Part shown: one piece after another, positions 1 through 64,000 of the stretch
How the letters are laid out: each line of letters starts with the position of its first letter
Numbering within the stretch: position 1 is the first letter of the stretch
DNA from: Aggregicoccus sp. 17bor-14
Lineage (GTDB): Bacteria; Myxococcota; Myxococcia; Myxococcales; Myxococcaceae
DNA: 64,000 bases
NCBI RefSeq assembly: GCF_009659535.1
Contig: NZ_VJZZ01000020.1
Location: forward strand, 1 to 64,000
Direction of reading: 5' to 3'
The notes under the pieces: generated by a model
Seen by the model: only the letters and a program-made list of their open reading frames with translations
Databases searched by the model: none
Told to the model about the DNA's origin: nothing
Translations under genes and position numbers: made by a program

Positions 1-1095
1 GCCTCGTGTCCCGAGGCGCGGCGCGGCCCGCGGCTGGACGAGAGGCCCGAGGCGCGCGGCTCCTCGCCCTTCTTTCGCCGGGGCGAGGACGAGGAGGGCG
101 CTCCTCGCGAGGAGGAGGAGGAGGAGCCCACCTCCGAGAGAGAGCGGGAGCTGTTGGCCCTGCAGGCCCAGACGGCGGAGACGGAGGCGGGGGCGGCGGA
201 CTTCGAGCGTCTGCTCGCAGAGGCGGATGCGTCCTCTGCCCGGCACCCGCTGGACGAGAGCGACGATGTCTCGTGCCCTTTTGACGAGACGGAGGACGTA
301 CCGCCTTCGTACGAAGAACTCTCGGAGAGCCGCCAGGAGGACGCCGGCGCCCGGGCCCTGCGCCACGAGCGCTCCTTGCATGTGGACACGGATGGTGCGC
401 CTCACCCGCGGCAGTGGATGGAGAAGTTGCTCGAGCGCGGCGCCAAAGACGGCGCGGTGCGCGAGGCGCCGCTCGGGGTCCTGGTGTCCATCGCCTGGGG
501 CGCCCTCGCCCTCTTCGCGCAGCGCGCGCTGTACGAGCCCGTGGATGCGGAGGAGGCGCAACTCGCCGCCGAGGCGGTGTGGGCCGCCATTCGCCGCGAG
601 GTGCTCTCGCCCCCTCCGTCTCCCGGACGGGCGCCACCGCGCCCGCAGGACGGTTCCTCCGACGCGCCTGGAGACACTCCCGAACGGGACGCCGCGCCCG
701 AAGCCGATGGCCCCGAGCTCGAACGCGCCGTCGCGCGGACGGCAGCCTCCGAGGCGAACGCCGGCCCGGGCGTCGCCAACCCCCCGTCGGAGGACGGACG
801 CGCGCTGGGCGCAACGCCCGAGACGTGCGCCGCGGCAGGGGCCGCCGCTCCGCAGCCCGGGCTCGTTCATGTGCTGGGCGCAACTCCCGAGACGTGCGCC
901 GCGGCAGGGGCCGCCGCTCCGCCGCTCGGGCTCGTTCATGTGCTGGACGCCGCCACGAGCCAGACGCGACTCCCGACGCGCTCGGCGCGCGGCCCAGGCT
1001 CGTTCGTGCGCCGGACGCGAGGTGCGAGGCGGGCGCAGTGCGCGGTGCCACGGCTCCGCAGCCCGAGCACTTCCGCGCCCCGCGCACGGCCAGGC
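1..1095 (+). CDS. Hypothetical protein, 3' part only (5' end outside window; true stop uncertain)
   Basis: The frame beginning at base 1 is already open at the left edge, so the start lies upstream. From base 1 to about 600 third codon positions are almost all G or C and the protein is acidic with a Glu run near base 110, then a more ordered stretch (about bases 400-610) with an Ala/Leu-rich helix that could be membrane-associated. After that it becomes a Pro/Ala-rich disordered tail holding a 69-bp tandem repeat. The frame has no stop until 2161-2163, which would run antisense through the next two genes; that is implausible, so I stop the feature where the convergent mddA begins. A frameshift or a lost stop near 950-1095 is likely. 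Family not recognised. Confidence 0.4.
805..942 (+). repeat. Two tandem 69-bp in-frame repeats
   Basis: Units 805-873 and 874-942 differ at only a few bases and each encodes 23 residues beginning LGATPETC and ending LVHV. A third, degraded copy may follow (CTGGACGCC at 943 and a second CTCGTTCGTG at about 1000). The unit is a multiple of three, so expansion or contraction keeps the reading frame of the disordered tail. Confidence 0.85.
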
Positions 1096-1920
1096 TCAGT
1101 GTGCCCGGGCACGGCGCGCCGGGGCCTCGCCGCTGCGCAGCCACCCGTGGCGCGGCCGGGGCACGAAGCGGGGCACCGCCGCGCTGTACTGGCGGTAGCG
1201 CTCGCCGTACACCCGCACGAGGTCGCGCTCCTCCAGCCGCGCGCCCAGCAGGATGTAGCCGCTCATCCCGAGCGCGAAGACGAGGTGCCCAGGCGTCATC
1301 ACCGGCGTGGCCCAGAAGGCGAGCAGGAAGCCCGCGTAGATGGGGTGGCGGATGAGCCGGTAGAGCAGCGGCGTGCGGAACTCCAGCTCCTGCGCCGTGC
1401 GGCCCCGCAGCTGCAGCCACACCTGCTGCAGCCCGAAGAGGTTGAAGTGGTTGATGAGGAAGCTGGCCGCCAGCACCAGCGCGAAGCCGGCCGCGCAGAG
1501 CGCGAGCACGAGCGCCGCCCCGCCGCCCCAGGGGATGCGCCAGAGGACCGGCGAGGGCAGGGGCCGCCACTGCCAGAAGAGCAGCAGCAGCGCCGCGCTC
1601 GAGGCGAGCACGTACACGCTGCGCTCCGCCGAGCGCGGCACGCGGCGCGTGAGCCAGGCCTTGAAGCCCGTGCGCGCCATGGCGCTGTGCTGCAGGCCGA
1701 AGAGCGCGATGAGCCCGAGGTCGATGCCCAGCGCGAGCGGCCACGGCGTCCCGCTGCGCCCCAGGTCCACGGAGGTGGGCACCCAGGTGCGCAGCACGGG
1801 CAGCGCGTCCGCGAGCGCGGAGGCCTGCACGTTGCTCACGAAGGCGACGAGGTAGAGGAAGGCGAGGACGAAGAGGGCGTAGCTCGCGACGCCGAACGCG
1901 AGGATGAAGAGCCTGCGCAT
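1096..1920 (-). CDS. mddA: Methanethiol S-methyltransferase (MddA-type NnrU/isoprenylcysteine methyltransferase-like membrane protein)
   Basis: This 274-residue integral membrane protein matches the MddA family, which methylates methanethiol to dimethyl sulfide with S-adenosylmethionine. Hydrophobic segments lie at about residues 4-28, 60-78, 103-117 and two or three more. Family motifs seen are LFGLQHSAMAR (about 73-83), LLLLFWQWRP (111-120), SFLINHFNLFGLQQVWL and LYRLIRHPIYAGFLLAFWATP, and the cytoplasmic end LEERDLVRVYGERYRQY that carries the SAM site in this superfamily. The ATG at 1920 has GGAGC seven bases upstream; extending to 2022 adds a low-complexity leader without a binding site. 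It stands alone, about 160 bp from the next minus-strand gene. The family assignment is strong from motif order; substrate specificity is inferred. Confidence 0.8.
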   Translation of the reverse strand: MRRLFILAFGVASYALFVLAFLYLVAFVSNVQASALADALPVLRTWVPTSVDLGRSGTPWPLALGIDLGLIALFGLQHSAMARTGFKAWLTRRVPRSAERSVYVLASSAALLLLFWQWRPLPSPVLWRIPWGGGAALVLALCAAGFALVLAASFLINHFNLFGLQQVWLQLRGRTAQELEFRTPLLYRLIRHPIYAGFLLAFWATPVMTPGHLVFALGMSGYILLGARLEERDLVRVYGERYRQYSAAVPRFVPRPRHGWLRSGEAPARRARAH

Positions 1921-2080
1921 CTGACTGCTCCTTCGCGGGCGTGCCGGGCCGGAGCGCCACGCCCCGTGCCACCGTCCCCGCGCACACCCTGGAGCGTGGG
2001 GCGCGCGGCCGGAGGCGGCCATGGGACAGCTGCCTCAATCTGCCCCCCGCCGGGCCCCGTCCCTGGGACAAATGTCCCGC

Positions 2081-3151
2081 TCAGGCGTGAAAGCCGCTCT
2101 CGTGGGCGCGCACGATGGCCTGGGCCCGGGTGTGCACGCCCAGCTTGTCGAAGACGTGGGTGACGTGGTTGCGCACCGTCTTCTCGGAGAGGAAGAGGCG
2201 GCCGGCAATCTGCGCGTTGGACCAGCCCTCGCACAGCAGCCCGAGGATCTCCCCCTCGCGTGCCGAGAGCTGCGCGAAGCCCGGCCCCACCTGCACGCCG
2301 GTGAAGCGCAGCACCTCCTGCTTGAAGCGCTCCCAGGCGGGCTCGTGCCCGAGCAGCACGTGGTTGGGCGAGTCGAGCTCGACGAACTGCGCTCCCGGAA
2401 TCTCCGCGGCCAGGGCGCGCCCGTAGCGCAGCGGGATGACCTCGTCGTCGCGCGCGTGCAGCACCAGGGTGGGGGTGCGCACCCGGGGCAGCAGCGCCTT
2501 CACGTCCACGCTGCTGCGCGCCTCGAGCAGCTGCACCGCGTTCTCGGCCGTGGCCGTCTTGCGGCAGAGCGCGTTGAACCAGTCGAGCTGCTCGCGGCTC
2601 GCCCCCGGCATGAAGCGCGAGGTGAAGACCTGACGGAAGCTCGGGTTGTCCCGGCCCCAGCCGTAGCGCAGCAGCTCGAGCATCGCGTGGAACTGCCGCA
2701 TGCCGGGGCCCTCGGGCCGCCGCCGCGCCCAGCCCACCGCGTAGCCGCCGTAGAGGATGAGGTGCGAGACGCGCTCGGGGTGCGCCACCGCGTAGCGCAC
2801 CACCGTGGCCGCGCCCTGCGAGATGCCCAGCAGCGCGAAGGGGGCGCTGGGGCGCGCCGCCTCCACCACGGCCGAGAGGTCCTCCACCCACCGGGCCTCC
2901 GAGAGGTCGCCCACCGTCCAGTCGGACATCCCGCAGCCGCGCTCGTCGAAGCGCACGTAGCGGAAGTGCTGCGCGAAGAACTGCAGCCAGTGCCGCCACA
3001 CCGGGCTCTCCCGGTCGTACTCGAGGTGGGTGAGCCAGTTGGCCGCCTTCACCAGCGGGGGGCCCCGCCCCGCCTCCGCCCACGCGAGCTGCACCCCGTC
3101 CGAGGCCCGGAGGAAGCGGATGGTCTGCGGGAGCGCCGTCGCTGCGTCCAT
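2081..3151 (-). CDS. Alpha/beta-hydrolase with C-terminal LuxR-type helix-turn-helix
   Basis: A 356-residue fusion. Residues about 10-280 are an alpha/beta-hydrolase fold: oxyanion region, nucleophile elbow GISQG (Ser about 111), acid in HARDDEVIP (about 240-250) and catalytic His in DSPNHVLLGHEP (about 270). Residues about 290-356 are a GerE/LuxR DNA-binding domain with the usual LSAREGEILGLLCEGWSNAQIA and LSEKTVRNHVTHVFDKLGV signature. Such fusions are one-component regulators in which the hydrolase domain may sense or cleave a small ligand; that role is inferred. All three catalytic residues are present, so activity is possible. The flavin monooxygenase gene ends 100 bp upstream on the same strand and could be a target or a partner. 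Confidence 0.85.
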   Translation of the reverse strand: MDAATALPQTIRFLRASDGVQLAWAEAGRGPPLVKAANWLTHLEYDRESPVWRHWLQFFAQHFRYVRFDERGCGMSDWTVGDLSEARWVEDLSAVVEAARPSAPFALLGISQGAATVVRYAVAHPERVSHLILYGGYAVGWARRRPEGPGMRQFHAMLELLRYGWGRDNPSFRQVFTSRFMPGASREQLDWFNALCRKTATAENAVQLLEARSSVDVKALLPRVRTPTLVLHARDDEVIPLRYGRALAAEIPGAQFVELDSPNHVLLGHEPAWERFKQEVLRFTGVQVGPGFAQLSAREGEILGLLCEGWSNAQIAGRLFLSEKTVRNHVTHVFDKLGVHTRAQAIVRAHESGFHA

Positions 3152-3250
3152 GACAGGGCGAAGGTAGGGCCGCCCCGGCCCGGCGCGAATCGCCCTGCCG
3201 TCCGCCCCGGCAGGGAAGGGCGAGCGCGCGCTCGTCCTCCTGCTCGCGGC

Positions 3251-4768
3251 CTACCCGCTCCGCTGCGCGCCGGCGGCGGCCGCCGGGCCGCGGGAGAACT
3301 CCATCCCCTCGTCCTCGAGGGCCCCGTGGCGCAGCAGCGCCACGTCCAGGGGGTAGTCCTGGTTCAGCCGCCACGGGGCGCGCGGGCCCTGGCGCGGCAG
3401 CTGCGCGAGCGAGCGCAGCACGTAGCCGCTCTTGAGGTCGATGAAGGGCTCCTCGGGCAGCGCGCCCTCGGGGGCGCGCGGCAGGCAGCGCGTGTAGCCG
3501 TGCGCGTCCATGTGGTTGAGCAGGCGGCACACGTACTCGCTCACCAGGTCCACCTTCAGCGTCCAGGACGCGTTGGTGTAGCCGAGCGCGAAGGCGAAGT
3601 TCGGCACGCCGCCGAGCATCATCCCCTTGTAGCCCACCGCCTTCGACACCTCGACCGGCTGCCCGTCCACCGCGAGCGAGGTGCCGCCGAAGACGAGCAG
3701 GTTGAGGCCCGTGGCGGTGACGACCACGTCCGCCTCCAGCTCCCGGCCCGAGGCGAGCCGCAGCCCGCGCTCGGTGAAGTGCGCGATGCCGTCCGTCACC
3801 ACCGAGGCGCGGCCCGCCTGGATGGCCTGGAAGAGGTCCCCGTCCGGCACGAGGCACAGGCGCTGGTCCCACGGGTCGTAGGTGGGCTGGAAGTGCGGGT
3901 CCACCGCGTAGCCCTTGGGCAGCCGGCGCTGCACCCCGCGGCGGATGAGCGCGCGCATCAGGCCGGGCGCGCGCCGGCTCAGCTTGAAGAGGGCGCGGCT
4001 CACCTGCACGTTCTTCCAGCGCACGGCGGCGTAGGCGGCCTCGCGCGGCAGCAGCCAGCGCAGCAGGTCCGCGAGCCGGTCCTTCGCCGGCAGCGAGAGC
4101 ACGTAGGTGGGCGAGCGCTGCAGCATCGTCACGTGCGCGGCCTTCTCCGCCATCGCCGGCACCAGCGTCACCGCGGTGGCCCCGCTGCCGATGACCACCA
4201 CCCGCTTGCCCGCGTAGTCCAGGTCCTCGGGCCAGTGCTGCGGGTGCACGATGCGCCCCCCGAAGCGCTCGCTCCCCTCGAAGCGCGGGGCGTAGCCCTG
4301 GTCGTAGCGGTAGTAGCCGGTGCAGCCGAAGAGGAAGCTGCAGCTGAGCTGCACGCGCTCCTGCGTGTCCGTGCGCTCCACCTCCACGCGCCAGCGCGAC
4401 TCGGCCGAGGACCAGTCGGCGCGCACCAGGCGGTGGTGGAAGCGGATGTGCTTCTGCACCCCGTACTGCTCGGCCGTGCGCCGGATGTACGCGAGGATGC
4501 TCGGCCCGTCCGCGATCGCCTTCGCCTCCTCCCAGGGCTGGAAGGCGTAGCCCAGGGTGAACATGTCCGAGTCCGAGCGCACGCCCGGGTAGCGGAACAG
4601 GTCCCAGGTGCCCCCGATGGCGCCGCGCGCCTCGAGGATGGCGTAGGCCTTCTGCGGGCACTGGCGCTGCAGGTGGCACGCTGCGCCGATGCCCGAGAGG
4701 CCCGCGCCGATGATGAGCACGTCCACTTGTTCGCCGGAGCCGCTGGAGTCGGAAGCCATGCCGCCCAT
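3251..4768 (-). CDS. Flavin-containing (Baeyer-Villiger-type) monooxygenase
   Basis: A 505-residue flavoprotein monooxygenase. The N-terminal FAD fingerprint VLIIGAGLSGIGAACHLQ lies at about residues 16-33, the family signature FGGRIVHPQHWPEDLD (FxGxxxHxxxWP) at about 165-180, the NADPH Rossmann motif VVVIGSGATAV right after it, and the late ATG motif VVTATGLNL near 355. These features define the class that oxygenates ketones, nitrogen or sulfur compounds with NADPH and O2; the substrate cannot be read from sequence. ATG codons at 4768 and 4759 are both possible starts; neither has a strong ribosome site. It is followed 11 bp away by an acyltransferase gene on the same strand, whose transcript may run into it. 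Confidence 0.85.
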   Translation of the reverse strand: MGGMASDSSGSGEQVDVLIIGAGLSGIGAACHLQRQCPQKAYAILEARGAIGGTWDLFRYPGVRSDSDMFTLGYAFQPWEEAKAIADGPSILAYIRRTAEQYGVQKHIRFHHRLVRADWSSAESRWRVEVERTDTQERVQLSCSFLFGCTGYYRYDQGYAPRFEGSERFGGRIVHPQHWPEDLDYAGKRVVVIGSGATAVTLVPAMAEKAAHVTMLQRSPTYVLSLPAKDRLADLLRWLLPREAAYAAVRWKNVQVSRALFKLSRRAPGLMRALIRRGVQRRLPKGYAVDPHFQPTYDPWDQRLCLVPDGDLFQAIQAGRASVVTDGIAHFTERGLRLASGRELEADVVVTATGLNLLVFGGTSLAVDGQPVEVSKAVGYKGMMLGGVPNFAFALGYTNASWTLKVDLVSEYVCRLLNHMDAHGYTRCLPRAPEGALPEEPFIDLKSGYVLRSLAQLPRQGPRAPWRLNQDYPLDVALLRHGALEDEGMEFSRGPAAAAGAQRSG

Positions 4769-4778
4769 GATTCCGCAG

Positions 4779-5882
4779 TCAGGGCGCGCCGGCTACCCCG
4801 GCCGCGGGCTCAGGGCTGCGACTGTGCGGCGCTCGCCGGGAGGGCGGCGCGGCCGGGGCGAGGCGCGCCTCCACCTGCAGGTGCAGCAGCAGCGCCACCC
4901 CGAAGCTCGCGAGCCAGCAGCCCGCCATGGCCGCGAGCGCCGCGAGCGGCGTGAGGGGCAACCGCATGGCGAGCGCGCTGAGCACCAGCGACACCGGGAA
5001 GTGCACGAGGAAGAGGGCGTAGGAGGTGCGCGCGAGCAGCTCCACCGCGCGGCTGCGCGGCCAGCGCTCGAGCACGCCCGTGCGTGAGGCGAGCATCAGG
5101 GCCACCGCCGTGACCGCCGCCACGAGCAGGCGCAGCCGCCCGTCCACCAGCCCCGCCCCGGCCGCGAGCGCCGCGAGCACCCCGAACACGGCCCGCGCCC
5201 GCGCGCCGCCCGCGAGCGCGCGCTGCACCGAGAGCCCCAGCGCGTAGCTGCCGAAGAAGTACAGCGCCGTCACGTCCAGGGCCGGGTGGCGGTTGAAGAG
5301 CAGCACCGAGGCGGCCGCCAGCGCGCCGCACAGCGCGAGGAAGAGCCGGCGGCGAAGCGGCGGCGCCGCGCGTCCCGCGCCCCACGCGAGCAGCAGCGTG
5401 AGCGCCGCGAGCTGGAAGTCGATGGCGAGGTACCACACGCCCGCGCTCAGGGCCTCGTAGCCGAGCAGGTCCTGCAGCAGCAGCGCGTGCGCGAGCAGCT
5501 GGCCCACCGAGGGCGGCGCCGAGATGGAGGGGTGCTCCATGAGGCGCGCGGCCGCCGCGTTCGCCACCACCGCGAGCAGCAGCGCCGCCGCGTAGGGCAC
5601 GGTGAGCCGCACGTAGCGCCGCGCGAGCGCCCGGGCCAGCGCGGGCAGGGAGAGCGGGCGGGCCAGGTCCAGCGAGCGGCCCATCATGAAGCCGCCGAGC
5701 ACCAGGAACACCTGCACCGCCATGCGACCGTAGGTGTCCAGCCAGTCCAGGAGGCCGGGCGCGAGCGGGTGGGCCACGTCCGAGAGCGGGCCGTAGAAGG
5801 CGAGGTGGTGCCAGACGATGGTGGACGCGGCGAGCGCGCGCAGCAGGTCCACGAAGGCGAGCCGGGAGGGGGAAGAGGACAT
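4779..5882 (-). CDS. Acyltransferase family 3 (OafA/YrhL-like) membrane protein
   Basis: A 367-residue polytopic membrane protein of the acyltransferase-3 family, which transfers acyl groups, often acetyl, to sugars or lipids at the envelope. The N-terminus FVDLLRALAASTIVWHHLAFYG carries the family Arg-Ala and a His-His pair in the first helix, followed by VQVFLVLGGFMMGRSL, a variant of the usual F-F-V-L-S-G-F segment. About ten Leu/Ala-rich helices follow, and the C-terminus is a short Pro-rich tail. The ATG at 5882 lies three bases before the end of the DUF1854 gene, so it is likely in the same leftward transcript. The acyl donor and acceptor are unknown. Confidence 0.85.
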   Translation of the reverse strand: MSSSPSRLAFVDLLRALAASTIVWHHLAFYGPLSDVAHPLAPGLLDWLDTYGRMAVQVFLVLGGFMMGRSLDLARPLSLPALARALARRYVRLTVPYAAALLLAVVANAAAARLMEHPSISAPPSVGQLLAHALLLQDLLGYEALSAGVWYLAIDFQLAALTLLLAWGAGRAAPPLRRRLFLALCGALAAASVLLFNRHPALDVTALYFFGSYALGLSVQRALAGGARARAVFGVLAALAAGAGLVDGRLRLLVAAVTAVALMLASRTGVLERWPRSRAVELLARTSYALFLVHFPVSLVLSALAMRLPLTPLAALAAMAGCWLASFGVALLLHLQVEARLAPAAPPSRRAPHSRSPEPAAGVAGAP

Positions 5883-5885
5883 GTG

Positions 5886-6344
5886 TCAGACGTGGCGGGA
5901 GAGGAGCTTGCGGCTGCGCGCGTCCAGGGCGCGCACGTCCTCGATTCGGTAGCGCACGCCGTGCTCGTCGCTCAGCAGCACGCCGTGCTCCCCGAAGGGG
6001 CGGATGTGGTCCTCGGAGGGCAGGAGGAAGCGCACCTCGCCCCGGTCCGTGAGCACGTGCCAGTCGGAGGGCTCGCTGTCCGAGGCCGCGAGCACCTGGC
6101 GGATGAGCGGCATGAACTCGCGCCGCGCGAGCGCCCGCTCCACCAGCGCGCGCGACTCCGCATCCAGCCCGGAGAGCGCCGGCACGAGCAGCAGCTCGTG
6201 GCCCTGCGGCCCCACCAGGGACACCCCCTCGCCGGGCGCCGAGAGGGGCCAGGGGCGCACGGGCTGCACGCCCGCCACCTCCTCGCCCGAGGGCAGGGTG
6301 AGCACGAGCCGGCCGAAGGCGTCCTCGCGAAGGCGCGCGCTCAT
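5886..6344 (-). CDS. DUF1854 family protein (cyanophycin-metabolism-associated)
   Basis: A 152-residue soluble protein with no signal peptide. Recognisable DUF1854 features are VQPVRPWPLSAPGEGVSLVGPQGHEL near residues 27-51, ALARREFMPLIRQVL near 71-85, and DWHVLTDRGEVRFLLPSEDHIRPFGEHGVLLSDEHGVRYRIEDV near 94-138. The family is repeatedly found next to cyanophycin synthetase genes and an ABC exporter, as here; its biochemical role is not established. Its ATG overlaps the stop codon of the ABC transporter gene by 4 bp (ATGA at 6341-6344), implying translational coupling. Confidence 0.85.
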   Translation of the reverse strand: MSARLREDAFGRLVLTLPSGEEVAGVQPVRPWPLSAPGEGVSLVGPQGHELLLVPALSGLDAESRALVERALARREFMPLIRQVLAASDSEPSDWHVLTDRGEVRFLLPSEDHIRPFGEHGVLLSDEHGVRYRIEDVRALDARSRKLLSRHV

Positions 6345-8671
6345 GCCGCGCCCTCCAGGGAGGGAACGCGGGCGGCAGCGGCGAGCTCCACCTCCTCCTG
6401 CTGCTCGCGCCGCAGCTGCGCCTCGTAGAGGCGGCGGTAGGTGCCGCCCAGGCGCAAGAGCTCCTCGTGCGGCCCCTGCTCCACGAGCTGGCCGCGGTCC
6501 AGCACCACGATGCGGTCCGCGGCGCGCAGCGTGCTCAGCCGGTGCGCGATGGCGATGGTGGTGCGCCCGCGCACGAGGTTGTCCAGCGCCGCCTGGATCT
6601 CCCGCTCGGTGCGCGGGTCGATGGCGCTGGTCGCCTCGTCGAGGATGAGGATGCGCGGGTCGATGAGCAGCGCGCGCGCGATGGAGATGCGCTGGCGCTC
6701 GCCGCCCGAGAGCGTCTGGCCGCGCTCGCCCACGATGGAGTCGTAGCCGTCCGGCAGCTGCAGGATGAAGTCGTGCGCGCGCGCCGCACGCGCGGCCTGC
6801 ATGATCTGCTCGCGCGTGGCCTCGGGGCGCCCGTACGCGATGTTCTCCGCGATGGTGCCGTAGAAGAGGAAGGGGTCCTGCAGCACGATGCCGATGTTCT
6901 TGCGGTAGGCCTCGAGCGGAAACGCGCGGATGTCCGTGCCGTCCACCAGCACCGCGCCCTCGTGCGGGTCGTAGAAGCGGCAGACCAGGTTCACCAGCGT
7001 GCTCTTGCCCGCGCCCGTGGCGCCCACCACGCCCACCATCTCGCCGGGGCGGATCTTCAGCGAGAGCTCCGAGAGCACCCGCCGGGTGCCGAAGCGCAGC
7101 CCCACGCCCCTGAGCTCCACCTCGCCCTGCACCCGGCCCGGCTCCCTGGGCCGCGCGGGCTCGGGGACGCTCGGCGCGCGGTCCAGGATGTCGAAGATGC
7201 GCTGGGCGCTCGCCGCCGCCTTCTGGGTGCTGCTCGCCATGCGCGTCATCGCCTCCAGCCGCGTGTAGAAGCGCGCGATGTAGGCGAGGAAGGCGGTGAG
7301 CACGCCCACCGTGATGCGCTGCTCGTACACGCGCCACGCGCCGAAGGCCCAGGCGACCAGCAGCCCCAGCTGGTTGAGCAGGGCGACCATGGGCCAGAAG
7401 AAGGTCCACAGCCGGTTCACCCGGTCGTTGAGCTGCACGATGCGCGCGTTGGCGGCCCGGAAGCGCTCCACCTCGCGGCGCTCGGCGGCGAAGGCCTTCA
7501 CCACCCGGATGCCGGGGATGGTGTCCGCGAGGATGTTGGTCATCTGCGCCCAGGCCCGGTAGCCCGCGAGGAAGCCGTGGGTGAGCCGGCCGCGCGTGCG
7601 CAGGGTGAGCCAGGCCACGAGCGGGAAGGTGCACAGCGTGGCGAGCGCCAGCACCGGGTCCATGGAGAACATCATCACGGCGGCGCCCGCGATCATCAGC
7701 ACGTCGGTGATGAAGTCGGTGAGCGTGTCCGAGAGGAAGTTGCAGATGCGGTCGGTGTCGGAGCTCACCCGGCTCACCAGGTCGCCGGTGCGCTTGGTGC
7801 TGAAGAAGTCGATGGAGAGCTTCTGCAGGTGCGCGAAGGTGCCGTTGCGCAGGTCCGCGCTGATGCGCTCGCTGAGCCGGCTCAGCACCCAGCCCTGCGC
7901 CCACCCCAGCAGCCACGCGGCCACCGCCGCGAGCAGCATCCCCACCAGCACCGTGGGCACGCGGCGAAAGGGCCCCTCGGACTGCGCCTTCAGCGCCTGC
8001 AGCCGCTCGGCCTTCACCGCCGCGGGCAGCTCCGGCGCGTCGCGCACCGCGCGCACCGAGTCCTGGTAGGGCGCGAGCACCTCGTCCACCAGCGGCATGG
8101 TGAGGTAGGGCGGCACCAGCCCCGCCGCCGTGGTGGCGAGCGTGAGCATCACGCCCAAGAGCAGGTGCGCCGCGTGGGGCCGCGCGAAGCGCAGCAGCCG
8201 CAGCAGCGTGCCCACCCGCGGCGCCTGCTCGTGCGCCACGGCCTCGGGCGTCTCCGGGGCCTCCGCCGCCTCCGCGCCCTCCACCGGCGCTTCCGCCGAG
8301 GGCCCCCCGCGCGCCTCGAAGTCGCGCACGAAGGCGGCCGCGCGGCGCGCCTGTGCGATGGTGTAGGAGAAGGTGGCCAGGCGCCGCGCGTGGCCGAGCA
8401 CGCCGAGCAGCCCCACGCCGCCGCGGTCCTCGCAGGTGAGGCCCGCCACCTCCTCGCGCGGCCACGCCTGCACCCCCGCGCCGTCCAGCGCGAGCAGCCC
8501 CTGCCCCGTGAGGACGAGGAGGCACGCGCCGTAGCGCTGGTGTGGGTCCAGGTCGGTGAGGAGGAAGGAGAGGACCGGCTCCTGCGCCTTCAGCCAGCCC
8601 TCGGCCGCGCGGCGCAGGGGCTCCGGGACGTCTTCCCAGCCCGGGGGCCGAGCTGTTTGTGTTGCAATCAA
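6341..8671 (-). CDS. ABC exporter with extra N-terminal domain (cyanophycin-metabolism-associated ABC transporter)
   Basis: A half-size exporter of about 776 residues with transmembrane and ATPase domains on one chain. The first about 160 residues form an unusual cytosolic domain with [21 protein letters not shown] and a [14 protein letters not shown] segment. The transmembrane domain follows (about 180-480), with the coupling region [22 protein letters not shown], then the ATPase: Walker [10 protein letters not shown] (about 550), signature LSGGERQR (about 653), Walker [10 protein letters not shown] and His-loop AIAHRLST. All catalytic motifs look intact. I take the TTG at 8671 because GGAG lies ten bases upstream; another TTG at 8716 would add 15 residues but has no ribosome site. 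Coupled to the DUF1854 gene and divergent from the cyanophycin synthetase genes; substrate unknown. Confidence 0.85.
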
Positions 8672-8678
8672 ATTGCAA
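8662..8678. promoter_or_regulatory. Perfect 7-bp palindrome, candidate operator at the exporter start
   Basis: TTGCAAT-CAA-ATTGCAA is an inverted repeat with 7-bp perfect arms and a 3-bp spacer, AT-rich in a very GC-rich setting. It overlaps the preferred TTG start of the exporter at 8671. Its TTGCAA cores are 11 bp apart, one helical turn. A binding site for a regulator of the locus is inferred, not shown. Confidence 0.45.
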
Positions 8679-8729
8679 GCTCCAGCGAGCAGCCGAGGAG
8701 GGGTCGGCGCCGCCAAGGTGAATTTGTGG

Positions 8730-8748
8730 ACAGAATCTGTGTATACAT
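8730..8748. promoter_or_regulatory. Palindrome ACAGAATCTGT and TATACAT box between divergent cyanophycin genes
   Basis: ACAGA-A-TCTGT (8730-8740) is a perfect 5-bp inverted repeat, directly followed by GTATACAT (8741-8748), a good -10-like sequence on either strand. It lies 30 bp before the first cyanophycin synthetase ATG and about 60 bp before the exporter start, so it probably belongs to the divergent promoter. No convincing -35 element was found at standard spacing. Confidence 0.4.
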
Positions 8749-8778
8749 CTCCTGCGGGCGCCGTGGCGCGCCCGGCCT

Positions 8779-11403
8779 ATGGAGTTCCTCAACATCCTGG
8801 CCCTGCGCGGGCCGAACTACTGGTCCCGCCGCTCGGTCCTCGAGGTGTGGGTGGACCTGGGCGAGCTGAAGGACTCTCCGTCCAACACGCTGCCCGGGCT
8901 CTACGAGCGCCTCTACGCCGCGCTGCCCAGCCTCTACGAGCACCGCTGCGGCATCGGCGAGCCGGGCGGCTTCCTCTTGCGGCTCAAGGACGGCACCTAC
9001 GCGGGCCACATCCTCGAGCACCTCGCCCTGGAGCTGCAGTCGCTCGCGGGCACGCCGGTGGGCTTCGGCAAGGCGCGCGAGACGGACACGCCCGGCATCT
9101 ACAAGGTGGCGGTGCGCTACCAGGAGGAGGCCGTGGGGCGCGCCGCGCTCTTCGCCGCGCGCGAGCTCCTGCTCGCCTCCATCCAGGGCCGCCCCTTCGA
9201 CGTGGCGGCCGCGGTGCGCGAGCTCAAGGCGCTGGTGAGCGACGTCGCGCTGGGGCCCAGCACCCAGTGCATCGTGCAGGCCGCCCAGGCGCGCAACATC
9301 CCCGTGCAGCGGCTCAACGAGGGCAGCCTCGTGCAGCTGGGCCACGGCTCGAAGCAGCGCCGGGTGTGGACGGCGGAGACGGACGGCACCGGCGCGGTGG
9401 CGGAGTCCATCGCGCAGGACAAGGAGCTGACGAAGGAGCTCTTGCGGCGCGCGGGCGTCCCGGTGCCCGAGGGGCGCGTGGTGACGAGCGCCCTGGACGC
9501 GTGGGAGGCCGCGCAGGAGGTGGGCCTGCCGGTGGTGGTGAAGCCGCGCGACGGCAACCACGGCCGCGCGGTGTTCATCGAGCTGAGCGAGCGCGCGCAG
9601 GTGGAGGCCGCGTACGCCGAGGCCCGCGAGGAGGGCTCGGGCGTGCTGGTGGAGCGCTTCGTGCCCGGCAACGAGCACCGCCTGCTGGTGGTGGGCGGCC
9701 GGGTGGTCGCGGCCGCGCGCGGCGAGACCGCGTACGTCACGGGCGACGGCGAGCACAGCGTGGAGCAGCTCATCGCCCTGCAGCTCAACAGCGACCCGCG
9801 CCGCGGCGACGGCGACGAGTGCCCCCTCAACCCGGTGAGCATCGACCGCGTCACCCGCGCGGACCTCGAGCGCCAGGGCCTCAGCCCCACGGCGGTGCCG
9901 GCGCCGGGCGTGCGCGTGCTCATCCAGCGCAACGGCAACGTGGCCTTCGACTGCACGGACGAGGTGCACCCCCGCGTGGCGGAGCAGGTGGCGCTCGCGG
10001 CGCGCGTGGTGGGCCTGGACATCGCGGGCATCGACCTGGTGGCGCAGGACATCTCGCGCCCGCTCGAGGAGCAGGGCGGGGCGCTGGTGGAGGTGAACGC
10101 CGGGCCCGGGCTGCACCCGCACCTGCGCCCGGCGGTGGGCACCCCCCGCCCGGTGGGCGAGGCCATCGTGGATGCGCTCTTCGCCTCCGGGCAGGACGGC
10201 CGCATCCCCACGGTGTGCGTCACCGGCACCAACGGCAAGACGGTGGTCACCCGGCTCGTCGCGCACCTGCTGCGGGACGGCAAGACGCGCGTGGGCGTGG
10301 CCTGCTCCGAGGGCGTCTTCGCCGGGGACCGGACCCTGGAGCGCTCGGACTGCGCGGGGCCGCGCTCGGCGCGAAGGCTCCTGATGAATCCCGGGGTGGA
10401 TGCCGCCGTCGTGGAGGCCGGGCGCGGGGGAATCCTGCGCGAGGGGCTGGGCTTCGACCGCTGCCACGTGGCGGTGGTCACCAACCTCCAGGAGCCGGAT
10501 CACTTGGGCCGCAGCCACATCAACACGGTGGAGCAGATGTACAGCGTGAAGCGCTGCCCGGTGGACGTGGTGCTGCCGGAGGGCTGCGCCGTGCTCAACG
10601 CCGCGGACCCCTGGGTGGCGAAGATGGCGGAGCTGTCCGCAGGCTCCGTCACCTTCTTCGCGCAGGACCCTGCCACGCCCGTGCTCGCCGAGCACCGGGC
10701 GCGCGGGCTGCGGGCGGTGTGCGTGCGCGACGGGCAGCTCGTCCTCGCCGAAGGAGAGCAGGAGACGCCCGTGGTGGCGCTCTCCGAGCTCGCCTTCACC
10801 CGCGGCGGACAGGTGGCCTTCCAGGTGGACAACGCGCTCGCAGCGGCCGCGGCGGGCTGGGCGCTGGGGCTCTCGCCCGGGCAGCTGCGCGAGCGGCTCT
10901 GCTCCTTCCCCGCCGGCCGCGAGACGCCGGGCCGCTTCGAGGTCTTCCAGGCCCACGGGGCCACCGTGGTGGTGGACGACGCGCACAACCCCGCTGCGCT
11001 CGCGGCGGTGCTCGCGGCGCTCGCCGGGATGCCCGCCTCGCGGCGCACCGCGGTGTACTCGGCCGGCGCCTTCCGCCGCGACGAGGACCTGGTGCGCCAG
11101 GGCGCGCTGCTCGCCGCCCACTTCGACCGGGTGCTGCTCTACCAGGACGCCTCCACGCTGGACCGCGCGGACGGCGAGCTCTTCGCGCTGCTGCGCCAGG
11201 GGCTCGCGAGCGCGGCGCGGGCCGAGCGGCCCCTCAAGGTTGAAGAGCTGCGCACGCACGCGGAGGCCGTCGCGCGCGCGCTTGCCTCCTTGCGCCCCGG
11301 AGAGCTGTTGCTGGTGCAGACCGAGGATGCGGGCACCGCCGCGGCCGTGCAGGCCGTGCAGGCATGGGCGGACCGGGACTTCACGCGGGTGGCGGAGTCA
11401 TGA
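8779..11403 (+). CDS. Cyanophycin synthetase paralogue (CphA-like, first of two)
   Basis: An 874-residue ATP-dependent ligase with full CphA architecture: N-terminal domain (about 1-160, beginning LALRGPNYWSRR), ATP-grasp domain (about 210-470, with LPVVVKPRDGNHGRAVF and EVNAGPGLHPHL), and Mur-ligase-like domain (about 480-870, P-loop VTGTNGKTVVT at about 480-490, EAGRGGILREGLGFDRC and VVVDDAHNPAAL). CphA extends an aspartate backbone and adds arginine side chains to make cyanophycin. Compared with its neighbour, this copy departs from canonical CphA in the region after EVNA (GPGLHPHLRPAVGT), so it is probably the CphA-prime-type partner; its substrates are not certain. The ATG at 8779 aligns with the family start. 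Its stop is 45 bp before the second copy. Confidence 0.88.
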   Translation: MEFLNILALRGPNYWSRRSVLEVWVDLGELKDSPSNTLPGLYERLYAALPSLYEHRCGIGEPGGFLLRLKDGTYAGHILEHLALELQSLAGTPVGFGKARETDTPGIYKVAVRYQEEAVGRAALFAARELLLASIQGRPFDVAAAVRELKALVSDVALGPSTQCIVQAAQARNIPVQRLNEGSLVQLGHGSKQRRVWTAETDGTGAVAESIAQDKELTKELLRRAGVPVPEGRVVTSALDAWEAAQEVGLPVVVKPRDGNHGRAVFIELSERAQVEAAYAEAREEGSGVLVERFVPGNEHRLLVVGGRVVAAARGETAYVTGDGEHSVEQLIALQLNSDPRRGDGDECPLNPVSIDRVTRADLERQGLSPTAVPAPGVRVLIQRNGNVAFDCTDEVHPRVAEQVALAARVVGLDIAGIDLVAQDISRPLEEQGGALVEVNAGPGLHPHLRPAVGTPRPVGEAIVDALFASGQDGRIPTVCVTGTNGKTVVTRLVAHLLRDGKTRVGVACSEGVFAGDRTLERSDCAGPRSARRLLMNPGVDAAVVEAGRGGILREGLGFDRCHVAVVTNLQEPDHLGRSHINTVEQMYSVKRCPVDVVLPEGCAVLNAADPWVAKMAELSAGSVTFFAQDPATPVLAEHRARGLRAVCVRDGQLVLAEGEQETPVVALSELAFTRGGQVAFQVDNALAAAAAGWALGLSPGQLRERLCSFPAGRETPGRFEVFQAHGATVVVDDAHNPAALAAVLAALAGMPASRRTAVYSAGAFRRDEDLVRQGALLAAHFDRVLLYQDASTLDRADGELFALLRQGLASAARAERPLKVEELRTHAEAVARALASLRPGELLLVQTEDAGTAAAVQAVQAWADRDFTRVAES

Positions 11404-11447
11404 GCGCACCCGACACGACGCTTCAGGAACACACAGGTAGGTCAGCG

Positions 11448-14066
11448 ATGGAGCTTGTTTCCGTTCGGGCGCTGCGAGGCCCCAATATCTGGACGCGCCG
11501 CACCGTGCTCGTGGTCACGCTGCGCGTCGCCGCCGTGGTCATGGCCGCCACCGCCGAGGCCGTCCCCGCCGAGGCCCTGGCCGCCGAGGAGCTGGAGACG
11601 CGCGTGCGCCAGCACCTGCCGCAGCTGCCGGTGCCCTCGCTGAAGCTCTCGCACGCCGCCGCGCTGCCGCTGATGTTCGAGCGCGTGGCGCGGGGGCTGC
11701 TGCTCGGCGCGGGCTGCGCTGCGGAGTTCAGCCGCGTGAGCCCCACCCAGGCGCAGGACACCTGGGAGGTGGTGCTCGAGTACGGCGAGGAGCCGGTGGG
11801 CCGCAAGGCGGTGGCGGACGCGCACGCGCTCCTGCAGGCCGCCGCCTCGGGCCAGCCCTACGACGCGCAGGCGGCCATCAAGGAGCTGCGCGCGCTGGAC
11901 GAGAACAGCCGCCTGGGCCCCACCACGGGCTCCATCGCGCGCGCCGCGCTCGCGCGCGGCATCCCGGTGCGCCGGCTCAACGAGGGCAGCCTCGTGCAGT
12001 TCGGCTGGGGCGCGCGCCAGCGGCGCATCCTCGCCTCGGAGACGGACCGCACGGGCGCCATCGGCGAGTCCATCGCGCAGGACAAGGAGCTGACCAAGAC
12101 GCTCTTGCGCGCGGTGGGCGTGCCGGTGCCCGCGGGGCGCGCGGTGGAGAGCGCCGAGGACGCGTGGGACGCCGCGCTCGAGGTGGGCCTGCCGGTGGTG
12201 CTCAAGCCGCGCTACGGCAGCCAGGGCCGCGGCGTGGCGGTGAACCTCCAGTCCAAGGAGCAGGTGCTCGCCGCCTATGCCTCCGCGCGAGAGCACGGCT
12301 CCTCCATCCTGGTGGAGAAGTGCGCCACCGGCATGGACCACCGCCTGCTGGTCATCGGCCACAAGCTGGTGGCGGCCGCGCGCCGCGAGCCCCCGCAGGT
12401 GACGGGCGACGGCGTGCGCAGCGTGGCGGAGCTGGTGGACGAGGTGAACCGCGACCCGCAGCGCGGCGAGGACCACGCCACCTCCCTGAGCAAGATTCCC
12501 CTGGATGCCATCGCGCTCGGCGTGCTCGCGGAGCAGGGGCTCGTGGCGGAGAGCGTGCCGCAGCTGGGCCAGCGCGTGCTCTTGCGGCGCAACGCGAACC
12601 TGTCCACCGGCGGCTCGGCCGCGGACGTGACGGACATCGTCCACCCGGACGTGGCGGCGCTCGCGGTGGACGCGGCCCGCATGGTGGGCCTGGACGTGTG
12701 CGGGGTGGACGTGGTGTGCCACGACATCACCCGGCCGCTCGAGGAGCAGGGCGGGGTGTTCGTGGAGGTGAACGCGGCGCCCGGCTTCCGCATGCACCTC
12801 GCCCCCTCGCGGGGCCTGCCGCGCCCCGTGGGCGAGGCGGTGATGTCCACCCTCTTCTCCGGGGGTGAGCAGGGCCGCATCCCCACCGTGGCCGTCACCG
12901 GCAACAACGGGAAGACCACCACCGTGCGGCTCATCGCGCACCTCCTCGAGGGGCGCGGCCTGAAGGTGGGCATGACCTGCACGGACGGCGTGTACGTGGG
13001 CGGCCGCCGCATCGACACCGGGGACTGCTCGGGCCCCAAGAGCGCGCGCTCCGTGCTGGCCAACCCCAGCGTGGAGGCGGCGGTGCTGGAGACGGCGCGC
13101 GGCGGCATCCTGCGCGAGGGCCTCGGCTTCGACCGCTGCGACGTCGCCGTGCTCACCAACATCGGCGAGGGCGACCACCTGGGCATGAACGAGATCGACA
13201 CGCCGCAGCAGCTCGCGGCGGTCAAGCGCGTCATCGCCGAGAACGTGTCCTCGACGGGCCACGTGGTGCTCAACGCCGCGGACCCGCTCACGCTCGCGAT
13301 GGCCGCGCGCGCGAGCGGCCCGGTCACCCTGTTCGCGCTGGACAAGGACCTGCCCGCGCTGCAGGCGCACCGCGCGCGCGGCGGCCGCGCTGTCTACGTG
13401 GACGGCGGCACGGTCGTTGCGGCCGAGGGTGCGAGCGAGACCGCGCTCGTGGCCGTGGACGCGATTCCCCTCACCCGCGGCGGGCGCATCCGCTTCCAGG
13501 TGGAGAACGTGCTCGCGGCGGTGGGCGCGGGCTGGGGCCTGGGGCTGCCGTGGGAGAGCGTGCGCGCGGGGCTGCTCAGCTTCGCGAACGACTTCCAGAG
13601 CGCGCCGGGCCGCTTCAACGTGGTGGAGCACAACGGCGCCACCATCATCGTGGACTACGGGCACAACGTGGACGCCTTCGCGGCGCTCGTGGACGCGGTG
13701 AACCGCCTGCCCAGCCAGCGCCGCATCGCGGTGCTCACCGGCGCGGGCGACCGGCGCGACATGGACCTGCAGCGGCTCGGGGAGATCCTGGGCAACCACT
13801 TCGACGAGGTGGGGCTCTTCGAGGACGCGTGCAACCGCGGCCGCAAGGACGGCGAGGTCATCGAGCTCTTGCGCCGGGGCGTCGCCACCGGCAGCCGCGT
13901 CTCGCACGTGGCGGAGTTCCGCGGCGAGCTCGTGGCGCTCGAGGCCACGCTGCGCCGCCTGCGCCCCGGCGACATCGGGCTGCTGCTCATCGACGAGGTG
14001 GACCGCTCGCTCGCGTGGCTGCGGGAGTACCTCGCGGGCGGACAGCCGGCGGCGCTCGTCGCCTAG
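11448..14066 (+). CDS. cphA: Cyanophycin synthetase
   Basis: An 872-residue CphA. N-terminal domain begins VRALRGPNIWTRR; the ATP-grasp domain has LPVVLKPRYGSQGRGVAV and the canonical EVNAAPGFRMHLAPSRG; the Mur-ligase domain has P-loop VTGNNGKTTT at about 482, ETARGGILREGLGFDRCDVAV and IIVDYGHNVDAFA. It shares long identical blocks with the preceding gene (for example RLNEGSLVQ and ESIAQDKELTK), showing an old tandem duplication. I start at the ATG at 11448, which matches the family N-terminus and has AGGTAGG eight bases upstream; an ATG at 11400 overlaps the previous stop by 4 bp and would add 16 residues. The P-loop reads GNNGKT rather than GTNGKT. No cyanophycinase gene is in the window. 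Confidence 0.93.
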   Translation: MELVSVRALRGPNIWTRRTVLVVTLRVAAVVMAATAEAVPAEALAAEELETRVRQHLPQLPVPSLKLSHAAALPLMFERVARGLLLGAGCAAEFSRVSPTQAQDTWEVVLEYGEEPVGRKAVADAHALLQAAASGQPYDAQAAIKELRALDENSRLGPTTGSIARAALARGIPVRRLNEGSLVQFGWGARQRRILASETDRTGAIGESIAQDKELTKTLLRAVGVPVPAGRAVESAEDAWDAALEVGLPVVLKPRYGSQGRGVAVNLQSKEQVLAAYASAREHGSSILVEKCATGMDHRLLVIGHKLVAAARREPPQVTGDGVRSVAELVDEVNRDPQRGEDHATSLSKIPLDAIALGVLAEQGLVAESVPQLGQRVLLRRNANLSTGGSAADVTDIVHPDVAALAVDAARMVGLDVCGVDVVCHDITRPLEEQGGVFVEVNAAPGFRMHLAPSRGLPRPVGEAVMSTLFSGGEQGRIPTVAVTGNNGKTTTVRLIAHLLEGRGLKVGMTCTDGVYVGGRRIDTGDCSGPKSARSVLANPSVEAAVLETARGGILREGLGFDRCDVAVLTNIGEGDHLGMNEIDTPQQLAAVKRVIAENVSSTGHVVLNAADPLTLAMAARASGPVTLFALDKDLPALQAHRARGGRAVYVDGGTVVAAEGASETALVAVDAIPLTRGGRIRFQVENVLAAVGAGWGLGLPWESVRAGLLSFANDFQSAPGRFNVVEHNGATIIVDYGHNVDAFAALVDAVNRLPSQRRIAVLTGAGDRRDMDLQRLGEILGNHFDEVGLFEDACNRGRKDGEVIELLRRGVATGSRVSHVAEFRGELVALEATLRRLRPGDIGLLLIDEVDRSLAWLREYLAGGQPAALVA

Positions 14067-14111
14067 TGTCCCCTCTTCCCCTGGGAGAGGGTCAGGGTGA
14101 GGGAAGCGCGG
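14067..14111 (+). repeat. Stop-proximal hairpin repeat, copy 1
   Basis: Directly after the cphA stop codon lies a C-rich/G-rich near-palindrome (CCCTCTTCCC...GGGAGAGGG) followed by TCAGGGTGAGGGAAGCGCG. The same layout occurs at 60664-60717 and, reversed, at 21140-21190. It may act as a transcription terminator or be a REP-like mobile repeat. Confidence 0.6.
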
Positions 14112-14138
14112 ACCCGGACCGCCGGGCCGCGCGCGCAC

Positions 14139-14693
14139 CTACCAGCGCAGCTTCAGCACGAAGCGGTCGGCCTCGCGCACGGCCACCGTCACCTCGGGCT
14201 GGAGCCCGCTGCGCAGCATCACCGACTCGATGATGCCGGCGGCGAACTCCACGGACGGGTAGGGGTCGCGCAGCTCGAAGTGCCAGGTGCGCTCGCCCTG
14301 CGGGCTCACCGTGATGACCGAGCTGCTGTTGCCGGTGAGGAAGAAGCGCGGCAGCTGCTTGATGAGGCCCTCCGCGCCGAACACCGGCAGCAGCACGCCC
14401 ACGGTGCGCCCGGCGAGCGTCTTGAAGAAGCCGGAGACGAAGAGCCGGCCCACCTCCCACTGGGCATCGGCGGGCGCGCGCTCGGGGAACAGCTCGCGCC
14501 CGGCCACCCTCAGCACGTTCTGCAGCACGGCGGAGGAGTAGACGGGCTCGGGGCGGGTGACGTCGTAGCCGGCCTCGCGCAGCGCCGCGGCGAAGGGGGT
14601 GCCGGGCTCCACGGGCACCATGTGCTTGAACAGCCCCTCCAGCACCGAGTGCTTGATGTAGCCGCCGCCGGGACCCGGGGTCACTGCCTTCAT
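14139..14693 (-). CDS. DUF2378 (TIGR02265) Myxococcales-restricted protein
   Basis: A 184-residue soluble protein of the TIGR02265/DUF2378 family, found only in myxobacteria, where many paralogues exist. Typical features are the N-terminal IKHSVLEGLFKHMV, the PEPVYSSAVLQNVLRVAGRELFP block, and the C-terminal VEFAAGIIESVMLRSG segment followed by a beta-rich end. Function is unknown. The ATG at 14693 has AAGGCAGG upstream. It ends 73 bp from the convergent cphA and is divergent, about 245 bp away, from the SUV3-like helicase gene. This gene is the strongest single taxonomic marker in the window. Confidence 0.85.
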   Translation of the reverse strand: MKAVTPGPGGGYIKHSVLEGLFKHMVPVEPGTPFAAALREAGYDVTRPEPVYSSAVLQNVLRVAGRELFPERAPADAQWEVGRLFVSGFFKTLAGRTVGVLLPVFGAEGLIKQLPRFFLTGNSSSVITVSPQGERTWHFELRDPYPSVEFAAGIIESVMLRSGLQPEVTVAVREADRFVLKLRW

Positions 14694-14938
14694 GGAACCT
14701 GCCTTCCGTGCGAGCGCCGGGGGGCAGTCTAGAGCAGCTTCGGGGTGGGACGAGAGGGGTGGGGCCGGGTGCCTGCGGACCCTCCGGCGGGGGCGCTGCC
14801 GGGCGCCCGGCGGCCGCAGGGCGTCTGGACGGCTCCACGTGGGGCGGGGGAGCGGGCGGCGTGAGGGCCTCCGGACACCCTGGCCCCCCGGCGTGCGAGA
14901 GCGGCCGCGGGGCGGCACCGGGAGCGTTAGATTCGGGC

Positions 14939-17413
<2,475 letters not shown>

Positions 17414-17416
17414 GGC

Positions 17417-18301
17417 TCAGGCCCCGGCCTTCGTGCGCGCCTCCAGCGCACGCACCACCGCGACCATGTCCTCGCCGCCGTGGCCCAGCGCCACCGTCTC
17501 CCGGTAGAGCGCGTGGCAGGCGTCGAGCAGCGGCGAGGCCAGCTGCGCGCGGCGCGCCGCCTCGGCGACGAGCTGGTTGTTCTTGAGCACGTCCGCGGCC
17601 GCGGCCTGCGCGGCGAAGTCGCCCGCCACCAGCTTCTGCGCCTTCACGCGCGAGACGCTGCTCGCCATGGGCCCCGCGTCGAGCACCGCGCGCAGCGTGT
17701 CCAGGCTCAAGCCCTGCCGCTCGGCGAAGTGCACCGCCTCCGCGAGCCCCGTCACCATGGTGATGAGGAAGAGGTTCACCGAGAGCTTCATCAAGAGCGC
17801 GTTGGGCACGGCGCCGCAGGGCACGGCCTCGTGGCACATGGGGCGCAAGAGCGGGCGCACCGCCTCCACGGCCTCTGGCGCCCCCGCGAGCATCGCGACC
17901 AGCTGCCCCGCCTCCGCGGGCTTGCGCGAGCCGGAGACGGGCGCCTCCACGTACTGCGCGCCCGCGGCGCGCAGGTCCGCCTCCAGCCCGCGCGAGTACT
18001 CGGGCGAGGTGGTGCCCATGTGCACCACGGTGCGGCCCGCGACGAGCTGCGCGAAGCGCGGCGTGCCGCGGCCGAGCACGGCGTCGATGGAGTCCCCGTC
18101 CGCGAGCATGAGGATGACGGTGTGTGCCCGCTCGAACACCTCCGCGGCGCTCGCTGTCACCTGCGCCCCGGCGGCGCGCAGGGGCTCGCACTTGTCCGCG
18201 CTGCGGTTCCACACCACGAGCGGCGTGCCCGCGCGCGCGAGGTTGAGGGCCATGGGCTGTCCCATCAGCCCCAGCCCGATGAAGCCCAGTTCGTGCTGCA
18301 T
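17417..18301 (-). CDS. NAD(P)-dependent beta-hydroxyacid dehydrogenase-type oxidoreductase
   Basis: A 294-residue enzyme of the 3-hydroxyisobutyrate dehydrogenase / 6-phosphogluconate dehydrogenase-like superfamily. The N-terminal dinucleotide motif is [21 protein letters not shown] (about 4-24); the substrate-binding loop [16 protein letters not shown] is near 122-137; the catalytic Lys is in [11 protein letters not shown] near 170. It lacks a signal peptide and is cytosolic. The glyoxylate/succinic semialdehyde reductase subgroup has the same motifs, so the exact substrate is open. The ATG at 18301 has GGAGG seven bases upstream. It ends three bases from the convergent helicase stop and is divergent from a quinone-reductase-like gene. 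Confidence 0.85.
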
Positions 18302-18452
18302 ACCCACCTCCGTGCGGGCAGGGTAGCGCTGCGCACCCTGCAGCGACAGGCTTCCCTGTGGCCCGATGCGCAGCACCTTTCGCCAGGAGTGCGAAGTGCC
18401 AGGGCCCCCGTTACAGGGGGGCCACCGTCCCAACCCAGCGCGGAGGCAGTCC

Positions 18453-19439
18453 ATGCGAGCAGCGAGCTACGAGCGCACCGGCCCGGCGAGCGAGGTCCTC
18501 ACCGTCGGCGAGCTCCCCACCCCCACGCCCGGCCCGGGCGAGGTGCGGGTGAAGGTGCAGTGGAGCGGCATCAACCCCTCGGACGTGAAGAGCCGCGGCG
18601 GGATGATGGGCGCGAAGCCCCCCTTCCCCCGCATCATCCCGCACAGTGACGGCAGCGGCGTCATCGACGCGGTGGGGGACGGCGTAGCGCGCGAGCGCGT
18701 GGGCGAGCGGGTGTGGACCTGGAACGCGGCGTGGGGCCGGCCCTTCGGCACGGCGGCGCAGTACGTGGTGCTGCCCGAGGCCCAGGCCGTGGCCCTGCCC
18801 GAGGGCGTGCCGCTCGAGGCGGGCGCCTGCCTCGGCATCCCGGCGCTCACCGCCTACCACGCGGTCGCCACGGACGGCGGCGTCCTGGGCAAGAGCGTGC
18901 TCGTCACGGGCGGCGCGGGCGGGGTGGGGCACTACGCCATTCAGATTGCGCGGCTCTTGGGCGCGCGCCAGGTGCTCACCACGGTGAGCTCGCCGGAGAA
19001 GGCGCGGCTCGCGCAGGAGGCCGGCGCGGACGCCGTGCTGGACTACAAGCGCGAGGACGTGCCCGCGCGGGTGAAGGCGCTGACGGGCGGGCGCGGCGTG
19101 GACCGCATCATCGAGGTGGACCTCGCGGCGAACCTGCAGCAGGGCATCGCGGCGCTGCGCGCGGACGGCGAGTGGGTGGTGTACGGCAGCGGCGTGCGCG
19201 AGGTGCCCATGCCCTTCGGGCCCCTCATCTTCAAGAACATCGGGGTGCGCTTCTTCATCGTCTACCACCTCAACGCGCAGGACCGCGCGCGCGCGCTCGA
19301 GCACGTGACGTCGCTGCTCGCCCGCGGGGCCCTGCAGCACAACATCGCCGCGCGCCTGCCGCTCGCGCGCATCGCGGACGGGCACGCGCTCGTGGAGGGC
19401 GGCAAGGCTCTGGGCAACGTGGTGCTGCAGGTGGACTGA
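18453..19439 (+). CDS. Zinc-independent NADPH:quinone reductase-like MDR oxidoreductase
   Basis: A 328-residue medium-chain dehydrogenase/reductase. The GroES-like half holds [12 protein letters not shown] and [18 protein letters not shown], without the Cys/His ligands of zinc alcohol dehydrogenases; the Rossmann half holds [23 protein letters not shown] (about 148-170). This points to the quinone/enoyl reductase (QOR, zeta-crystallin) subgroup that reduces quinones or enones with NADPH. The ATG at 18453 has GGAGG seven bases upstream. It is divergent from the hydroxyacid dehydrogenase-type gene, sharing a 151-bp promoter region. Confidence 0.85.
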
Positions 19440-19450
19440 GGGCGCGCGGG

Positions 19451-20419
19451 CTAGAAGCCCAGCCCCACGTGGAGGCCGAGCTCGGTGGGGAAGTGAGAGT
19501 CGTGCTGGTCCGGCCCCGTCACGATCCGCAGCGGCAACAGGTTCTGGTTGACGCGCAGGTCCGCGTAGAGCCGCGTGGAGGAAGTGCGCAGGAACATCAC
19601 GCCGAGCTGACCCCAGGCCGCCACGTTGGCCACGGTGCTCAGCTCGCCACCGAGGAGCAGCCGCGGAGAGAGCCCCGCGCCCACGTAGGGCGAGACCTCG
19701 GACTGCGTGAGGTAGTAGCTCGCGCCGAAGTCCGCATAGAGGCCGCCGTAGCCGGTGCGCGACTCCGAGTTGTCGGCGGCCACGAGGAAGCCGAGCCCGA
19801 ACTCGAGGAAGTGGCGGCCGCTCTCGGCGCGCAGGTCGAAGCCCACGCCCATGGTCGGCTCGAAGGTGGCGCCCAGGGGCCGGGCGAGGAAGGCCTTGAA
19901 GCCGGCCACCTGCTCGGAGGCCACGCGGTTCGGCGCGCGCGCCTCGCGCTCGGTGACCGTGTCCAGCGAGCGCGTCGCCTCCGGAGACACCCGTTGGTAC
20001 AGCGCGCGCGCGAGCCGCTGGGCCACGGCCGGGAGGTCCTCCGCGCTCTGCGCCCGCATCTGCGCGGAGTACACGGGGGCCCCATCGCGGCGGTAGCGCG
20101 TGGAGGTGACGAGCATCCCCGTCTCCAGGCCGATGACGTTGGTCTCCAGGTACTCGTCCGCCTCGAGCGCTCCCGCCGCGGCCGAGAGGCTCATCCCCGG
20201 CTGCACCGCGGCGCCCGCCGGCGCAGGCAGCACCACGGGCTGTCCGGACGCGCGCCCGTAGGCATCCGCGAGCAGCTCGCCGAGCGCGGCGAGGGGGCCC
20301 TCCGCGACGTTGGTGCCGCGCGGGGGAAAGACCGCGGTGCGCCCCGCGGCGAGCGCGGGAGTGGCACCGAGGAGGGTGAGCAGCAGGAACAGCGCGGAGG
20401 AGGCGCGGCGGCCGTGCAT
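19451..20419 (-). CDS. Secreted/outer-membrane protein of unknown function
   Basis: A 322-residue protein with a signal peptide (Arg-Arg, then a Leu-rich core, cleavage after ALA at about residue 25). Residues 26-170 form a soluble region that begins RTAVFPPRGTNV and resembles the nucleotide- or TolB-like amino-terminal modules of myxobacterial secreted proteins, though I cannot name it. Residues about 175-322 alternate polar and hydrophobic residues in short strands and end LHVGLGF, the terminal Phe typical of outer-membrane beta barrels. The ATG at 20419 has GGAG seven bases upstream. Function unknown. Confidence 0.75.
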   Translation of the reverse strand: MHGRRASSALFLLLTLLGATPALAAGRTAVFPPRGTNVAEGPLAALGELLADAYGRASGQPVVLPAPAGAAVQPGMSLSAAAGALEADEYLETNVIGLETGMLVTSTRYRRDGAPVYSAQMRAQSAEDLPAVAQRLARALYQRVSPEATRSLDTVTEREARAPNRVASEQVAGFKAFLARPLGATFEPTMGVGFDLRAESGRHFLEFGLGFLVAADNSESRTGYGGLYADFGASYYLTQSEVSPYVGAGLSPRLLLGGELSTVANVAAWGQLGVMFLRTSSTRLYADLRVNQNLLPLRIVTGPDQHDSHFPTELGLHVGLGF

Positions 20420-20504
20420 GGAGAGCTCCACCGGACCCGCCTCGGCCGCGCTCCGGTGCGTCCTGTTTATCCGCTCAGGACGCCCTCTGCCAAACAGCGG
20501 AGCG

Positions 20505-21029
20505 CTATTGCCCCGAGAGCGCCTCGAGGCGCGCCGCGGTCCGGGGCGCGCCCATCATCCGGGCGGCGACGAGCGCGGTGCCGCCGCTCGCGTCCTGGTG
20601 CTCGGCGCGGGCGCCGCGCGCGAGCAGCAGCTCGAGCACCTCGAGCCGGTCGAACATCGCCGCGTACATCAGCGCGGTGCGCCCGTCCGGCCCGCAGCCG
20701 TCCACCGGCGCGCCGCCGGCGAGCAGCAGCTCCACCATGCGCACGTCGCCCTTGAAGGCGGCGCCCGCGAGCGGCGTCTGGCCGCGGTCGTTGGCACGCG
20801 TGGGGTCCGCGCCGCGGCTGAGCAGCAGCTGCGCGGCCTCGGCCTGGCCCGCGTAGGCGGCGAGCATCAGCAGCGTGTTGCCGTCCTCGTTGGTGAGGTT
20901 CACCGGCAGCCCCGCGTCCAGCATCTGGCGCAGGGTGGCGGCGTCGCCCTGGCGCGCGAGCCCGAAGGCCTCGCGGGCGAGCGCGAGGGCGCGGGGGTCG
21001 ATGTCGGCGACGGGGGGCGGGGTATTCAT
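20505..21029 (-). CDS. Ankyrin-repeat protein, AnkB-like catalase partner
   Basis: A 174-residue protein with four ankyrin repeats covering about residues 20-165; repeat cores include NEDGNTLLMLAAYAGQAE, NDRGQTPLAGAAFKGD and PDGRTALMYAAMFDR. No signal peptide is present, unlike exported AnkB proteins. The gene lies 164 bp downstream of the catalase gene on the same strand. In Pseudomonas an ankyrin protein (AnkB) next to katB is needed for full catalase activity, so a similar helper role is inferred here from context. The intervening hairpin repeat may uncouple the two transcripts. Confidence 0.85.
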   Translation of the reverse strand: MNTPPPVADIDPRALALAREAFGLARQGDAATLRQMLDAGLPVNLTNEDGNTLLMLAAYAGQAEAAQLLLSRGADPTRANDRGQTPLAGAAFKGDVRMVELLLAGGAPVDGCGPDGRTALMYAAMFDRLEVLELLLARGARAEHQDASGGTALVAARMMGAPRTAARLEALSGQ

Positions 21030-21139
21030 GGCGGGGCTCCAGGCGCGCAGGCGCGCTCGAACGAGAAGAGGTGTGCACGGCGGCCGCGGAGAGCAAGGCG
21101 CTCGGCGCGGCGGGAGGAGTGACCGACGGGGCTCGGCGT

Positions 21140-21190
21140 CGCACATCCCTCACCCCGTCCCTCTGACTCCGTGAAAAAGGGAGAGGGGAC
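21140..21190 (-). repeat. Stop-proximal hairpin repeat, copy 2 (minus orientation)
   Basis: Read on the minus strand, this begins four bases after the catalase stop codon: GTCCCCTCTCCCTTTTT, then a G-rich arm ending GGGGTGAGGGATGTGCG. It matches the order of the copy at 60664-60717 and lies on the same side of its gene, which suggests a terminator-like role. Confidence 0.6.
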
Positions 21191-21193
21191 AGC

Positions 21194-22663
21194 TCAGGTG
21201 CGGTCGCGCAGGTCCGCGACGGCGTCCGCCACGCGCTGGCCGTACTCGGGGTCCGCGGCGCGGAAGTGGGCGAGCGCGCGCTCGATGACGTCCTCGCGGC
21301 TCACCTGCGCGAGGCTGCCGGCGAGGTTGTCCACCAGCCGCTGCTTCGCGTCCTCGGGCATGAGGCGGTAGAGGGCGCCGGCCTGCACGAAGTCATCGTC
21401 CTCGGCGTGGCGCACCGGCGCGTAGGTCCCGGCGGCTCCCTGCAGGGGCAGGGGCGGGGCGAAGGCGTTGCTCTGGCGCGGCCCCTCGTAGCTGTTGGGC
21501 TCGTAGTTGCGCGCGCGCCCGCCGTTCGCATCGAAGCGCATGTGGCCGTCGCGCCCGTAGCTGCGCGCGCCGCCGGGCACCCCCTTGGGCGCGTTCACCG
21601 GCAGCTGGGTGTGGTTGATGCCCAGGCGGTAGCGGTGCGCATCGCCGTAGGCGAAGAGGCGCGCCTGCAGCATGCGGTCCGGCGAGGGGCCGATACCGGG
21701 CACGAAGTTCGAGGGGTCGAAGGCCGCCTGCTCCACCTCGGCGAAGTAGTTGTCCGGGGCGCGCTCGAGCGTGAGCGTGCCCGCCGTGACGAGCGGGTAG
21801 TCCTTGTACGGCCACACCTTGGTGAGGTCGAAGGGGTTGAAGCGGTAGGTCGCCGCGTCGCGCTCGGGCATGAGCTGGATCTTCAGCGTCCAGCTGGGGC
21901 GCTCGCCGCGCTCGAGCGCGTCGTAGAGGTCCTTCTGGTGGTACTGGGGATCCCGCCCGCCGATGGCCTGCGCCTCCTCACTCGTGAGGCAGCGGATGCC
22001 CTGGTCGGTCTTGAAGTGGAACTTCACCCAGTGCCGCTCGCCGTCCGCGTTGACGAAGCTGAAGGTGTGGCTGCCGAAGCCGTCCGTGTGGCGCAAGGAA
22101 GCGGGGATGCCGCGGTCGCCGAACAGCCAGGTGAACTGGTGGGTGGCCTCGGGGGTGTGCCCGAAGAAGTCCCACACGTTGTCCGCCTCCTGGCGGTTGG
22201 TGAAGGGGTCGTACTTCTGCGAGTGGATGAAGTCCGGGAACTTGATGCCGTCGCGCAGGAAGAAGACGGGCGTGTTGTTGCCCACCAGGTCCCAGTTCCC
22301 CTCCTCGGTGTAGAACTTCACGGCGAAGCCGCGCGGGTCGCGCGCCGTGTCCGCAGCGCCGCGGCTGCCGGCCACGGTGCTGAAGCGCAGGAAGAGCGGG
22401 GTGCGCTTGCCCACGGCGCTGAACAGCTTCGCGCGGGTGTAGCGGGGCAGGTCGGGGTTCGTCACCTCAAAGGTGCCGTAGGCGCCCGAGCCCACGGCGT
22501 GCACCACGCGCTCCGGGATGCGCTCGCGGTTGAAGCGCGCGAGCTTCTCCAGCAGGTGATGGTCCTGCAGCAGCACCGGGCCCGCGGGCCCCGCCGTCTG
22601 CGAGTGCTGGTTGTCGGCGACGGGGGCGCCGGCCTCGGTGGTCAGGGTGGGAAGCGTGCTCAC
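21194..22663 (-). CDS. katA: Monofunctional haem catalase (small-subunit type)
   Basis: A 489-residue catalase that converts hydrogen peroxide to water and oxygen. The catalytic His lies in [20 protein letters not shown], the distal Asn in [17 protein letters not shown], and the haem-ligand Tyr region is [17 protein letters not shown]; the size fits clade 3 catalases. I start at the GTG at 22663, which has GAGGAG about ten bases upstream and gives the usual N-terminus; the longer frame to 22756 is low complexity. It is divergent from oxyR with a 125-bp shared promoter region and is followed by an ankyrin gene, so it is probably peroxide-induced through OxyR. Confidence 0.95.
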
Positions 22664-22772
22664 GTGCCGTCTCTCCTCGCGGTCCCGCGCGTCCAGGGGG
22701 AGCGCCTTGCCGCGACGGGGTGAGTAGCGCGGGGGCGGGTGAGCTCTCCAAGACATCGTCTGGATGGTCGTG

Positions 22773-22787
22773 ATAACCCGGGGCTAT
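22773..22787. promoter_or_regulatory. Candidate OxyR half-operator
   Basis: ATAA-CCCGGGG-CTAT matches the OxyR element ATAG-N7-CTAT at seven of eight specified bases, and is part of the perfect inverted repeat GATA-N9-TATC (22772-22788). It ends one base before the oxyR ATG, in the region shared with the divergent catalase gene. A second element at the standard distance is only weakly matched. Binding is inferred. Confidence 0.5.
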
Positions 22788-22788
22788 C

Positions 22789-23718
22789 ATGGCCCGCACG
22801 CCCTCCCTCCAGGACTTCACCCTGCGCCAGCTCGAGTACGTGGTGGCGGTGGCCGACGCGCTCGGCTTCCGCCGCGCCGCCGAGCGCTGTCACGTCTCGC
22901 AGCCCGCGCTCAGCAGCCAGGTGCGCCATGTGGAGGAGGCGCTGGGGGTACAGCTCTTCGAGCGCGACCAGCGCCGCGTGCTGCTCACGGCCGCGGGCGA
23001 GCAGCTGGTGGCGCGCGCGCGCCGCGTCCTGGTGGAGGCGCAGGATCTCCTCGCGCTCGCGCGCGGGCTCGCCGAGCCGCTCAGCGGCCCCCTGCGCCTG
23101 GGCGTCATCCCCACGGTGGCGCCCTACGTGCTGCCCGAGGTGGTGCCGGCCATCGCCCGCGCGCACCCGCGCCTGCGCCTGCTCATCCGCGAGGAGACGA
23201 CGGCGCATGTGGTGCGCGGGCTCGAGGAGGGGCGGCTCGAGGTGGGGCTGCTCGCGCTGGAGGCGGAGACGGGGGGCCTGGAGAGCGAGGTGCTCGCGCA
23301 GGACCCCTTCGTGCTCGCGGCGCCCCCGGGCCACGCGCTCTCGAAGCGCCGCTCCCTGCGCCCGGACGACCTCCACGGCCTGCCCGTGCTGCTGCTGGAT
23401 GACGGGCACTGCTTTCGCCGCCAGGCGCTCGCGCTGTGCAGCCGCGGGGGCGCAGCCGAGGCGGACTTCCGCGCGACGAGCCTCACCACGCTCGCGCAGA
23501 TGGTGGCGAGCGGCGCGGGCGTGACCCTGCTGCCCCAGCTCGCGGTGACGGCGGAGAACCGGGGCGGGCAGCTCGCCACCGTGCCCTTCGCGCAGCCCGC
23601 GCCCGCGCGCACGCTCGCGCTGGTGTGGCGCCCGGGCTACCCCGGCGCCCCCGGCCTGCGCCTGCTCGCGGCCACCCTGCGCGCGGCGTGGCCCTCGGGG
23701 CGCGCGGCGCGCACCTAA
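22789..23718 (+). CDS. oxyR: Hydrogen-peroxide-sensing LysR-type regulator OxyR
   Basis: A 309-residue LysR-family activator. The helix-turn-helix is FRRAAERCHVSQPALSSQVRHVEEALG (about residues 28-54). The sensor domain contains the OxyR signature DGHCFRRQALALC, whose two Cys are nine residues apart as in the Cys199/Cys208 pair of the Escherichia coli protein that forms the peroxide-induced disulfide. The ATG at 22789 has no room for a ribosome site other than the operator-like sequence, so the message may be leaderless. The stop codon TAA at 23716-23718 is built from a TA target duplication plus the first base of an insertion element; before the insertion it would have been TAG with no change in the protein. 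Confidence 0.93.
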   Translation: MARTPSLQDFTLRQLEYVVAVADALGFRRAAERCHVSQPALSSQVRHVEEALGVQLFERDQRRVLLTAAGEQLVARARRVLVEAQDLLALARGLAEPLSGPLRLGVIPTVAPYVLPEVVPAIARAHPRLRLLIREETTAHVVRGLEEGRLEVGLLALEAETGGLESEVLAQDPFVLAAPPGHALSKRRSLRPDDLHGLPVLLLDDGHCFRRQALALCSRGGAAEADFRATSLTTLAQMVASGAGVTLLPQLAVTAENRGGQLATVPFAQPAPARTLALVWRPGYPGAPGLRLLAATLRAAWPSGRAART

Positions 23719-24801
23719 GTCAGTCCTAAGAAGTTCTTGCACAGGTTCGCACGGAGCCTGCGAATCCAGAAGGTGGGCGAGAGGATGCCCGCCTTCGTCA
23801 GCACCTCCTGTGGGGACAGGCTCCAGAGGTAGCTGGCGGTGCGGTCCAGCTCGTCGTCGAGGCTTGCGTACTGGTGGTTGGCCAGCACGTCGCCCTTGGC
23901 GGCCCTCCACAGGTGGTCCATGGGGTTGAGGTGCGGGCAGCGCTTGGGCAGGAAGACGAGGAGGATGAGGAGCTCGTCTGCGAGGCGCTGAGAGGCGCGG
24001 GCGGTGTGGCTGGCGTCCGAGTCCAGGACGAGCACCAGAGGCCCGCGCGGGTGGCGGCGGCGCAGGTGGCGCAGGAAGGCGCAGAAGTCCTCGGCGCGCT
24101 GCGCGGTGCGCGCCAGCAGGTGCACCTCGCCGGAGAGGGGGTCGACGGCGCCGAAGAGGACGCACCTGGCGTTGCGGCCGGTGAGCAGCACCTGCCGGGG
24201 CGCAGCGCCCTGAAGCGCCCAGCAGGCGCGCAGGGGCGGAAACAGCAGCAAGTCCGTCTCATCCAGAAACAGCACGCGCGCCAGGGGAAGCCAGAAGCCC
24301 AGCGTCCAGCGCACTGCGCGCTTTTTTCTCTCGCTCCGGGTCCGGGGCGAGCGTGTAGCGGGGTCGCTTCCAGCGGTAGCCCAGCCGGTGCACCGCCTCG
24401 CGCAGCGTGTCGTCACTGACGCGCGGCGCCCCCTCTGCCTCCAGTTGCGCGCGCAACGTGGCCACCGTCCAGCCCGTGCAGAAGAAGCCGAAGTCTTCGG
24501 GCGAGCGGGCGAGCAGCTGCTGCAGCCTGCGCCGCTGCGCGGCCTGCAGCAGCGGCGGCCGCCCGCTGCGCACTCGGTCCGCCAGCGCCTCGGGCTTCTG
24601 GGCTCGCCACAGCCGACGCAGCCAGCCGTGCACCGTGCTGCGACTCACACCCATCAACGTCGCCACGCGCCCGGGCCGCTCACCCTCCAGCACCTGCAGC
24701 ACCGCCACCAGCCGGCGCGCCAGGCGCGCATCCGGCGTCCCGCGCATCATCCGCCGCACGCGCTCACGCAGTGCGCGTGCCTTCACTCTGTCCGGCACCA
24801 T
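23715..24801 (-). CDS. IS630-family transposase encoded in two overlapping frames
   Basis: The first frame (24801 to 24259, 180 residues from the ATG) carries the helix-turn-helix half: LARRLVAVLQVLEGERPGRVATLMGVSRSTVHGWLRR. The catalytic half is read in the other frame (about 24330 to 23715): VLFLDETDLLLFP, VLVLDSDASH and LNPMDHLWRAAKGDV, giving a DDD-type triad where many IS630 members have Glu last. The frames meet at an A6 run (T6 on the plus strand, 24322-24327), where losing one A, or a +1 shift, joins them. This could be slippage-controlled expression or an inactivating mutation. The stop codon TAG of the catalytic half is formed by the TA target duplication and a flanking base, outside the element. 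Confidence 0.8.
23718..23743 (+). repeat. Left terminal inverted repeat of the IS630 element
   Basis: The 26 bases from AGTCAGTCC to TTGCACA match the reverse complement of 24830-24855 at 18 positions. The adjoining TA at 23716-23717 is the target duplication. Confidence 0.8.
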
Positions 24802-24829
24802 GCCCAACCAGTAGGCACCGGCAGAGTGG

Positions 24830-24855
24830 TGTGCAAAGACTTTCCCGGACCTACT
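24830..24855 (-). repeat. Right terminal inverted repeat of the IS630 element
   Basis: Read on the minus strand, the 26 bases from AGTAGGTCCGGG to TTGCACA pair with the left end. The TA at 24856-24857 completes the target duplication. Confidence 0.8.
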
Positions 24856-24863
24856 TAGCCGCT

Positions 24864-27143
24864 TCAGTGCACGGCCGGCGGCGCCTCGAGCGCGCAGTCC
24901 TGCTCCGGCTCGCGCGGGGGCACGAAGAAGGTGCGCGGGTTGCGGCGGAAGGCGCTCGCCACCCCGCGCGCGAGCACCAGGCTGCTGCCGCGGGGCACGT
25001 CCCGCGCGCGCAGCGCCACGGCGAGCGCGAGCGCGAAGGAGACGCCGAAGTTGAGCAGCCCCACCAGCCCCACGCCCAGCACCGCGGCGAGGAAGTCCGG
25101 CTCGAGCGCGGCCTGCGGCCCCAGCGCCGCGCCCGCGAGCGCGAGGCTGCCGAAGGACAGCGTCACGTGGCGCACCTCGAGGTGCACGCCGAAGAAGCCG
25201 GCCACCGCGGGCGTCATCGCGAGCAGGAAGCCGAGGCACACCAGGCCGCCCACGGGACCCACCTGCCGCAGCACCAGTCTGCCCAGGGCCTCGGCGCGCT
25301 GCGGGCCCAGCACGCGGCGCACGCCGCGATGTGCGGCGATCGCCTCCGGCAGCCGCCGGTACACCGCCCAGTTCTCCATCCACCCGCCCGTCACCGAGGC
25401 CATCCACAGCATCACGCCGGTGAGCGCGGCGAAGGGCAGGCAGAGGCTCTTCCACGGGTGCAGGCTGTGCACCACGTACTGGGCCTGCTCGGGCGTGAGC
25501 AGCGCGCGCCCGGAGAGCAGCTGCACCGCGAGCGCGAGCCCCACGCCCGCCGGCAGCACCATGGAGAGGTTGCCCAGCGCGGCGGCGAGCTGCGAGCGGG
25601 TGATGCGCGCGATGAGCTCCACCAGGCGCTCGAGCCGCCCACTCTCCTGCAGGCCCGGCGCGCCGGTGAGGTCCGTGGCGCCCTCGTCGCGCGCGAGCGC
25701 ACCGGCGAGCGCGGCGGCCGTCATGGAGGGCTGCTTCGTGGCGAGCGTGAAGCCCAGGAACTGCATCAGCACGAAGCTGCCCGCGTAGTTGAGCGAGGCG
25801 AAGAGCCCCACGAAGAAGGGCGCGAGGCTGAGCGTGCCCAGCGTCACCTTGATGGCCGCGGTGAAGGCGGTGAGCAGGCCGCCTCCGGCCGCCGAGTGCA
25901 CCATCTGGTGCCACTCGGCGCGCGTGGCCGTGATGTAGTGCTCGCCGCTCACCCCCGCGCGCTCGATGACCTTGCGCGCAAGCTGCCGCACGTTGCCCTG
26001 CACCAGCGCGCCCACCGAGCGGTCCTCGCGGCTGCGGCGCACCAGCACGCTGAGCAGCGCGAGCCCCTCCGCCCAGCGCGCCTCGCCGCGCGGCGCCGCG
26101 AGCACCCGCGCGATGCGCCCCATGCGCAGGAGCCCCCGCCGGATGCGCTCGAGCCGGTACACCAGGTCCACGCTGACGCCGTAGTGCTCCAGGTGCTGGT
26201 GCACCGTGGCCACCACGCCGTGGCACTCCTCGAGCGCCTGCCCCAGCTCGCGCAGCGCCTCCGGGTGCCCGTCGCGCGACACCATCGAGTCCGCTACCCG
26301 GCGCAGGCGCAGGAAGGGGTTCGCGCGCAGCGCGTGGCCCGGCAGCCGGTCCAGCACCGCGGGCGAGAGCCCCAGCGAGGCCGTGCGCACCGAGAGCACC
26401 ACCAGCGCGTCCAGCAGCCAGCCGCGCACCTGCGCCGAGGGCTCCACCTCGGGCGGGGTCCACTCACCCAGCTGCAGCGCGAGCCGCGCCACGGCGGCCG
26501 GCGGCAGCGACGAGAGCCAGGCCGCGTCCGCCTCGCGGGGAAAGAGCCGCGGCAGCAGCGCGCTCAGCTCGCCCTCCTCGGGCGGGGTGGGCAGCAGCTT
26601 GCGCGCGAAGCGGTCCGTCACCTCGCCCACGAAGCCCTGTCCGCCGGGCACGCCCACCTGCGCGAAGAGCTTCAGCCCCTGGCTGCCGGCGAGCACCGCG
26701 CGCACCAGGCGCCCCACGTGCGCGCGCGCCTCGGGCAGCGTCTCCAGCACCCGCGCGAGCAGCAGCAGCCGGGCGTGGGGCAGCGCCGCCGCGGCGCTGT
26801 CCGGCGGCACGGGGATGAGGACCTCGTCCGCCGCCTCCGCACCCGCCGGCTCCGGCTCGGGCTCCGGCAGCGGGGTGCGCTGCGGCTCCTTCAGCCAGCG
26901 CACCAGCGCCTCCAGCCAGCCGGTGCGGGCTTCGAACCCTCCGGACTGGATCCCCGCCGGCTCGCCGCCCAGGACGGCGGCCCGGCACAGGAGCGCGTAG
27001 AGGTCGCGCACGGCGGGGTGGCCGGGCGCGCGCGGGCAGAAATGCGCACAGAACGCGTCCGCCTCGCGCGCGCTGGGCGCTCGCGAGGCGGGGAGCAGGG
27101 GGAGGTCGACGTCGGCGGGGGACTCGCGGGAGGGCGTGAGCAT
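24864..27143 (-). CDS. COG4389 'site-specific recombinase' (Gcr) family membrane protein
   Basis: A 759-residue protein of the family named Gcr or site-specific recombinase in databases. The N-terminal about 350 residues are soluble and helical; the C-terminal about 400 are polytopic membrane (hydrophobic helices from about residue 415 onward). Recognisable family blocks are GEHYITATRAEWHQMVHSAAGGG and LLTAFTAAIKVTLGTLSLAPFFVG, and NYAGSFVLMQFLGFTLATKQPSMTAA. Nothing resembles a recombinase active site, so the family name is probably wrong and the function unknown. The ATG at 27143 opens the conserved frame. Its stop lies six bases beyond the insertion element; before insertion it ended only five bases from the oxyR stop. 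Confidence 0.75.
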   Translation of the reverse strand: MLTPSRESPADVDLPLLPASRAPSAREADAFCAHFCPRAPGHPAVRDLYALLCRAAVLGGEPAGIQSGGFEARTGWLEALVRWLKEPQRTPLPEPEPEPAGAEAADEVLIPVPPDSAAAALPHARLLLLARVLETLPEARAHVGRLVRAVLAGSQGLKLFAQVGVPGGQGFVGEVTDRFARKLLPTPPEEGELSALLPRLFPREADAAWLSSLPPAAVARLALQLGEWTPPEVEPSAQVRGWLLDALVVLSVRTASLGLSPAVLDRLPGHALRANPFLRLRRVADSMVSRDGHPEALRELGQALEECHGVVATVHQHLEHYGVSVDLVYRLERIRRGLLRMGRIARVLAAPRGEARWAEGLALLSVLVRRSREDRSVGALVQGNVRQLARKVIERAGVSGEHYITATRAEWHQMVHSAAGGGLLTAFTAAIKVTLGTLSLAPFFVGLFASLNYAGSFVLMQFLGFTLATKQPSMTAAALAGALARDEGATDLTGAPGLQESGRLERLVELIARITRSQLAAALGNLSMVLPAGVGLALAVQLLSGRALLTPEQAQYVVHSLHPWKSLCLPFAALTGVMLWMASVTGGWMENWAVYRRLPEAIAAHRGVRRVLGPQRAEALGRLVLRQVGPVGGLVCLGFLLAMTPAVAGFFGVHLEVRHVTLSFGSLALAGAALGPQAALEPDFLAAVLGVGLVGLLNFGVSFALALAVALRARDVPRGSSLVLARGVASAFRRNPRTFFVPPREPEQDCALEAPPAVH

Positions 27144-27238
27144 CGCGACTTCGCACGCTGACGCCCCCCATTCCCGCGGTCAAACTACTTTGCACTCAAA
27201 CAGGTTGCCTGCCTGCTCGAGCGTCCGCTCCCGGCGGA

Positions 27239-27862
27239 TTACTTCGCTGCGACGCCCTGCTTCACGGCCTCGGCGCGCAGTGCCTTCATCACAGCCTCCC
27301 ACCCGCCCTCCTTGAGGAGCGGGCGCACCTGCTCGTCGCGCAGGCCGGTGAGCATGGAGTCGCCGAGCGAGGTGACGTCCAGCACCTTCCAGCCGCCCGC
27401 GCCCTTGAGCACGGAGTACTTCACCTTCATCTCCTGCTTCTTGAGCGGGTGGAGGATGAGGATGGTGCTGCCCACGGTGGCGGTGTCGCCGCCCGCGCCC
27501 AGCTTCGGGTCCTCGTACTGCACGGCCTGCAGGTACTTGAACTTCTCGCGCAGCTCCGGGAAGGCGCGCTTGGCGAGCACCGCGTGGAAGAGGCGGGTGA
27601 ACTCCTTGCGCTGCGCCTCGGTGCCCTTCTGCCAGTCGTCACCGAAGAGGAACTTGCCCTGCGCGTCGCCGTCGAACTGCTGCAGCGCGAGCGCGTCCTT
27701 GCCGTAGCGCACGCCGCTGATGAGCGTGGTGAGCGGCTTGATGGGGGCCTTGTCCGCGGCGGTGCTGGCGGCAGCAGGCGCGGCGGCACCGTCCGCAGCG
27801 AGCGCCGGCGCGGCGAGAGAGAGGGCAGACAGCAGAGCGAGGGACTGCAGGCGGGAGATCAC
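27239..27862 (-). CDS. MlaC/Ttg2D-family periplasmic lipid-binding protein
   Basis: A 207-residue secreted protein. The signal peptide has a Leu/Ala-rich core ending APALAADG at about residue 21. The mature part has the MlaC pattern: conserved FLFGDDWQKGTEAQRKEFTRLFHAVLAKR, KYLQAVQYEDPKLG, and GGWKVLDVTSLGDSMLTGLRDEQVRPLLKEGGWEAVMKALR. MlaC carries phospholipids between outer and inner membrane in the Mla system. The GTG at 27862 has GGAGGAAG eight bases upstream, and the longer frame to 28129 has no support. No other mla gene is nearby, so the protein is either a stray subunit or works with components elsewhere. Confidence 0.85.
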   Translation of the reverse strand: MISRLQSLALLSALSLAAPALAADGAAAPAAASTAADKAPIKPLTTLISGVRYGKDALALQQFDGDAQGKFLFGDDWQKGTEAQRKEFTRLFHAVLAKRAFPELREKFKYLQAVQYEDPKLGAGGDTATVGSTILILHPLKKQEMKVKYSVLKGAGGWKVLDVTSLGDSMLTGLRDEQVRPLLKEGGWEAVMKALRAEAVKQGVAAK

Positions 27863-28057
27863 GAGAGGGCTTCCTCCAGACAAGGGCGCGCAGGGTGCGC
27901 GCACGGCAAAAAGGGGAGCAGGCAGGGGTGCTGCTCCAGGGCAACGAGTACACCTGAACGGCCGGGGCCGGACAAAATTCACCCCCTCACCGGACGCCTG
28001 CCCGCCCGAGCGTGGGCGGCCCCGGCAGGGACGCAATTTCCAGGGCGGTCGCGGGGT

Positions 28058-28087
28058 TTGACTGCATTCCGCACCGGGGTCTAGTGT
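28058..28087 (+). promoter_or_regulatory. Sigma70-type promoter of metK
   Basis: TTGACT at 28058-28063 and TAGTGT at 28082-28087 are separated by 18 bp, a good -35 and acceptable -10, about 40 bp before the metK ATG. The leader is too short for a SAM riboswitch. Confidence 0.55.
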
Positions 28088-28127
28088 CCGCCGACTTTTG
28101 CGGCCCCCGCCGTTACTCTGAGACGAC

Positions 28128-29315
<1,188 letters not shown>

Positions 29316-29346
29316 GCCGCCTCAGGCAGAGCTGACGTACCCCGCG

Positions 29347-29386
29347 CGCGCGGGCTTCCCTCCGGGAGGCCCGCGCGTCGTGTTTT
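29347..29386 (+). terminator. Rho-independent terminator of metK
   Basis: A 14-bp stem (CGCGCGGGCTTCCC with GGGAGGCCCGCGCG, one G-U pair) with a 3-base loop starts 31 bp after the metK stop and is followed by TCGTGTTTT. The T run is short but the stem is very stable. Confidence 0.75.
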
Positions 29387-29696
29387 CGGAGCCCGTGCGC
29401 CGTTGCAGCCCGCACCGTTGCAAACGCGTGGCGGTTGCGCCGCGGGGCCGGGGAATGGGCGCGCGCGTGTCCGCGCGTGGGATGCGCGCCCGTGCGTGGG
29501 ACGCACTGCGCATTCGCCGGCTGCAGCGAGTGGGTGCGTCGCTGCAGCGAACCCGCTCGCCGGGGCCGTCTCTCCGGCCGCTCTCCGAGTGCTCCTGCGC
29601 GCTCGCGCCGCCTCATTTTTTGTCGCGATACGCGTGCGGGGGCTTCGGCATTGCCTCTCTTGAATGGGTCAAGAACCCCTGCACCGAGGCTGTGAC
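29387..29696. other. 310-bp gene-free region with short direct repeats upstream of a secreted protein
   Basis: No gene is supported here. It contains GCTGCAGCGA twice (29520-29529 and 29541-29550, 21 bp apart, two helical turns), GCGTGGGA twice (29475 and 29494, 19 bp apart), three TTGC-cored short repeats around 29400-29430, and an inverted repeat near 29660. It looks like a regulatory region for the downstream gene. Confidence 0.5.
29658..29674. promoter_or_regulatory. Inverted repeat TCTTGA-N5-TCAAGA
   Basis: Perfect 6-bp arms with a 5-bp spacer lie 22 bp before the ATG at 29697, where a repressor or activator could cover the promoter or ribosome site. No known operator is matched. Confidence 0.35.
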
Positions 29697-30128
29697 ATGA
29701 ACAAGCGACTGACGGGCGTGCTGACGGGACTCATGCTGGTGGTGCCGGCGATGGCGCTGGCAAAGCCCCCCGAAGAGCGGGACTCGCAAAAGATCGAGAA
29801 CAGCCAGACCTTCGGCCGCATCAACGCGCCCGGTGGCGCAGAGGCGATCAACACCAACATGCGCTCCAAGGCCGAGCGCAAGTGGGCGAGCGACGGCAAG
29901 GTGAAGGCCCGCAGCCAGGTGGTGGGGACGCTCGTCGACATGCGCAGCAAGGTCATGTACGTGCGCGTGAACAGCGGCGCGGTGGTGCCCATCGACGGGC
30001 GCGACCTCGCCTTCCACAAGGCGCTCAACAAGGGCGACGAGCTGCGCGCCACCTTCGTGGTGGACGACGACCTGACCAACGTCGCCACGGGCGTGGAGCG
30101 CGCGGTGAGCACCGGCGCGGGCGGGTAG
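29697..30128 (+). CDS. Small secreted protein of unknown function
   Basis: A 143-residue protein with a clear signal peptide (basic MNKR, hydrophobic core, cleavage after AMALA near residue 22). The mature part has a charged stretch with KIENSQTFGRINAPGGAEAINTNMRSKAERKW, then a short beta-rich domain (GTLVDMRSKVMYVRVNSGAVVPIDGRDLAFHKALNKGDELRATFVVDDDLTNVATGVERA) that reads like a small barrel. The ATG at 29697 has GAGG seven bases upstream. Family not recognised; probably periplasmic. Its long, repeat-rich upstream region suggests regulated expression. Confidence 0.75.
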   Translation: MNKRLTGVLTGLMLVVPAMALAKPPEERDSQKIENSQTFGRINAPGGAEAINTNMRSKAERKWASDGKVKARSQVVGTLVDMRSKVMYVRVNSGAVVPIDGRDLAFHKALNKGDELRATFVVDDDLTNVATGVERAVSTGAGG

Positions 30129-30282
30129 AGCGCGCACGCGCTTCGAGTGCAGTGCTCGAGGGGATGGGGCCGTCCCGGGGGTGGCGGCCGGGAGGGGGCC
30201 CTCGACGTGGCGAGCGGCGTACATCCGCGCGCGCTTGGGGCTTGCTGGGGGGGAGGGGAGGGCATACATCCGGCCTCTCCCT

Positions 30283-31176
30283 ATGAGCCTGCTCGAAGCC
30301 ATCGTCCTGGGCCTGGTCCAGGGCCTCACCGAGTTCCTCCCCATCAGCTCCACCGCGCACCTGCGCATCGTGCCGGAGCTGCTCGGCTGGCAGGACCCGG
30401 GCGCCGCGTACTCGGCCATCATCCAGCTGGGGACGGTGGCGGCGGTGCTGCTCTACTTCCGCAAGGACCTCGTCGCGCTGGTGGGCGCCTTCGTGCGGGG
30501 CCTCGTGCAGCGCCAGCCCTTCGGCACGCTGGAGGCGCGGCTCGCGTGGTTCGTGGGCGTGGGCACCCTCCCCATCGCCGTGCTGGGGCTCCTCTTCAAG
30601 CCCTTCATCGAGAGCTCCCTGCGCTCGCTGTACATCATCTCCGCGAGCCTCATCCTGCTCGCGCTGGTGCTCGCGTGGGTGGAGGCGCGCGCGAGCCACC
30701 GGCGCACGCTCGCGGACATGACCTGGAAGGACGGCATCCTCATCGGCCTCTGGCAGGCGCTGGCGCTGGTGCCGGGCAGCAGCCGCTCGGGCACCACGAT
30801 GACGGGCGGCCTGGGGCTGGGCCTGCGCCGCGAGGACGCCGCGCGCTACTCCTTCCTCCTCTCCATCCCGGCCACCACGCTCGCAGGCGTGTTCGAGCTC
30901 AAGCACCTGGTGCAGGCCGCGAGCCGCCCCTCCACCGCGGCGCTGGTGGTGGGCACGCTGGTGGCGTTCGCGAGCGGGTGGGCCTCCATCGCGGGGCTGC
31001 TCGCGTACCTGCGCACGCGCACCATGCGCGTCTTCATCGTGTACCGCATCGCGCTGGGGCTGCTGCTGCTGGTGCTGCTGGGCACGGGCTTCCTGCGCCC
31101 GCTCTCGGGCGTGGAGAACCTCGACGTGCCCTCGAAGCCGCTCAAGCCGCCGGTGGAGAAGCAGGTCACCGACTAG
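30283..31176 (+). CDS. uppP: Undecaprenyl-diphosphatase (UppP/BacA)
   Basis: A 297-residue polytopic membrane enzyme that dephosphorylates undecaprenyl pyrophosphate, recycling the carrier for peptidoglycan and other envelope polymers. The N-terminal motif is LVQGLTEFLPISSTAHL (about residues 10-28), and the second motif LALVPGSSRSGTTMTGGLGLG is near 160-180; the Glu, Ser and Arg catalytic residues are all present. The ATG at 30283 matches the usual N-terminus; the G-rich tract upstream is a poor ribosome site. The Nudix gene starts 14 bp after its stop, so the two may be cotranscribed. Confidence 0.95.
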   Translation: MSLLEAIVLGLVQGLTEFLPISSTAHLRIVPELLGWQDPGAAYSAIIQLGTVAAVLLYFRKDLVALVGAFVRGLVQRQPFGTLEARLAWFVGVGTLPIAVLGLLFKPFIESSLRSLYIISASLILLALVLAWVEARASHRRTLADMTWKDGILIGLWQALALVPGSSRSGTTMTGGLGLGLRREDAARYSFLLSIPATTLAGVFELKHLVQAASRPSTAALVVGTLVAFASGWASIAGLLAYLRTRTMRVFIVYRIALGLLLLVLLGTGFLRPLSGVENLDVPSKPLKPPVEKQVTD

Positions 31177-31190
31177 GGACCGCGCGCGCT

Positions 31191-31793
31191 GTGGAACACT
31201 TCGACTCCCATCCCTTCTTCGACGCGCTCTCGCAGCGGCTGCACTCCCGCCCCACGCGCCGGGTGAACCTGCCCGGTCTCACGCTGCGCGAGAGCGCGGT
31301 GCTGGTGCCGCTGCACGCGCGCGGCGGCCGGCCTCACGTCGTCTTCACGCAGCGCCCCACGCACCTGCGCACCCACGCCGGGCAGTTCGCCTTTCCCGGC
31401 GGCACCCGCGACCCCTCGGACGCGAGCCCCGAGGCCACCGCCCTGCGCGAGGCGCACGAGGAGCTGGGCATCCCGCCCGAGGGCGTGCGGGTGCTGGGCG
31501 CGCTGGACGAGGTGTCCACGCTCACCGAGTTCCGCATCCAGCCGGTGGTGGGCGTCATCGCGCCCGACCTGGTGTACGTGCCCAGCGCGCACGAGGTGGC
31601 GCTCATCCTCGAGCTGCCGCTCGCGCACTTCCTGGACCCCGCGGTGCGCCGCACCGAGCTGCGCTCGGCGCACGGGCGCACCTACGAGGTGGACTTCTAC
31701 TCCTACGGCGAGCACGTCATCTGGGGCGCGACCGCGCGCATCCTGCGCAACCTGCTCGCGGCGGCCGACGGCCTGCCCGGGCTCGCGCGCTAG
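31191..31793 (+). CDS. Nudix hydrolase, coenzyme A pyrophosphatase type
   Basis: A 200-residue Nudix protein with the CoA-pyrophosphatase (NudL/YeaB) signature: TQRPTHLRTHAGQFAFPGG directly before the Nudix box GGTRDPSDASPEATALREAHEELG (about 75-98), with REAHEELG supplying the metal-binding Glu residues. The family cleaves CoA to phosphopantetheine and 3',5'-ADP; specificity is inferred from the pre-Nudix LRTHAGQ motif. The start is a GTG at 31191, with AGGGA upstream. Its TAG stop shares the palindrome CTAG with the stop of the convergent next gene, a 4-bp overlap. Confidence 0.9.
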   Translation: MEHFDSHPFFDALSQRLHSRPTRRVNLPGLTLRESAVLVPLHARGGRPHVVFTQRPTHLRTHAGQFAFPGGTRDPSDASPEATALREAHEELGIPPEGVRVLGALDEVSTLTEFRIQPVVGVIAPDLVYVPSAHEVALILELPLAHFLDPAVRRTELRSAHGRTYEVDFYSYGEHVIWGATARILRNLLAAADGLPGLAR

Positions 31794-32062
31794 CGGCGGT
31801 GGTCCCGGCCCATCGCGGAGCCGATGAGCAGCAGCACGAAGGCGCCGATGACTGCGCCCACGAAGCCGCTGGGCTCGAAGCCGCGGTCCAGCATGCGCAG
31901 GGTGCCCCCGCGCAGCAGCGAGGCGATCACCCCGCCCACGAAGGACCCCGCGATGCCCAGCAGGGTGGTGGCGATGAAGCCGAGCCCCTGCCTGCCCGGC
32001 ATGAGGGCACGCGCGATGAGTCCCGCGAAAAAGCCGAAAACCACCCACCCACACAGCCCCAT
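31790..32062 (-). CDS. GlsB/YeaQ/YmgE family small membrane protein
   Basis: A 90-residue protein with three hydrophobic segments (about 5-20, 30-50 and 65-82) and the family pattern GFFAGLIARALMPGRQGLGFIATTLLGIAGSFVGG. These transglycosylase-associated-family proteins are linked to stress response in the inner membrane; their mechanism is unknown. The ATG at 32062 has GGAGGAG seven bases upstream. It converges on the Nudix gene, their TAG stops overlapping in one CTAG. Confidence 0.88.
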   Translation of the reverse strand: MGLCGWVVFGFFAGLIARALMPGRQGLGFIATTLLGIAGSFVGGVIASLLRGGTLRMLDRGFEPSGFVGAVIGAFVLLLIGSAMGRDHRR

Positions 32063-32224
32063 GAGGTCTCCTCCGTCGAGCGGGGCAGTCTAGCCCCACC
32101 GTGGCGAAATACGGCGCGGGACGTTCACCTTTGCAAGGCCGCACTGCCACCCGGGGCGAGGGGTGCGCAGGTTGCCAGGGCAGGCTGCAGTGGCCCTGGC
32201 CCGGGCCCCCGGACAGGAAGAAAC

Positions 32225-33097
32225 GTGCTCCCACCCCCAGCGACCGAGCTGACAGACCCCGCCGAGCCGACCCGCCGCACCGACAGTGTGCCGGGCCTCA
32301 CCATCGCGACCTTCAACCTTCGGCTCAACCTGGACGAGTGGGAGCGGCGCGCCCCGCTCGCCGTGGAGCAGCTCGCGCGCGTGCACCCGCACTTCATCGC
32401 GCTGCAGGAGGTCTGGCTGCCCATCGCCCAGGCGCGCTGGCTCGCCGGTGAGCTCAACGCGCGGCTCGCGGCCCACGTGGAGCTGGGCGCCTACAGCACC
32501 TTCGAGGTCCCCAAGTGGGGCGAGGGAGGGGGCAAGGAGGCGGTCGCCGTGCTCTCCCGCCTGCCCGTGGTGGGCACGGGGCACGTGGAGATGCCCGGCG
32601 GGCGCGTCGCGGCGCTGGTGCGCGCCACCTGGCGCGGCAAGGGCGTGGAGGTGGTCAGCACGCACCTGCACCACGGCCCGGTGGAGGTGGCGGACGGCAT
32701 GCGCCGCTCCCAGCTGCGCACCCTCTTCGGCTGGCTGGACAAGCGGCTCGAGGAGCCCCACTCGCAGGCGGACGTGCCGGCGGTGACGGTGCTCACCGGG
32801 GACTTCAACACCACGCCGGACTCGGCGGCCATCGCTCTGCTGCGCAGCCGCTACCAGTCCGCCTACCTCACGGCCAACGGGCGCGAGCCCGAGTGGACCT
32901 ACGGCACCGCCATCGCCATGCGCAACGACATGGCGCACCACGGCCGCACCTTCCGCAGCACGCTGGACTACATCTTCGTCACCCCGGGCGTGCCGGTGCG
33001 CAGCGCGCGCATCATCTGCAACGAGCCGCACCCCGAGGACCCGGACCTCACGCCCTCGGATCACCTGGGCGTGATGGCCGAGCTCGTCGTCCCCTGA
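32225..33097 (+). CDS. Endonuclease/exonuclease/phosphatase (EEP) family hydrolase
   Basis: A 290-residue EEP-fold enzyme. Catalytic motifs appear in order: IATFNLRLN, FIALQEVW (metal-binding Glu, about 60), STHLHHGP (about 144), LTGDFNTTPDS (about 185-195), STLDYIFV and the terminal PSDHLGVMAEL with the catalytic Asp-His. The fold covers DNA repair nucleases, phosphodiesterases and sphingomyelinases; the substrate is not clear. There is no signal peptide. The GTG at 32225 has AGGAAG close upstream; an internal GTG at 32287 is an alternative. Its last 37 bases overlap the 3' end of the convergent lnt gene. Confidence 0.85.
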   Translation: MLPPPATELTDPAEPTRRTDSVPGLTIATFNLRLNLDEWERRAPLAVEQLARVHPHFIALQEVWLPIAQARWLAGELNARLAAHVELGAYSTFEVPKWGEGGGKEAVAVLSRLPVVGTGHVEMPGGRVAALVRATWRGKGVEVVSTHLHHGPVEVADGMRRSQLRTLFGWLDKRLEEPHSQADVPAVTVLTGDFNTTPDSAAIALLRSRYQSAYLTANGREPEWTYGTAIAMRNDMAHHGRTFRSTLDYIFVTPGVPVRSARIICNEPHPEDPDLTPSDHLGVMAELVVP

Positions 33098-34674
33098 GCC
33101 GGGTGCTCCGAGGAGAGGCCCGGGGTGAGGGCCAGACGCAACCGGGTTGCAACGAGCAGCCCGAGTGCGAGGAGCGCCGCGCTGCCCACCCAGTCCCCCC
33201 ACGCCGCCGCGAGCGCAGGGGCGAGCGGCCCGGGGCGCAGCTGCGCCCCCAGCGCCTGCACGCGCTCCGGCTCGGCCTCGCGCACGATGCGCCCCAGTGG
33301 GTCGATCTCCGCCGACACCCCGGAGGGCGTGGCGCGCACCTGCGGCAGCCGCGTCTCGATGGAGCGGAAGGCGGAGACCACGAGGTGCTGGCGCGCGCCG
33401 AGGCCGCCGGCGAACCACGCGTCGTTGGCGAGCGTGACGAGCAGGTCCGCGCCCGCCCGCGCCCCCTCCGCCGCGAGCCCCGGCTCCGCGGCGTCGAAGC
33501 AGATGAGCGGCGCGAGCCGCAGCGTGCGCCGCCCCGGGCGCTCGAGCGTGAGCAGCTGCAGCCCCGGCCCCGGAGACCAGGTGCCGAGCCACGGGGCCCA
33601 CGCGCGCAGCGCGGGTGAGTCCAGCCACGCGGGCACGTACTCGGAGAGGGGGAAGGGGTGCACCTTGCGGTAGCCCTGCGCGGGGGCTGCCTCCTGCGCG
33701 GAGAGCAGCACTGCGGCGTTGTACTCGCGCCCCGCCTCCCACGCGTAGGTGCCGAAGAGCAGCGGCACGCCGGTGTCGTGGGCGAAGGCGCGCAGCTCCG
33801 CGTCCAGCTCCGCCCCGGCCTCGCTGCGCGGGCTTCCGAAGGTGGTGGGGTACACCGTCTCCGGCCACACGAGCAGCTCGGGCGGCGCGGGCGCCTGCAG
33901 CAGCGCGCGCGACAGCGCGTAGTGCGTGTCGAGCACGGTGCGCACCGCGCCGTAGGTGCCCTCTGCCTCGGCGAGCTCGGCGTAGCGGGTGAGGTTCGCC
34001 TGCACCAGCCCCACCCGCAGCCCGGGCTCGCCGCCGTCACGCGCACGCGCCACCTGCTCGAGCGTGCCCAGCCTCCAGGTTCCGTAGAGCGCCGCGAGCC
34101 CGAGCGGCGCCGCGAGCGCGAGGGCGCGGCGCCAGGCTCGCGCGTGCGCGAGGGCCCACAGCGCCTCGTTGCACAGCAGCAGCGCGAGCGTGAGGCCGCG
34201 CACGCCCGCCACGTCCGCGGCCTGGCGCAGGCCTTCCGCGGGGTAGAGGCCGTAGCCCAGGCTCGCGTCCAGCAGCCGCGGCGCCGCCCACTCCACCCCC
34301 ACGTACGCGAGCGCGCCGCCGAGCGCCGCGAGCCCCGCGCCCGTCCGCCGCAGCCCCGTGCGCGCGAGCGCGAGCGCGAGGAACTGCGGCTGCAGCAGCG
34401 GTGCCGTGAGCGCGAGCAGCGCGAAGGCGCCCCACGCAGAGACGCCCACGTAGCGCTGCACCGCGAGCGGGAACCAACCCAGCGCCCCCAGCGCGAAGCC
34501 CACCGCCTGCGCCGCGCCCAGCAGGCACGCGGTGCGCAGCGCCCGCGTGCGCTCGAGCGCGGCGAGGAAGGGGACGAGGCACACGGGCCCGAGCAGCCAG
34601 GAGGGGCCCTGCAGCCGGGCGTAGCCCGCGAGCAGCGCGCTGGAGAGCAGCAGCAGGAGGGCCGTGCGCTTCAC
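33061..34674 (-). CDS. lnt: Apolipoprotein N-acyltransferase
   Basis: A 537-residue inner-membrane enzyme that adds the third acyl chain to lipoproteins. Six or more hydrophobic helices fill residues 1-205; the nitrilase-like domain follows (about 222-490), with the catalytic Glu in LLVWPETVYP, the Lys in YRKVHPFPLSEYVP and the Cys in LAPLICFDA (about 391). A last helix is near 495-520. In the Escherichia coli enzyme the Cys is followed by Tyr-Glu, here by Phe-Asp, a conservative change in a region known to matter. The start is GTG at 34674, overlapping the upstream gene's stop as GTGA, so it is translationally coupled to it. Confidence 0.92.
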   Translation of the reverse strand: MKRTALLLLLSSALLAGYARLQGPSWLLGPVCLVPFLAALERTRALRTACLLGAAQAVGFALGALGWFPLAVQRYVGVSAWGAFALLALTAPLLQPQFLALALARTGLRRTGAGLAALGGALAYVGVEWAAPRLLDASLGYGLYPAEGLRQAADVAGVRGLTLALLLCNEALWALAHARAWRRALALAAPLGLAALYGTWRLGTLEQVARARDGGEPGLRVGLVQANLTRYAELAEAEGTYGAVRTVLDTHYALSRALLQAPAPPELLVWPETVYPTTFGSPRSEAGAELDAELRAFAHDTGVPLLFGTYAWEAGREYNAAVLLSAQEAAPAQGYRKVHPFPLSEYVPAWLDSPALRAWAPWLGTWSPGPGLQLLTLERPGRRTLRLAPLICFDAAEPGLAAEGARAGADLLVTLANDAWFAGGLGARQHLVVSAFRSIETRLPQVRATPSGVSAEIDPLGRIVREAEPERVQALGAQLRPGPLAPALAAAWGDWVGSAALLALGLLVATRLRLALTPGLSSEHPAQGTTSSAITPR

Positions 34675-35285
34675 CCGTCCTGCCCTTCGCCCGGCTCGGG
34701 GACCCGCTCGGGCAGGGGCTCGGGCACGGTGAGGACCTCGAGCGGCAGGCCCGGCGGAGCGAGCTCCGGCGGCACCAGGCCGTCCGGCGGAATGGCCACG
34801 GGGCGTCCCTGCGCATCCGTGGGGTGCGCGTCCGGGTGGAACATCAGCACCGCGGGCAGCTGCCGGCCGTCGTCCAGCGTCTGGTAGTGGCGCACGTAGC
34901 CCGGCGGCAGCGCGAAGCCCTCGGGCACCACCAGCCCGCGCTTGATGGGCTTGGTGCCCGGGGGATTGAAGACGGAGATGCCCTGGGGCTCCTCACCGGC
35001 CATCGCGCGCTCCTCCTGCGCCTTCGCGAGCTGGGCTGCCGCGAGCTGCACCTCCGCCTGCCGCGCCGTGGGCGGCCGCGGCGGGTGGGCCCGCGCGGGG
35101 GGCTCCGGGGCCGGCGCGCGGGCCGCCGGCGCGGGCTCCTGCGGGGCCTGGGGCGCGGGCGCGAGCGCATCCAGCAAGGGGGGCAGGGCGAGCATCAGCA
35201 GCGCGGCGAGCGCGAGCAGCCCCAGCCACAGCGCGCGCTCCAGCCCGCGGCGCTCCCTGCTGCCCTCCTGCTGCACTCGCGCCAC
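34671..35285 (-). CDS. Hypothetical membrane-anchored Pro/Ala-rich protein
   Basis: A 204-residue protein with a single N-terminal membrane helix (Leu/Ala-rich, about residues 18-40) after a short basic segment, then a Pro/Ala-rich linker, a short helix rich in Ala, Gln and Glu, and a C-terminal region with FNPPGTKPIKRGLVVPEGFALPPGYVRHYQTLDDGRQLPAVLMF. I prefer the GTG at 35285, which has GGAGG seven bases upstream; a GTG at 35294 would place that site on top of the start. It is coupled to lnt by a 4-bp overlap, suggesting an envelope role. Family not recognised. Confidence 0.7.
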   Translation of the reverse strand: MARVQQEGSRERRGLERALWLGLLALAALLMLALPPLLDALAPAPQAPQEPAPAARAPAPEPPARAHPPRPPTARQAEVQLAAAQLAKAQEERAMAGEEPQGISVFNPPGTKPIKRGLVVPEGFALPPGYVRHYQTLDDGRQLPAVLMFHPDAHPTDAQGRPVAIPPDGLVPPELAPPGLPLEVLTVPEPLPERVPEPGEGQDG

Positions 35286-35361
35286 GGGGAGCACCTCCAG
35301 GGCTCGGATGCTATGAAGTCTCCACCGGCGAGGGCAAAGCGCGCCGGCGGACGGGAGTCAC

Positions 35362-36219
35362 ATGCCCGAAAGTCGCGAGGCCGTGGCAGCAGCGCAGGTG
35401 GTGGCCTGGCCGCGGGGCCTGCGCTGGGTGGCAGCCCTGCTGGTGGCGCTGGCGGGCGCGAGCGTGGCGCAGCTGGGCGTGCGGGTGCTGCTCGATGCGG
35501 TGGACGGCGGCGCGCGCGCTTCTCCGCGCGCCGTGGTGGGCGGGGTGCTGGGCGGCGTGCTCCTGCCGCTCGCGCTCGTGGCCGCCCTGCGCTGGCTCTT
35601 CGCCGCGCGGCTGCTGCTCGAGGAGGGGCGGGTGCGGCTCGCCTCGCGCTTCGTGCGCCTGGAGGTGCCCCCGGGGGCGCAGGTGCTCGCGCACCCGTGG
35701 CTCCTGCCCCTGCCCTCGCCCGGCGAGTGGTGGGAGCTGGGCCCGGGGGAGCGGCTCGCGCGCGAGCTGGAGGGGGGAGCGCCCGGGGCGCTGGGCGCGG
35801 TGGCGGCGCCCGGAGGCCACGCGGCGCGCGCTGCCCGCGCCTTCGCCGAGGCGCGCCGGCGCCTGCACCGCTCGGGCCCACTCGCGCTCGCGCTGAAGTA
35901 CGGGCTGTTCCCGCTGCTGCTCGGCGCGGTGCTCCTGCGCTCCTACCAGCACATCACCTTCGGGGCGTGGAACGGCGAGTACCAGCTCTTCGGCCTGCGC
36001 GCCTGGCTCGCCTCCGCGGCGCTCTACTGGGGCGGCACGCTGGTGTACCTGGTGGTGCTGGCGGGCACGCTGCGGGTGGCCGCCGAGCTGGTGTGCCTCT
36101 CGGCGGCCTGGGCGCTTCCCGCGAGCGCGCGGCCGGTGCGCTGGGCGGCGGAGTGGCTGGGACGCCTCGCCTACTTCGCGGGCGTCCCGGCGCTGCTCGC
36201 GCTGCGCTTCCTCGTCTGA
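35362..36219 (+). CDS. Hypothetical multi-pass membrane protein
   Basis: A 285-residue protein with about five hydrophobic helices: about residues 20-45, 58-82, 175-193, 213-245 and 265-285. Between the second and third is a cytosolic or periplasmic domain of about 90 residues with VRLASRFVRLEVPPGAQVLAHPWLLPLPSPGEWWELGPGERL. The ATG at 35362 has GGGAG upstream. It is divergent from the lnt-linked gene and convergent with an SGNH hydrolase gene. Family not recognised. Confidence 0.75.
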   Translation: MPESREAVAAAQVVAWPRGLRWVAALLVALAGASVAQLGVRVLLDAVDGGARASPRAVVGGVLGGVLLPLALVAALRWLFAARLLLEEGRVRLASRFVRLEVPPGAQVLAHPWLLPLPSPGEWWELGPGERLARELEGGAPGALGAVAAPGGHAARAARAFAEARRRLHRSGPLALALKYGLFPLLLGAVLLRSYQHITFGAWNGEYQLFGLRAWLASAALYWGGTLVYLVVLAGTLRVAAELVCLSAAWALPASARPVRWAAEWLGRLAYFAGVPALLALRFLV

Positions 36220-36237
36220 TGCCCTGCGGCTGAGGGC

Positions 36238-37323
36238 CTACGGCGTCGCGGGGTCGAAGAGCGAGCTCGCCCAGCCCATGCGCTCGTGGCCGCGGGTGTT
36301 CCACTGCGGGTTCTTCCCGCCCACCACCGTGCTGTCCGCGAAGTCGGGCGCGCCGGAGCCCGAGCCGCTGCCGGTGAAGATGCTCACCCCGATGGTGCCG
36401 CCGTAGAAGGTGGGGTGCGTGTCGTCCGACTGCAGGTAGTCGAAGCTGGTGCTCGCGTTGGCGAAGTGCGTGTTCGCATCGCGCACGGTGGAGCGCAGCG
36501 CCACGGTGACGCGCTGCACGTACGCGTCCTCCGTCTCACCCGAGTGGTAGCGCAGCGCGTCCGAGTCCACCTGGCCGTCGCCGTTGCTGTCGTAGTCGGC
36601 GCCCATCCACTCGGCGAACATGTCCGCGCACTTGAAGCCGTAGCGCTCGGCGAGGTTGCAGGTGCGCCAGTTGCTGCGCGCGATGTAGGGCATGAACTTC
36701 TGCTGCTTGTTCACGCTGGCGCCGCTCGCGTCCTTGCAGGCGAGCGTGGTGTTGTCCGCCGCGTAGCCCGGGTAGTACAGGTTCATCACCACCTTCACCT
36801 TCGCCGTGGTGGCGTAGGTGTTGATGGCCTGCATCGCCCGCTCGGTGTAGCTCGCGCAGTTGGCCAGCGCCGTGTCCAGCACCGCGAAGTTGCAGGTGCC
36901 GCTCTGGCCGTTCAGGTTGCTGCGCGCCTGCAGGTAGTCGTTGCCGCACATCTCGAACTGCACCACGCGCGTGCTGGTGGCCTGCATGTACGAGCGCTCG
37001 GCGACGATCTTGTTGTTGTAGATGTCGTCCGCCTTCGCCCCGCTCTTGGTGCGGCGGATGACCTCGATGTTCGCGTTCCACTTCTGCGCGAGGTACTCGC
37101 CGTCCACCAGCGGCCCCGCGCGCTTGGCCACGCTGCTGAGGCTGCCGGTGTAGCCGGCGTAGATGGAGTCGCCGTACGCCACCACGCGGTACTTCTGCGT
37201 GGCGCCCGTGCGGTTGATGGTCCAGGACGTGTTCTGGGTGAGGGTGTTCGCGGACGCAGCGGTGGGCAGCAACAGCGCAACAAGTGCCAGACCGCTCAGG
37301 GCGGATACCAGGCAACGGAGCAT
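36238..37323 (-). CDS. Secreted SGNH/GDSL-type hydrolase
   Basis: A 361-residue secreted esterase-like enzyme. A signal peptide (Leu/Ala-rich, cleavage after ASA near residue 25) precedes block I VVAYGDSIYAG with the nucleophile Ser, block III MCGNDYL with the oxyanion Asn, and block V SDDTHPTFYGG with the catalytic Asp and His. Five or so Cys suggest disulfides in the mature protein. Short Gly/Ser linker GSGSGSG lies near the C-terminus. The ATG at 37323 has GGAGG upstream. Probably an extracellular esterase or deacetylase; the substrate is unknown. Confidence 0.87.
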   Translation of the reverse strand: MLRCLVSALSGLALVALLLPTAASANTLTQNTSWTINRTGATQKYRVVAYGDSIYAGYTGSLSSVAKRAGPLVDGEYLAQKWNANIEVIRRTKSGAKADDIYNNKIVAERSYMQATSTRVVQFEMCGNDYLQARSNLNGQSGTCNFAVLDTALANCASYTERAMQAINTYATTAKVKVVMNLYYPGYAADNTTLACKDASGASVNKQQKFMPYIARSNWRTCNLAERYGFKCADMFAEWMGADYDSNGDGQVDSDALRYHSGETEDAYVQRVTVALRSTVRDANTHFANASTSFDYLQSDDTHPTFYGGTIGVSIFTGSGSGSGAPDFADSTVVGGKNPQWNTRGHERMGWASSLFDPATP

Positions 37324-37513
37324 GACGCCTCCAGGGGACTGCGGGGGAGGCGGCAAGGCTAGCGGCGCCCGCACGGGTGATTGACAGGGGAGTCAGCCGC
37401 GCGCGGTCGCTACTGCACATTGACGCACTGCGACTCTGTTCGCCCGCATACGTGGGGCACGGGTCCCAGAGTGCCCCAGATGCAACCCGATTGCATCAAG
37501 CCCCGCCCCGGCT

Positions 37514-38080
37514 TCAGGGCTGCGCCGGAAGCGAGTACTCGAAGCGGTAGCGGTGCGCGCCCTGCTCGATCTGGATCTCCATCCGGCCGCTCAGCCCGGT
37601 GAGCTCCCCGGTGCCCGAGTCGGGCACCACGGTGATGGTGAGCTGCGGCGCGCCCCGGTTCATCAGGCCGCTGTGCTGCAGGGCGAAGCTCCCCTTGCGG
37701 CCCGCGAGCGTGCCCGTCACACGCTCCAGCGCGACGTAGCCCGCCGAGCCCTCCACGTCCGAGCGCACCGCGAGCATCTGGCCCTGGCTCGTGGCCTCGA
37801 GCTCGCCGTGGAACTGCTTGTCCAGCCGCATCCGCCCCACGGCCGAGGCCTCGGTGCCGGGCTCGGGCGCCTGCGGGGTGAGTTTCACGTCGAAGGGGCC
37901 GCTGGCGTGCAGGGTCGGGGCTGCGGGCGTCGGGGAGGTGGTCATCGGGGACTCCGGTGTCGAGGGAGAGGCGTGACGGGCGTCGTGGGCGCAGCCCCCC
38001 AGCGCGAGGGCGCAGGCTGCCATGAGGAGGGCGCCGCGTCCTGGGCGCAGAGGCTGGTTCGGGGAGGCGGCTGGGTTCAT
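37514..38080 (-). CDS. DUF3224 domain lipoprotein
   Basis: A 188-residue lipoprotein. The signal sequence ends in the lipobox LGGC (Cys about 29), followed by a Thr/Pro-rich linker. The rest matches DUF3224: GPFDVKLTPQAPEPG, RMRLDKQFHGELEATSQGQML, GSAGYVALERVTGTLAGRKGSFALQHSG and a final beta-rich stretch. The domain is a beta barrel of unknown function. The ATG at 38080 has GGAG upstream. It is divergent, 97 bp away, from an AraC-type regulator, which is its likely controller. Confidence 0.87.
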   Translation of the reverse strand: MNPAASPNQPLRPGRGALLMAACALALGGCAHDARHASPSTPESPMTTSPTPAAPTLHASGPFDVKLTPQAPEPGTEASAVGRMRLDKQFHGELEATSQGQMLAVRSDVEGSAGYVALERVTGTLAGRKGSFALQHSGLMNRGAPQLTITVVPDSGTGELTGLSGRMEIQIEQGAHRYRFEYSLPAQP

Positions 38081-38177
38081 TGCGGGCTCCAGTGGGTTCG
38101 TCGGTGGAGCCAGCACCTCAGCGCGTCGCGCGCGCGATGGATTGCAAAAACGCGACGGGGCCGGACAATGCGGCCGG

Positions 38178-39008
38178 ATGAGCCGCCCCCGTCTCGATGC
38201 GCCCCGCGGGGTGCTGCAGCGCCCCGCCCCTCCGGGACGCGTGGTGCACGAGCGCTTTGCGCCCGCTCCCGCGCTCGAACCCTACGTGCAGCACTTCTGG
38301 ACCGTGCGCTGGGACCTGCGCGGCGAGCGCCCCGTGTGCGCCGAGACCCTGCCCCATCCCTGCGTGCACCTCGTCTTCGAGCGGGGCCGTGCGCAGGTCG
38401 CGGGCGTGCAGTCGCGACGCTTCCGCCGCGAGCTGCGCGGCCAGGACCGCGTCTTCGGGGTGAAGTTCCGCCCCGCGGCCTTCCAGCCACTGCTGCGCGC
38501 GCCCGTCTCCAGCCTCACGGACCGCACGGTGTCACTGCGCCAGGTGCTCGGTCCCTCGAGCGATGCGCTGCGCGAGGTCGTGCTCGCCGAGCCGGACGTG
38601 CGGGCGTGCGCGGCGCTCGTGCAAGACTTCCTGGCTCCGCGCCTGCCGCCGCTCTCTGCGCCGCTGCAGCTGCTGCGCGACCTGGTGGAGCGGCTCGCCG
38701 CGGACCCGAGTCTCGTCCGGGTGGAGCAGGTGGTGGAGCTCTCCGGGCTCTCGCTGCGGGCGCTGCAGCGCGGCTTTCGCGCCGCCGTCGGAGTCAGCCC
38801 CAAGTGGGTGCTCAAGCGCTACCGGCTGCACGAGGCCGCGGAGCAGCTCGCACGCACGCCCGCGCCCGAGCTCGCGGACCTCGCGCTGCAGCTCGGTTAC
38901 TTCGATCAGTCGCACTTCATCCGCGACTTCAAGGCGCTGGTGGGGCAGCCGCCCGGCGCCTACGCGGCCGCGGCGACCGCTGCGCGCCGCCTCCCGTCGG
39001 AGCGCTGA
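38178..39008 (+). CDS. AraC-family transcriptional regulator
   Basis: A 276-residue regulator. The N-terminal part has the DUF6597-like pattern LEPYVQHFWTVRWDL, LPHPCVHLVFERG and VFGVKFRPAAFQPLL; the C-terminal AraC domain has VEQVVELSGLSLRALQRGFRAAVGVSPKWVLKRYRLHEA and LADLALQLGYFDQSHFIRDFKALVGQPPGAY, two intact helix-turn-helix motifs. The ATG at 38178 follows a weak ribosome site. Divergent orientation makes the DUF3224 lipoprotein gene and itself the likely targets. The ligand is not known. Confidence 0.88.
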   Translation: MSRPRLDAPRGVLQRPAPPGRVVHERFAPAPALEPYVQHFWTVRWDLRGERPVCAETLPHPCVHLVFERGRAQVAGVQSRRFRRELRGQDRVFGVKFRPAAFQPLLRAPVSSLTDRTVSLRQVLGPSSDALREVVLAEPDVRACAALVQDFLAPRLPPLSAPLQLLRDLVERLAADPSLVRVEQVVELSGLSLRALQRGFRAAVGVSPKWVLKRYRLHEAAEQLARTPAPELADLALQLGYFDQSHFIRDFKALVGQPPGAYAAAATAARRLPSER

Positions 39009-39577
39009 AGCGCCCGTGCGCAGCGGCATCGCTCGACGCGCAGCCGGCGCCTCACGCGCGGGCGTGGACACGCGAGAGTGGCGCGCGGCCCACGGCCTCG
39101 AGAAGGAGAGGCCGGGGAGGGGACGAGGCTTCTCCGGGTGGGAAAAGCCGTCCACGACGCGCGGGACTGCTGTCCCGAAAGGAGACGCCCCTCCCGGGCG
39201 CGGACCGGCGCGCGATGCAAAAACGTAAAATCCTATTTTACGCATTTGCGCGCCGCGGCTGTCGGCTCCGGAGGGGGCCGCACGAGGAGTGAAGCGCGGC
39301 TCGGTGCCTCGAGGCTGGCCCGTAGAACGGACGTTTCGCTTCACGCCGAGGCGGGGCGGCGGGGTGTGGAAGGAAGCTTCGTTCAGGACGGCGCGAAGGT
39401 GAGCCGTCTCGCCCGCGCGCGAACGTGTCACCCCTGAGCGATGCGTGCCGGCAGCGCCCCACCGAGAGCGGCCGTAGCGCTCCGCCACCCTTCCGGTCCT
39501 GGTGCTCCCACAGGCCAGCCCGCGACAACGGACAGCGCGGGGAAGGCCTGGCGTCCTGAGAGGCCTGCGGCCACCCA
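39009..39577. other. 569-bp gene-free region
   Basis: No open frame here has codon bias or family features I can support. The only distinct structure is an AT-rich palindrome at 39217-39249. The region separates the AraC gene from the convergent arylesterase gene, so it should hold only termination signals unless an RNA or small gene is present. Confidence 0.5.
39217..39249. repeat. AT-rich 15-bp-arm palindrome
   Basis: GCAAAAACGTAAAAT and ATTTTACGCATTTGC pair at 13 of 15 positions around a CCT loop; the inner 8 bp are perfect. Base composition is far from that of the surroundings. It could be an operator, a hairpin terminator between convergent genes, or the remnant of a small mobile element. 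Confidence 0.6.
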
Positions 39578-40315
39578 CTACTGCGCGGGAGCGCCTGCCG
39601 GTGCCGAGTCCGTCCGGGGCGCAGCCGGCTTCCCCTTCTTCGCCGGCGCGGACGCGGCAGGCGCCTCCAAGAGCGGCGCGAGCGCGGGCCACACATGGTC
39701 GCGCAACTTGGGCTGCGCGGCGGCCACCGGGTGGATGCCATCCGCCTGGAAGGCGCTGCGGTCCTGCGCGATGGGCTCGAGGAGGAAGGGCAGCAGCGGC
39801 ACGCCGTTGTCCCGGGCCACGGTCTGGTAGTTCTGCGCGAAGCCCTCGGTGAAGGCGCGGCCGAAGTTCGGAGGCAGCCGGATGCCCACCAGGAGCACCC
39901 GCGCCCCCGCGCCCTTCGCCGCCTTCACCATGCGGTCCAGGTTCGCGCGCATCTGCTCGAGTGGCAGGCCGCGCAGGCCGTCGTTCCCGCCCAGCTCCAG
40001 CACCACCACCTGCGGATGGGTGCGCGCGAGCTCCGCGGCGATGCGCGCTGCACCTCCTGCCGTGGTCTCACCGCTGACGCTCGCATTCACGAGCCGCCAG
40101 CCGGGCTTCTCCTTCGCGAGGCGCTCGGCCGTCAGCGCCACCCAGCCCTCCGAGGCGGCGAGGCCGTAGCCCGCGGAGAGCGAGTCTCCGAACACCAGCA
40201 CCGTGCGCTGGGGCTCGGCCGCCTGGGCGCCAGCCGCCGCGAGCAGCAGCAGCAGCCCCAGCGCGAACGCACGTTGAGAACCGCCCGGTCTTCCTGCATA
40301 TCGAAGCATGTCCAT
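39578..40315 (-). CDS. TesA-like arylesterase / acyl-hydrolase (SGNH family)
   Basis: A 245-residue periplasmic SGNH hydrolase related to TesA/lysophospholipase L1. The signal peptide ends about GAQAAEP (residue 31); block I is VLVFGDSLSAGYGL, block III VVVLELGGNDGLRGL, block V FQADGIHPVAAAQP. The C-terminus has a Lys/Pro/Ala tail. ATG codons at 40315 and 40309 are both possible, with GGAGG 12 bases before the first. It is divergent from an ABC ATPase gene, the conserved tesA-ybbA-ybbP arrangement, and the two 5' ends overlap. Confidence 0.88.
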   Translation of the reverse strand: MDMLRYAGRPGGSQRAFALGLLLLLAAAGAQAAEPQRTVLVFGDSLSAGYGLAASEGWVALTAERLAKEKPGWRLVNASVSGETTAGGAARIAAELARTHPQVVVLELGGNDGLRGLPLEQMRANLDRMVKAAKGAGARVLLVGIRLPPNFGRAFTEGFAQNYQTVARDNGVPLLPFLLEPIAQDRSAFQADGIHPVAAAQPKLRDHVWPALAPLLEAPAASAPAKKGKPAAPRTDSAPAGAPAQ

Positions 40316-41051
40316 GGTCGATAACACCTCCACCGCCGGCGCGCCCGTGCGAGTCCCCGCTGCGCACGTGCCGGCCCTCGAGGTGCGCGGGCTGGGCAAG
40401 CGGGTCCCCCTGCCGAGCGGCGCGCTCACCATCCTGGAGGACGTGGGCTTTCGCATCGAGCACGGGGACACGGTGGCCATCGTGGGCGCCTCGGGCTCGG
40501 GCAAGAGCACCCTGCTGTCCCTGGTCGCGGGGCTGGACCTGCCCACCGACGGCAGCGTGCTCCTGGACGGAGAGCCCCTGTCCTCACTGGACGAGGACGG
40601 GCGCGCCCGGGTGCGCGGCGAGAAGGTGGGCTTCGTGTTCCAGAGCTTCCAGCTGCTGCCCTCGCTCACCGCGCTGGAGAACGTGATGCTCCCCCTGGAG
40701 CTGCGCGGGGACGCGCAGGTGGAGGCGCCGGCGCGCGCCATCCTGGAGAAGGTGGGGTTGGGAGAGCGCCTCGGGCACTACCCGCGCCAGCTGTCCGGCG
40801 GCGAGCAGCAGCGGGTGGCGCTCGCGCGCGCCTTCGTCACCCGGCCCGCGCTGCTCTTCGCGGACGAGCCCACCGGCAACCTGGACACGCACACGGGCGA
40901 GAGCATCATCGCACTGCTCTTCGCGCTGAATGCGGACGCGGGCACCACCTTGGTGCTCGTCACCCACGACGAGCACCTCGCGCGCCGCTGCGGCCGGCTC
41001 CTGCGGCTGGACGGCGGGCGGCTCGTGCACGACGGGAGCCCCGCGCGGTGA
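40308..41051 (+). CDS. ABC transporter ATP-binding protein, YbbA/LolD type
   Basis: A 247-residue ATPase. Walker A is VGASGSGKST (about 63-72), the Q-loop VFQSFQLLPSLTALENVMLP, signature LSGGEQQRVALARAF, Walker B LLFADEPTGNLD and His-loop THDEHLAR. It belongs to the MacB/LolD/YbbA group that works with FtsX-type permeases. The permease gene starts in its stop codon (GTGA at 41048-41051). ATG codons at 40308 and 40314 are possible; the first would overlap the divergent arylesterase gene's start by up to 8 bp. Export of a lipid or acylated substrate is inferred from the esterase neighbour. Confidence 0.9.
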   Translation: MSMVDNTSTAGAPVRVPAAHVPALEVRGLGKRVPLPSGALTILEDVGFRIEHGDTVAIVGASGSGKSTLLSLVAGLDLPTDGSVLLDGEPLSSLDEDGRARVRGEKVGFVFQSFQLLPSLTALENVMLPLELRGDAQVEAPARAILEKVGLGERLGHYPRQLSGGEQQRVALARAFVTRPALLFADEPTGNLDTHTGESIIALLFALNADAGTTLVLVTHDEHLARRCGRLLRLDGGRLVHDGSPAR

Positions 41052-43588
41052 GGGCCCTGCGCATGGCGGGGCGCCAGCTGCGGCGCGACCTGCGGGCAGG
41101 CGAGGTGCGCATCCTCTTCGCCGCCGTGGTGCTCGCAGTGCTGGCCATCTCCGCGGTGGGCTTCGTCACCGAGCGGGCGGAGCGTGCGCTCTCGCGCGAG
41201 GCGAACCGGATGCTGGGCGGCGACGTGGTGCTGCGCGCGGACGCGCCCCTCGAGGGCCCCTTGCGCGACGCGGCGCGGGCCCCCGGCCTGCAGAGCGCGG
41301 AGACGCGCGAGCTGCAGAGCATGGTGCGGGTCGAGGGGCGGGAGGGCGCGCTGCGCCTCGGCGAGCTGCGTGCCCTGGGCGCGGGCTTCCCCTTGCGAGG
41401 CGCCTTCCGCCTGCAGGAGAGCGCCAAGGGCCCCGAGCGCAGCGAGCCGGGCATCCCCGCGCGCGGCACGGTGTGGCTGGGGCGCGCGGGCGCGGAGACG
41501 CTGGGCGCGCACGTGGGCGACACGCTGGTGCTCGGAGACCTGCCACTGCGGCTCACCGCGCTGGTGGCCCAGGAGCCGGACGCCTCGCTCGACCTCTTCG
41601 ACTTCGCGCCCAAGGTGTTCCTCAACCTCGAGGACCTGCAGGCCACGGGGCTGGTGCAGGAGGGCAGCCGCATCCGCTACCGGCTGGTGGTGGCAGGGGA
41701 ACCGCAGGCCGTGGCGCGCTTCACCGCGGCCGCACGCGCGGGGCTGCAGCGCGGGCAGCGCGTGGAGACGGCGCGCGACGCGCAGCCCCAGGTGCGCACC
41801 ACGCTGGACCGCGCGGGGCGCTTCCTCGGGCTCTCGGCGATGGTGGCCGTGGTGCTCGCGGCGGTGGCGGTGGCCATGGCCGCGCGCCGCCACGCCGAGC
41901 GCCACCTGTCGGGCGCAGCCGTGATGCGCTGCCTCGGCGCGAGCCAGCGCACGCTGGTGGGCGTGTACGTGGGGGAGCTGCTGCTGCTGGGCCTCGTCGC
42001 CTGCAGCGCGGGCGTGGCGCTCGCCTTTGCGCTGCAGGGGGGCGTGGGCCTCCTGCTCGAGCGCGCGCTGGGGCTCTCGCTGCCCGCGGCGGGACTCGCG
42101 CCTGCGCTGCGCGGCTACGGCGTGGGGCTGGTGGTGCTGCTCGCCTTCGGAGCGCCGCCGGTGCTCTCGCTGCGCCGGGTGCCGCCCTTGCGCGTGCTGC
42201 GGCGGGACCTCGACCCCACCGAGCCCAGCGCGTGGCTCGTGGCGCTCGCGGCGCTGGGGGGCCTCGCGGCGCTCTTGTGGTGGCAGGCCGGCTCCGCGCA
42301 GCTCGCTGCGGCGATGCTCATCGGCATCGCGGCCACGCTCGCGGTGCTGGCAGCGCTCGCCTGGGCGCTCATCCACGTGCTGCGGAGGCTTCGCGGGCGG
42401 CTGCGCGGCTCCTTGCGCTACGGGCTCGCCAACGTGAGCCGGCGCGCGGGCAGCAGCGTGGCGCAGGTGGCGGCGCTGGGCCTCGGGCTGATGGCGCTCT
42501 TGCTGCTCACCTTCGTGCGCACGAGCCTCCTGGACCGCTGGCAGCGCGCGCTCACGCGCGAGGCCCCCAACCGCTTCGTCATCAACGTGCAGCAGGACCA
42601 GGCCGCGCAGGTGCACGCCTTCCTCGCGGCGCAAGGAGTCCCCGAGCCCACGCTCTACCCCATGGTGCGCGGCCGCCTCGTCGCGCACAACGGCGAGCCG
42701 GTGAAGCCGCCCGCGCAGGAGTCCGCAGAGCCGCAGGACCCGGAGCGCAGCGAGGAGGAGCAGCGCGCGCAACGGCGGGTGGACCGCGAGTTCAACCTCT
42801 CCATGGCGGACGCGCTGCGCCCTGACAACACGGTGACGGAGGGCCGCTTCTGGGACCGCAAGCCGCCTGCGAGGCCCGAGGTCTCGGTGGAAGAGCGCTT
42901 CGCGAAGTCACTGGGCTGGAAGCTCGGGGACCGCGTGGCCTTCGACATCGCGGGGCAGCGCTTCGAGGCCACCGTCACCTCCCTGCGCAAGGTGGACTGG
43001 GAGAGCTTCCGGCCCAACTTCTTCGTCGTGGCCTCGCCCGGTGCGCTCGCGGGCTATCCCGCCAGCTACATCACGGCGGTGCGCGTGCCGGCCGAGCGCC
43101 CGCGCTTCACCGCCGAGCTGGTGCAGCGCTTCCCCAACCTCTCGGTCATCGACGTGGAGGCGGCGCTCGCCCAGGCGCGCGCGACGGCGGACCAGGTGTC
43201 CACGGTGGTGCAGGCGGTGTTCGCGTTCTCGCTCGCGGCAGGGCTGCTGGTGCTGATGGCCGCGGTGAGCGCGAGCCAGGACGAGCGGCTGCTCGAGGGC
43301 GGGGTGATGCGCGTGCTGGGCGGCAGCCGGCGCCAGCTGCGCTTCGCGCAGGCCTCCGAGTTCGCGGCGCTGGGGCTGCTCGCGGGAGTGACCGCGGCGC
43401 TCGCGGCCTCGGTGCTCGCAGGCGTCATCGCCACGCGGGTGCTCGAGCTTCCGTGGGAGGCGGACTGGAAGATGGCGGCGGTAGGGGGCGCAGCCGGGAT
43501 GCTCGCGGCGCTCGGCGCGGGGCTCTTCGCCACGCGCCGCGTGCTGGATGCGCCCCCGTCCGTCACCCTGCGGGAGCTGCAGGGCTAG
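41048..43588 (+). CDS. FtsX-like ABC permease, YbbP type
   Basis: An 846-residue permease. A helix near residue 20-40 is followed by a large periplasmic domain (about 45-265), a cluster of helices (about 265-500), a second periplasmic domain (about 505-725) and terminal helices (about 725-840). The paired FtsX-like modules show SAMVAVVLAAVAVAMAARRHAERHL and the late DERLLEGGVMRVLGGSRRQLRFAQASEF. GTG start overlapping the ATPase stop. The order esterase, ATPase, permease is conserved in proteobacteria; function unknown. Its TAG stop overlaps the stop of the convergent gene within CTAG. Confidence 0.9.
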   Translation: MRALRMAGRQLRRDLRAGEVRILFAAVVLAVLAISAVGFVTERAERALSREANRMLGGDVVLRADAPLEGPLRDAARAPGLQSAETRELQSMVRVEGREGALRLGELRALGAGFPLRGAFRLQESAKGPERSEPGIPARGTVWLGRAGAETLGAHVGDTLVLGDLPLRLTALVAQEPDASLDLFDFAPKVFLNLEDLQATGLVQEGSRIRYRLVVAGEPQAVARFTAAARAGLQRGQRVETARDAQPQVRTTLDRAGRFLGLSAMVAVVLAAVAVAMAARRHAERHLSGAAVMRCLGASQRTLVGVYVGELLLLGLVACSAGVALAFALQGGVGLLLERALGLSLPAAGLAPALRGYGVGLVVLLAFGAPPVLSLRRVPPLRVLRRDLDPTEPSAWLVALAALGGLAALLWWQAGSAQLAAAMLIGIAATLAVLAALAWALIHVLRRLRGRLRGSLRYGLANVSRRAGSSVAQVAALGLGLMALLLLTFVRTSLLDRWQRALTREAPNRFVINVQQDQAAQVHAFLAAQGVPEPTLYPMVRGRLVAHNGEPVKPPAQESAEPQDPERSEEEQRAQRRVDREFNLSMADALRPDNTVTEGRFWDRKPPARPEVSVEERFAKSLGWKLGDRVAFDIAGQRFEATVTSLRKVDWESFRPNFFVVASPGALAGYPASYITAVRVPAERPRFTAELVQRFPNLSVIDVEAALAQARATADQVSTVVQAVFAFSLAAGLLVLMAAVSASQDERLLEGGVMRVLGGSRRQLRFAQASEFAALGLLAGVTAALAASVLAGVIATRVLELPWEADWKMAAVGGAAGMLAALGAGLFATRRVLDAPPSVTLRELQG

Positions 43589-44145
43589 AAGAGCACGAGC
43601 GCCGTGAAGGGCAGCCACTGGAAGCCGAACTGGTCCGTGCTCCAGCGCCCGAGGAAGGGGCCCACCGCGAACGTCGTCGCGAAGCGCAGGGGACCCACGC
43701 CAACGCTCGGCTGGAGGAAGGCGCCGATGAAGGTCGCGCCCAGGAGGCCGTCCTGGGGCCAGACCGGCGCCGAGAGGCGCAGCCCCGCGTCCAGCGCCCA
43801 CCGGTGGTCGCCGCCGAAGCGCAGGGCTGCCGAGAGATGCCCGAGCTCCGCAGCCGGGCCGCTGTAGCCCGGGCTGAAGACGGTCGAGCGGCCCTCCTGC
43901 TTCGACCCCTTCGGGAAGCTGAACAGGCCCATCTGCACGCCGATCCCCGCTTCGAGCGAGAGCGCGAGCTGGTTCTCGAGTGGGATCTGCACGCCGCCGC
44001 CCACGCCGAGCAGGCCGATGATCAGCTGATAGCGGAAGGCGACCGGCACGTCCGGCGCCGCAGCCTGTTTCTCGTGGATGCGGGGGGCGGGCTCGGTGAA
44101 CGGAAGCGATGCGAGGAGGAGCGCGAGAGGGAGAGCGCTGAGCAT
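43585..44145 (-). CDS. Probable outer-membrane beta-barrel protein, unknown function
   Basis: A 186-residue protein with a signal peptide (Leu/Ala-rich to about residue 16) and a mature part of alternating polar and apolar residues in about eight strands: FRYQLIIGLLGVGGGVQI, LALSLEAGIGVQMGLF, LSAALRFGG, WALDAGLRLSAPVW and a C-terminal ALVLF ending in Phe, as in outer-membrane barrels. Function unknown. The ATG at 44145 has GGACGGAC upstream. The stop overlaps the YbbP-type permease stop on the other strand. Confidence 0.7.
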   Translation of the reverse strand: MLSALPLALLLASLPFTEPAPRIHEKQAAAPDVPVAFRYQLIIGLLGVGGGVQIPLENQLALSLEAGIGVQMGLFSFPKGSKQEGRSTVFSPGYSGPAAELGHLSAALRFGGDHRWALDAGLRLSAPVWPQDGLLGATFIGAFLQPSVGVGPLRFATTFAVGPFLGRWSTDQFGFQWLPFTALVLF

Positions 44146-44257
44146 GCAGGTGTCCGTCCCCTGCGCCGCTGCGGTGCCGGCCCTGATCGCACCGGCGGTA
44201 CACGGGACGCGCGGACTCTACCGCCTCCGCGCTCACCGGGAACTGCCCTGCGTGCGC

Positions 44258-44689
44258 TCAGCTCAGAAGCAGTCGCTCGAGCGCTGCGCGCAGCGGCTCG
44301 GGGATGGGCACGGCGCGGCGGGACTCGCGCCCGACGAACACGTGCACGAAGTAGCCGTGCGCCGCGGCCTGCGTCTCGCCCTCCTTGAAGAGGGCGATGC
44401 CGTAGGTCACCGAGCGCTGCCCCAGCTTGTCCACGCGCAGCCCTGCGCGCAGCTGGTCCGGGTAGGCGAGCGGCGCGCGGTAGCTGCAGTGCGACTCCAC
44501 CACCAGGCCGATGACCGGGCCCTGGTGGATGTCGAGGCCCCCCTCGTGGATGAGGTAGTGGTTCGCGACCGTGTCGAAGTAGCTGTAGTAGGTGACGTTG
44601 TTGATGTGGCCGTAGGTGTCGTTGTCCATCCACCGGGTGGTGATGGGCAGGAAGTAGCGGTAGCGCTCGGGGGTCTCGGCGTCGCTCAT
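44258..44689 (-). CDS. Hotdog-fold acyl-CoA thioesterase (4-hydroxybenzoyl-CoA thioesterase-like)
   Basis: A 143-residue hotdog protein. The N-terminal [23 protein letters not shown] has the catalytic Asp and the DxxGHxNN pattern of the 4HBT/YbgC family; [29 protein letters not shown] and [29 protein letters not shown] complete the fold. It hydrolyses acyl-CoA thioesters; chain preference is unknown. The ATG at 44689 lies five bases beyond the stop of the transhydrogenase gene, so both are likely one transcript. Confidence 0.9.
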
Positions 44690-44694
44690 GGGGC

Positions 44695-46002
44695 TCACCA
44701 GTAGCGCAGCGCTGCCCGGAAGAGGCGGCCGAGCACCGCGCCGTCCACCGGGCGCGGGGCGTTCTGCAGCAGGCGCTGCTGCGGGAGGGTGCCCGCGGTG
44801 AGCGCCTCCACGTCCTCGGCCGTGTAGCCCACGCCGCTCAGGCCGTTGGGGATGCCCACCGCGCGCATGAGGTGCATGAGCCGCTGCGCGAGCACCTCGC
44901 CCGCCTCCGCCGTGCCCGCGCCCTGGGCGTCCGCCCCCAGCCAGCGCGCCGCCTCGAGGTGGCGCTCGGGGCAGGCCTCGGCGGTGAAGCGGAACACGGC
45001 GGGCGCGTTGAGGATGACGGACATCCCGTGCGGAACCATCGGCCCGTCGGCCGGGTAGCCCGCAGGGCGGAAGTCGCGCACCAGGCCCGCCACCGCGTAC
45101 GCCATGCCGTGCGGCGCGTGCACGCCCGCGTTGCCGAAGGCGATGCCCGCGAGCGTGGAGGCCCACATGAGCTGCTCGCGCGCCTCGGCGTCCTGCGCGT
45201 CCTTCACTGCGCGCTCGAGGTAGAGCCCCATCAGCCGCAGCGCCTCGCGGCAGCCGAGGTCGCTCCAGGGGTTCGCGCCCTGGCTCATGGGCCGCAGGGT
45301 GGGGCGCGCGGGGGCGGGGCGGCGCACGTAGGTGCGCGCGGTGAAGGACTCCAGGGCGTGACTCAGCACGTCCAGGCCGCTCGCCGCCACCACCTCGCCG
45401 GGAAGGCTCGAGGTGCAGTCTGGATCGATGAGCGCCTCGGTGGGCCGCAGCGCGGGCGAGGCGATGCCCGTCTTCGCCTCGAGCGAGAGCAGGTCGAAGA
45501 TGGCGATGCCGGTGACCTCGCTGCCGGTGCCCGAGGTGGTGGGGCAGGCGAGGTGCGGGCGCAGTGGGCCGGGCACCGCGCGCCCCTCGCCCACGGGCGC
45601 GTTCACGTAGGCGAGCAGCTCGGCGGGGTGGGTGGCGTAGAGGTTCGCCGCCTTGCAGGTGTCGATGACCGAGCCGCCGCCGAGCGACACGTAACCGTCC
45701 GGCTTCACCTCCGCCGCGAAGCGCGCGGCCTCGAGGAAGGAGCGGTCGGTGGGCTCCACCTGCACCCCGGTATAGGTCACGACGTCCAGCCCCGCGGCCT
45801 GCAGTGCGCGGCGCACGGCCTCGAAGGCGGGCAGGGCGCTCACGCGCGCGTCGGAGAAGAGCGCCACGCGGCGCATCCCCAGCGCGCGGGCGCGGTCGCC
45901 CGCCTCCGCGAGGCAGCCCCGGCCGAAGGTGATGCGCGAGGCGTCGATGGTGAAGGCGCCGTCGCAGCCCTCGCCCACGGGGTGGTAGTGGCAGCAGTCC
46001 AT
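44695..46002 (-). CDS. Hydroxyacid-oxoacid transhydrogenase (ADHFE1-like iron alcohol dehydrogenase)
   Basis: A 435-residue iron-containing alcohol dehydrogenase. Motif blocks match the ADHFE1/HOT branch: [107 protein letters not shown] and [17 protein letters not shown]. In animals this enzyme couples 4-hydroxybutyrate oxidation to reduction of 2-oxoglutarate without free NAD. Metal-ligand Asp and His residues are present. The N-terminus has Cys-Cys and HYHP. The ATG at 46002 has GGAGG upstream. Downstream thioesterase suggests hydroxyacid or acyl-CoA metabolism. Confidence 0.88.
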
Positions 46003-46176
46003 CGCAATCCTCCGGTCGACCCAGACCACTCTATGGGACCTGGGGCCCACCGTGTCCTCCCTCTCCCTCTGGGAGGGTGCCGGGCGAAGCCGCGTCACTC
46101 TGCACGGGCGCGCCAGGACCCGGGGCAGGACGGCCGGAAACTGGCGCCGCCACAGCCTGCTGCGAGCATGTAGCGC

Positions 46177-46497
46177 ATGAGCAACCGCCGCTACCTGCCG
46201 CGCCTGCGCTGCCGCCTCCGCCTCCAGCTGCAGGACGGAGGGCCGCTCTTCACGGCGGACCTCTCGCCCGGAGGCTTCGCGGCGGAGTTGCTGCGCGTTC
46301 CGCGTCCGGGCACCACGGTGCACGGCACGCTGCCCTTCGGTGGGCAGGAGTTCCCCTTCACGGGGCAGGTGATGTGGGCGAAGGCGGGCGAGCCCCGGCT
46401 CAACCTGCGCGGGCGCGTCGGCGTGCGCTTCACCGGCATCGCCAACGGCTACTACGAGGCCTACCAGGCAGCGGCCGTGTCGCGCAGCGTGCGCTGA
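46177..46497 (+). CDS. Single-domain PilZ protein
   Basis: A 106-residue protein consisting of one PilZ-type domain: N-terminal RYLPRLRC supplies the RxxxR-like motif, and [13 protein letters not shown] the (D/N)xSxxG motif used to bind cyclic di-GMP, followed by strands [24 protein letters not shown] and VGVRFTGI. The first motif has the two Arg residues at a slightly shifted spacing (NRRYLPRLR), so binding is likely but not certain. It stands alone on the plus strand between the transhydrogenase and expansin genes. Confidence 0.8.
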
Positions 46498-46638
46498 GGG
46501 CTGCGGCACCGGGAGCGTCCCGCGCGGGCCGGCACTGCTCGCGCCGCAACATCCGCGGACGTCCTGCCGTCTGCTCGCCGACCGAGCGCGAGCCGCGGCG
46601 GAAGGCACCCGCACGCGGAGTCGTTACGGTCTCACACC

Positions 46639-47571
46639 ATGCGACTGCCCTCCCTCACCATCCCCTCCGCCCTGGTCTGCCTCCTCGCCGTGTCGGCGTG
46701 CGGTGAGGGCAGCGACACGGTGAGCAGCGGCGACGACCTCAGCGGGAGCGAGCGTCCCGGCGGCAACGTCAACCGCGACGCGGGCACCGGCTCGGATGCC
46801 GGAAGCGATGCGGGCAGCGGCAAGGACGCAGGCAGCGACGCGGGCACCGGGCGCGACGCAGGCACCGATGCCGGCACGCCGCCGCCGACAGGGCAGGACG
46901 CTGGCACTCCCCCGCCACCGGCGGGCGGCGGCGTGCAGCCCTTCGGCAAGGTGTACTCGGGCAAGCTGTACCTGGGCCCGGTGGAGTGGACGGGCTCCTT
47001 CTACAACGCGTGCTCGCCGTACCCCGCGCAGGTGCAGCAGGACATGGGCGGGCTGCTGGTGGGCCTGAGCAACCTCATCCCCAACACCGCGAACCTCTGC
47101 GACGCGTGCGTGTACATCACCACCGCAGCGGGCAGGACGGCGGTGGGGCGCGTGGTGACGTACGGCGACACCACGGGCGAGGGCTACCTGGACACGAGCC
47201 GCACCCTCTACACGCAGCTCACGCAGGGCGACTCCAATCCCACGCCCAACATCACCTGGCAGGTGGCCAAGTGCCCCGAGGGCCTGCCCATGCGCTACCA
47301 GTTCCAGAACGGCAGCCACCAGGACTGGACGAGCTTCTGGGTGCGCAACCCGCGGCTGCCCATCAGCAAGGTCGAGGTGAAGAGCAGCAAGAACCCCACC
47401 TGGCAGACGCTGCGCCGCGAGACGGACGGCACCTTCAACGACGACGACGGCATCGGCCTCGGGGCCTTCTCCGTGCGCGTGACGGCGGTGGACGGCCAGC
47501 AGCACGTGGATGACTTCCCCAGCTACACGGCGGGCGCGCAGCTCTACACGGGCCAGGGCAACTTCCAGTAG
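46639..47571 (+). CDS. Bacterial expansin-like lipoprotein
   Basis: A 310-residue lipoprotein. Lipobox AVSAC (Cys about 21); then an acidic linker with about eight DAG units (about 45-90) and PPPP runs; then a two-domain expansin: a double-psi barrel (about 105-210) with YSGKLYLGPVEWTGSFYNAC, LCDACVYITTAAGRTAVGRVVTYGD and YLDTSRTLYTQLT, and a beta-sandwich CBM63-like domain (about 215-305) with ITWQVAKCP, MRYQFQNGSHQDWTSFWVRNPRLPISKVEV and GAFSVRVTAVDG. Expansins loosen cellulose or peptidoglycan without hydrolysis. Lipid anchoring at the surface is unusual for the family. No nearby glycosidase. Confidence 0.82.
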   Translation: MRLPSLTIPSALVCLLAVSACGEGSDTVSSGDDLSGSERPGGNVNRDAGTGSDAGSDAGSGKDAGSDAGTGRDAGTDAGTPPPTGQDAGTPPPPAGGGVQPFGKVYSGKLYLGPVEWTGSFYNACSPYPAQVQQDMGGLLVGLSNLIPNTANLCDACVYITTAAGRTAVGRVVTYGDTTGEGYLDTSRTLYTQLTQGDSNPTPNITWQVAKCPEGLPMRYQFQNGSHQDWTSFWVRNPRLPISKVEVKSSKNPTWQTLRRETDGTFNDDDGIGLGAFSVRVTAVDGQQHVDDFPSYTAGAQLYTGQGNFQ

Positions 47572-47576
47572 CGGCG

Positions 47577-48995
47577 CTAGAACTTCAGGTACACGTAGGG
47601 CCGCGTCTCCACCGAGCCCAGGTGGCGGATGCCCAGGCCCACGGCGACCAGCGCCACCGCGCGCAGCGGCACCGGCAGGCGCACGAAGGCCTCCGAGAGC
47701 CTCACGCGCCACAAGAGCGGGCTCGCGTGGCTCAGCGCCGCCACCGCGAGCATCCCCCACACCCAGGGCCCCACGTTGGCGAGCCCGCCCGTGCCCTGCA
47801 GCAGCTGCCGGTAGAAGTCGCCCGCGGCGGCGAGGCTCTGCGCGCGGAACACGACGCGCGTGAGCACCACGGCGCTGAAGGTGAGCAGCATGCCTGGCAC
47901 GGCCGCGAGCATCCCCTGCGCCTCGGGACGCTTCCCGCGCGCCCACCCGTACACGCGCACGAGGCACAGCAGGAGCCCGTGCACGCCGCCCCACACCGCG
48001 AAGCGCCAGTCCGAGCCGTGCCACAGCCCGCCCAGCGCCATCACCACCAGCAGGTTGAAGAGCACGCGCGGGCGGCTCACCCGGCTGCCGCCCATCGGGC
48101 GGTACAGGTAGTCGCGCAGCCAGCTGCTGAGGGTCATGTGCCAGCGGTTCCAGAACTCGAAGAGGTTCTTCGCGAGGTAGGGCCGGGCGAAGTTCTCCGG
48201 CAGCCGGAAGCCGAAGAGGGCCGCGGCCCCCAGCGCCATGTCCGAGTAGCCGCTGAAGTCGAAGTACAGCTCGAAGCTGTAGGCCACCGCCGCCACGAGG
48301 CACTCGGCGGAGGTGTAGCCGTGGGGGTTCGCGAAGACGCTGTCCACCAGCCCCGCCCCCAGCACGTCCGCCACCACGAGCTTCTTCACCAGCCCGAGCG
48401 TGATGCGGAACAGCGCCTGTGCGCCCTCGTCCGCGCTCAAGGTGGGCGTCTCCCGGAAGCGCTCGAGCAGGTCCCTCGCGCGCACGATGGGCCCGGCGAC
48501 GACGCGTGGGAAGAAGAGCAGGTAGAGCAGGTGCTCGGGGAAGGAGTGCCGCCCGCTCGCCTCGCCGCGGTACACGTCCACCACGTAGCTGATGGCCTGG
48601 AAGCAGAAGAAGGAGAGGCCCAGCGGCAAGAGCAGCCCCAGCGGCTCGGTGCGCACGCCCACGCCCAGGGGCGAGAGCAGCCGCACGGCCGTCTCGCGGA
48701 ACAGCTCGCCGTACTTGAAGGTGCAGAGCGCCGCGAGGTTCACGCCCACCGCGAGCACCATCAGCGCGCGCCGCAGCCCGGGGCGCTGCGTGGCGGACAT
48801 CGCGCGCACGCACAGGTGGTCCACCACGCAGCAGGGGACCAGCAGCAGCAGCGGCAGAGGCGTCCACACCGCGTAGAAGGCGAGGCTCGCGAGCAGCAGC
48901 ACGCCCAGGCGCGCCCAGCGCACCCGGTGCACCGCCCAGTACAGGGCGAAGCTCGCCCCGAGGAAGACGAGGAAGGGCAGGCTCTGCAGGCTCAC
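47577..48995 (-). CDS. MBOAT-family O-acyltransferase (AlgI-like)
   Basis: A 472-residue membrane-bound O-acyltransferase with about ten helices. Family blocks are LSFFCFQAISYVVDVYRGE, LLYLLFFPRVVAGPIVR, YSFELYFDFSGYSDMALG, LFEFWNRWHMTLSSWLRDYLYRPMGG and the catalytic His in MALGGLWHGSDWRFAVWGGVHG. The AlgI/DltB branch carries acyl groups across the membrane for O-acetylation of exported polymers. The GTG start at 48995 overlaps the stop of the upstream double-SGNH gene by 4 bp, so the two are coupled. Confidence 0.9.
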   Translation of the reverse strand: MSLQSLPFLVFLGASFALYWAVHRVRWARLGVLLLASLAFYAVWTPLPLLLLVPCCVVDHLCVRAMSATQRPGLRRALMVLAVGVNLAALCTFKYGELFRETAVRLLSPLGVGVRTEPLGLLLPLGLSFFCFQAISYVVDVYRGEASGRHSFPEHLLYLLFFPRVVAGPIVRARDLLERFRETPTLSADEGAQALFRITLGLVKKLVVADVLGAGLVDSVFANPHGYTSAECLVAAVAYSFELYFDFSGYSDMALGAAALFGFRLPENFARPYLAKNLFEFWNRWHMTLSSWLRDYLYRPMGGSRVSRPRVLFNLLVVMALGGLWHGSDWRFAVWGGVHGLLLCLVRVYGWARGKRPEAQGMLAAVPGMLLTFSAVVLTRVVFRAQSLAAAGDFYRQLLQGTGGLANVGPWVWGMLAVAALSHASPLLWRVRLSEAFVRLPVPLRAVALVAVGLGIRHLGSVETRPYVYLKF

Positions 48996-51745
48996 GGCTT
49001 CTGTCCCTCCGCCACGGCGCGCGGCTGGGCGGGCGAGGTGCCCGCGTGCGCATACGCGGCGAGCACGTCCGCGAGGAAGAGGTCCGCGAGCCGCTCGTAG
49101 CCCACGGGGGTGAGGTGCACGCCGTCCGGCAGCCCCAGCGCGGGCTCGGCGCGCTGCCAGCGCACCATGCTCAGCTCGCCGCCCATCGCCGCGCGCGCGC
49201 TCCAGTACGCGCAGCCCTGCGCCCTCGCCACCTCGGGCAGCACCTGCAGCACGGTGGCGAGGCTGGGCGCCTCTCCGCCGCCCTCCGCGAGCCGGTCCGT
49301 GGGGCCGATGAGCAGGCACTCCGCCCCCGTGGCCTCGCGCAACTGCGCGATGAGCTTCCCGTACTCGGTGCGGTAGCGCTCGGCATCCAGCGCCGGCGCG
49401 CTCGCCTCGTTGGTGCCGTACCAGAGCACCAGCAGGCCGGGGTGGCGCGCCTTGAGCTGCTGCGCGAGCGACCCGGGCTCGAAGGAGGCGAGCGTCGCGG
49501 CCGTGGCGCTGGGCAGCCCCAGCGCGTCGTAGACGAGGCCCGGGCGCTCCAGCTCCAGCGCCGCGCCCAGCACGGTGAGGGGCGCGGGGCCGGGGTTGCG
49601 CAGCTCGAGCGTGTGCGCCGCGCCCTGCACCGGCAGCTGGGTGATGCGCAGGCCGGGCGCCGCCGGCGCGGGCCCTGCGGACAGGGGCACCCGCTCGCCG
49701 TCCACCAGCAGCTCCGGCACGCTGCCGCCCGCCGCCGCCACCCAGGAGAGCTGCAGGGTCGCCGGCACGGCGGGGGCCCCGGCCTCATCGGCGCACCCCT
49801 CGCAGAAGGCGATGCGCAGGGTGGCCTCGGGAGCGCCCACCGCGCGCGTGCCGGTGAGGCCCCACACGCGGCTCGTCTGGGGGTCTGCCGCGGGCGTGGC
49901 CAGCGCATCCTCCACCGTCCAGCCCTCGGAGAGCGCGCGCGTGACCTTCGCGCGCTCGAGGCGCGGCGAGCTCTTGCCCGCGGCGATGAAGCCGCGGCCG
50001 CGCTCGCCGAAGCGCGCGGTGAGCACCTCGCGCAGGTGGTCGCTGAAATAGTGGGCCGCGGTGTGGCTCGCGCCCAGCTGCGCGATGGCGAGGCGCTCGG
50101 GGGCCCCGGCCTCGCGCGCGCGCCAGGCGGCGAAGGTGCGCGCGAGCGCCTCGGGGAAGTGCAGCCCCGCGGGGTCCGGCACCGCCGCTGCCACGGCCGC
50201 ATCGGGCGGGCGGCTGCGGGCGAAGGCGCGCGCGAGCGCGAAGTCCAGCAGGTGGCCCATCAGGTCCGAGCCGCGGGCGCGCGGGTGCACCAGGTCCTCG
50301 TGCAGCACCCCGGCCGCGAGCCAGCGCTCCGCCGCGCCCTCGCCGCCCATCGCCGCCTGCGCGTCCCAGAAGGCGCAGCCGCGCGCCTGCGCCACCTCGC
50401 GCAGGATGCGCGCCACCGGGGCCGTGCCCTTGCGCGCCACCAGCTCGCCGCCCAGCGTGCGCACCGCCGCATCCAGCGGCCCCACCACGAGGCAGGCCGC
50501 CTCCGGCACCTGCTCGCGCACGCGCAGGGCGAGCGCGTCCGCGTCGCGGCGCACCTCCACCTCGCTCGTCCACCCGCGCGAGAGCCGGAAGGCCTCGTTG
50601 CCCCCCAGCATCAGCACCACGAGGGACGGGTGGCGGCGGCGCAGCTCCGCGCGGAACACGGGGGCCTGCGCGCGCAGGAACACGCGCGCGTCCGCGCCGG
50701 CCAGCCCCACCGTGTCGTAGACCACGCCGGGCCCGCCGCGCTCGAGGCTCACCCCGTGCAGCTCCACCTTTCCCTGCGTGCGCAGCAGCAGCTCGCGCGC
50801 GCCGGCCGGAAGGCTCAGGCGCGCGAACGCGGGCTGCGCGCGCTCGAAGCGCGTCTGCACCCGCTGCAGCACCCGCCCGTCCACCGACACCTGCACGCTG
50901 CCGCCACCCGGCTGCGCGAGGAAGAAGAGCTCGGCCACGCGCGCGCCCGCGGCGTCGAAGCGCGCCGTCTCGCTCGCGCCCGCGGCCGTGGAGAAGGTGA
51001 CGCCCAGCAGCCCCGCCTGGCCCGGCGGCACCTCCAGGTCCGTGAGGCGCGTCACCTGGAAGCCCGCGCTCGCCGTGCCCGCGCGCACGCCGCGCCCGCT
51101 CTTCTGCGGCCGGTCGATGAAGAGCAGCCCCGCGCCGCCCGAGCCGTGGCGCTCCTGCAGCCGCGCGCGCAAGAGGTCCGTGATGTGGTCCGAGGCCACG
51201 AGCGAGTCGCCCAGGTGCACCACCCGCACGGGCGCCTGCGCGCCCCCCGTGTCCAGCGCGCGCAGGGCCGCGAAGAAGGGCGCGAGCGCCTCCTCCTCGC
51301 ACGAGCCCGCCGTGGCCCCCGCCCGCCGGCAGCCCGGCTCCAGCTCCACGTGCGCGGCGCCCAGCTGCGCGCGCAGCGCCTCGAGCGCCGCCGCCTTCGC
51401 GCGCGTGGCCTCACCCAGGCCCTGCTCCGCGTCGCCCGCGAGCGCGTGCAGCTGCCTCGCGTCCAGCGGAGGTGGGGCGGGGGCGGCTCCGGTGAGCGCG
51501 GCCTCGGCGAGCGCGGGCTCGGCCTCCTCGCTCGGCTCCGCGTCCAGGGGCTGCGCGGGCGGCGGCGGGCGGTCCGCGCCCCGGCGCGCCGGCCGCAGCA
51601 GCGCGAGCAGCCCGGGGGCGAGCGGCCCGCGCGCGAGCTGCGGCAGGGGGCGGAGGGCGTCGGGGAGCGGCGCCAGGCTCAGCCCCAGCGCGAGCGCCGC
51701 GGTGAGGGCCAGGGTGGCGCCGGTGGGGAGGCGGGGCGAGGACAA
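48992..51745 (-). CDS. Tandem double-SGNH-domain protein, partner of the MBOAT
   Basis: A 917-residue protein with an N-terminal membrane helix and two SGNH hydrolase modules. Module 1 (about 170-520): VVHLGDSLVASDHITD, LMLGGNEAF, HEDLVHPRARG. Module 2 (about 555-900): AIAQLGASHTAAHYFSD, VLWYGTNEAS, PDGVHLTPVGY. Module 2 keeps the nucleophile Ser but has GAS for GDS. Each module also carries a jelly-roll-like insert. Such proteins transfer or remove O-acetyl groups on exopolysaccharides with an MBOAT. The start appears to be TTG at 51745, with no clear ribosome site; it could lie slightly downstream. Followed by the MBOAT gene through a GTGA overlap. Confidence 0.85.
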   Translation of the reverse strand: MSSPRLPTGATLALTAALALGLSLAPLPDALRPLPQLARGPLAPGLLALLRPARRGADRPPPPAQPLDAEPSEEAEPALAEAALTGAAPAPPPLDARQLHALAGDAEQGLGEATRAKAAALEALRAQLGAAHVELEPGCRRAGATAGSCEEEALAPFFAALRALDTGGAQAPVRVVHLGDSLVASDHITDLLRARLQERHGSGGAGLLFIDRPQKSGRGVRAGTASAGFQVTRLTDLEVPPGQAGLLGVTFSTAAGASETARFDAAGARVAELFFLAQPGGGSVQVSVDGRVLQRVQTRFERAQPAFARLSLPAGARELLLRTQGKVELHGVSLERGGPGVVYDTVGLAGADARVFLRAQAPVFRAELRRRHPSLVVLMLGGNEAFRLSRGWTSEVEVRRDADALALRVREQVPEAACLVVGPLDAAVRTLGGELVARKGTAPVARILREVAQARGCAFWDAQAAMGGEGAAERWLAAGVLHEDLVHPRARGSDLMGHLLDFALARAFARSRPPDAAVAAAVPDPAGLHFPEALARTFAAWRAREAGAPERLAIAQLGASHTAAHYFSDHLREVLTARFGERGRGFIAAGKSSPRLERAKVTRALSEGWTVEDALATPAADPQTSRVWGLTGTRAVGAPEATLRIAFCEGCADEAGAPAVPATLQLSWVAAAGGSVPELLVDGERVPLSAGPAPAAPGLRITQLPVQGAAHTLELRNPGPAPLTVLGAALELERPGLVYDALGLPSATAATLASFEPGSLAQQLKARHPGLLVLWYGTNEASAPALDAERYRTEYGKLIAQLREATGAECLLIGPTDRLAEGGGEAPSLATVLQVLPEVARAQGCAYWSARAAMGGELSMVRWQRAEPALGLPDGVHLTPVGYERLADLFLADVLAAYAHAGTSPAQPRAVAEGQKP

Positions 51746-51879
51746 GCGGCCGCGCAGCCTAGCACCCGCACCTTCCCGGGCTCCTTTTCTGCCCGGCTCC
51801 CGCCCGGAGGGCAGGCAGGGAGGGAGGCCGCGCGGGCGTTGACGCGGCCCGGGGAGGCCAGTCTAGAAGCCCCCTCACC

Positions 51880-52950
51880 ATGGCCCTCTACCCCGTCATC
51901 ATGGCCGGCGGCTCCGGCACGCGCTTCTGGCCCCTCTCGCGCAAGGCGCGCCCCAAGCAGTTCCTCCCCCTCGCCAGCAAGGCGCCGCTCATCGCGGACA
52001 CCGTGGGCCGCCTCAAGGGGCTCGCCTCGGTGAAGGACACCTTCGTGGTGTGCGGCCCGCCGCACGCCAAGGCCGCGAGCAAGCTGGTGAAGGGCCTGCC
52101 GAAGCAGAACCTGCTGGTGGAGCCGGTGGCGCGCAACACGGCGCCCGCCATCGCGCTCGCCGCGCTGCACGTGGCGGCGCGCGACCCGCGCGGCATCCTG
52201 GTGGTGCTGCCCTCGGACCACCACGTCGCCGACCCCGCCGCCTTCCGCGCGACGCTGCAGGAGGCCGCGCACGTGGCGCAGGACGGGCACCTCGTCACGC
52301 TGGGCATCCAGCCGCACCACCCGGAGACGGGCTACGGCTACATCCAGGTGGGCGAGCCGCTCGCGCCGGGCGGCGCGGGCAAGCGCGTGCGCGCCTTCCG
52401 CGAGAAGCCGGACCTGGCCACCGCGCAGGGCTACCTCCAGAGCGGCGACTACCTGTGGAACGGCGGCATCTTCGTCTTCCGCGCGGACGCCATCCTGCAG
52501 GCGCTCGGCGAGCACATGCCCGAGATGAAGAAGGGCCTGGAGGCGCTGCGCAAGAGCGTGGGCAAGCGCACCTACGCGGGCGTGCTGAAGAAGGTGTTCC
52601 CGAAGCTGCCCAGCCAGTCCATCGACTACGGGGTGATGGAGAAGGCCTCGAACATCGCGGTGCTGCCGGGTGACTTCGGCTGGTCGGACGTGGGCTCCTT
52701 CGCCGCCATCCCCGAGGTGCGCCCCGCGGACGCGAGCGGCAACGTGGTGAGCGGCGAGGGCGCGGTGCTGGTGGACTGCAAGGGCTGCGTGGTGCTCGCC
52801 GAGAAGCGCCCCCTCGCGGTGGTGGGCCTCACCGACACGGTGGTGGTGGACTCGGGCGACGCGGTGCTCGTGGTCCCGCGCAACCGCAGCCAGGACGTGC
52901 GCCAGGTCGTCGAGGCGCTCAAGGCGCGCAAGCTGGACAAGTACCTGTAG
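51880..52950 (+). CDS. manC: Mannose-1-phosphate guanylyltransferase
   Basis: A 356-residue nucleotidyltransferase that makes GDP-mannose from mannose-1-phosphate and GTP. The N-terminal signature is IMAGGSGTRFWPLSRKARPKQF (about 7-28); then PVARNTAPAIALAALHV, LVVLPSDHHVAD, HHPETGYGYIQVGE, AFREKPD, YLWNGGIFVFRADA and GDFGWSDVGSFAA. It lacks the C-terminal isomerase domain of bifunctional enzymes. The adjoining MBOAT/SGNH pair on the other strand suggests it feeds a surface polysaccharide. ATG at 51880 at the conserved N-terminus. Confidence 0.93.
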   Translation: MALYPVIMAGGSGTRFWPLSRKARPKQFLPLASKAPLIADTVGRLKGLASVKDTFVVCGPPHAKAASKLVKGLPKQNLLVEPVARNTAPAIALAALHVAARDPRGILVVLPSDHHVADPAAFRATLQEAAHVAQDGHLVTLGIQPHHPETGYGYIQVGEPLAPGGAGKRVRAFREKPDLATAQGYLQSGDYLWNGGIFVFRADAILQALGEHMPEMKKGLEALRKSVGKRTYAGVLKKVFPKLPSQSIDYGVMEKASNIAVLPGDFGWSDVGSFAAIPEVRPADASGNVVSGEGAVLVDCKGCVVLAEKRPLAVVGLTDTVVVDSGDAVLVVPRNRSQDVRQVVEALKARKLDKYL

Positions 52951-52996
52951 AGGAGCGGCGTGAGGGAAGAAGGTCCCCCACCCCGTCTCCCGCGAC

Positions 52997-55900
52997 TCAG
53001 CTGTGCTCCGGCGCCGCCGGAGCCGCCGCCGGCACGGCCCCTGCCGCCGGCGCGCCCGTGTGCCCGCCGCCGCGCCCGCCCATCAGGCGCCGCACGACGA
53101 CGAAGAACAGGGGCACGAAGAAGATGCCGAGCAGGGTGCCCACCACCATGCCGCCGAGCACGCCGGTGCCGATGGCGCGCTGGGCGCCGGAGCCCGCGCC
53201 GGTGGCGATGGCGAGCGGCACCACGCCGAAGCCGAAGGCCAGCGAGGTCATCAGGATGGGGCGCAGGCGCGCGCCCACCGCGTGCAGCGTGGCCTCCATG
53301 AGGCCCATGCCCTGCTCGAGGTTCTCCTTCGCGAACGCGACGATGAGGATGGCGTTCTTGCTGGAGAGGCCCACGGTGGTGAGCATGGCCACCTGGAAGT
53401 ACACGTCGCGCTCCATGCCGCGCAGCAGCGTGGCGAGCACCGTGCCGAGGATGCCCAGCGGCGCCACCATCAGCACGGCGAGCGGGATGCCCCAGCTCTC
53501 GTACATGGCGGCGAGGCACAGCAGCACCAGCATCAGCGAGAGCGAGTAGAGCAGGGGCGTCTGGGCGCCCGCCGCGCGCTCCTGGTAGGACTGGCCCGTC
53601 CACTCCAGGCTGATGCCGCGCGGCAGCGTGGAGACGATGCGCTCCACCTCCGCCATCGCGTCACCCGAGCTCACCCCGGGCGCCGCCTCGCCGGTGATCT
53701 CCATGGCGGACACGCCATTGAAGCGCTCGAGGCGCGGGCTGCCGTAGCTCCAGCGCGTGGAGGCGAAGGAGGACACCGGCACCATCGCGCCCTGCGCGTT
53801 GCGCACGCTCCAGCGGTTGAAGTCCTCGGGCACCATGCGGAAGGGGGCGTCCGCCTGGATGAACACGCGCTTCACGCGCCCGCGGTCGATGAAGTCGTCG
53901 ATGTACACGCCGCCCCACGCGATGGAGAGCGTGGAGTTGATGTCCGCGGTCTGCAGCCCCAGCGCGCCCGCCTTGGCCACGTCCACGTCCACGCGGAACT
54001 GCGGCGTGTCGTTCTGGCCGTTGGGGCGCACGTTCGCGAGCAGCTTGCTCTGCGCCGCGGCGCCCAGGAACTGGTTGCGCGCGGCCGTGAGCGCCTCGTG
54101 CCCCGCGCCGAAGTTGTCCTTCAGGTAGAAGTCGAAGCCGGCCGCGTTGCCCAGCTCGGGCACCGCCGGAGGCGGGAAGGCGAAGGCGAGCGCGTCCTTG
54201 ATCTGGCTCAGCGCCATCATCGCGCGCATGGCCACCGCGTTCACCTTCAGCTCGGGCGTGGTGCGCTCCTCCCAGGGCTTCAGGTTGATGAAGGCGATGC
54301 CGTTGTTCTGCCCGCTGCCACCGAAGCTGAAGCCCTGCACGGTGAACAGCGCCTGCACCGCGTCCTTCTCTTCCTGCAGGAAGTGCTGCTCCACGCGCTT
54401 GAGCACGTTGAGCGTGCGCTCCTGGGTGGCGCCCACGGGCGTCTGCACCATGGCGAACATGAAGCCCTGGTCCTCCTGGGGGAGGAAGGAGCTGGGCAGC
54501 CGGAAGAAGAGCACGCCCATCAGCACCACCATCGCGGCGAACACCAGCATGAAGCGCGCGCGCCGCGCGAGGATGCCCTTCACCGCGCCCTGGTAGCGCG
54601 CGTTGCCCCGGTCGAAGGTGCGGTTGAACCAGCCGAAGAAGCCCTTCTCCTTGATGTGGTGCCCCTTGGGCACGGGCTTGAGCAGCGTCGCGCACAGCGC
54701 CGGGGTGAGGATGATCGCCACCAGCACCGAGAGCGCCATCGAGGTCACGATGGTCACCGAGAACTGCCGGTAGATGACGCCCGTGCTGCCCGCGAGGAAG
54801 GCCATGGGCACGAACACCGCCGAGAGCACCACGCCGATGCCCACCAGCGCGCCGGTGATCTGGCTCATGCTCTTGCGCGTGGCCTCCACCGGTGAGAGCC
54901 CCTCCTCGCTCATCACGCGCTCCACGTTCTCCACCACCACGATGGCGTCGTCCACGAGCAGGCCGATCGCGAGCACCATCGCGAACATGGTGAGCATGTT
55001 CGCGGAGTACCCGAGCGCGCTGAGCACCCCCACCGTGCCCAGCAGCACCACCGGCACCGCGATGGTGGGGATGAGGGTGGCGCGGAAGTTCTGCAGGAAG
55101 AGGAACATCACCAGGAACACCAGGACGATCGCCTCGAGCAGCGTCTCCACCACGCCCTTGATCGCCACCCGCACGAAGGGCGTGGTGTCGAAGGGCACCA
55201 CCGCCTTGAGCCCCTTGGGGAAGCTGGGCTGCAGCTCCTTGAGCGCCCGCTCCACGCCCTGCGCCGTGGTGAGCGCGTTGGCGCCGGTGGCCAGGTTCAC
55301 CGCGATGCCCGTGGCGGGCTTGCCGTTGTAGCGGCTGACGAAGCTGTAGTCCTCGCTGCCCAGCTCCACGCGCGCGACCTCCCCCAGCCGCAGCGCGGAG
55401 CCGTCCGGGTTGGTGCGCACCACGATGTTGCGGAACTGCTCCGGGGTCTGCAGGCGGTCCTGCGCGGTGATGGTCGCGTTGAGCTGCTGGCCCGGCACCG
55501 CGGGCGTGCCGCCCAGCTGCCCCACCACCACCTGCTGGTTCTGCGCGCGCAAGGCCGCCGCCACGTCCGTGGGCGAGAGCCGGTAGGTGTCCAGCTTGTT
55601 CGGGTCCAGCCAGATGCGCATCGCGTACTTCGCGCCGAACACCTGCGTGGTGCCCACGCCCGGCACGCGGGAGATGGGCTCCACCAGGTTCACCGAGACG
55701 TAGTCCTGGATGTCGTCACCCTTCATGCTCCCGTCCTCGGAGTAGAAGCCGATGACCATCAGGAAGCCCGAGGCCGCCTTGCTCACGCTGATGCCCTGCT
55801 GCTGCACCACCTGCGGCAGCAGCGGCGTCGCCAGCTGCAGCTTGTTCTGCACCTGCACCTGCGCGATGTCCGGGTCGGTGCCGTTCTGGAAGGTGAGGGT

Positions 55901-56170
55901 CACGGACGAGGCGCCGTTGCCCTCGCTGGTGGCGGACATGTAGAGCAGCCCGTCCAGCCCCTTCATGTTCTGCTCGATGATCTGCGTCACCGAGTCCTCG
56001 ACGGCCTTCGCCGAGGCGCCGGGGTAGAACGCGCTGACGCTCACCGTGGGCGGCGCGATCTGCGGGTATTGGGAGATGGCCAGCCGCGTGATGGAGAGCC
56101 CGCCCGCGAGCATCGTGATGATGGCGAGCACCCACGCGAAGATGGGTCGGTCGATGAAGAATCGAGACAT
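52997..56170 (-). CDS. RND-family multidrug efflux permease (AcrB/MexB-like, HAE1)
   Basis: A 1057-residue inner-membrane proton antiporter. The N-terminus [23 protein letters not shown] is typical; the proton-relay Asp pair is in [19 protein letters not shown] (about 405-425); two large periplasmic loops follow helices 1 and 7; [30 protein letters not shown] is the C-terminal signature. It pumps drugs or lipids through a tripartite complex. The adaptor gene ends 12 bp upstream. No TolC-like channel gene is nearby, so one from elsewhere must be used. Confidence 0.95.
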
Positions 56171-56182
56171 GGTCGGCTCCGC

Positions 56183-57505
56183 TCACTTCCCGGTGGGTGC
56201 AGCGGCGGGGGCGCCGCCGCCAGTGCCTGCGTCCGGCCCGGCGCCGCGGCCCGCTGCAGCAGCGCCGCGGCCTGCGCCAGGGCCTGCTGCAGGACCGGCA
56301 GGGGGGCCTCCCTGCGCCTCGGCCGGGGCGCTCGCGGCCTCGGTGGCCTGCACCGGCATCCCCGGCTGCACCTTCTGCAGCCCCTCCACGATCACGCGGT
56401 CCCCGTCCACGAGCCCGCTGTCCACCAGCCACTTGTCGCCCACGGTGCGGCTGGCCTTCACCACGCGCGGCTCCACCTTGCCCTCCTTGTTCACCACGAG
56501 CGCGGTGGCGTCCCCCTTGGGGTCGCGCGCCACGCCCTGCTGCGGCACCAGCAGCCCCTGCTCGCGCACGCCGTTGCCCACCAGCGCGCGCACGTACATG
56601 CCGGGCAGCAGCACGTTGTCCGGGTTGGGCACCTGCACGCGCAGCGAGTAGCTGCCGGTGCCCGGGTCCACCGTCACGTCCGAGAAGGCGAGCTTGCCCT
56701 GGTGCGAGTAGCGGCTGCCGTCCTCGAGCAGGACGGTCACCGGGGCGCTGTCCGCGCGCTCCAGCGTGCCGGCGGCCACCGCCTTGCGCAGCTCCAGCAG
56801 CTCGGCGCTGGACTGGGTGAGGTCCACGTAGATGGGGTCCAGCTGCTGCACCGTGGCGAGCGCCTGCGGCTGGTTCGCCGTCACCAGCGCCCCCTGCGTC
56901 ACCGAGCTCTTGCCGATGCGCCCGGAGATGGGCGAGACGATGCGCGCGTAGCTCAGCGTCACCGCCGTGCGCTGCACCGCCGCCTGCGCCGCCTTCACGT
57001 CCGCCTGCGCCTGGCGGAACGTCGCCTCCGCGCGCTCGTGCTCCGCGGTGCTGATGGAGCCCATGCGCGCGAGCTCGCCCGCGCGCTTCGCGTTGAGCTC
57101 CTGCTGCGTGAGCGTGGCCTGCGCGCGCTCGAGCTGCGCCTGCGCGCTCGCGTGCTCCGCGCGGTAGGTGGAGTCGTCCAGCTGGTAGAGCGGCTGGCCC
57201 GCCTTCACCACCCCGCCCTCGGTGAAGAGGCGCTTCTCCACGATGCCGTTCACCTGGGGCCGCACCTCCGCCACCAGGAAGGGGTTGGTGCGCCCGGGCA
57301 GCTCGCGCGTGAGCATCACGGGGCCGGCGTGCAGCGTCACTACCGTGACGGCCGGGGGCGGCATGCCCTGGGGCGGACCGCCGCCGCCGCCGCCGGGGCC
57401 TCCCTCACCGCCGCCACCGCCACCACCGTGACAGCCGAGCGCGAGGGCGAGGCCCACCAGCAAGCCGGAGAGCGCGGGCCGGGAAGAGGGCGGGAGCGAC
57501 GACAT
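56183..57505 (-). CDS. RND efflux membrane-fusion adaptor lipoprotein
   Basis: A 440-residue adaptor. Lipobox ALALGC (Cys about 25), then a Gly-rich linker, the first barrel-sandwich half VAEVRPQVNGIVEKRLFTEGGVVKAGQPLYQLD, an alpha-helical hairpin (AQLERAQATLTQQEL... to VKAAQAAVQRTAV), second half YARIVSPISGRIGKSSVTQGALV, then beta-barrel and membrane-proximal domains. The Pro/Ala/Gly-rich tail of about 45 residues is longer than usual. It links the AcrB-like pump to an outer-membrane channel. The ATG at 57505 has GAGG six bases upstream. Confidence 0.93.
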   Translation of the reverse strand: MSSLPPSSRPALSGLLVGLALALGCHGGGGGGGEGGPGGGGGGPPQGMPPPAVTVVTLHAGPVMLTRELPGRTNPFLVAEVRPQVNGIVEKRLFTEGGVVKAGQPLYQLDDSTYRAEHASAQAQLERAQATLTQQELNAKRAGELARMGSISTAEHERAEATFRQAQADVKAAQAAVQRTAVTLSYARIVSPISGRIGKSSVTQGALVTANQPQALATVQQLDPIYVDLTQSSAELLELRKAVAAGTLERADSAPVTVLLEDGSRYSHQGKLAFSDVTVDPGTGSYSLRVQVPNPDNVLLPGMYVRALVGNGVREQGLLVPQQGVARDPKGDATALVVNKEGKVEPRVVKASRTVGDKWLVDSGLVDGDRVIVEGLQKVQPGMPVQATEAASAPAEAQGGPPAGPAAGPGAGRGAAAAGRGAGPDAGTGGGAPAAAPTGK

Positions 57506-57579
57506 GGGGGACCTCGGGAGGCTTGGGGACGTGAGGAAGGGCGCGTGCGCAGAGGGTCGCGGCGTGCGCGGGGCATGAT

Positions 57580-58506
57580 CTACTCGACGCGGGGGGCCTT
57601 GGCTGCAAAACCGCCATCGGAAAGAGGACGATCGAGCGCGGCCGGATTCGACATCGCGTCCTGGCCCTCGCGCGTCCAGGCCTCGAGCCCGTAGCGCCCG
57701 GCCACGAGCTGCTCGGCGCGCGCGCGCACCCGGGCCTCGCTCCCGGCGCCCAAGCCCCCCTCGCTCCAGCGCACCCCCAGCTGCTCCTCGAAGCCCGTTC
57801 GCAGCGCCCGGGCCGCCTCGGCGTGGCTCACCGCCCGGCCCGCCGCCTCCTCCAGGTCCACCATCGCGCCGCGCAGCCGCTCCGGGGCGAGCCCGAACAG
57901 CCGCCCGTGCAGCGCGTAGTCCGTGCGCAGCGGCAGGGCGCCGTGCTGCAAGAGCGCCCCGCGCACCCGCCGCTGCGCGCTGCCCACCAGCTTGCGCCCT
58001 CCCACCTTGAGCTCCTTGAGCGCCGGCGTGAGGAAGCAGGCCCCGTGCGCCGCGCCCGGGCCTGCGGCCGGCCGCGAGGGCTCGAGCTCCGCGCTCACGC
58101 CGAAGTGGCGCGCGAGCCCCGCCGCGAGCGCGCGCGACAGCAGGGTGTAGTTCTGCTCGATGTCGTCCGCGAAGGGCGGCGCCGTGCGCGCCACCACGCT
58201 GTAGGTGAGCTCGCCGTGGTGCAGTACCCCCGAGCCGCCCGTCACCCGCCGCACCAGGTGCAGCCCCTCGGCGCGCGCCCCTTCCGCGTCCACGCTCGCG
58301 AGCTTCTGGGTGCGCCCCAGGCTGAGGCAGCCGGGGGAGAACACGTAGAGCCGCAGCGTGGGGCGGAAGTCCGGGTTCGCCGCCGCCTCCTCCAGCAGCG
58401 CCTCGTCCAGCGCCATCTGCCAGGCGCCGCTCGCCCCTTCCAGCTGCTCGAGGAGGTTCCACACGGGGGCAGCCGGTGCCGGGGCGTCGGGAGGGGAGGG
58501 GCTCAT
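57580..58506 (-). CDS. Lipoate-protein ligase / octanoyltransferase family protein (LipM-like)
   Basis: A 308-residue protein of the BPL/LplA/LipB fold. Core motifs are LRLYVFSPGCLSLGRTQ, LVRRVTGGSGVLHHGELTYSVV (the RRxTGGxxVxH motif), and ACFLTPALKELKVGGRKLVGSAQRR, where the Cys and the GSAQxR motif agree with the octanoyltransferase LipM. It therefore probably moves octanoyl or lipoyl groups onto carrier proteins, though ligase activity is possible. The C-terminal about 90 residues are helical. The ATG at 58506 is followed upstream by a 269-bp intergenic region. No glycine-cleavage or dehydrogenase genes are in view. Confidence 0.85.
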   Translation of the reverse strand: MSPSPPDAPAPAAPVWNLLEQLEGASGAWQMALDEALLEEAAANPDFRPTLRLYVFSPGCLSLGRTQKLASVDAEGARAEGLHLVRRVTGGSGVLHHGELTYSVVARTAPPFADDIEQNYTLLSRALAAGLARHFGVSAELEPSRPAAGPGAAHGACFLTPALKELKVGGRKLVGSAQRRVRGALLQHGALPLRTDYALHGRLFGLAPERLRGAMVDLEEAAGRAVSHAEAARALRTGFEEQLGVRWSEGGLGAGSEARVRARAEQLVAGRYGLEAWTREGQDAMSNPAALDRPLSDGGFAAKAPRVE

Positions 58507-58613
58507 GGCGGGTTGCCTAACCGCGGCGCCCGGGGCCGTACAACCCCCTTGTCGCCCCCTCGCACCCCGGTGCGTGCACCCCCGGGCTCCCCCCGGGCTC
58601 TGGAGCCCCTCCC

Positions 58614-58649
58614 GGAACCTTCTACCCGCCTGATCCGGAAAAAGGTTCC
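58614..58649. repeat. Inverted repeat GGAACCTT-N20-AAGGTTCC
   Basis: Perfect 8-bp arms at 58614-58621 and 58642-58649 lie in the divergent intergenic region between the lipoate-family gene and the kinase-fusion gene. The loop contains a run of five A. Could be an operator or a weak hairpin; function not shown. Confidence 0.45.
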
Positions 58650-58775
58650 GCCGCGCCGCGCCTCGCCGGCCGCCAGGTCCCGCAGTTCCGGGCACTTGCG
58701 CGCGCGCACGTGGGTTGCAGGCCCGGGGGCCGGCTTCCAGGGCGCCGTTCAGGGCCCCGGACGAGGGAGGCGGCG

Positions 58776-60656
58776 ATGGGCTGCGACAGGTGCAGGGCAG
58801 AGCACGCGGCGGCCAGCGCCTGCGTGGGCTCGCAGGAGCCCGTGACCGGCGAGGGGCTGGAGGGCACCCGCCTGGGCGCGCTCACCCTGCTGCGGCGGCT
58901 GGGCGCGGGGGCGGTGGGCACGGTGTACCTGGCCGAGGGCGGCGGCTCGCGCTTCGCCGTGCGCGTGCTGCACCCGCACCTCGCGGCCCACCCCGCGCTG
59001 CTCGCCCGCTTCTACGCCGAGGCGCGCGCGATGCAGGCGCTGCAGCACCCCAACCTGGTGCGCGTGCTGCACGCGGCGCGCACCGCCGCGGGCCACCACT
59101 GCCTGGTGATGGAGCACGTGGAGGGCGAGCTGCTCAAGGACCTGCGCCAGGTGCTCAGCCCGGGCGCGGCGGTGGACCTGCTCGGCCAGGCGCTCGAGGG
59201 GCTCGCCGCGGCGCACGCGCGCGGCCTCGTGCACCGCGACCTGCGCCCCGAGCAGCTGCTCTTGCAGCCGCGGGTGGGCGGCTGGCGGGTGAAGCTGCTG
59301 GACCTGGGCATGGCCGCGGTGCTCGCCGAGGCCTTCACGGCCGAGGAGCTCGCGGCCGGCACCGCCGGGGGCAACCCCGCCTACCTCGCGCCGGAGCAGG
59401 CCGCGCAGGGCCGCGCGGTGGACGCGCGGGCGGACCTCTATGCGCTGGGCGTCATCGGCTACCAGCTCGTCACCGGCCGCGCCCCCTTCTCGCCCTCGCA
59501 GGTGCGCTCGCGCGGCCGCGGGCTGCAGGCCCCGCCGCCGCACCTGCTCGACGCGCGCGTGCCCGAGGCCCTCTCGCAGGTGCTGCTGCGCGCGCTCGCG
59601 GCCTCGCCCGGCGACCGCTTCTCCAGCGCGTCCGAGTTCCGCGGCGCGCTCGGCGCCGCGCTGCGCACCGGGCTCGCCGCCGGGCTGCGCGCGGCCCCCG
59701 GGACGGGCTCCGCGTATGCGCCGCTCGCGGAGGCTCCCCCGCCGTCCCAGCCGGCCCCCGCGGGGCTCAGCGCCCGCGCGGCGCTGCGCGTGGGCTTCGC
59801 ACCGGTGGACGTGCAGGTGCAGGACGTGACCCCCGCGGGGCTCTACGTGAAGCACGCGGGCGCGCTGCCCCCGCTCGCCTCTCGGCTCGCGCTGCAGCTG
59901 CGCGTGCACGGGCAGCTGCTCGGCACCTGGGCCCACGTGGTGCGCCACGTGTGCGCCGAGGAGGCCCGGGCCTGGGGCGTGGCCCCGGGCTTCTTCGTCC
60001 ACTTCGACGACCCCGCGGGTGAGCTCGCGCTGCGGCTGCAGCAGGCGCTCGCAGCGGCGCCGCCCGCGCCGGCCGCGCAGGCCACGCAGCCCTTCGACCC
60101 GGAGCTCGCCTCGCTGCTCGCGCGCGCGGCCGGCGGGAGCACCGACCCGTACGCGCTGCTGGAGCTCGCACCCCATGCGGGCTTCGCCGAGGTGCAGCGG
60201 CGCGCGGACTCCGCCGTGAAGCGGCTCTCGGAGTCCCTCGCGCGGCCGCTGCCGACCCAGCAGGTGCAGGCGCTGCAGGCGGCGCTCGAGCGGGTGGAGC
60301 ACGCGCGGCAGGCGCTCGGTGACCCCACGGCGCGCGCCGGGCTGGATGCGGTGCGCGGCAACGTGGCCGGCGTGGCGCGCTGCCTCGCGGCGGGCATCCC
60401 GCTGGACACGCTGGAGCGGCTGCGCCACGCCTTCCTCCAGGCGCGCCCCGGCGTGGAGGCGCGCGCCGCGGCCCTGTGGCGCGCGGGTGAGGCGCTCGAG
60501 CAGCAGGCCTCGCGTGGGGGCGGCCTCTACGACGCGGCGCTCGCGCGCTACGCGGAGGCGCTCGCGCTGGACCCGCTCAACGCGCAGCTGCAGCGCCACT
60601 ACTGGGGCCTGCAGCGCCTCACGCGCGGCGTGGCCGGCAGCCCCGAGCGCCACTAG
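58776..60656 (+). CDS. Degenerate Ser/Thr kinase fused to PilZ-like and J-domain-like regions
   Basis: A 626-residue multidomain protein. Kinase domain about 28-300: Gly loop RRLGAGAVGTVYLAEG, then FAVRVLHPH where the catalytic Lys is Arg, VHRDLRPEQLLL in place of HRDLKPEN, LLDLGMA for DFG, NPAYLAPEQ for the APE region, and DARADLYALGVIGYQL. Loss of the Lys and of the Asn suggests a pseudokinase. A PilZ-like beta domain follows (about 330-420: ALRVGFAPVDVQVQDVTPAGLYVKH), then DPYALLELAPHAGFAEVQRRADSAVKRL (about 460), which resembles a J-domain without the HPD motif, and a TPR-like C-terminus. The Cys-rich N-terminus (MGCDRC) is also notable. RBS GGGAGG precedes ATG 58776. Confidence 0.82.
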   Translation: MGCDRCRAEHAAASACVGSQEPVTGEGLEGTRLGALTLLRRLGAGAVGTVYLAEGGGSRFAVRVLHPHLAAHPALLARFYAEARAMQALQHPNLVRVLHAARTAAGHHCLVMEHVEGELLKDLRQVLSPGAAVDLLGQALEGLAAAHARGLVHRDLRPEQLLLQPRVGGWRVKLLDLGMAAVLAEAFTAEELAAGTAGGNPAYLAPEQAAQGRAVDARADLYALGVIGYQLVTGRAPFSPSQVRSRGRGLQAPPPHLLDARVPEALSQVLLRALAASPGDRFSSASEFRGALGAALRTGLAAGLRAAPGTGSAYAPLAEAPPPSQPAPAGLSARAALRVGFAPVDVQVQDVTPAGLYVKHAGALPPLASRLALQLRVHGQLLGTWAHVVRHVCAEEARAWGVAPGFFVHFDDPAGELALRLQQALAAAPPAPAAQATQPFDPELASLLARAAGGSTDPYALLELAPHAGFAEVQRRADSAVKRLSESLARPLPTQQVQALQAALERVEHARQALGDPTARAGLDAVRGNVAGVARCLAAGIPLDTLERLRHAFLQARPGVEARAAALWRAGEALEQQASRGGGLYDAALARYAEALALDPLNAQLQRHYWGLQRLTRGVAGSPERH

Positions 60657-60663
60657 CAGGCCC

Positions 60664-60717
60664 GTCCCCTCTCCTTTCCAAGTTCCGGAGGGAGAGGGTC
60701 CGGGTGAGGGAAGTGCG
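60664..60717 (+). repeat. Stop-proximal hairpin repeat, copy 3
   Basis: Starting eight bases after the kinase-fusion stop: GTCCCCTCTCC, a 12-base loop, GGAGGGAGAGGG and then TCCGGGTGAGGGAAGTGCG. The arms CCCCTCTCC and GGAGAGGG pair. It matches copies at 14067-14111 and 21140-21190 (reverse). Confidence 0.65.
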
Positions 60718-60741
60718 CCCCCACCCGTGCACCCATGAAGC

Positions 60742-61020
60742 TCAGCGCGCGCGGACCTTCTTCGCTGCAGGCGCCGCACGCACCGTCTTCTTCGCGGGCG
60801 CCGGCAGGGACGTCACCTTCGTGCGCACGCCCTTGCGCGCGGGGGCCGCGGCCTTCTTCGCGTCGAGCTTCGCGGCGCGCTCGGCGGCGTGCCGCCGGCG
60901 TGCGAGCGCGCTCCCCGCGGCCTGGCCGGTGGCGGCGGAGGCGGGGATGGCTTGAGTCTGGCGGGAATCGTCCATGGTACCGGCGGTGACGCCGGAGGGC
61001 TGACGGGTGACCTTGGTCAA
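60742..61020 (-). CDS. Small basic Ala/Lys/Arg-rich protein (histone H1-like tail)
   Basis: A 92-residue protein whose first about 40 residues are Ala/Thr/Gly/Gln-rich and whose last about 50 are Lys-, Arg-, Ala- and Pro-rich (AERAAKLDAKKAAAPARK, APAKKTVRAAPAAKKVRAR), like the tails of bacterial histone H1-like proteins. The TTG start at 61020 is supported by GGAGGAG six bases upstream; an ATG at 60975 is internal. Nucleic-acid binding is inferred from composition only. It is divergent from the YjjX-type gene. Confidence 0.7.
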   Translation of the reverse strand: MTKVTRQPSGVTAGTMDDSRQTQAIPASAATGQAAGSALARRRHAAERAAKLDAKKAAAPARKGVRTKVTSLPAPAKKTVRAAPAAKKVRAR

Positions 61021-61092
61021 GGGTGCTCCTCCACGAGTGCGCGGGAAAATCGCGCGCAGCGGTGAAGCTAGGCACGGGTATACGCTCTGCCC

Positions 61093-61611
61093 ATGCGCAT
61101 CGTCGTCGGCTCCACGAATCCCGCGAAGACCTCTGCCGTGCGCGCCGTGTGCGTGCAGGCCTTTCTACAGTGCGAGCTGCTCGAGCGCGAGGTGCCCAGC
61201 GGCGTGCGGGCGCAGCCCATCGGCGAGGAGGAGACGGCGGCGGGGGCGCGCACCCGCGCGCGCGGCGCGCTCGCGGCGGTGGAGGGCGCGGCGCTCGGCG
61301 TGGGCCTGGAGGGAGGCGTGGACGCGCAGGGGCGGCTCATCAACTGCGTGGCGGTGCTGGGGGCGGACGGGCGCGAGAACCTCGCCTGGGGGGTGAGCTT
61401 CCCCCTGCCGCCGGGCGTGGCGCAGCGCGTGCTCGCGGGCGAGGAGCTGGGTCCGGTGATGGACGCCCTGACGGGACTTCAGCAGAGCAAGCGCACGCTG
61501 GGCGCGGTGGGCATCCTCACCGATGGCCTCTTCACCCGCGCGCAGATGTGGCAGGGGCCGCTCGCGTGCGCGCTCATCCCCTTCCTGCACCCCGAGCTCT
61601 ATCCGCGCTGA
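61093..61611 (+). CDS. yjjX: Non-canonical purine NTP phosphatase, YjjX/DUF84 family
   Basis: A 172-residue inosine/xanthosine triphosphatase that removes ITP and XTP from the nucleotide pool. Family features: RIVVGSTNPAKTSAVRAV at the N-terminus, GVRAQPIGEEETAAGARTRARGAL near 36-60, GVGLEGGVD and TGLQQSKRTLGAVGILTDGLFTRAQMW. The length fits the family. ATG at 61093, 13 bases before the GST gene that follows in the same direction. Confidence 0.92.
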   Translation: MRIVVGSTNPAKTSAVRAVCVQAFLQCELLEREVPSGVRAQPIGEEETAAGARTRARGALAAVEGAALGVGLEGGVDAQGRLINCVAVLGADGRENLAWGVSFPLPPGVAQRVLAGEELGPVMDALTGLQQSKRTLGAVGILTDGLFTRAQMWQGPLACALIPFLHPELYPR

Positions 61612-61624
61612 CGAGGGTCACCCC

Positions 61625-62416
61625 ATGAGTACTTCGACGAGCCCTTCCGCCGTTGCGCTTCCCCGCCTCGTCACCATCCGCTTCAGCCACTTCTGCGAGA
61701 AGGCGCGCTGGGCGCTGGACCGCGCGGGCATCGCGTACCGGGAGGAGTCGCACGTGCCCATCTTCTCGTGGCGCGCGAGCCTGGGGTCGGGCGGCAAGCG
61801 CACCGTGCCCTGCCTGGTGACGTCCTCGGGCGTGGTGGCGGACTCCACGGACATCCTGCGCTGGGCGGATGCGCACGCGGCCGTCGCCGCGCCCCTCTTT
61901 CCTCCCGGCACGGCGGGCGAGGAGGTGACGGCGCTGGAGGAGGAGTTCGACCGGCGGCTGGGTCCGGCCACGCGGCGCCTCGCCTACTTCTACCTGCTGC
62001 AGCGCCCGGAGCTGGTGCGCCGCTTCCTCGCCTCGGCGGGGGAGGGCCTGGAGGCGCGGCTCGCGAGGCGCCTGTTCCCGCTGCTGCGCGCGATGATGGT
62101 GCGCGGCCTGCGCCTGGACGCTGCCGGAGCCGAGCGCTCGCGCACCGCGCTGGACGAGGTCTTCGGGCGCGTGGAGGCGCTGCTCGCCGACGGGCGCCGC
62201 TACCTCGCGGGCGAGCGCTTCAGCGCCGCGGACCTCACCTTCGCGTCGCTCGCCGCGCCGGTGCTGGTGCCCGACTGCATGAGCCGGGACTACCCGCCGC
62301 CCGAAGAGGTGCCCCCGGAGCTCGCTGCGCTCATTGCGCACTGCCGCGAGCGCCCTGCGGGCCGCTTCGCCCTGCGCCTCTTCGCCGAGGAACGCCCGGC
62401 GCGGCTCGGAGCGTAG
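61625..62416 (+). CDS. Glutathione S-transferase family protein
   Basis: A 263-residue GST. The thioredoxin-like N-terminal domain has LVTIRFSHFCEKARWALDRAGIAYREE, the usual SxFxxKxR active-site region with a Cys (about 24), KRTVPCLVTSSGVVADSTDILRWAD with the cis-Pro and glutathione gamma-Glu-binding Ser-Thr region, then a helical domain with GRRYLAGERFSAADLTFASLAAPVL (N-capping box). Substrate unknown. It starts 13 bp after the YjjX-type gene, so they are probably one operon. Confidence 0.9.
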   Translation: MSTSTSPSAVALPRLVTIRFSHFCEKARWALDRAGIAYREESHVPIFSWRASLGSGGKRTVPCLVTSSGVVADSTDILRWADAHAAVAAPLFPPGTAGEEVTALEEEFDRRLGPATRRLAYFYLLQRPELVRRFLASAGEGLEARLARRLFPLLRAMMVRGLRLDAAGAERSRTALDEVFGRVEALLADGRRYLAGERFSAADLTFASLAAPVLVPDCMSRDYPPPEEVPPELAALIAHCRERPAGRFALRLFAEERPARLGA

Positions 62417-62420
62417 CACT

Positions 62421-62462
62421 CAGCGCGCCGCATGCAGCGCGCCGCACTCAGCGCGTTGCGCG
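62421..62462. repeat. Three 14-bp tandem repeats around the PBP stop codon
   Basis: Units 62421-62434, 62435-62448 and the degenerate 62449-62462, each starting CAGCGCG. The third lies in the last codons of the PBP gene, so the others look like duplications of the gene's end beyond its stop (62448-62450). Confidence 0.55.
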
Positions 62463-64000
62463 CAGCGCTTCGACGAAGCGCGCGGCAATGGGCACGGCCA
62501 CCTTGCCGCCCACGCCGCCGCCCTCCACCAGCACCGCGAAGCCCACGCCCTCGTGCACGCCGATGAACCAGGCGTGCGTTTCGGGTGGCACGGCGTGGCC
62601 GAACTCCGCGGTGCCCGTCTTCCCGATGAGCCCCGGCACCCCGGCCGCCGCGCGCCCCGTGCCCTCCGTCACCACCGCGCGCATCAGCGTGCGCAGGGCG
62701 GAGGCCGTGCCGGAGGAGAGCTTCGCGTCCGGCACGTCGACGTCCGGGTCCTCGAGCAGGTGCGGCGCCCGCCAGCGCCCCGCCTGCACCGCGGCCGCCA
62801 CCGAGGCCATGTGCAGGGGCGTGGCGAGCACGCGCCCCTGGCCGATGGCGGCGGCCGCGCGCTCCGCGTCGTCCTGGGGCGGCGGGAAGGTGGCGCCTGG
62901 CGAGGGCAGCCCCGCGTCGTAGGCCACCCCGAAGCCGAAGCGGGCCGCGGCGTCCTCGAGCGCGCGCGGGTCCAGGCGCGCCCCCAGCAGCACGAAGGCC
63001 GTGTTGCACGAGTGCGCGAAGGCCTCGCGCAGCGTGACGTCGCCCAGCACCTCGGCCTCGAAGTTGCGGAAGCGCTTGCCGCCGGCCACCGCCTCCGCCG
63101 GGCACTGCGCGGGGGCACCGGGCTGCATCCCCACCGCCAGCAGCGCCTCGGCCGTCACCACCTTGAAGGTGGAGCCGGGCGGGTAGCGCCCCGTGAGCGC
63201 GCGGTGCAGCGGGGCGCCCAGCGGCCGGCTCGCGATGGCCAGCACCGCGCCGCTGCCCGCGTCCACCGCCACCAGCGCGGCCGGCTGGGCCACGCCCTCC
63301 AGCGCCGCCTCCGCCGCCCCCTGCACCTCGCGCCGCAGCGTGGTGCGCACCGCCTCGCCCCCGCGCCCCTCGAAGCGCTGCAGCCGCACCCGCTCTCCCG
63401 AGGGGCGCACCAGCGCGAGCTCCCCGGAGGGCGCGCCCGCGAGCCTGCGCTCCTGCGCGCGCTCCAGCCCGCTCAAGCCCACCCGGTCCCCCGCCTGGTA
63501 GGGCGCACCGAGCGCCGCGAGCGCCTCCGCGGTCACCTCGCCCACGCGCCCCAGGGTGTGCACGGCGAAGCCCTCGGCGGGTGCGAGCCGGGCGCGGGCG
63601 CGGCGAAAGAAGATGCCCGGCACCGGCGCGAGCGCGGGGCGCACCTGCGCATAGCGCTCGGGGCGCACGTCGATGAGCGGGACGAAGCCGTCCGCCGTGC
63701 GCACCCCCAGCGCGCCCTGCACGCGCGCGGGCTCCACCCCGAGCTGCTCCTGCAGCGCGGCGGCCACCTGCGCGGGGTCCTGCACGCGGCGCGGGTCCAC
63801 GCCGATGCGCACCACGTCCCCCTCCACCGTGAGCGGCTCGCCGCGGGCATCGAGCAGCGCCCCCCGCGGGCCCCACTCGCGCGTGCGCTGGAAGCGGTCT
63901 CCGGCCCGCGCCTCGGGGTGCAGCACCGCGGGGCTCCAGCGCAGCCGCCAGCTGCCGTCCGCCTGCTGCTCGAAGGGCAGGGTGCTCTCCACCTCCCAGT
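62448..64000 (-). CDS. Penicillin-binding protein transpeptidase with MecA_N-type domain (5' end outside window)
   Basis: At least 517 residues of a class B-like PBP; the open frame runs to the right edge, so the N-terminus and any membrane anchor are missing. First comes an NTF2-like/MecA_N segment (LRWSPAVLHPEA), then a dimerisation domain with DRFQRTREWGPRGALLDARG and DRVGLSGLERAQERRLAG, then the transpeptidase domain with motifs STFK (active-site Ser), SCNT (SxN) and KTGTAEF (KTG), all intact. It cross-links peptidoglycan or acts as a low-affinity PBP. The GTG near 63992 is internal, not the start. Confidence 0.9.
   Translation of the reverse strand, partial: WEVESTLPFEQQADGSWRLRWSPAVLHPEARAGDRFQRTREWGPRGALLDARGEPLTVEGDVVRIGVDPRRVQDPAQVAAALQEQLGVEPARVQGALGVRTADGFVPLIDVRPERYAQVRPALAPVPGIFFRRARARLAPAEGFAVHTLGRVGEVTAEALAALGAPYQAGDRVGLSGLERAQERRLAGAPSGELALVRPSGERVRLQRFEGRGGEAVRTTLRREVQGAAEAALEGVAQPAALVAVDAGSGAVLAIASRPLGAPLHRALTGRYPPGSTFKVVTAEALLAVGMQPGAPAQCPAEAVAGGKRFRNFEAEVLGDVTLREAFAHSCNTAFVLLGARLDPRALEDAAARFGFGVAYDAGLPSPGATFPPPQDDAERAAAAIGQGRVLATPLHMASVAAAVQAGRWRAPHLLEDPDVDVPDAKLSSGTASALRTLMRAVVTEGTGRAAAGVPGLIGKTGTAEFGHAVPPETHAWFIGVHEGVGFAVLVEGGGVGGKVAVPIAARFVEALRATR

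Follow-up and report, generated by a model that had tools for sequence, protein, structure and literature searches.

The closest precedents for the element described here are two insertion sequences, IS630 for its preference for the sequence CTAG and IS870 for a stop codon supplied by CTAG. IS630 of Shigella sonnei reportedly prefers TA dinucleotides that lie within 5'-CTAG-3' (Tenzen et al. 1990; Tenzen and Ohtsubo 1991), and the CTAG target of IS870 is said to supply a stop codon (Fournier et al. 1993). The element that we have analyzed is like the Shigella sonnei IS630 in its family, in the duplication of TA and in its preference for CTAG; it lacks a transposase stop codon of its own, and the likeness to that element rests on family and target. 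With IS870, which belongs to the IS427 group of the IS5 family and not to the IS630 family, it shares the origin of the transposase stop codon, which comes in both cases from the CTAG target. In the available part of a study of ISY100 (PMC2170065), insertion at TA by a cut-and-paste mechanism with duplication of the TA is established for the family, and ISY100 and the Tc1-mariner elements are similar to the present element in this mode of insertion, in the TA duplication and in having an RNase H-fold DDE/D transposase. ISY100 is described there as inserting almost exclusively at TA, and a CTAG requirement as strict as the one found here is not reported in that part of the source (PMC2170065). 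Two other members of the IS630 family, viz. ISAeme16 and an element from Geobacillus, are flanked by C-TA...TA-G in the same manner as the present element, but they differ from it in that the transposase stop codon lies inside the element and the third catalytic residue is E instead of D.

In the present work, we have completed a comparative analysis of an IS630-family element whose insertion point falls precisely within the stop of an oxyR-like gene, for an oxidative-stress regulator, of Aggregicoccus sp. 17bor-14. The window, i.e. the whole stretch of DNA that was analyzed, comprises 64,000 nucleotides (positions 1 to 64,000 of contig NZ_VJZZ01000020.1). Our analyses leave us highly confident that this is an ordinary IS630-family insertion with a protein-neutral exchange of stop codons, whose placement follows from the choice of CTAG by the element combined with the scarcity of CTAG in the genome.

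The Interrupted oxyR Locus

The features of the locus are summarized in Table 1. At the left flank the sequence ...CGC ACC is followed by the TA at 23716-23717, which constitutes, precisely as the original prediction held, the first two bases of the oxyR stop codon; the codon is now completed to TAA by the first base of the element, an A at 23718. At the right flank ...CCTACT is followed by the second TA (24856-57) and a G (24858). The two flanks joined in silico read CGCACC-TAG-CCGCT-TCA, viz. an oxyR stop codon TAG, a spacer of 5 bp and the end of the convergent gene, and the C of the last oxyR codon forms with this TAG the palindrome CTAG. The predicted change of the stop from TAG to TAA, with the former third base left behind as the G at 24858, agrees with both flanks, and we infer from them that the ancestral stop codon of oxyR was probably TAG. 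The OxyR-like protein and its function would, judging from the sequence, be unchanged by the insertion. OxyR is the best NCBIfam model for this LysR regulator, with a score of 282 bits that lies below the model cut-off of 329, and a catalase reading frame is divergent from the gene.

Table 1. Coordinates of the element, its target site and the neighboring genes in the window.
Feature	Positions	Strand	Basis
oxyR-like LysR regulator, 309 aa	22789..23718	+	ORF; PF03466/PF00126
Left copy of duplicated TA target	23716..23717		sequence; inverted-repeat scan
IS630-family element, 1,138 bp, single copy in 6.9-Mb genome	23718..24855	-	sequence, inverted-repeat scan, NCBIfam
Left terminal inverted repeat AGTCAGTCCTAAGAAGTTCTTGCACA	23718..23743	+	inverted-repeat scan
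Transposase OrfB (DDE_3 part), open into left repeat	23715..24416	-	ORF; PF13358; NF033545
A6 run (A6G) in OrfA/OrfB overlap, probable frame-change place	24322..24327	-	sequence, frame comparison
Transposase OrfA (helix-turn-helix part), 180 aa	24259..24801	-	PF13565, PF13551; NF033545 positions 1-134
Right terminal inverted repeat, AGTAGGTCCGGGAAAGTCTTTGCACA as read on - strand	24830..24855	-	inverted-repeat scan
Right TA copy and G (third base of oxyR stop before insertion)	24856..24858		sequence
Convergent gene of the site-specific recombinase family (SpecificRecomb, Gcr-type), 759 aa	24864..27143	-	PF10136, E 4e-192

The event is most simply taken to be ordinary transposition. A CTAG-specific element of the IS630 family would have entered the CTAG at the end of oxyR by cut-and-paste, duplicating the TA, in a GC-rich genome where CTAG is strongly avoided outside stop codons and intergenic stretches. 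On the left side, the two genes would then have traded bases of their stop codons, oxyR passing from TAG to TAA and the transposase gaining a TAG made of the TA and one host base. Because both ends of the element start with A and CTAG is palindromic, an insertion of this kind into a CTAG stop is expected to turn TAG into TAA and to leave the host protein unchanged, whichever strand the stop is on and whichever way the element points.

The insertion has enlarged the gap between oxyR and the recombinase gene from 5 bp to 1,145 bp, in keeping with the increase to more than 1.1 kb that had been predicted, and the transposase, on the - strand, does run convergent to oxyR on the + strand. This separation of two closely spaced genes, the reading of the transposase toward oxyR, and a terminator-like site on the + strand within the element (24308-24322) could suggest that the insertion is adaptive for oxyR, either by insulating it and the recombinase gene from mutual read-through or by altering oxyR through antisense transcription. 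However, the terminator-like sites in the element number only 2, versus 0.5 expected by chance, no promoter-like site was found in the element, and an adaptive role would have to be deduced from the sequence of a single insertion; we consider it quite unlikely.

Identity of the Element

The ends of the element, AGTCAGTCC...AAG..TTGCACA and AGTAGGTCC...AAG..TTGCACA, form imperfect inverted repeats that match at 18 of 26 positions, which is the top score among all of the TA-bounded pairs that were tested. The element thus carries terminal inverted repeats at both ends and has been inserted at a TA that is now duplicated, as is characteristic of IS630, and its OrfB by itself scores 102.9 bits against the IS630-type transposase model NF033545 (cut-off 100). 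Together with the DDE_3 match of OrfB, these characteristics bear out the predicted assignment of the insert to IS630. IS630 is the only NCBIfam match of OrfB, and OrfA additionally shows a weak match to IS481. Membership in the IS5 family, as for IS870, was rejected, no IS5 match being obtained by NCBIfam for either OrfA or OrfB. The D-D-E/D catalytic triad is present: D52 and D132 are invariant, and the third residue is the D of the motif PMDHLW. This third residue is also D in the Myxococcota relatives of the element and in a relative from Microvirga, and E in a planctomycete relative as well as in ISAeme16 and the Geobacillus element. No RNA families were found in the region, and no close copy of the element was detected at the DNA level in 60 relatives or in the genome contigs searched.

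The Transposase Reading Frame and Its Borrowed Stop Codon

OrfB contains no stop codon inside the element. Its reading frame ends at a TAG (23717-23715) that consists of the duplicated TA and the complement of the host base C23715. The oxyR gene and OrfB overlap tail-to-tail by 4 bp, and one junction gives two stop codons on opposite strands, viz. TAA for oxyR and TAG for the transposase. The element thus borrows its stop in the manner of IS870, a likeness of mechanism and not of family.

In the window copy OrfB lies in the +1 frame of OrfA at A6G. The frame arrangement varies among the relatives compared (loci L056, L057 and L060 among them): in most of them OrfB follows OrfA in the -1 frame, at A_AAA_AAG, and in one relative (genome G142) a single continuous frame of 383 codons extends to the target-made stop. 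This frame arrangement, the single copy number, and an A6 run without notable RNA structure (its stability is no greater than that of shuffled sequences; z 0.27) would be consistent with an old and dead element, in which the frame difference between OrfA and OrfB represents an inactivating indel and the copy is a relic. Opposed to this, both frames are open and contain the expected domains, and frame changes, transcriptional slippage among them, have precedents in IS630 elements (PMC5009743, PMC6211511). We give the relic reading somewhat less than an even chance. Programmed slippage and a dead copy would both be possible at the OrfA/OrfB junction, and if the copy is still active, a frame change, probably at A6G, would be needed for the transposase to be made. 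A dead copy is compatible with the explanation of the locus as an ordinary insertion with stop exchange and bears on the present activity of the element only.

Target Choice and Stop Borrowing in Related Elements

A protein search revealed relatives of the transposase in Myxococcota, one of them within the same genome, and a search of 195 genomes for the end pattern of this IS630 group found such ends in 24. A C precedes the TA at all 73 of the element/host junctions (C-TA-G; 55 loci in the 24 Myxococcota genomes), a rule that is counted on relatives only 41-45% identical in OrfB to the window element, which is itself the sole copy of its kind. Full-length copies with settable ends are flanked by C-TA...TA-G without exception (13/13), among them a diverged copy from this very genome. 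This second IS630 copy (contig C10, ~273,457-274,610) likewise lies precisely within a stop codon, viz. that of a Methyltransf_4 (TrmB-like) gene.

The transposase frame stops exactly at position +3 past the element end, with a TAG, in 12 of the 13 full-length copies and in one further locus (L149); the thirteenth copy (L055) is an exception and has an internal stop in its transposase frame. The planctomycete and Microvirga relatives also borrow their stop, so that this characteristic is found in three phyla in all, and it is absent from ISAeme16 and from the elements of Geobacillus and Rhodothermus. Mutual exchange of stop codons seems to be common in this element group.

Three miniature elements of 89 bp (L165, L166 and L167), all in one genome (G105), have the same ends and C-TA...TA-G flanks and are likely MITEs of this IS630 group. 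For one of them (L166), the insertion site is the stop codon of a gene encoding an AraC-type regulator.

Availability of CTAG and Its Relationship to Insertion Sites

The sample for the CTAG background comprised 464 kb from this genome plus 400 kb from two relatives, with genes called by a simple codon-model caller of our own making. The 464-kb part contains 119 CTAG sites, versus approximately 1,143 expected from base composition, which corresponds to a roughly 10-fold depletion. Stop codons account for 71 of these sites (~60%), with another 44 in intergenic positions and 4 inside called genes; in the pooled sample the corresponding numbers are 87, 66 and 18, with 51% at stop codons. Since the group enters only CTAG, which in this genome is found mostly at gene ends, a landing in a stop codon is to be expected, and the remarkable coincidence that the original prediction had implied for oxyR is not upheld.

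At 20 insertion sites both flanks could be read, and 8 of these (40%) are in stop codons, 10 are intergenic and 2 are inside genes. Among 36 one-sided junctions, 9 are at gene ends, versus about 25% expected. Pfam domains were found in 9 of 10 checked host genes that end at an insertion (e.g., DnaJ, GH31, ADP-ribosylglycohydrolase, and the Methyltransf_4 gene at the other copy in this genome). The exact placement of these 8 sites, and of both family copies in this genome, in stop codons might be ascribed to targeting, in which the transposase or a partner recognizes gene ends (e.g., through terminating transcription or the supercoiling between convergent genes) beyond CTAG itself. The share at stop codons, however, does not exceed that of the available CTAG sites in either the pooled sample or this genome, and the insertion sites do not differ from the pooled background (Fisher p 0.48). 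An enrichment in stop codons beyond CTAG availability was rejected on this basis. Because the choice of CTAG is sufficient to account for the share at stop codons, no targeting of gene ends needs to be invoked, and we regard it as very improbable.

The significance of the placement by CTAG choice is that a preference for a four-base target, when the host avoids this target except at gene ends, becomes a near-harmless placement, and this explains how elements of the kind can build up in a genome while leaving its genes intact. The idea can be put to the test in any genome by a simple count, for which the share of CTAG sites that are stop codons (about 60% here) gives the measure. Both of its halves, viz. 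entry at CTAG and the borrowed stop codon, have precedents, and what is gained here is mostly a quantified and clean example. The borrowed stop also carries a warning for annotation: in this group the end of the transposase gene lies beyond the border of the element, and element borders and gene ends should be called jointly. A more general reading, which we put forward tentatively and with real doubt, is that an IS630 subgroup spread over Myxococcota, Alphaproteobacteria, and Planctomycetota has come to rely on CTAG to enter the host DNA as well as to obtain its own stop codon, and that CTAG stops would serve it as a protein-neutral harbor in GC-rich hosts that purge CTAG from genes, each insertion in a stop codon leaving the host gene with TAA in place of TAG and giving TAG to the transposase.

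Empty Sites at Sister Insertions

No uninterrupted copy of the oxyR-gcr locus was found in the genomes searched, all of other genera, the two genes not being adjacent in 18 relatives, and the comparison with uninterrupted relatives that had been proposed was carried out on three sister insertions in stop codons, where CTAG is intact in the nearest relatives. At the insertion in a dnaJ gene (genome G118) CTAG is present in all 12 of the readable relatives. At the L160 site (genome G149) CTAG is uninterrupted in the three nearest relatives, which are 92% identical, and 23 relatives have CTGA, none of them with an insert. At the insertion in an alpha-2-macroglobulin (A2M) gene (genome G142) CTAG is present in 7 relatives. 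These empty sites at the three sister insertions support the reading of an ancestral TAG at oxyR.

The insertion in the alpha-2-macroglobulin stop codon (L155) also parts this gene from a close reading frame in the same direction, the ATG of which lies 10 bases past the empty stop codon. In cases like this one, with the protein unaltered, the expression of the downstream frame could be affected.
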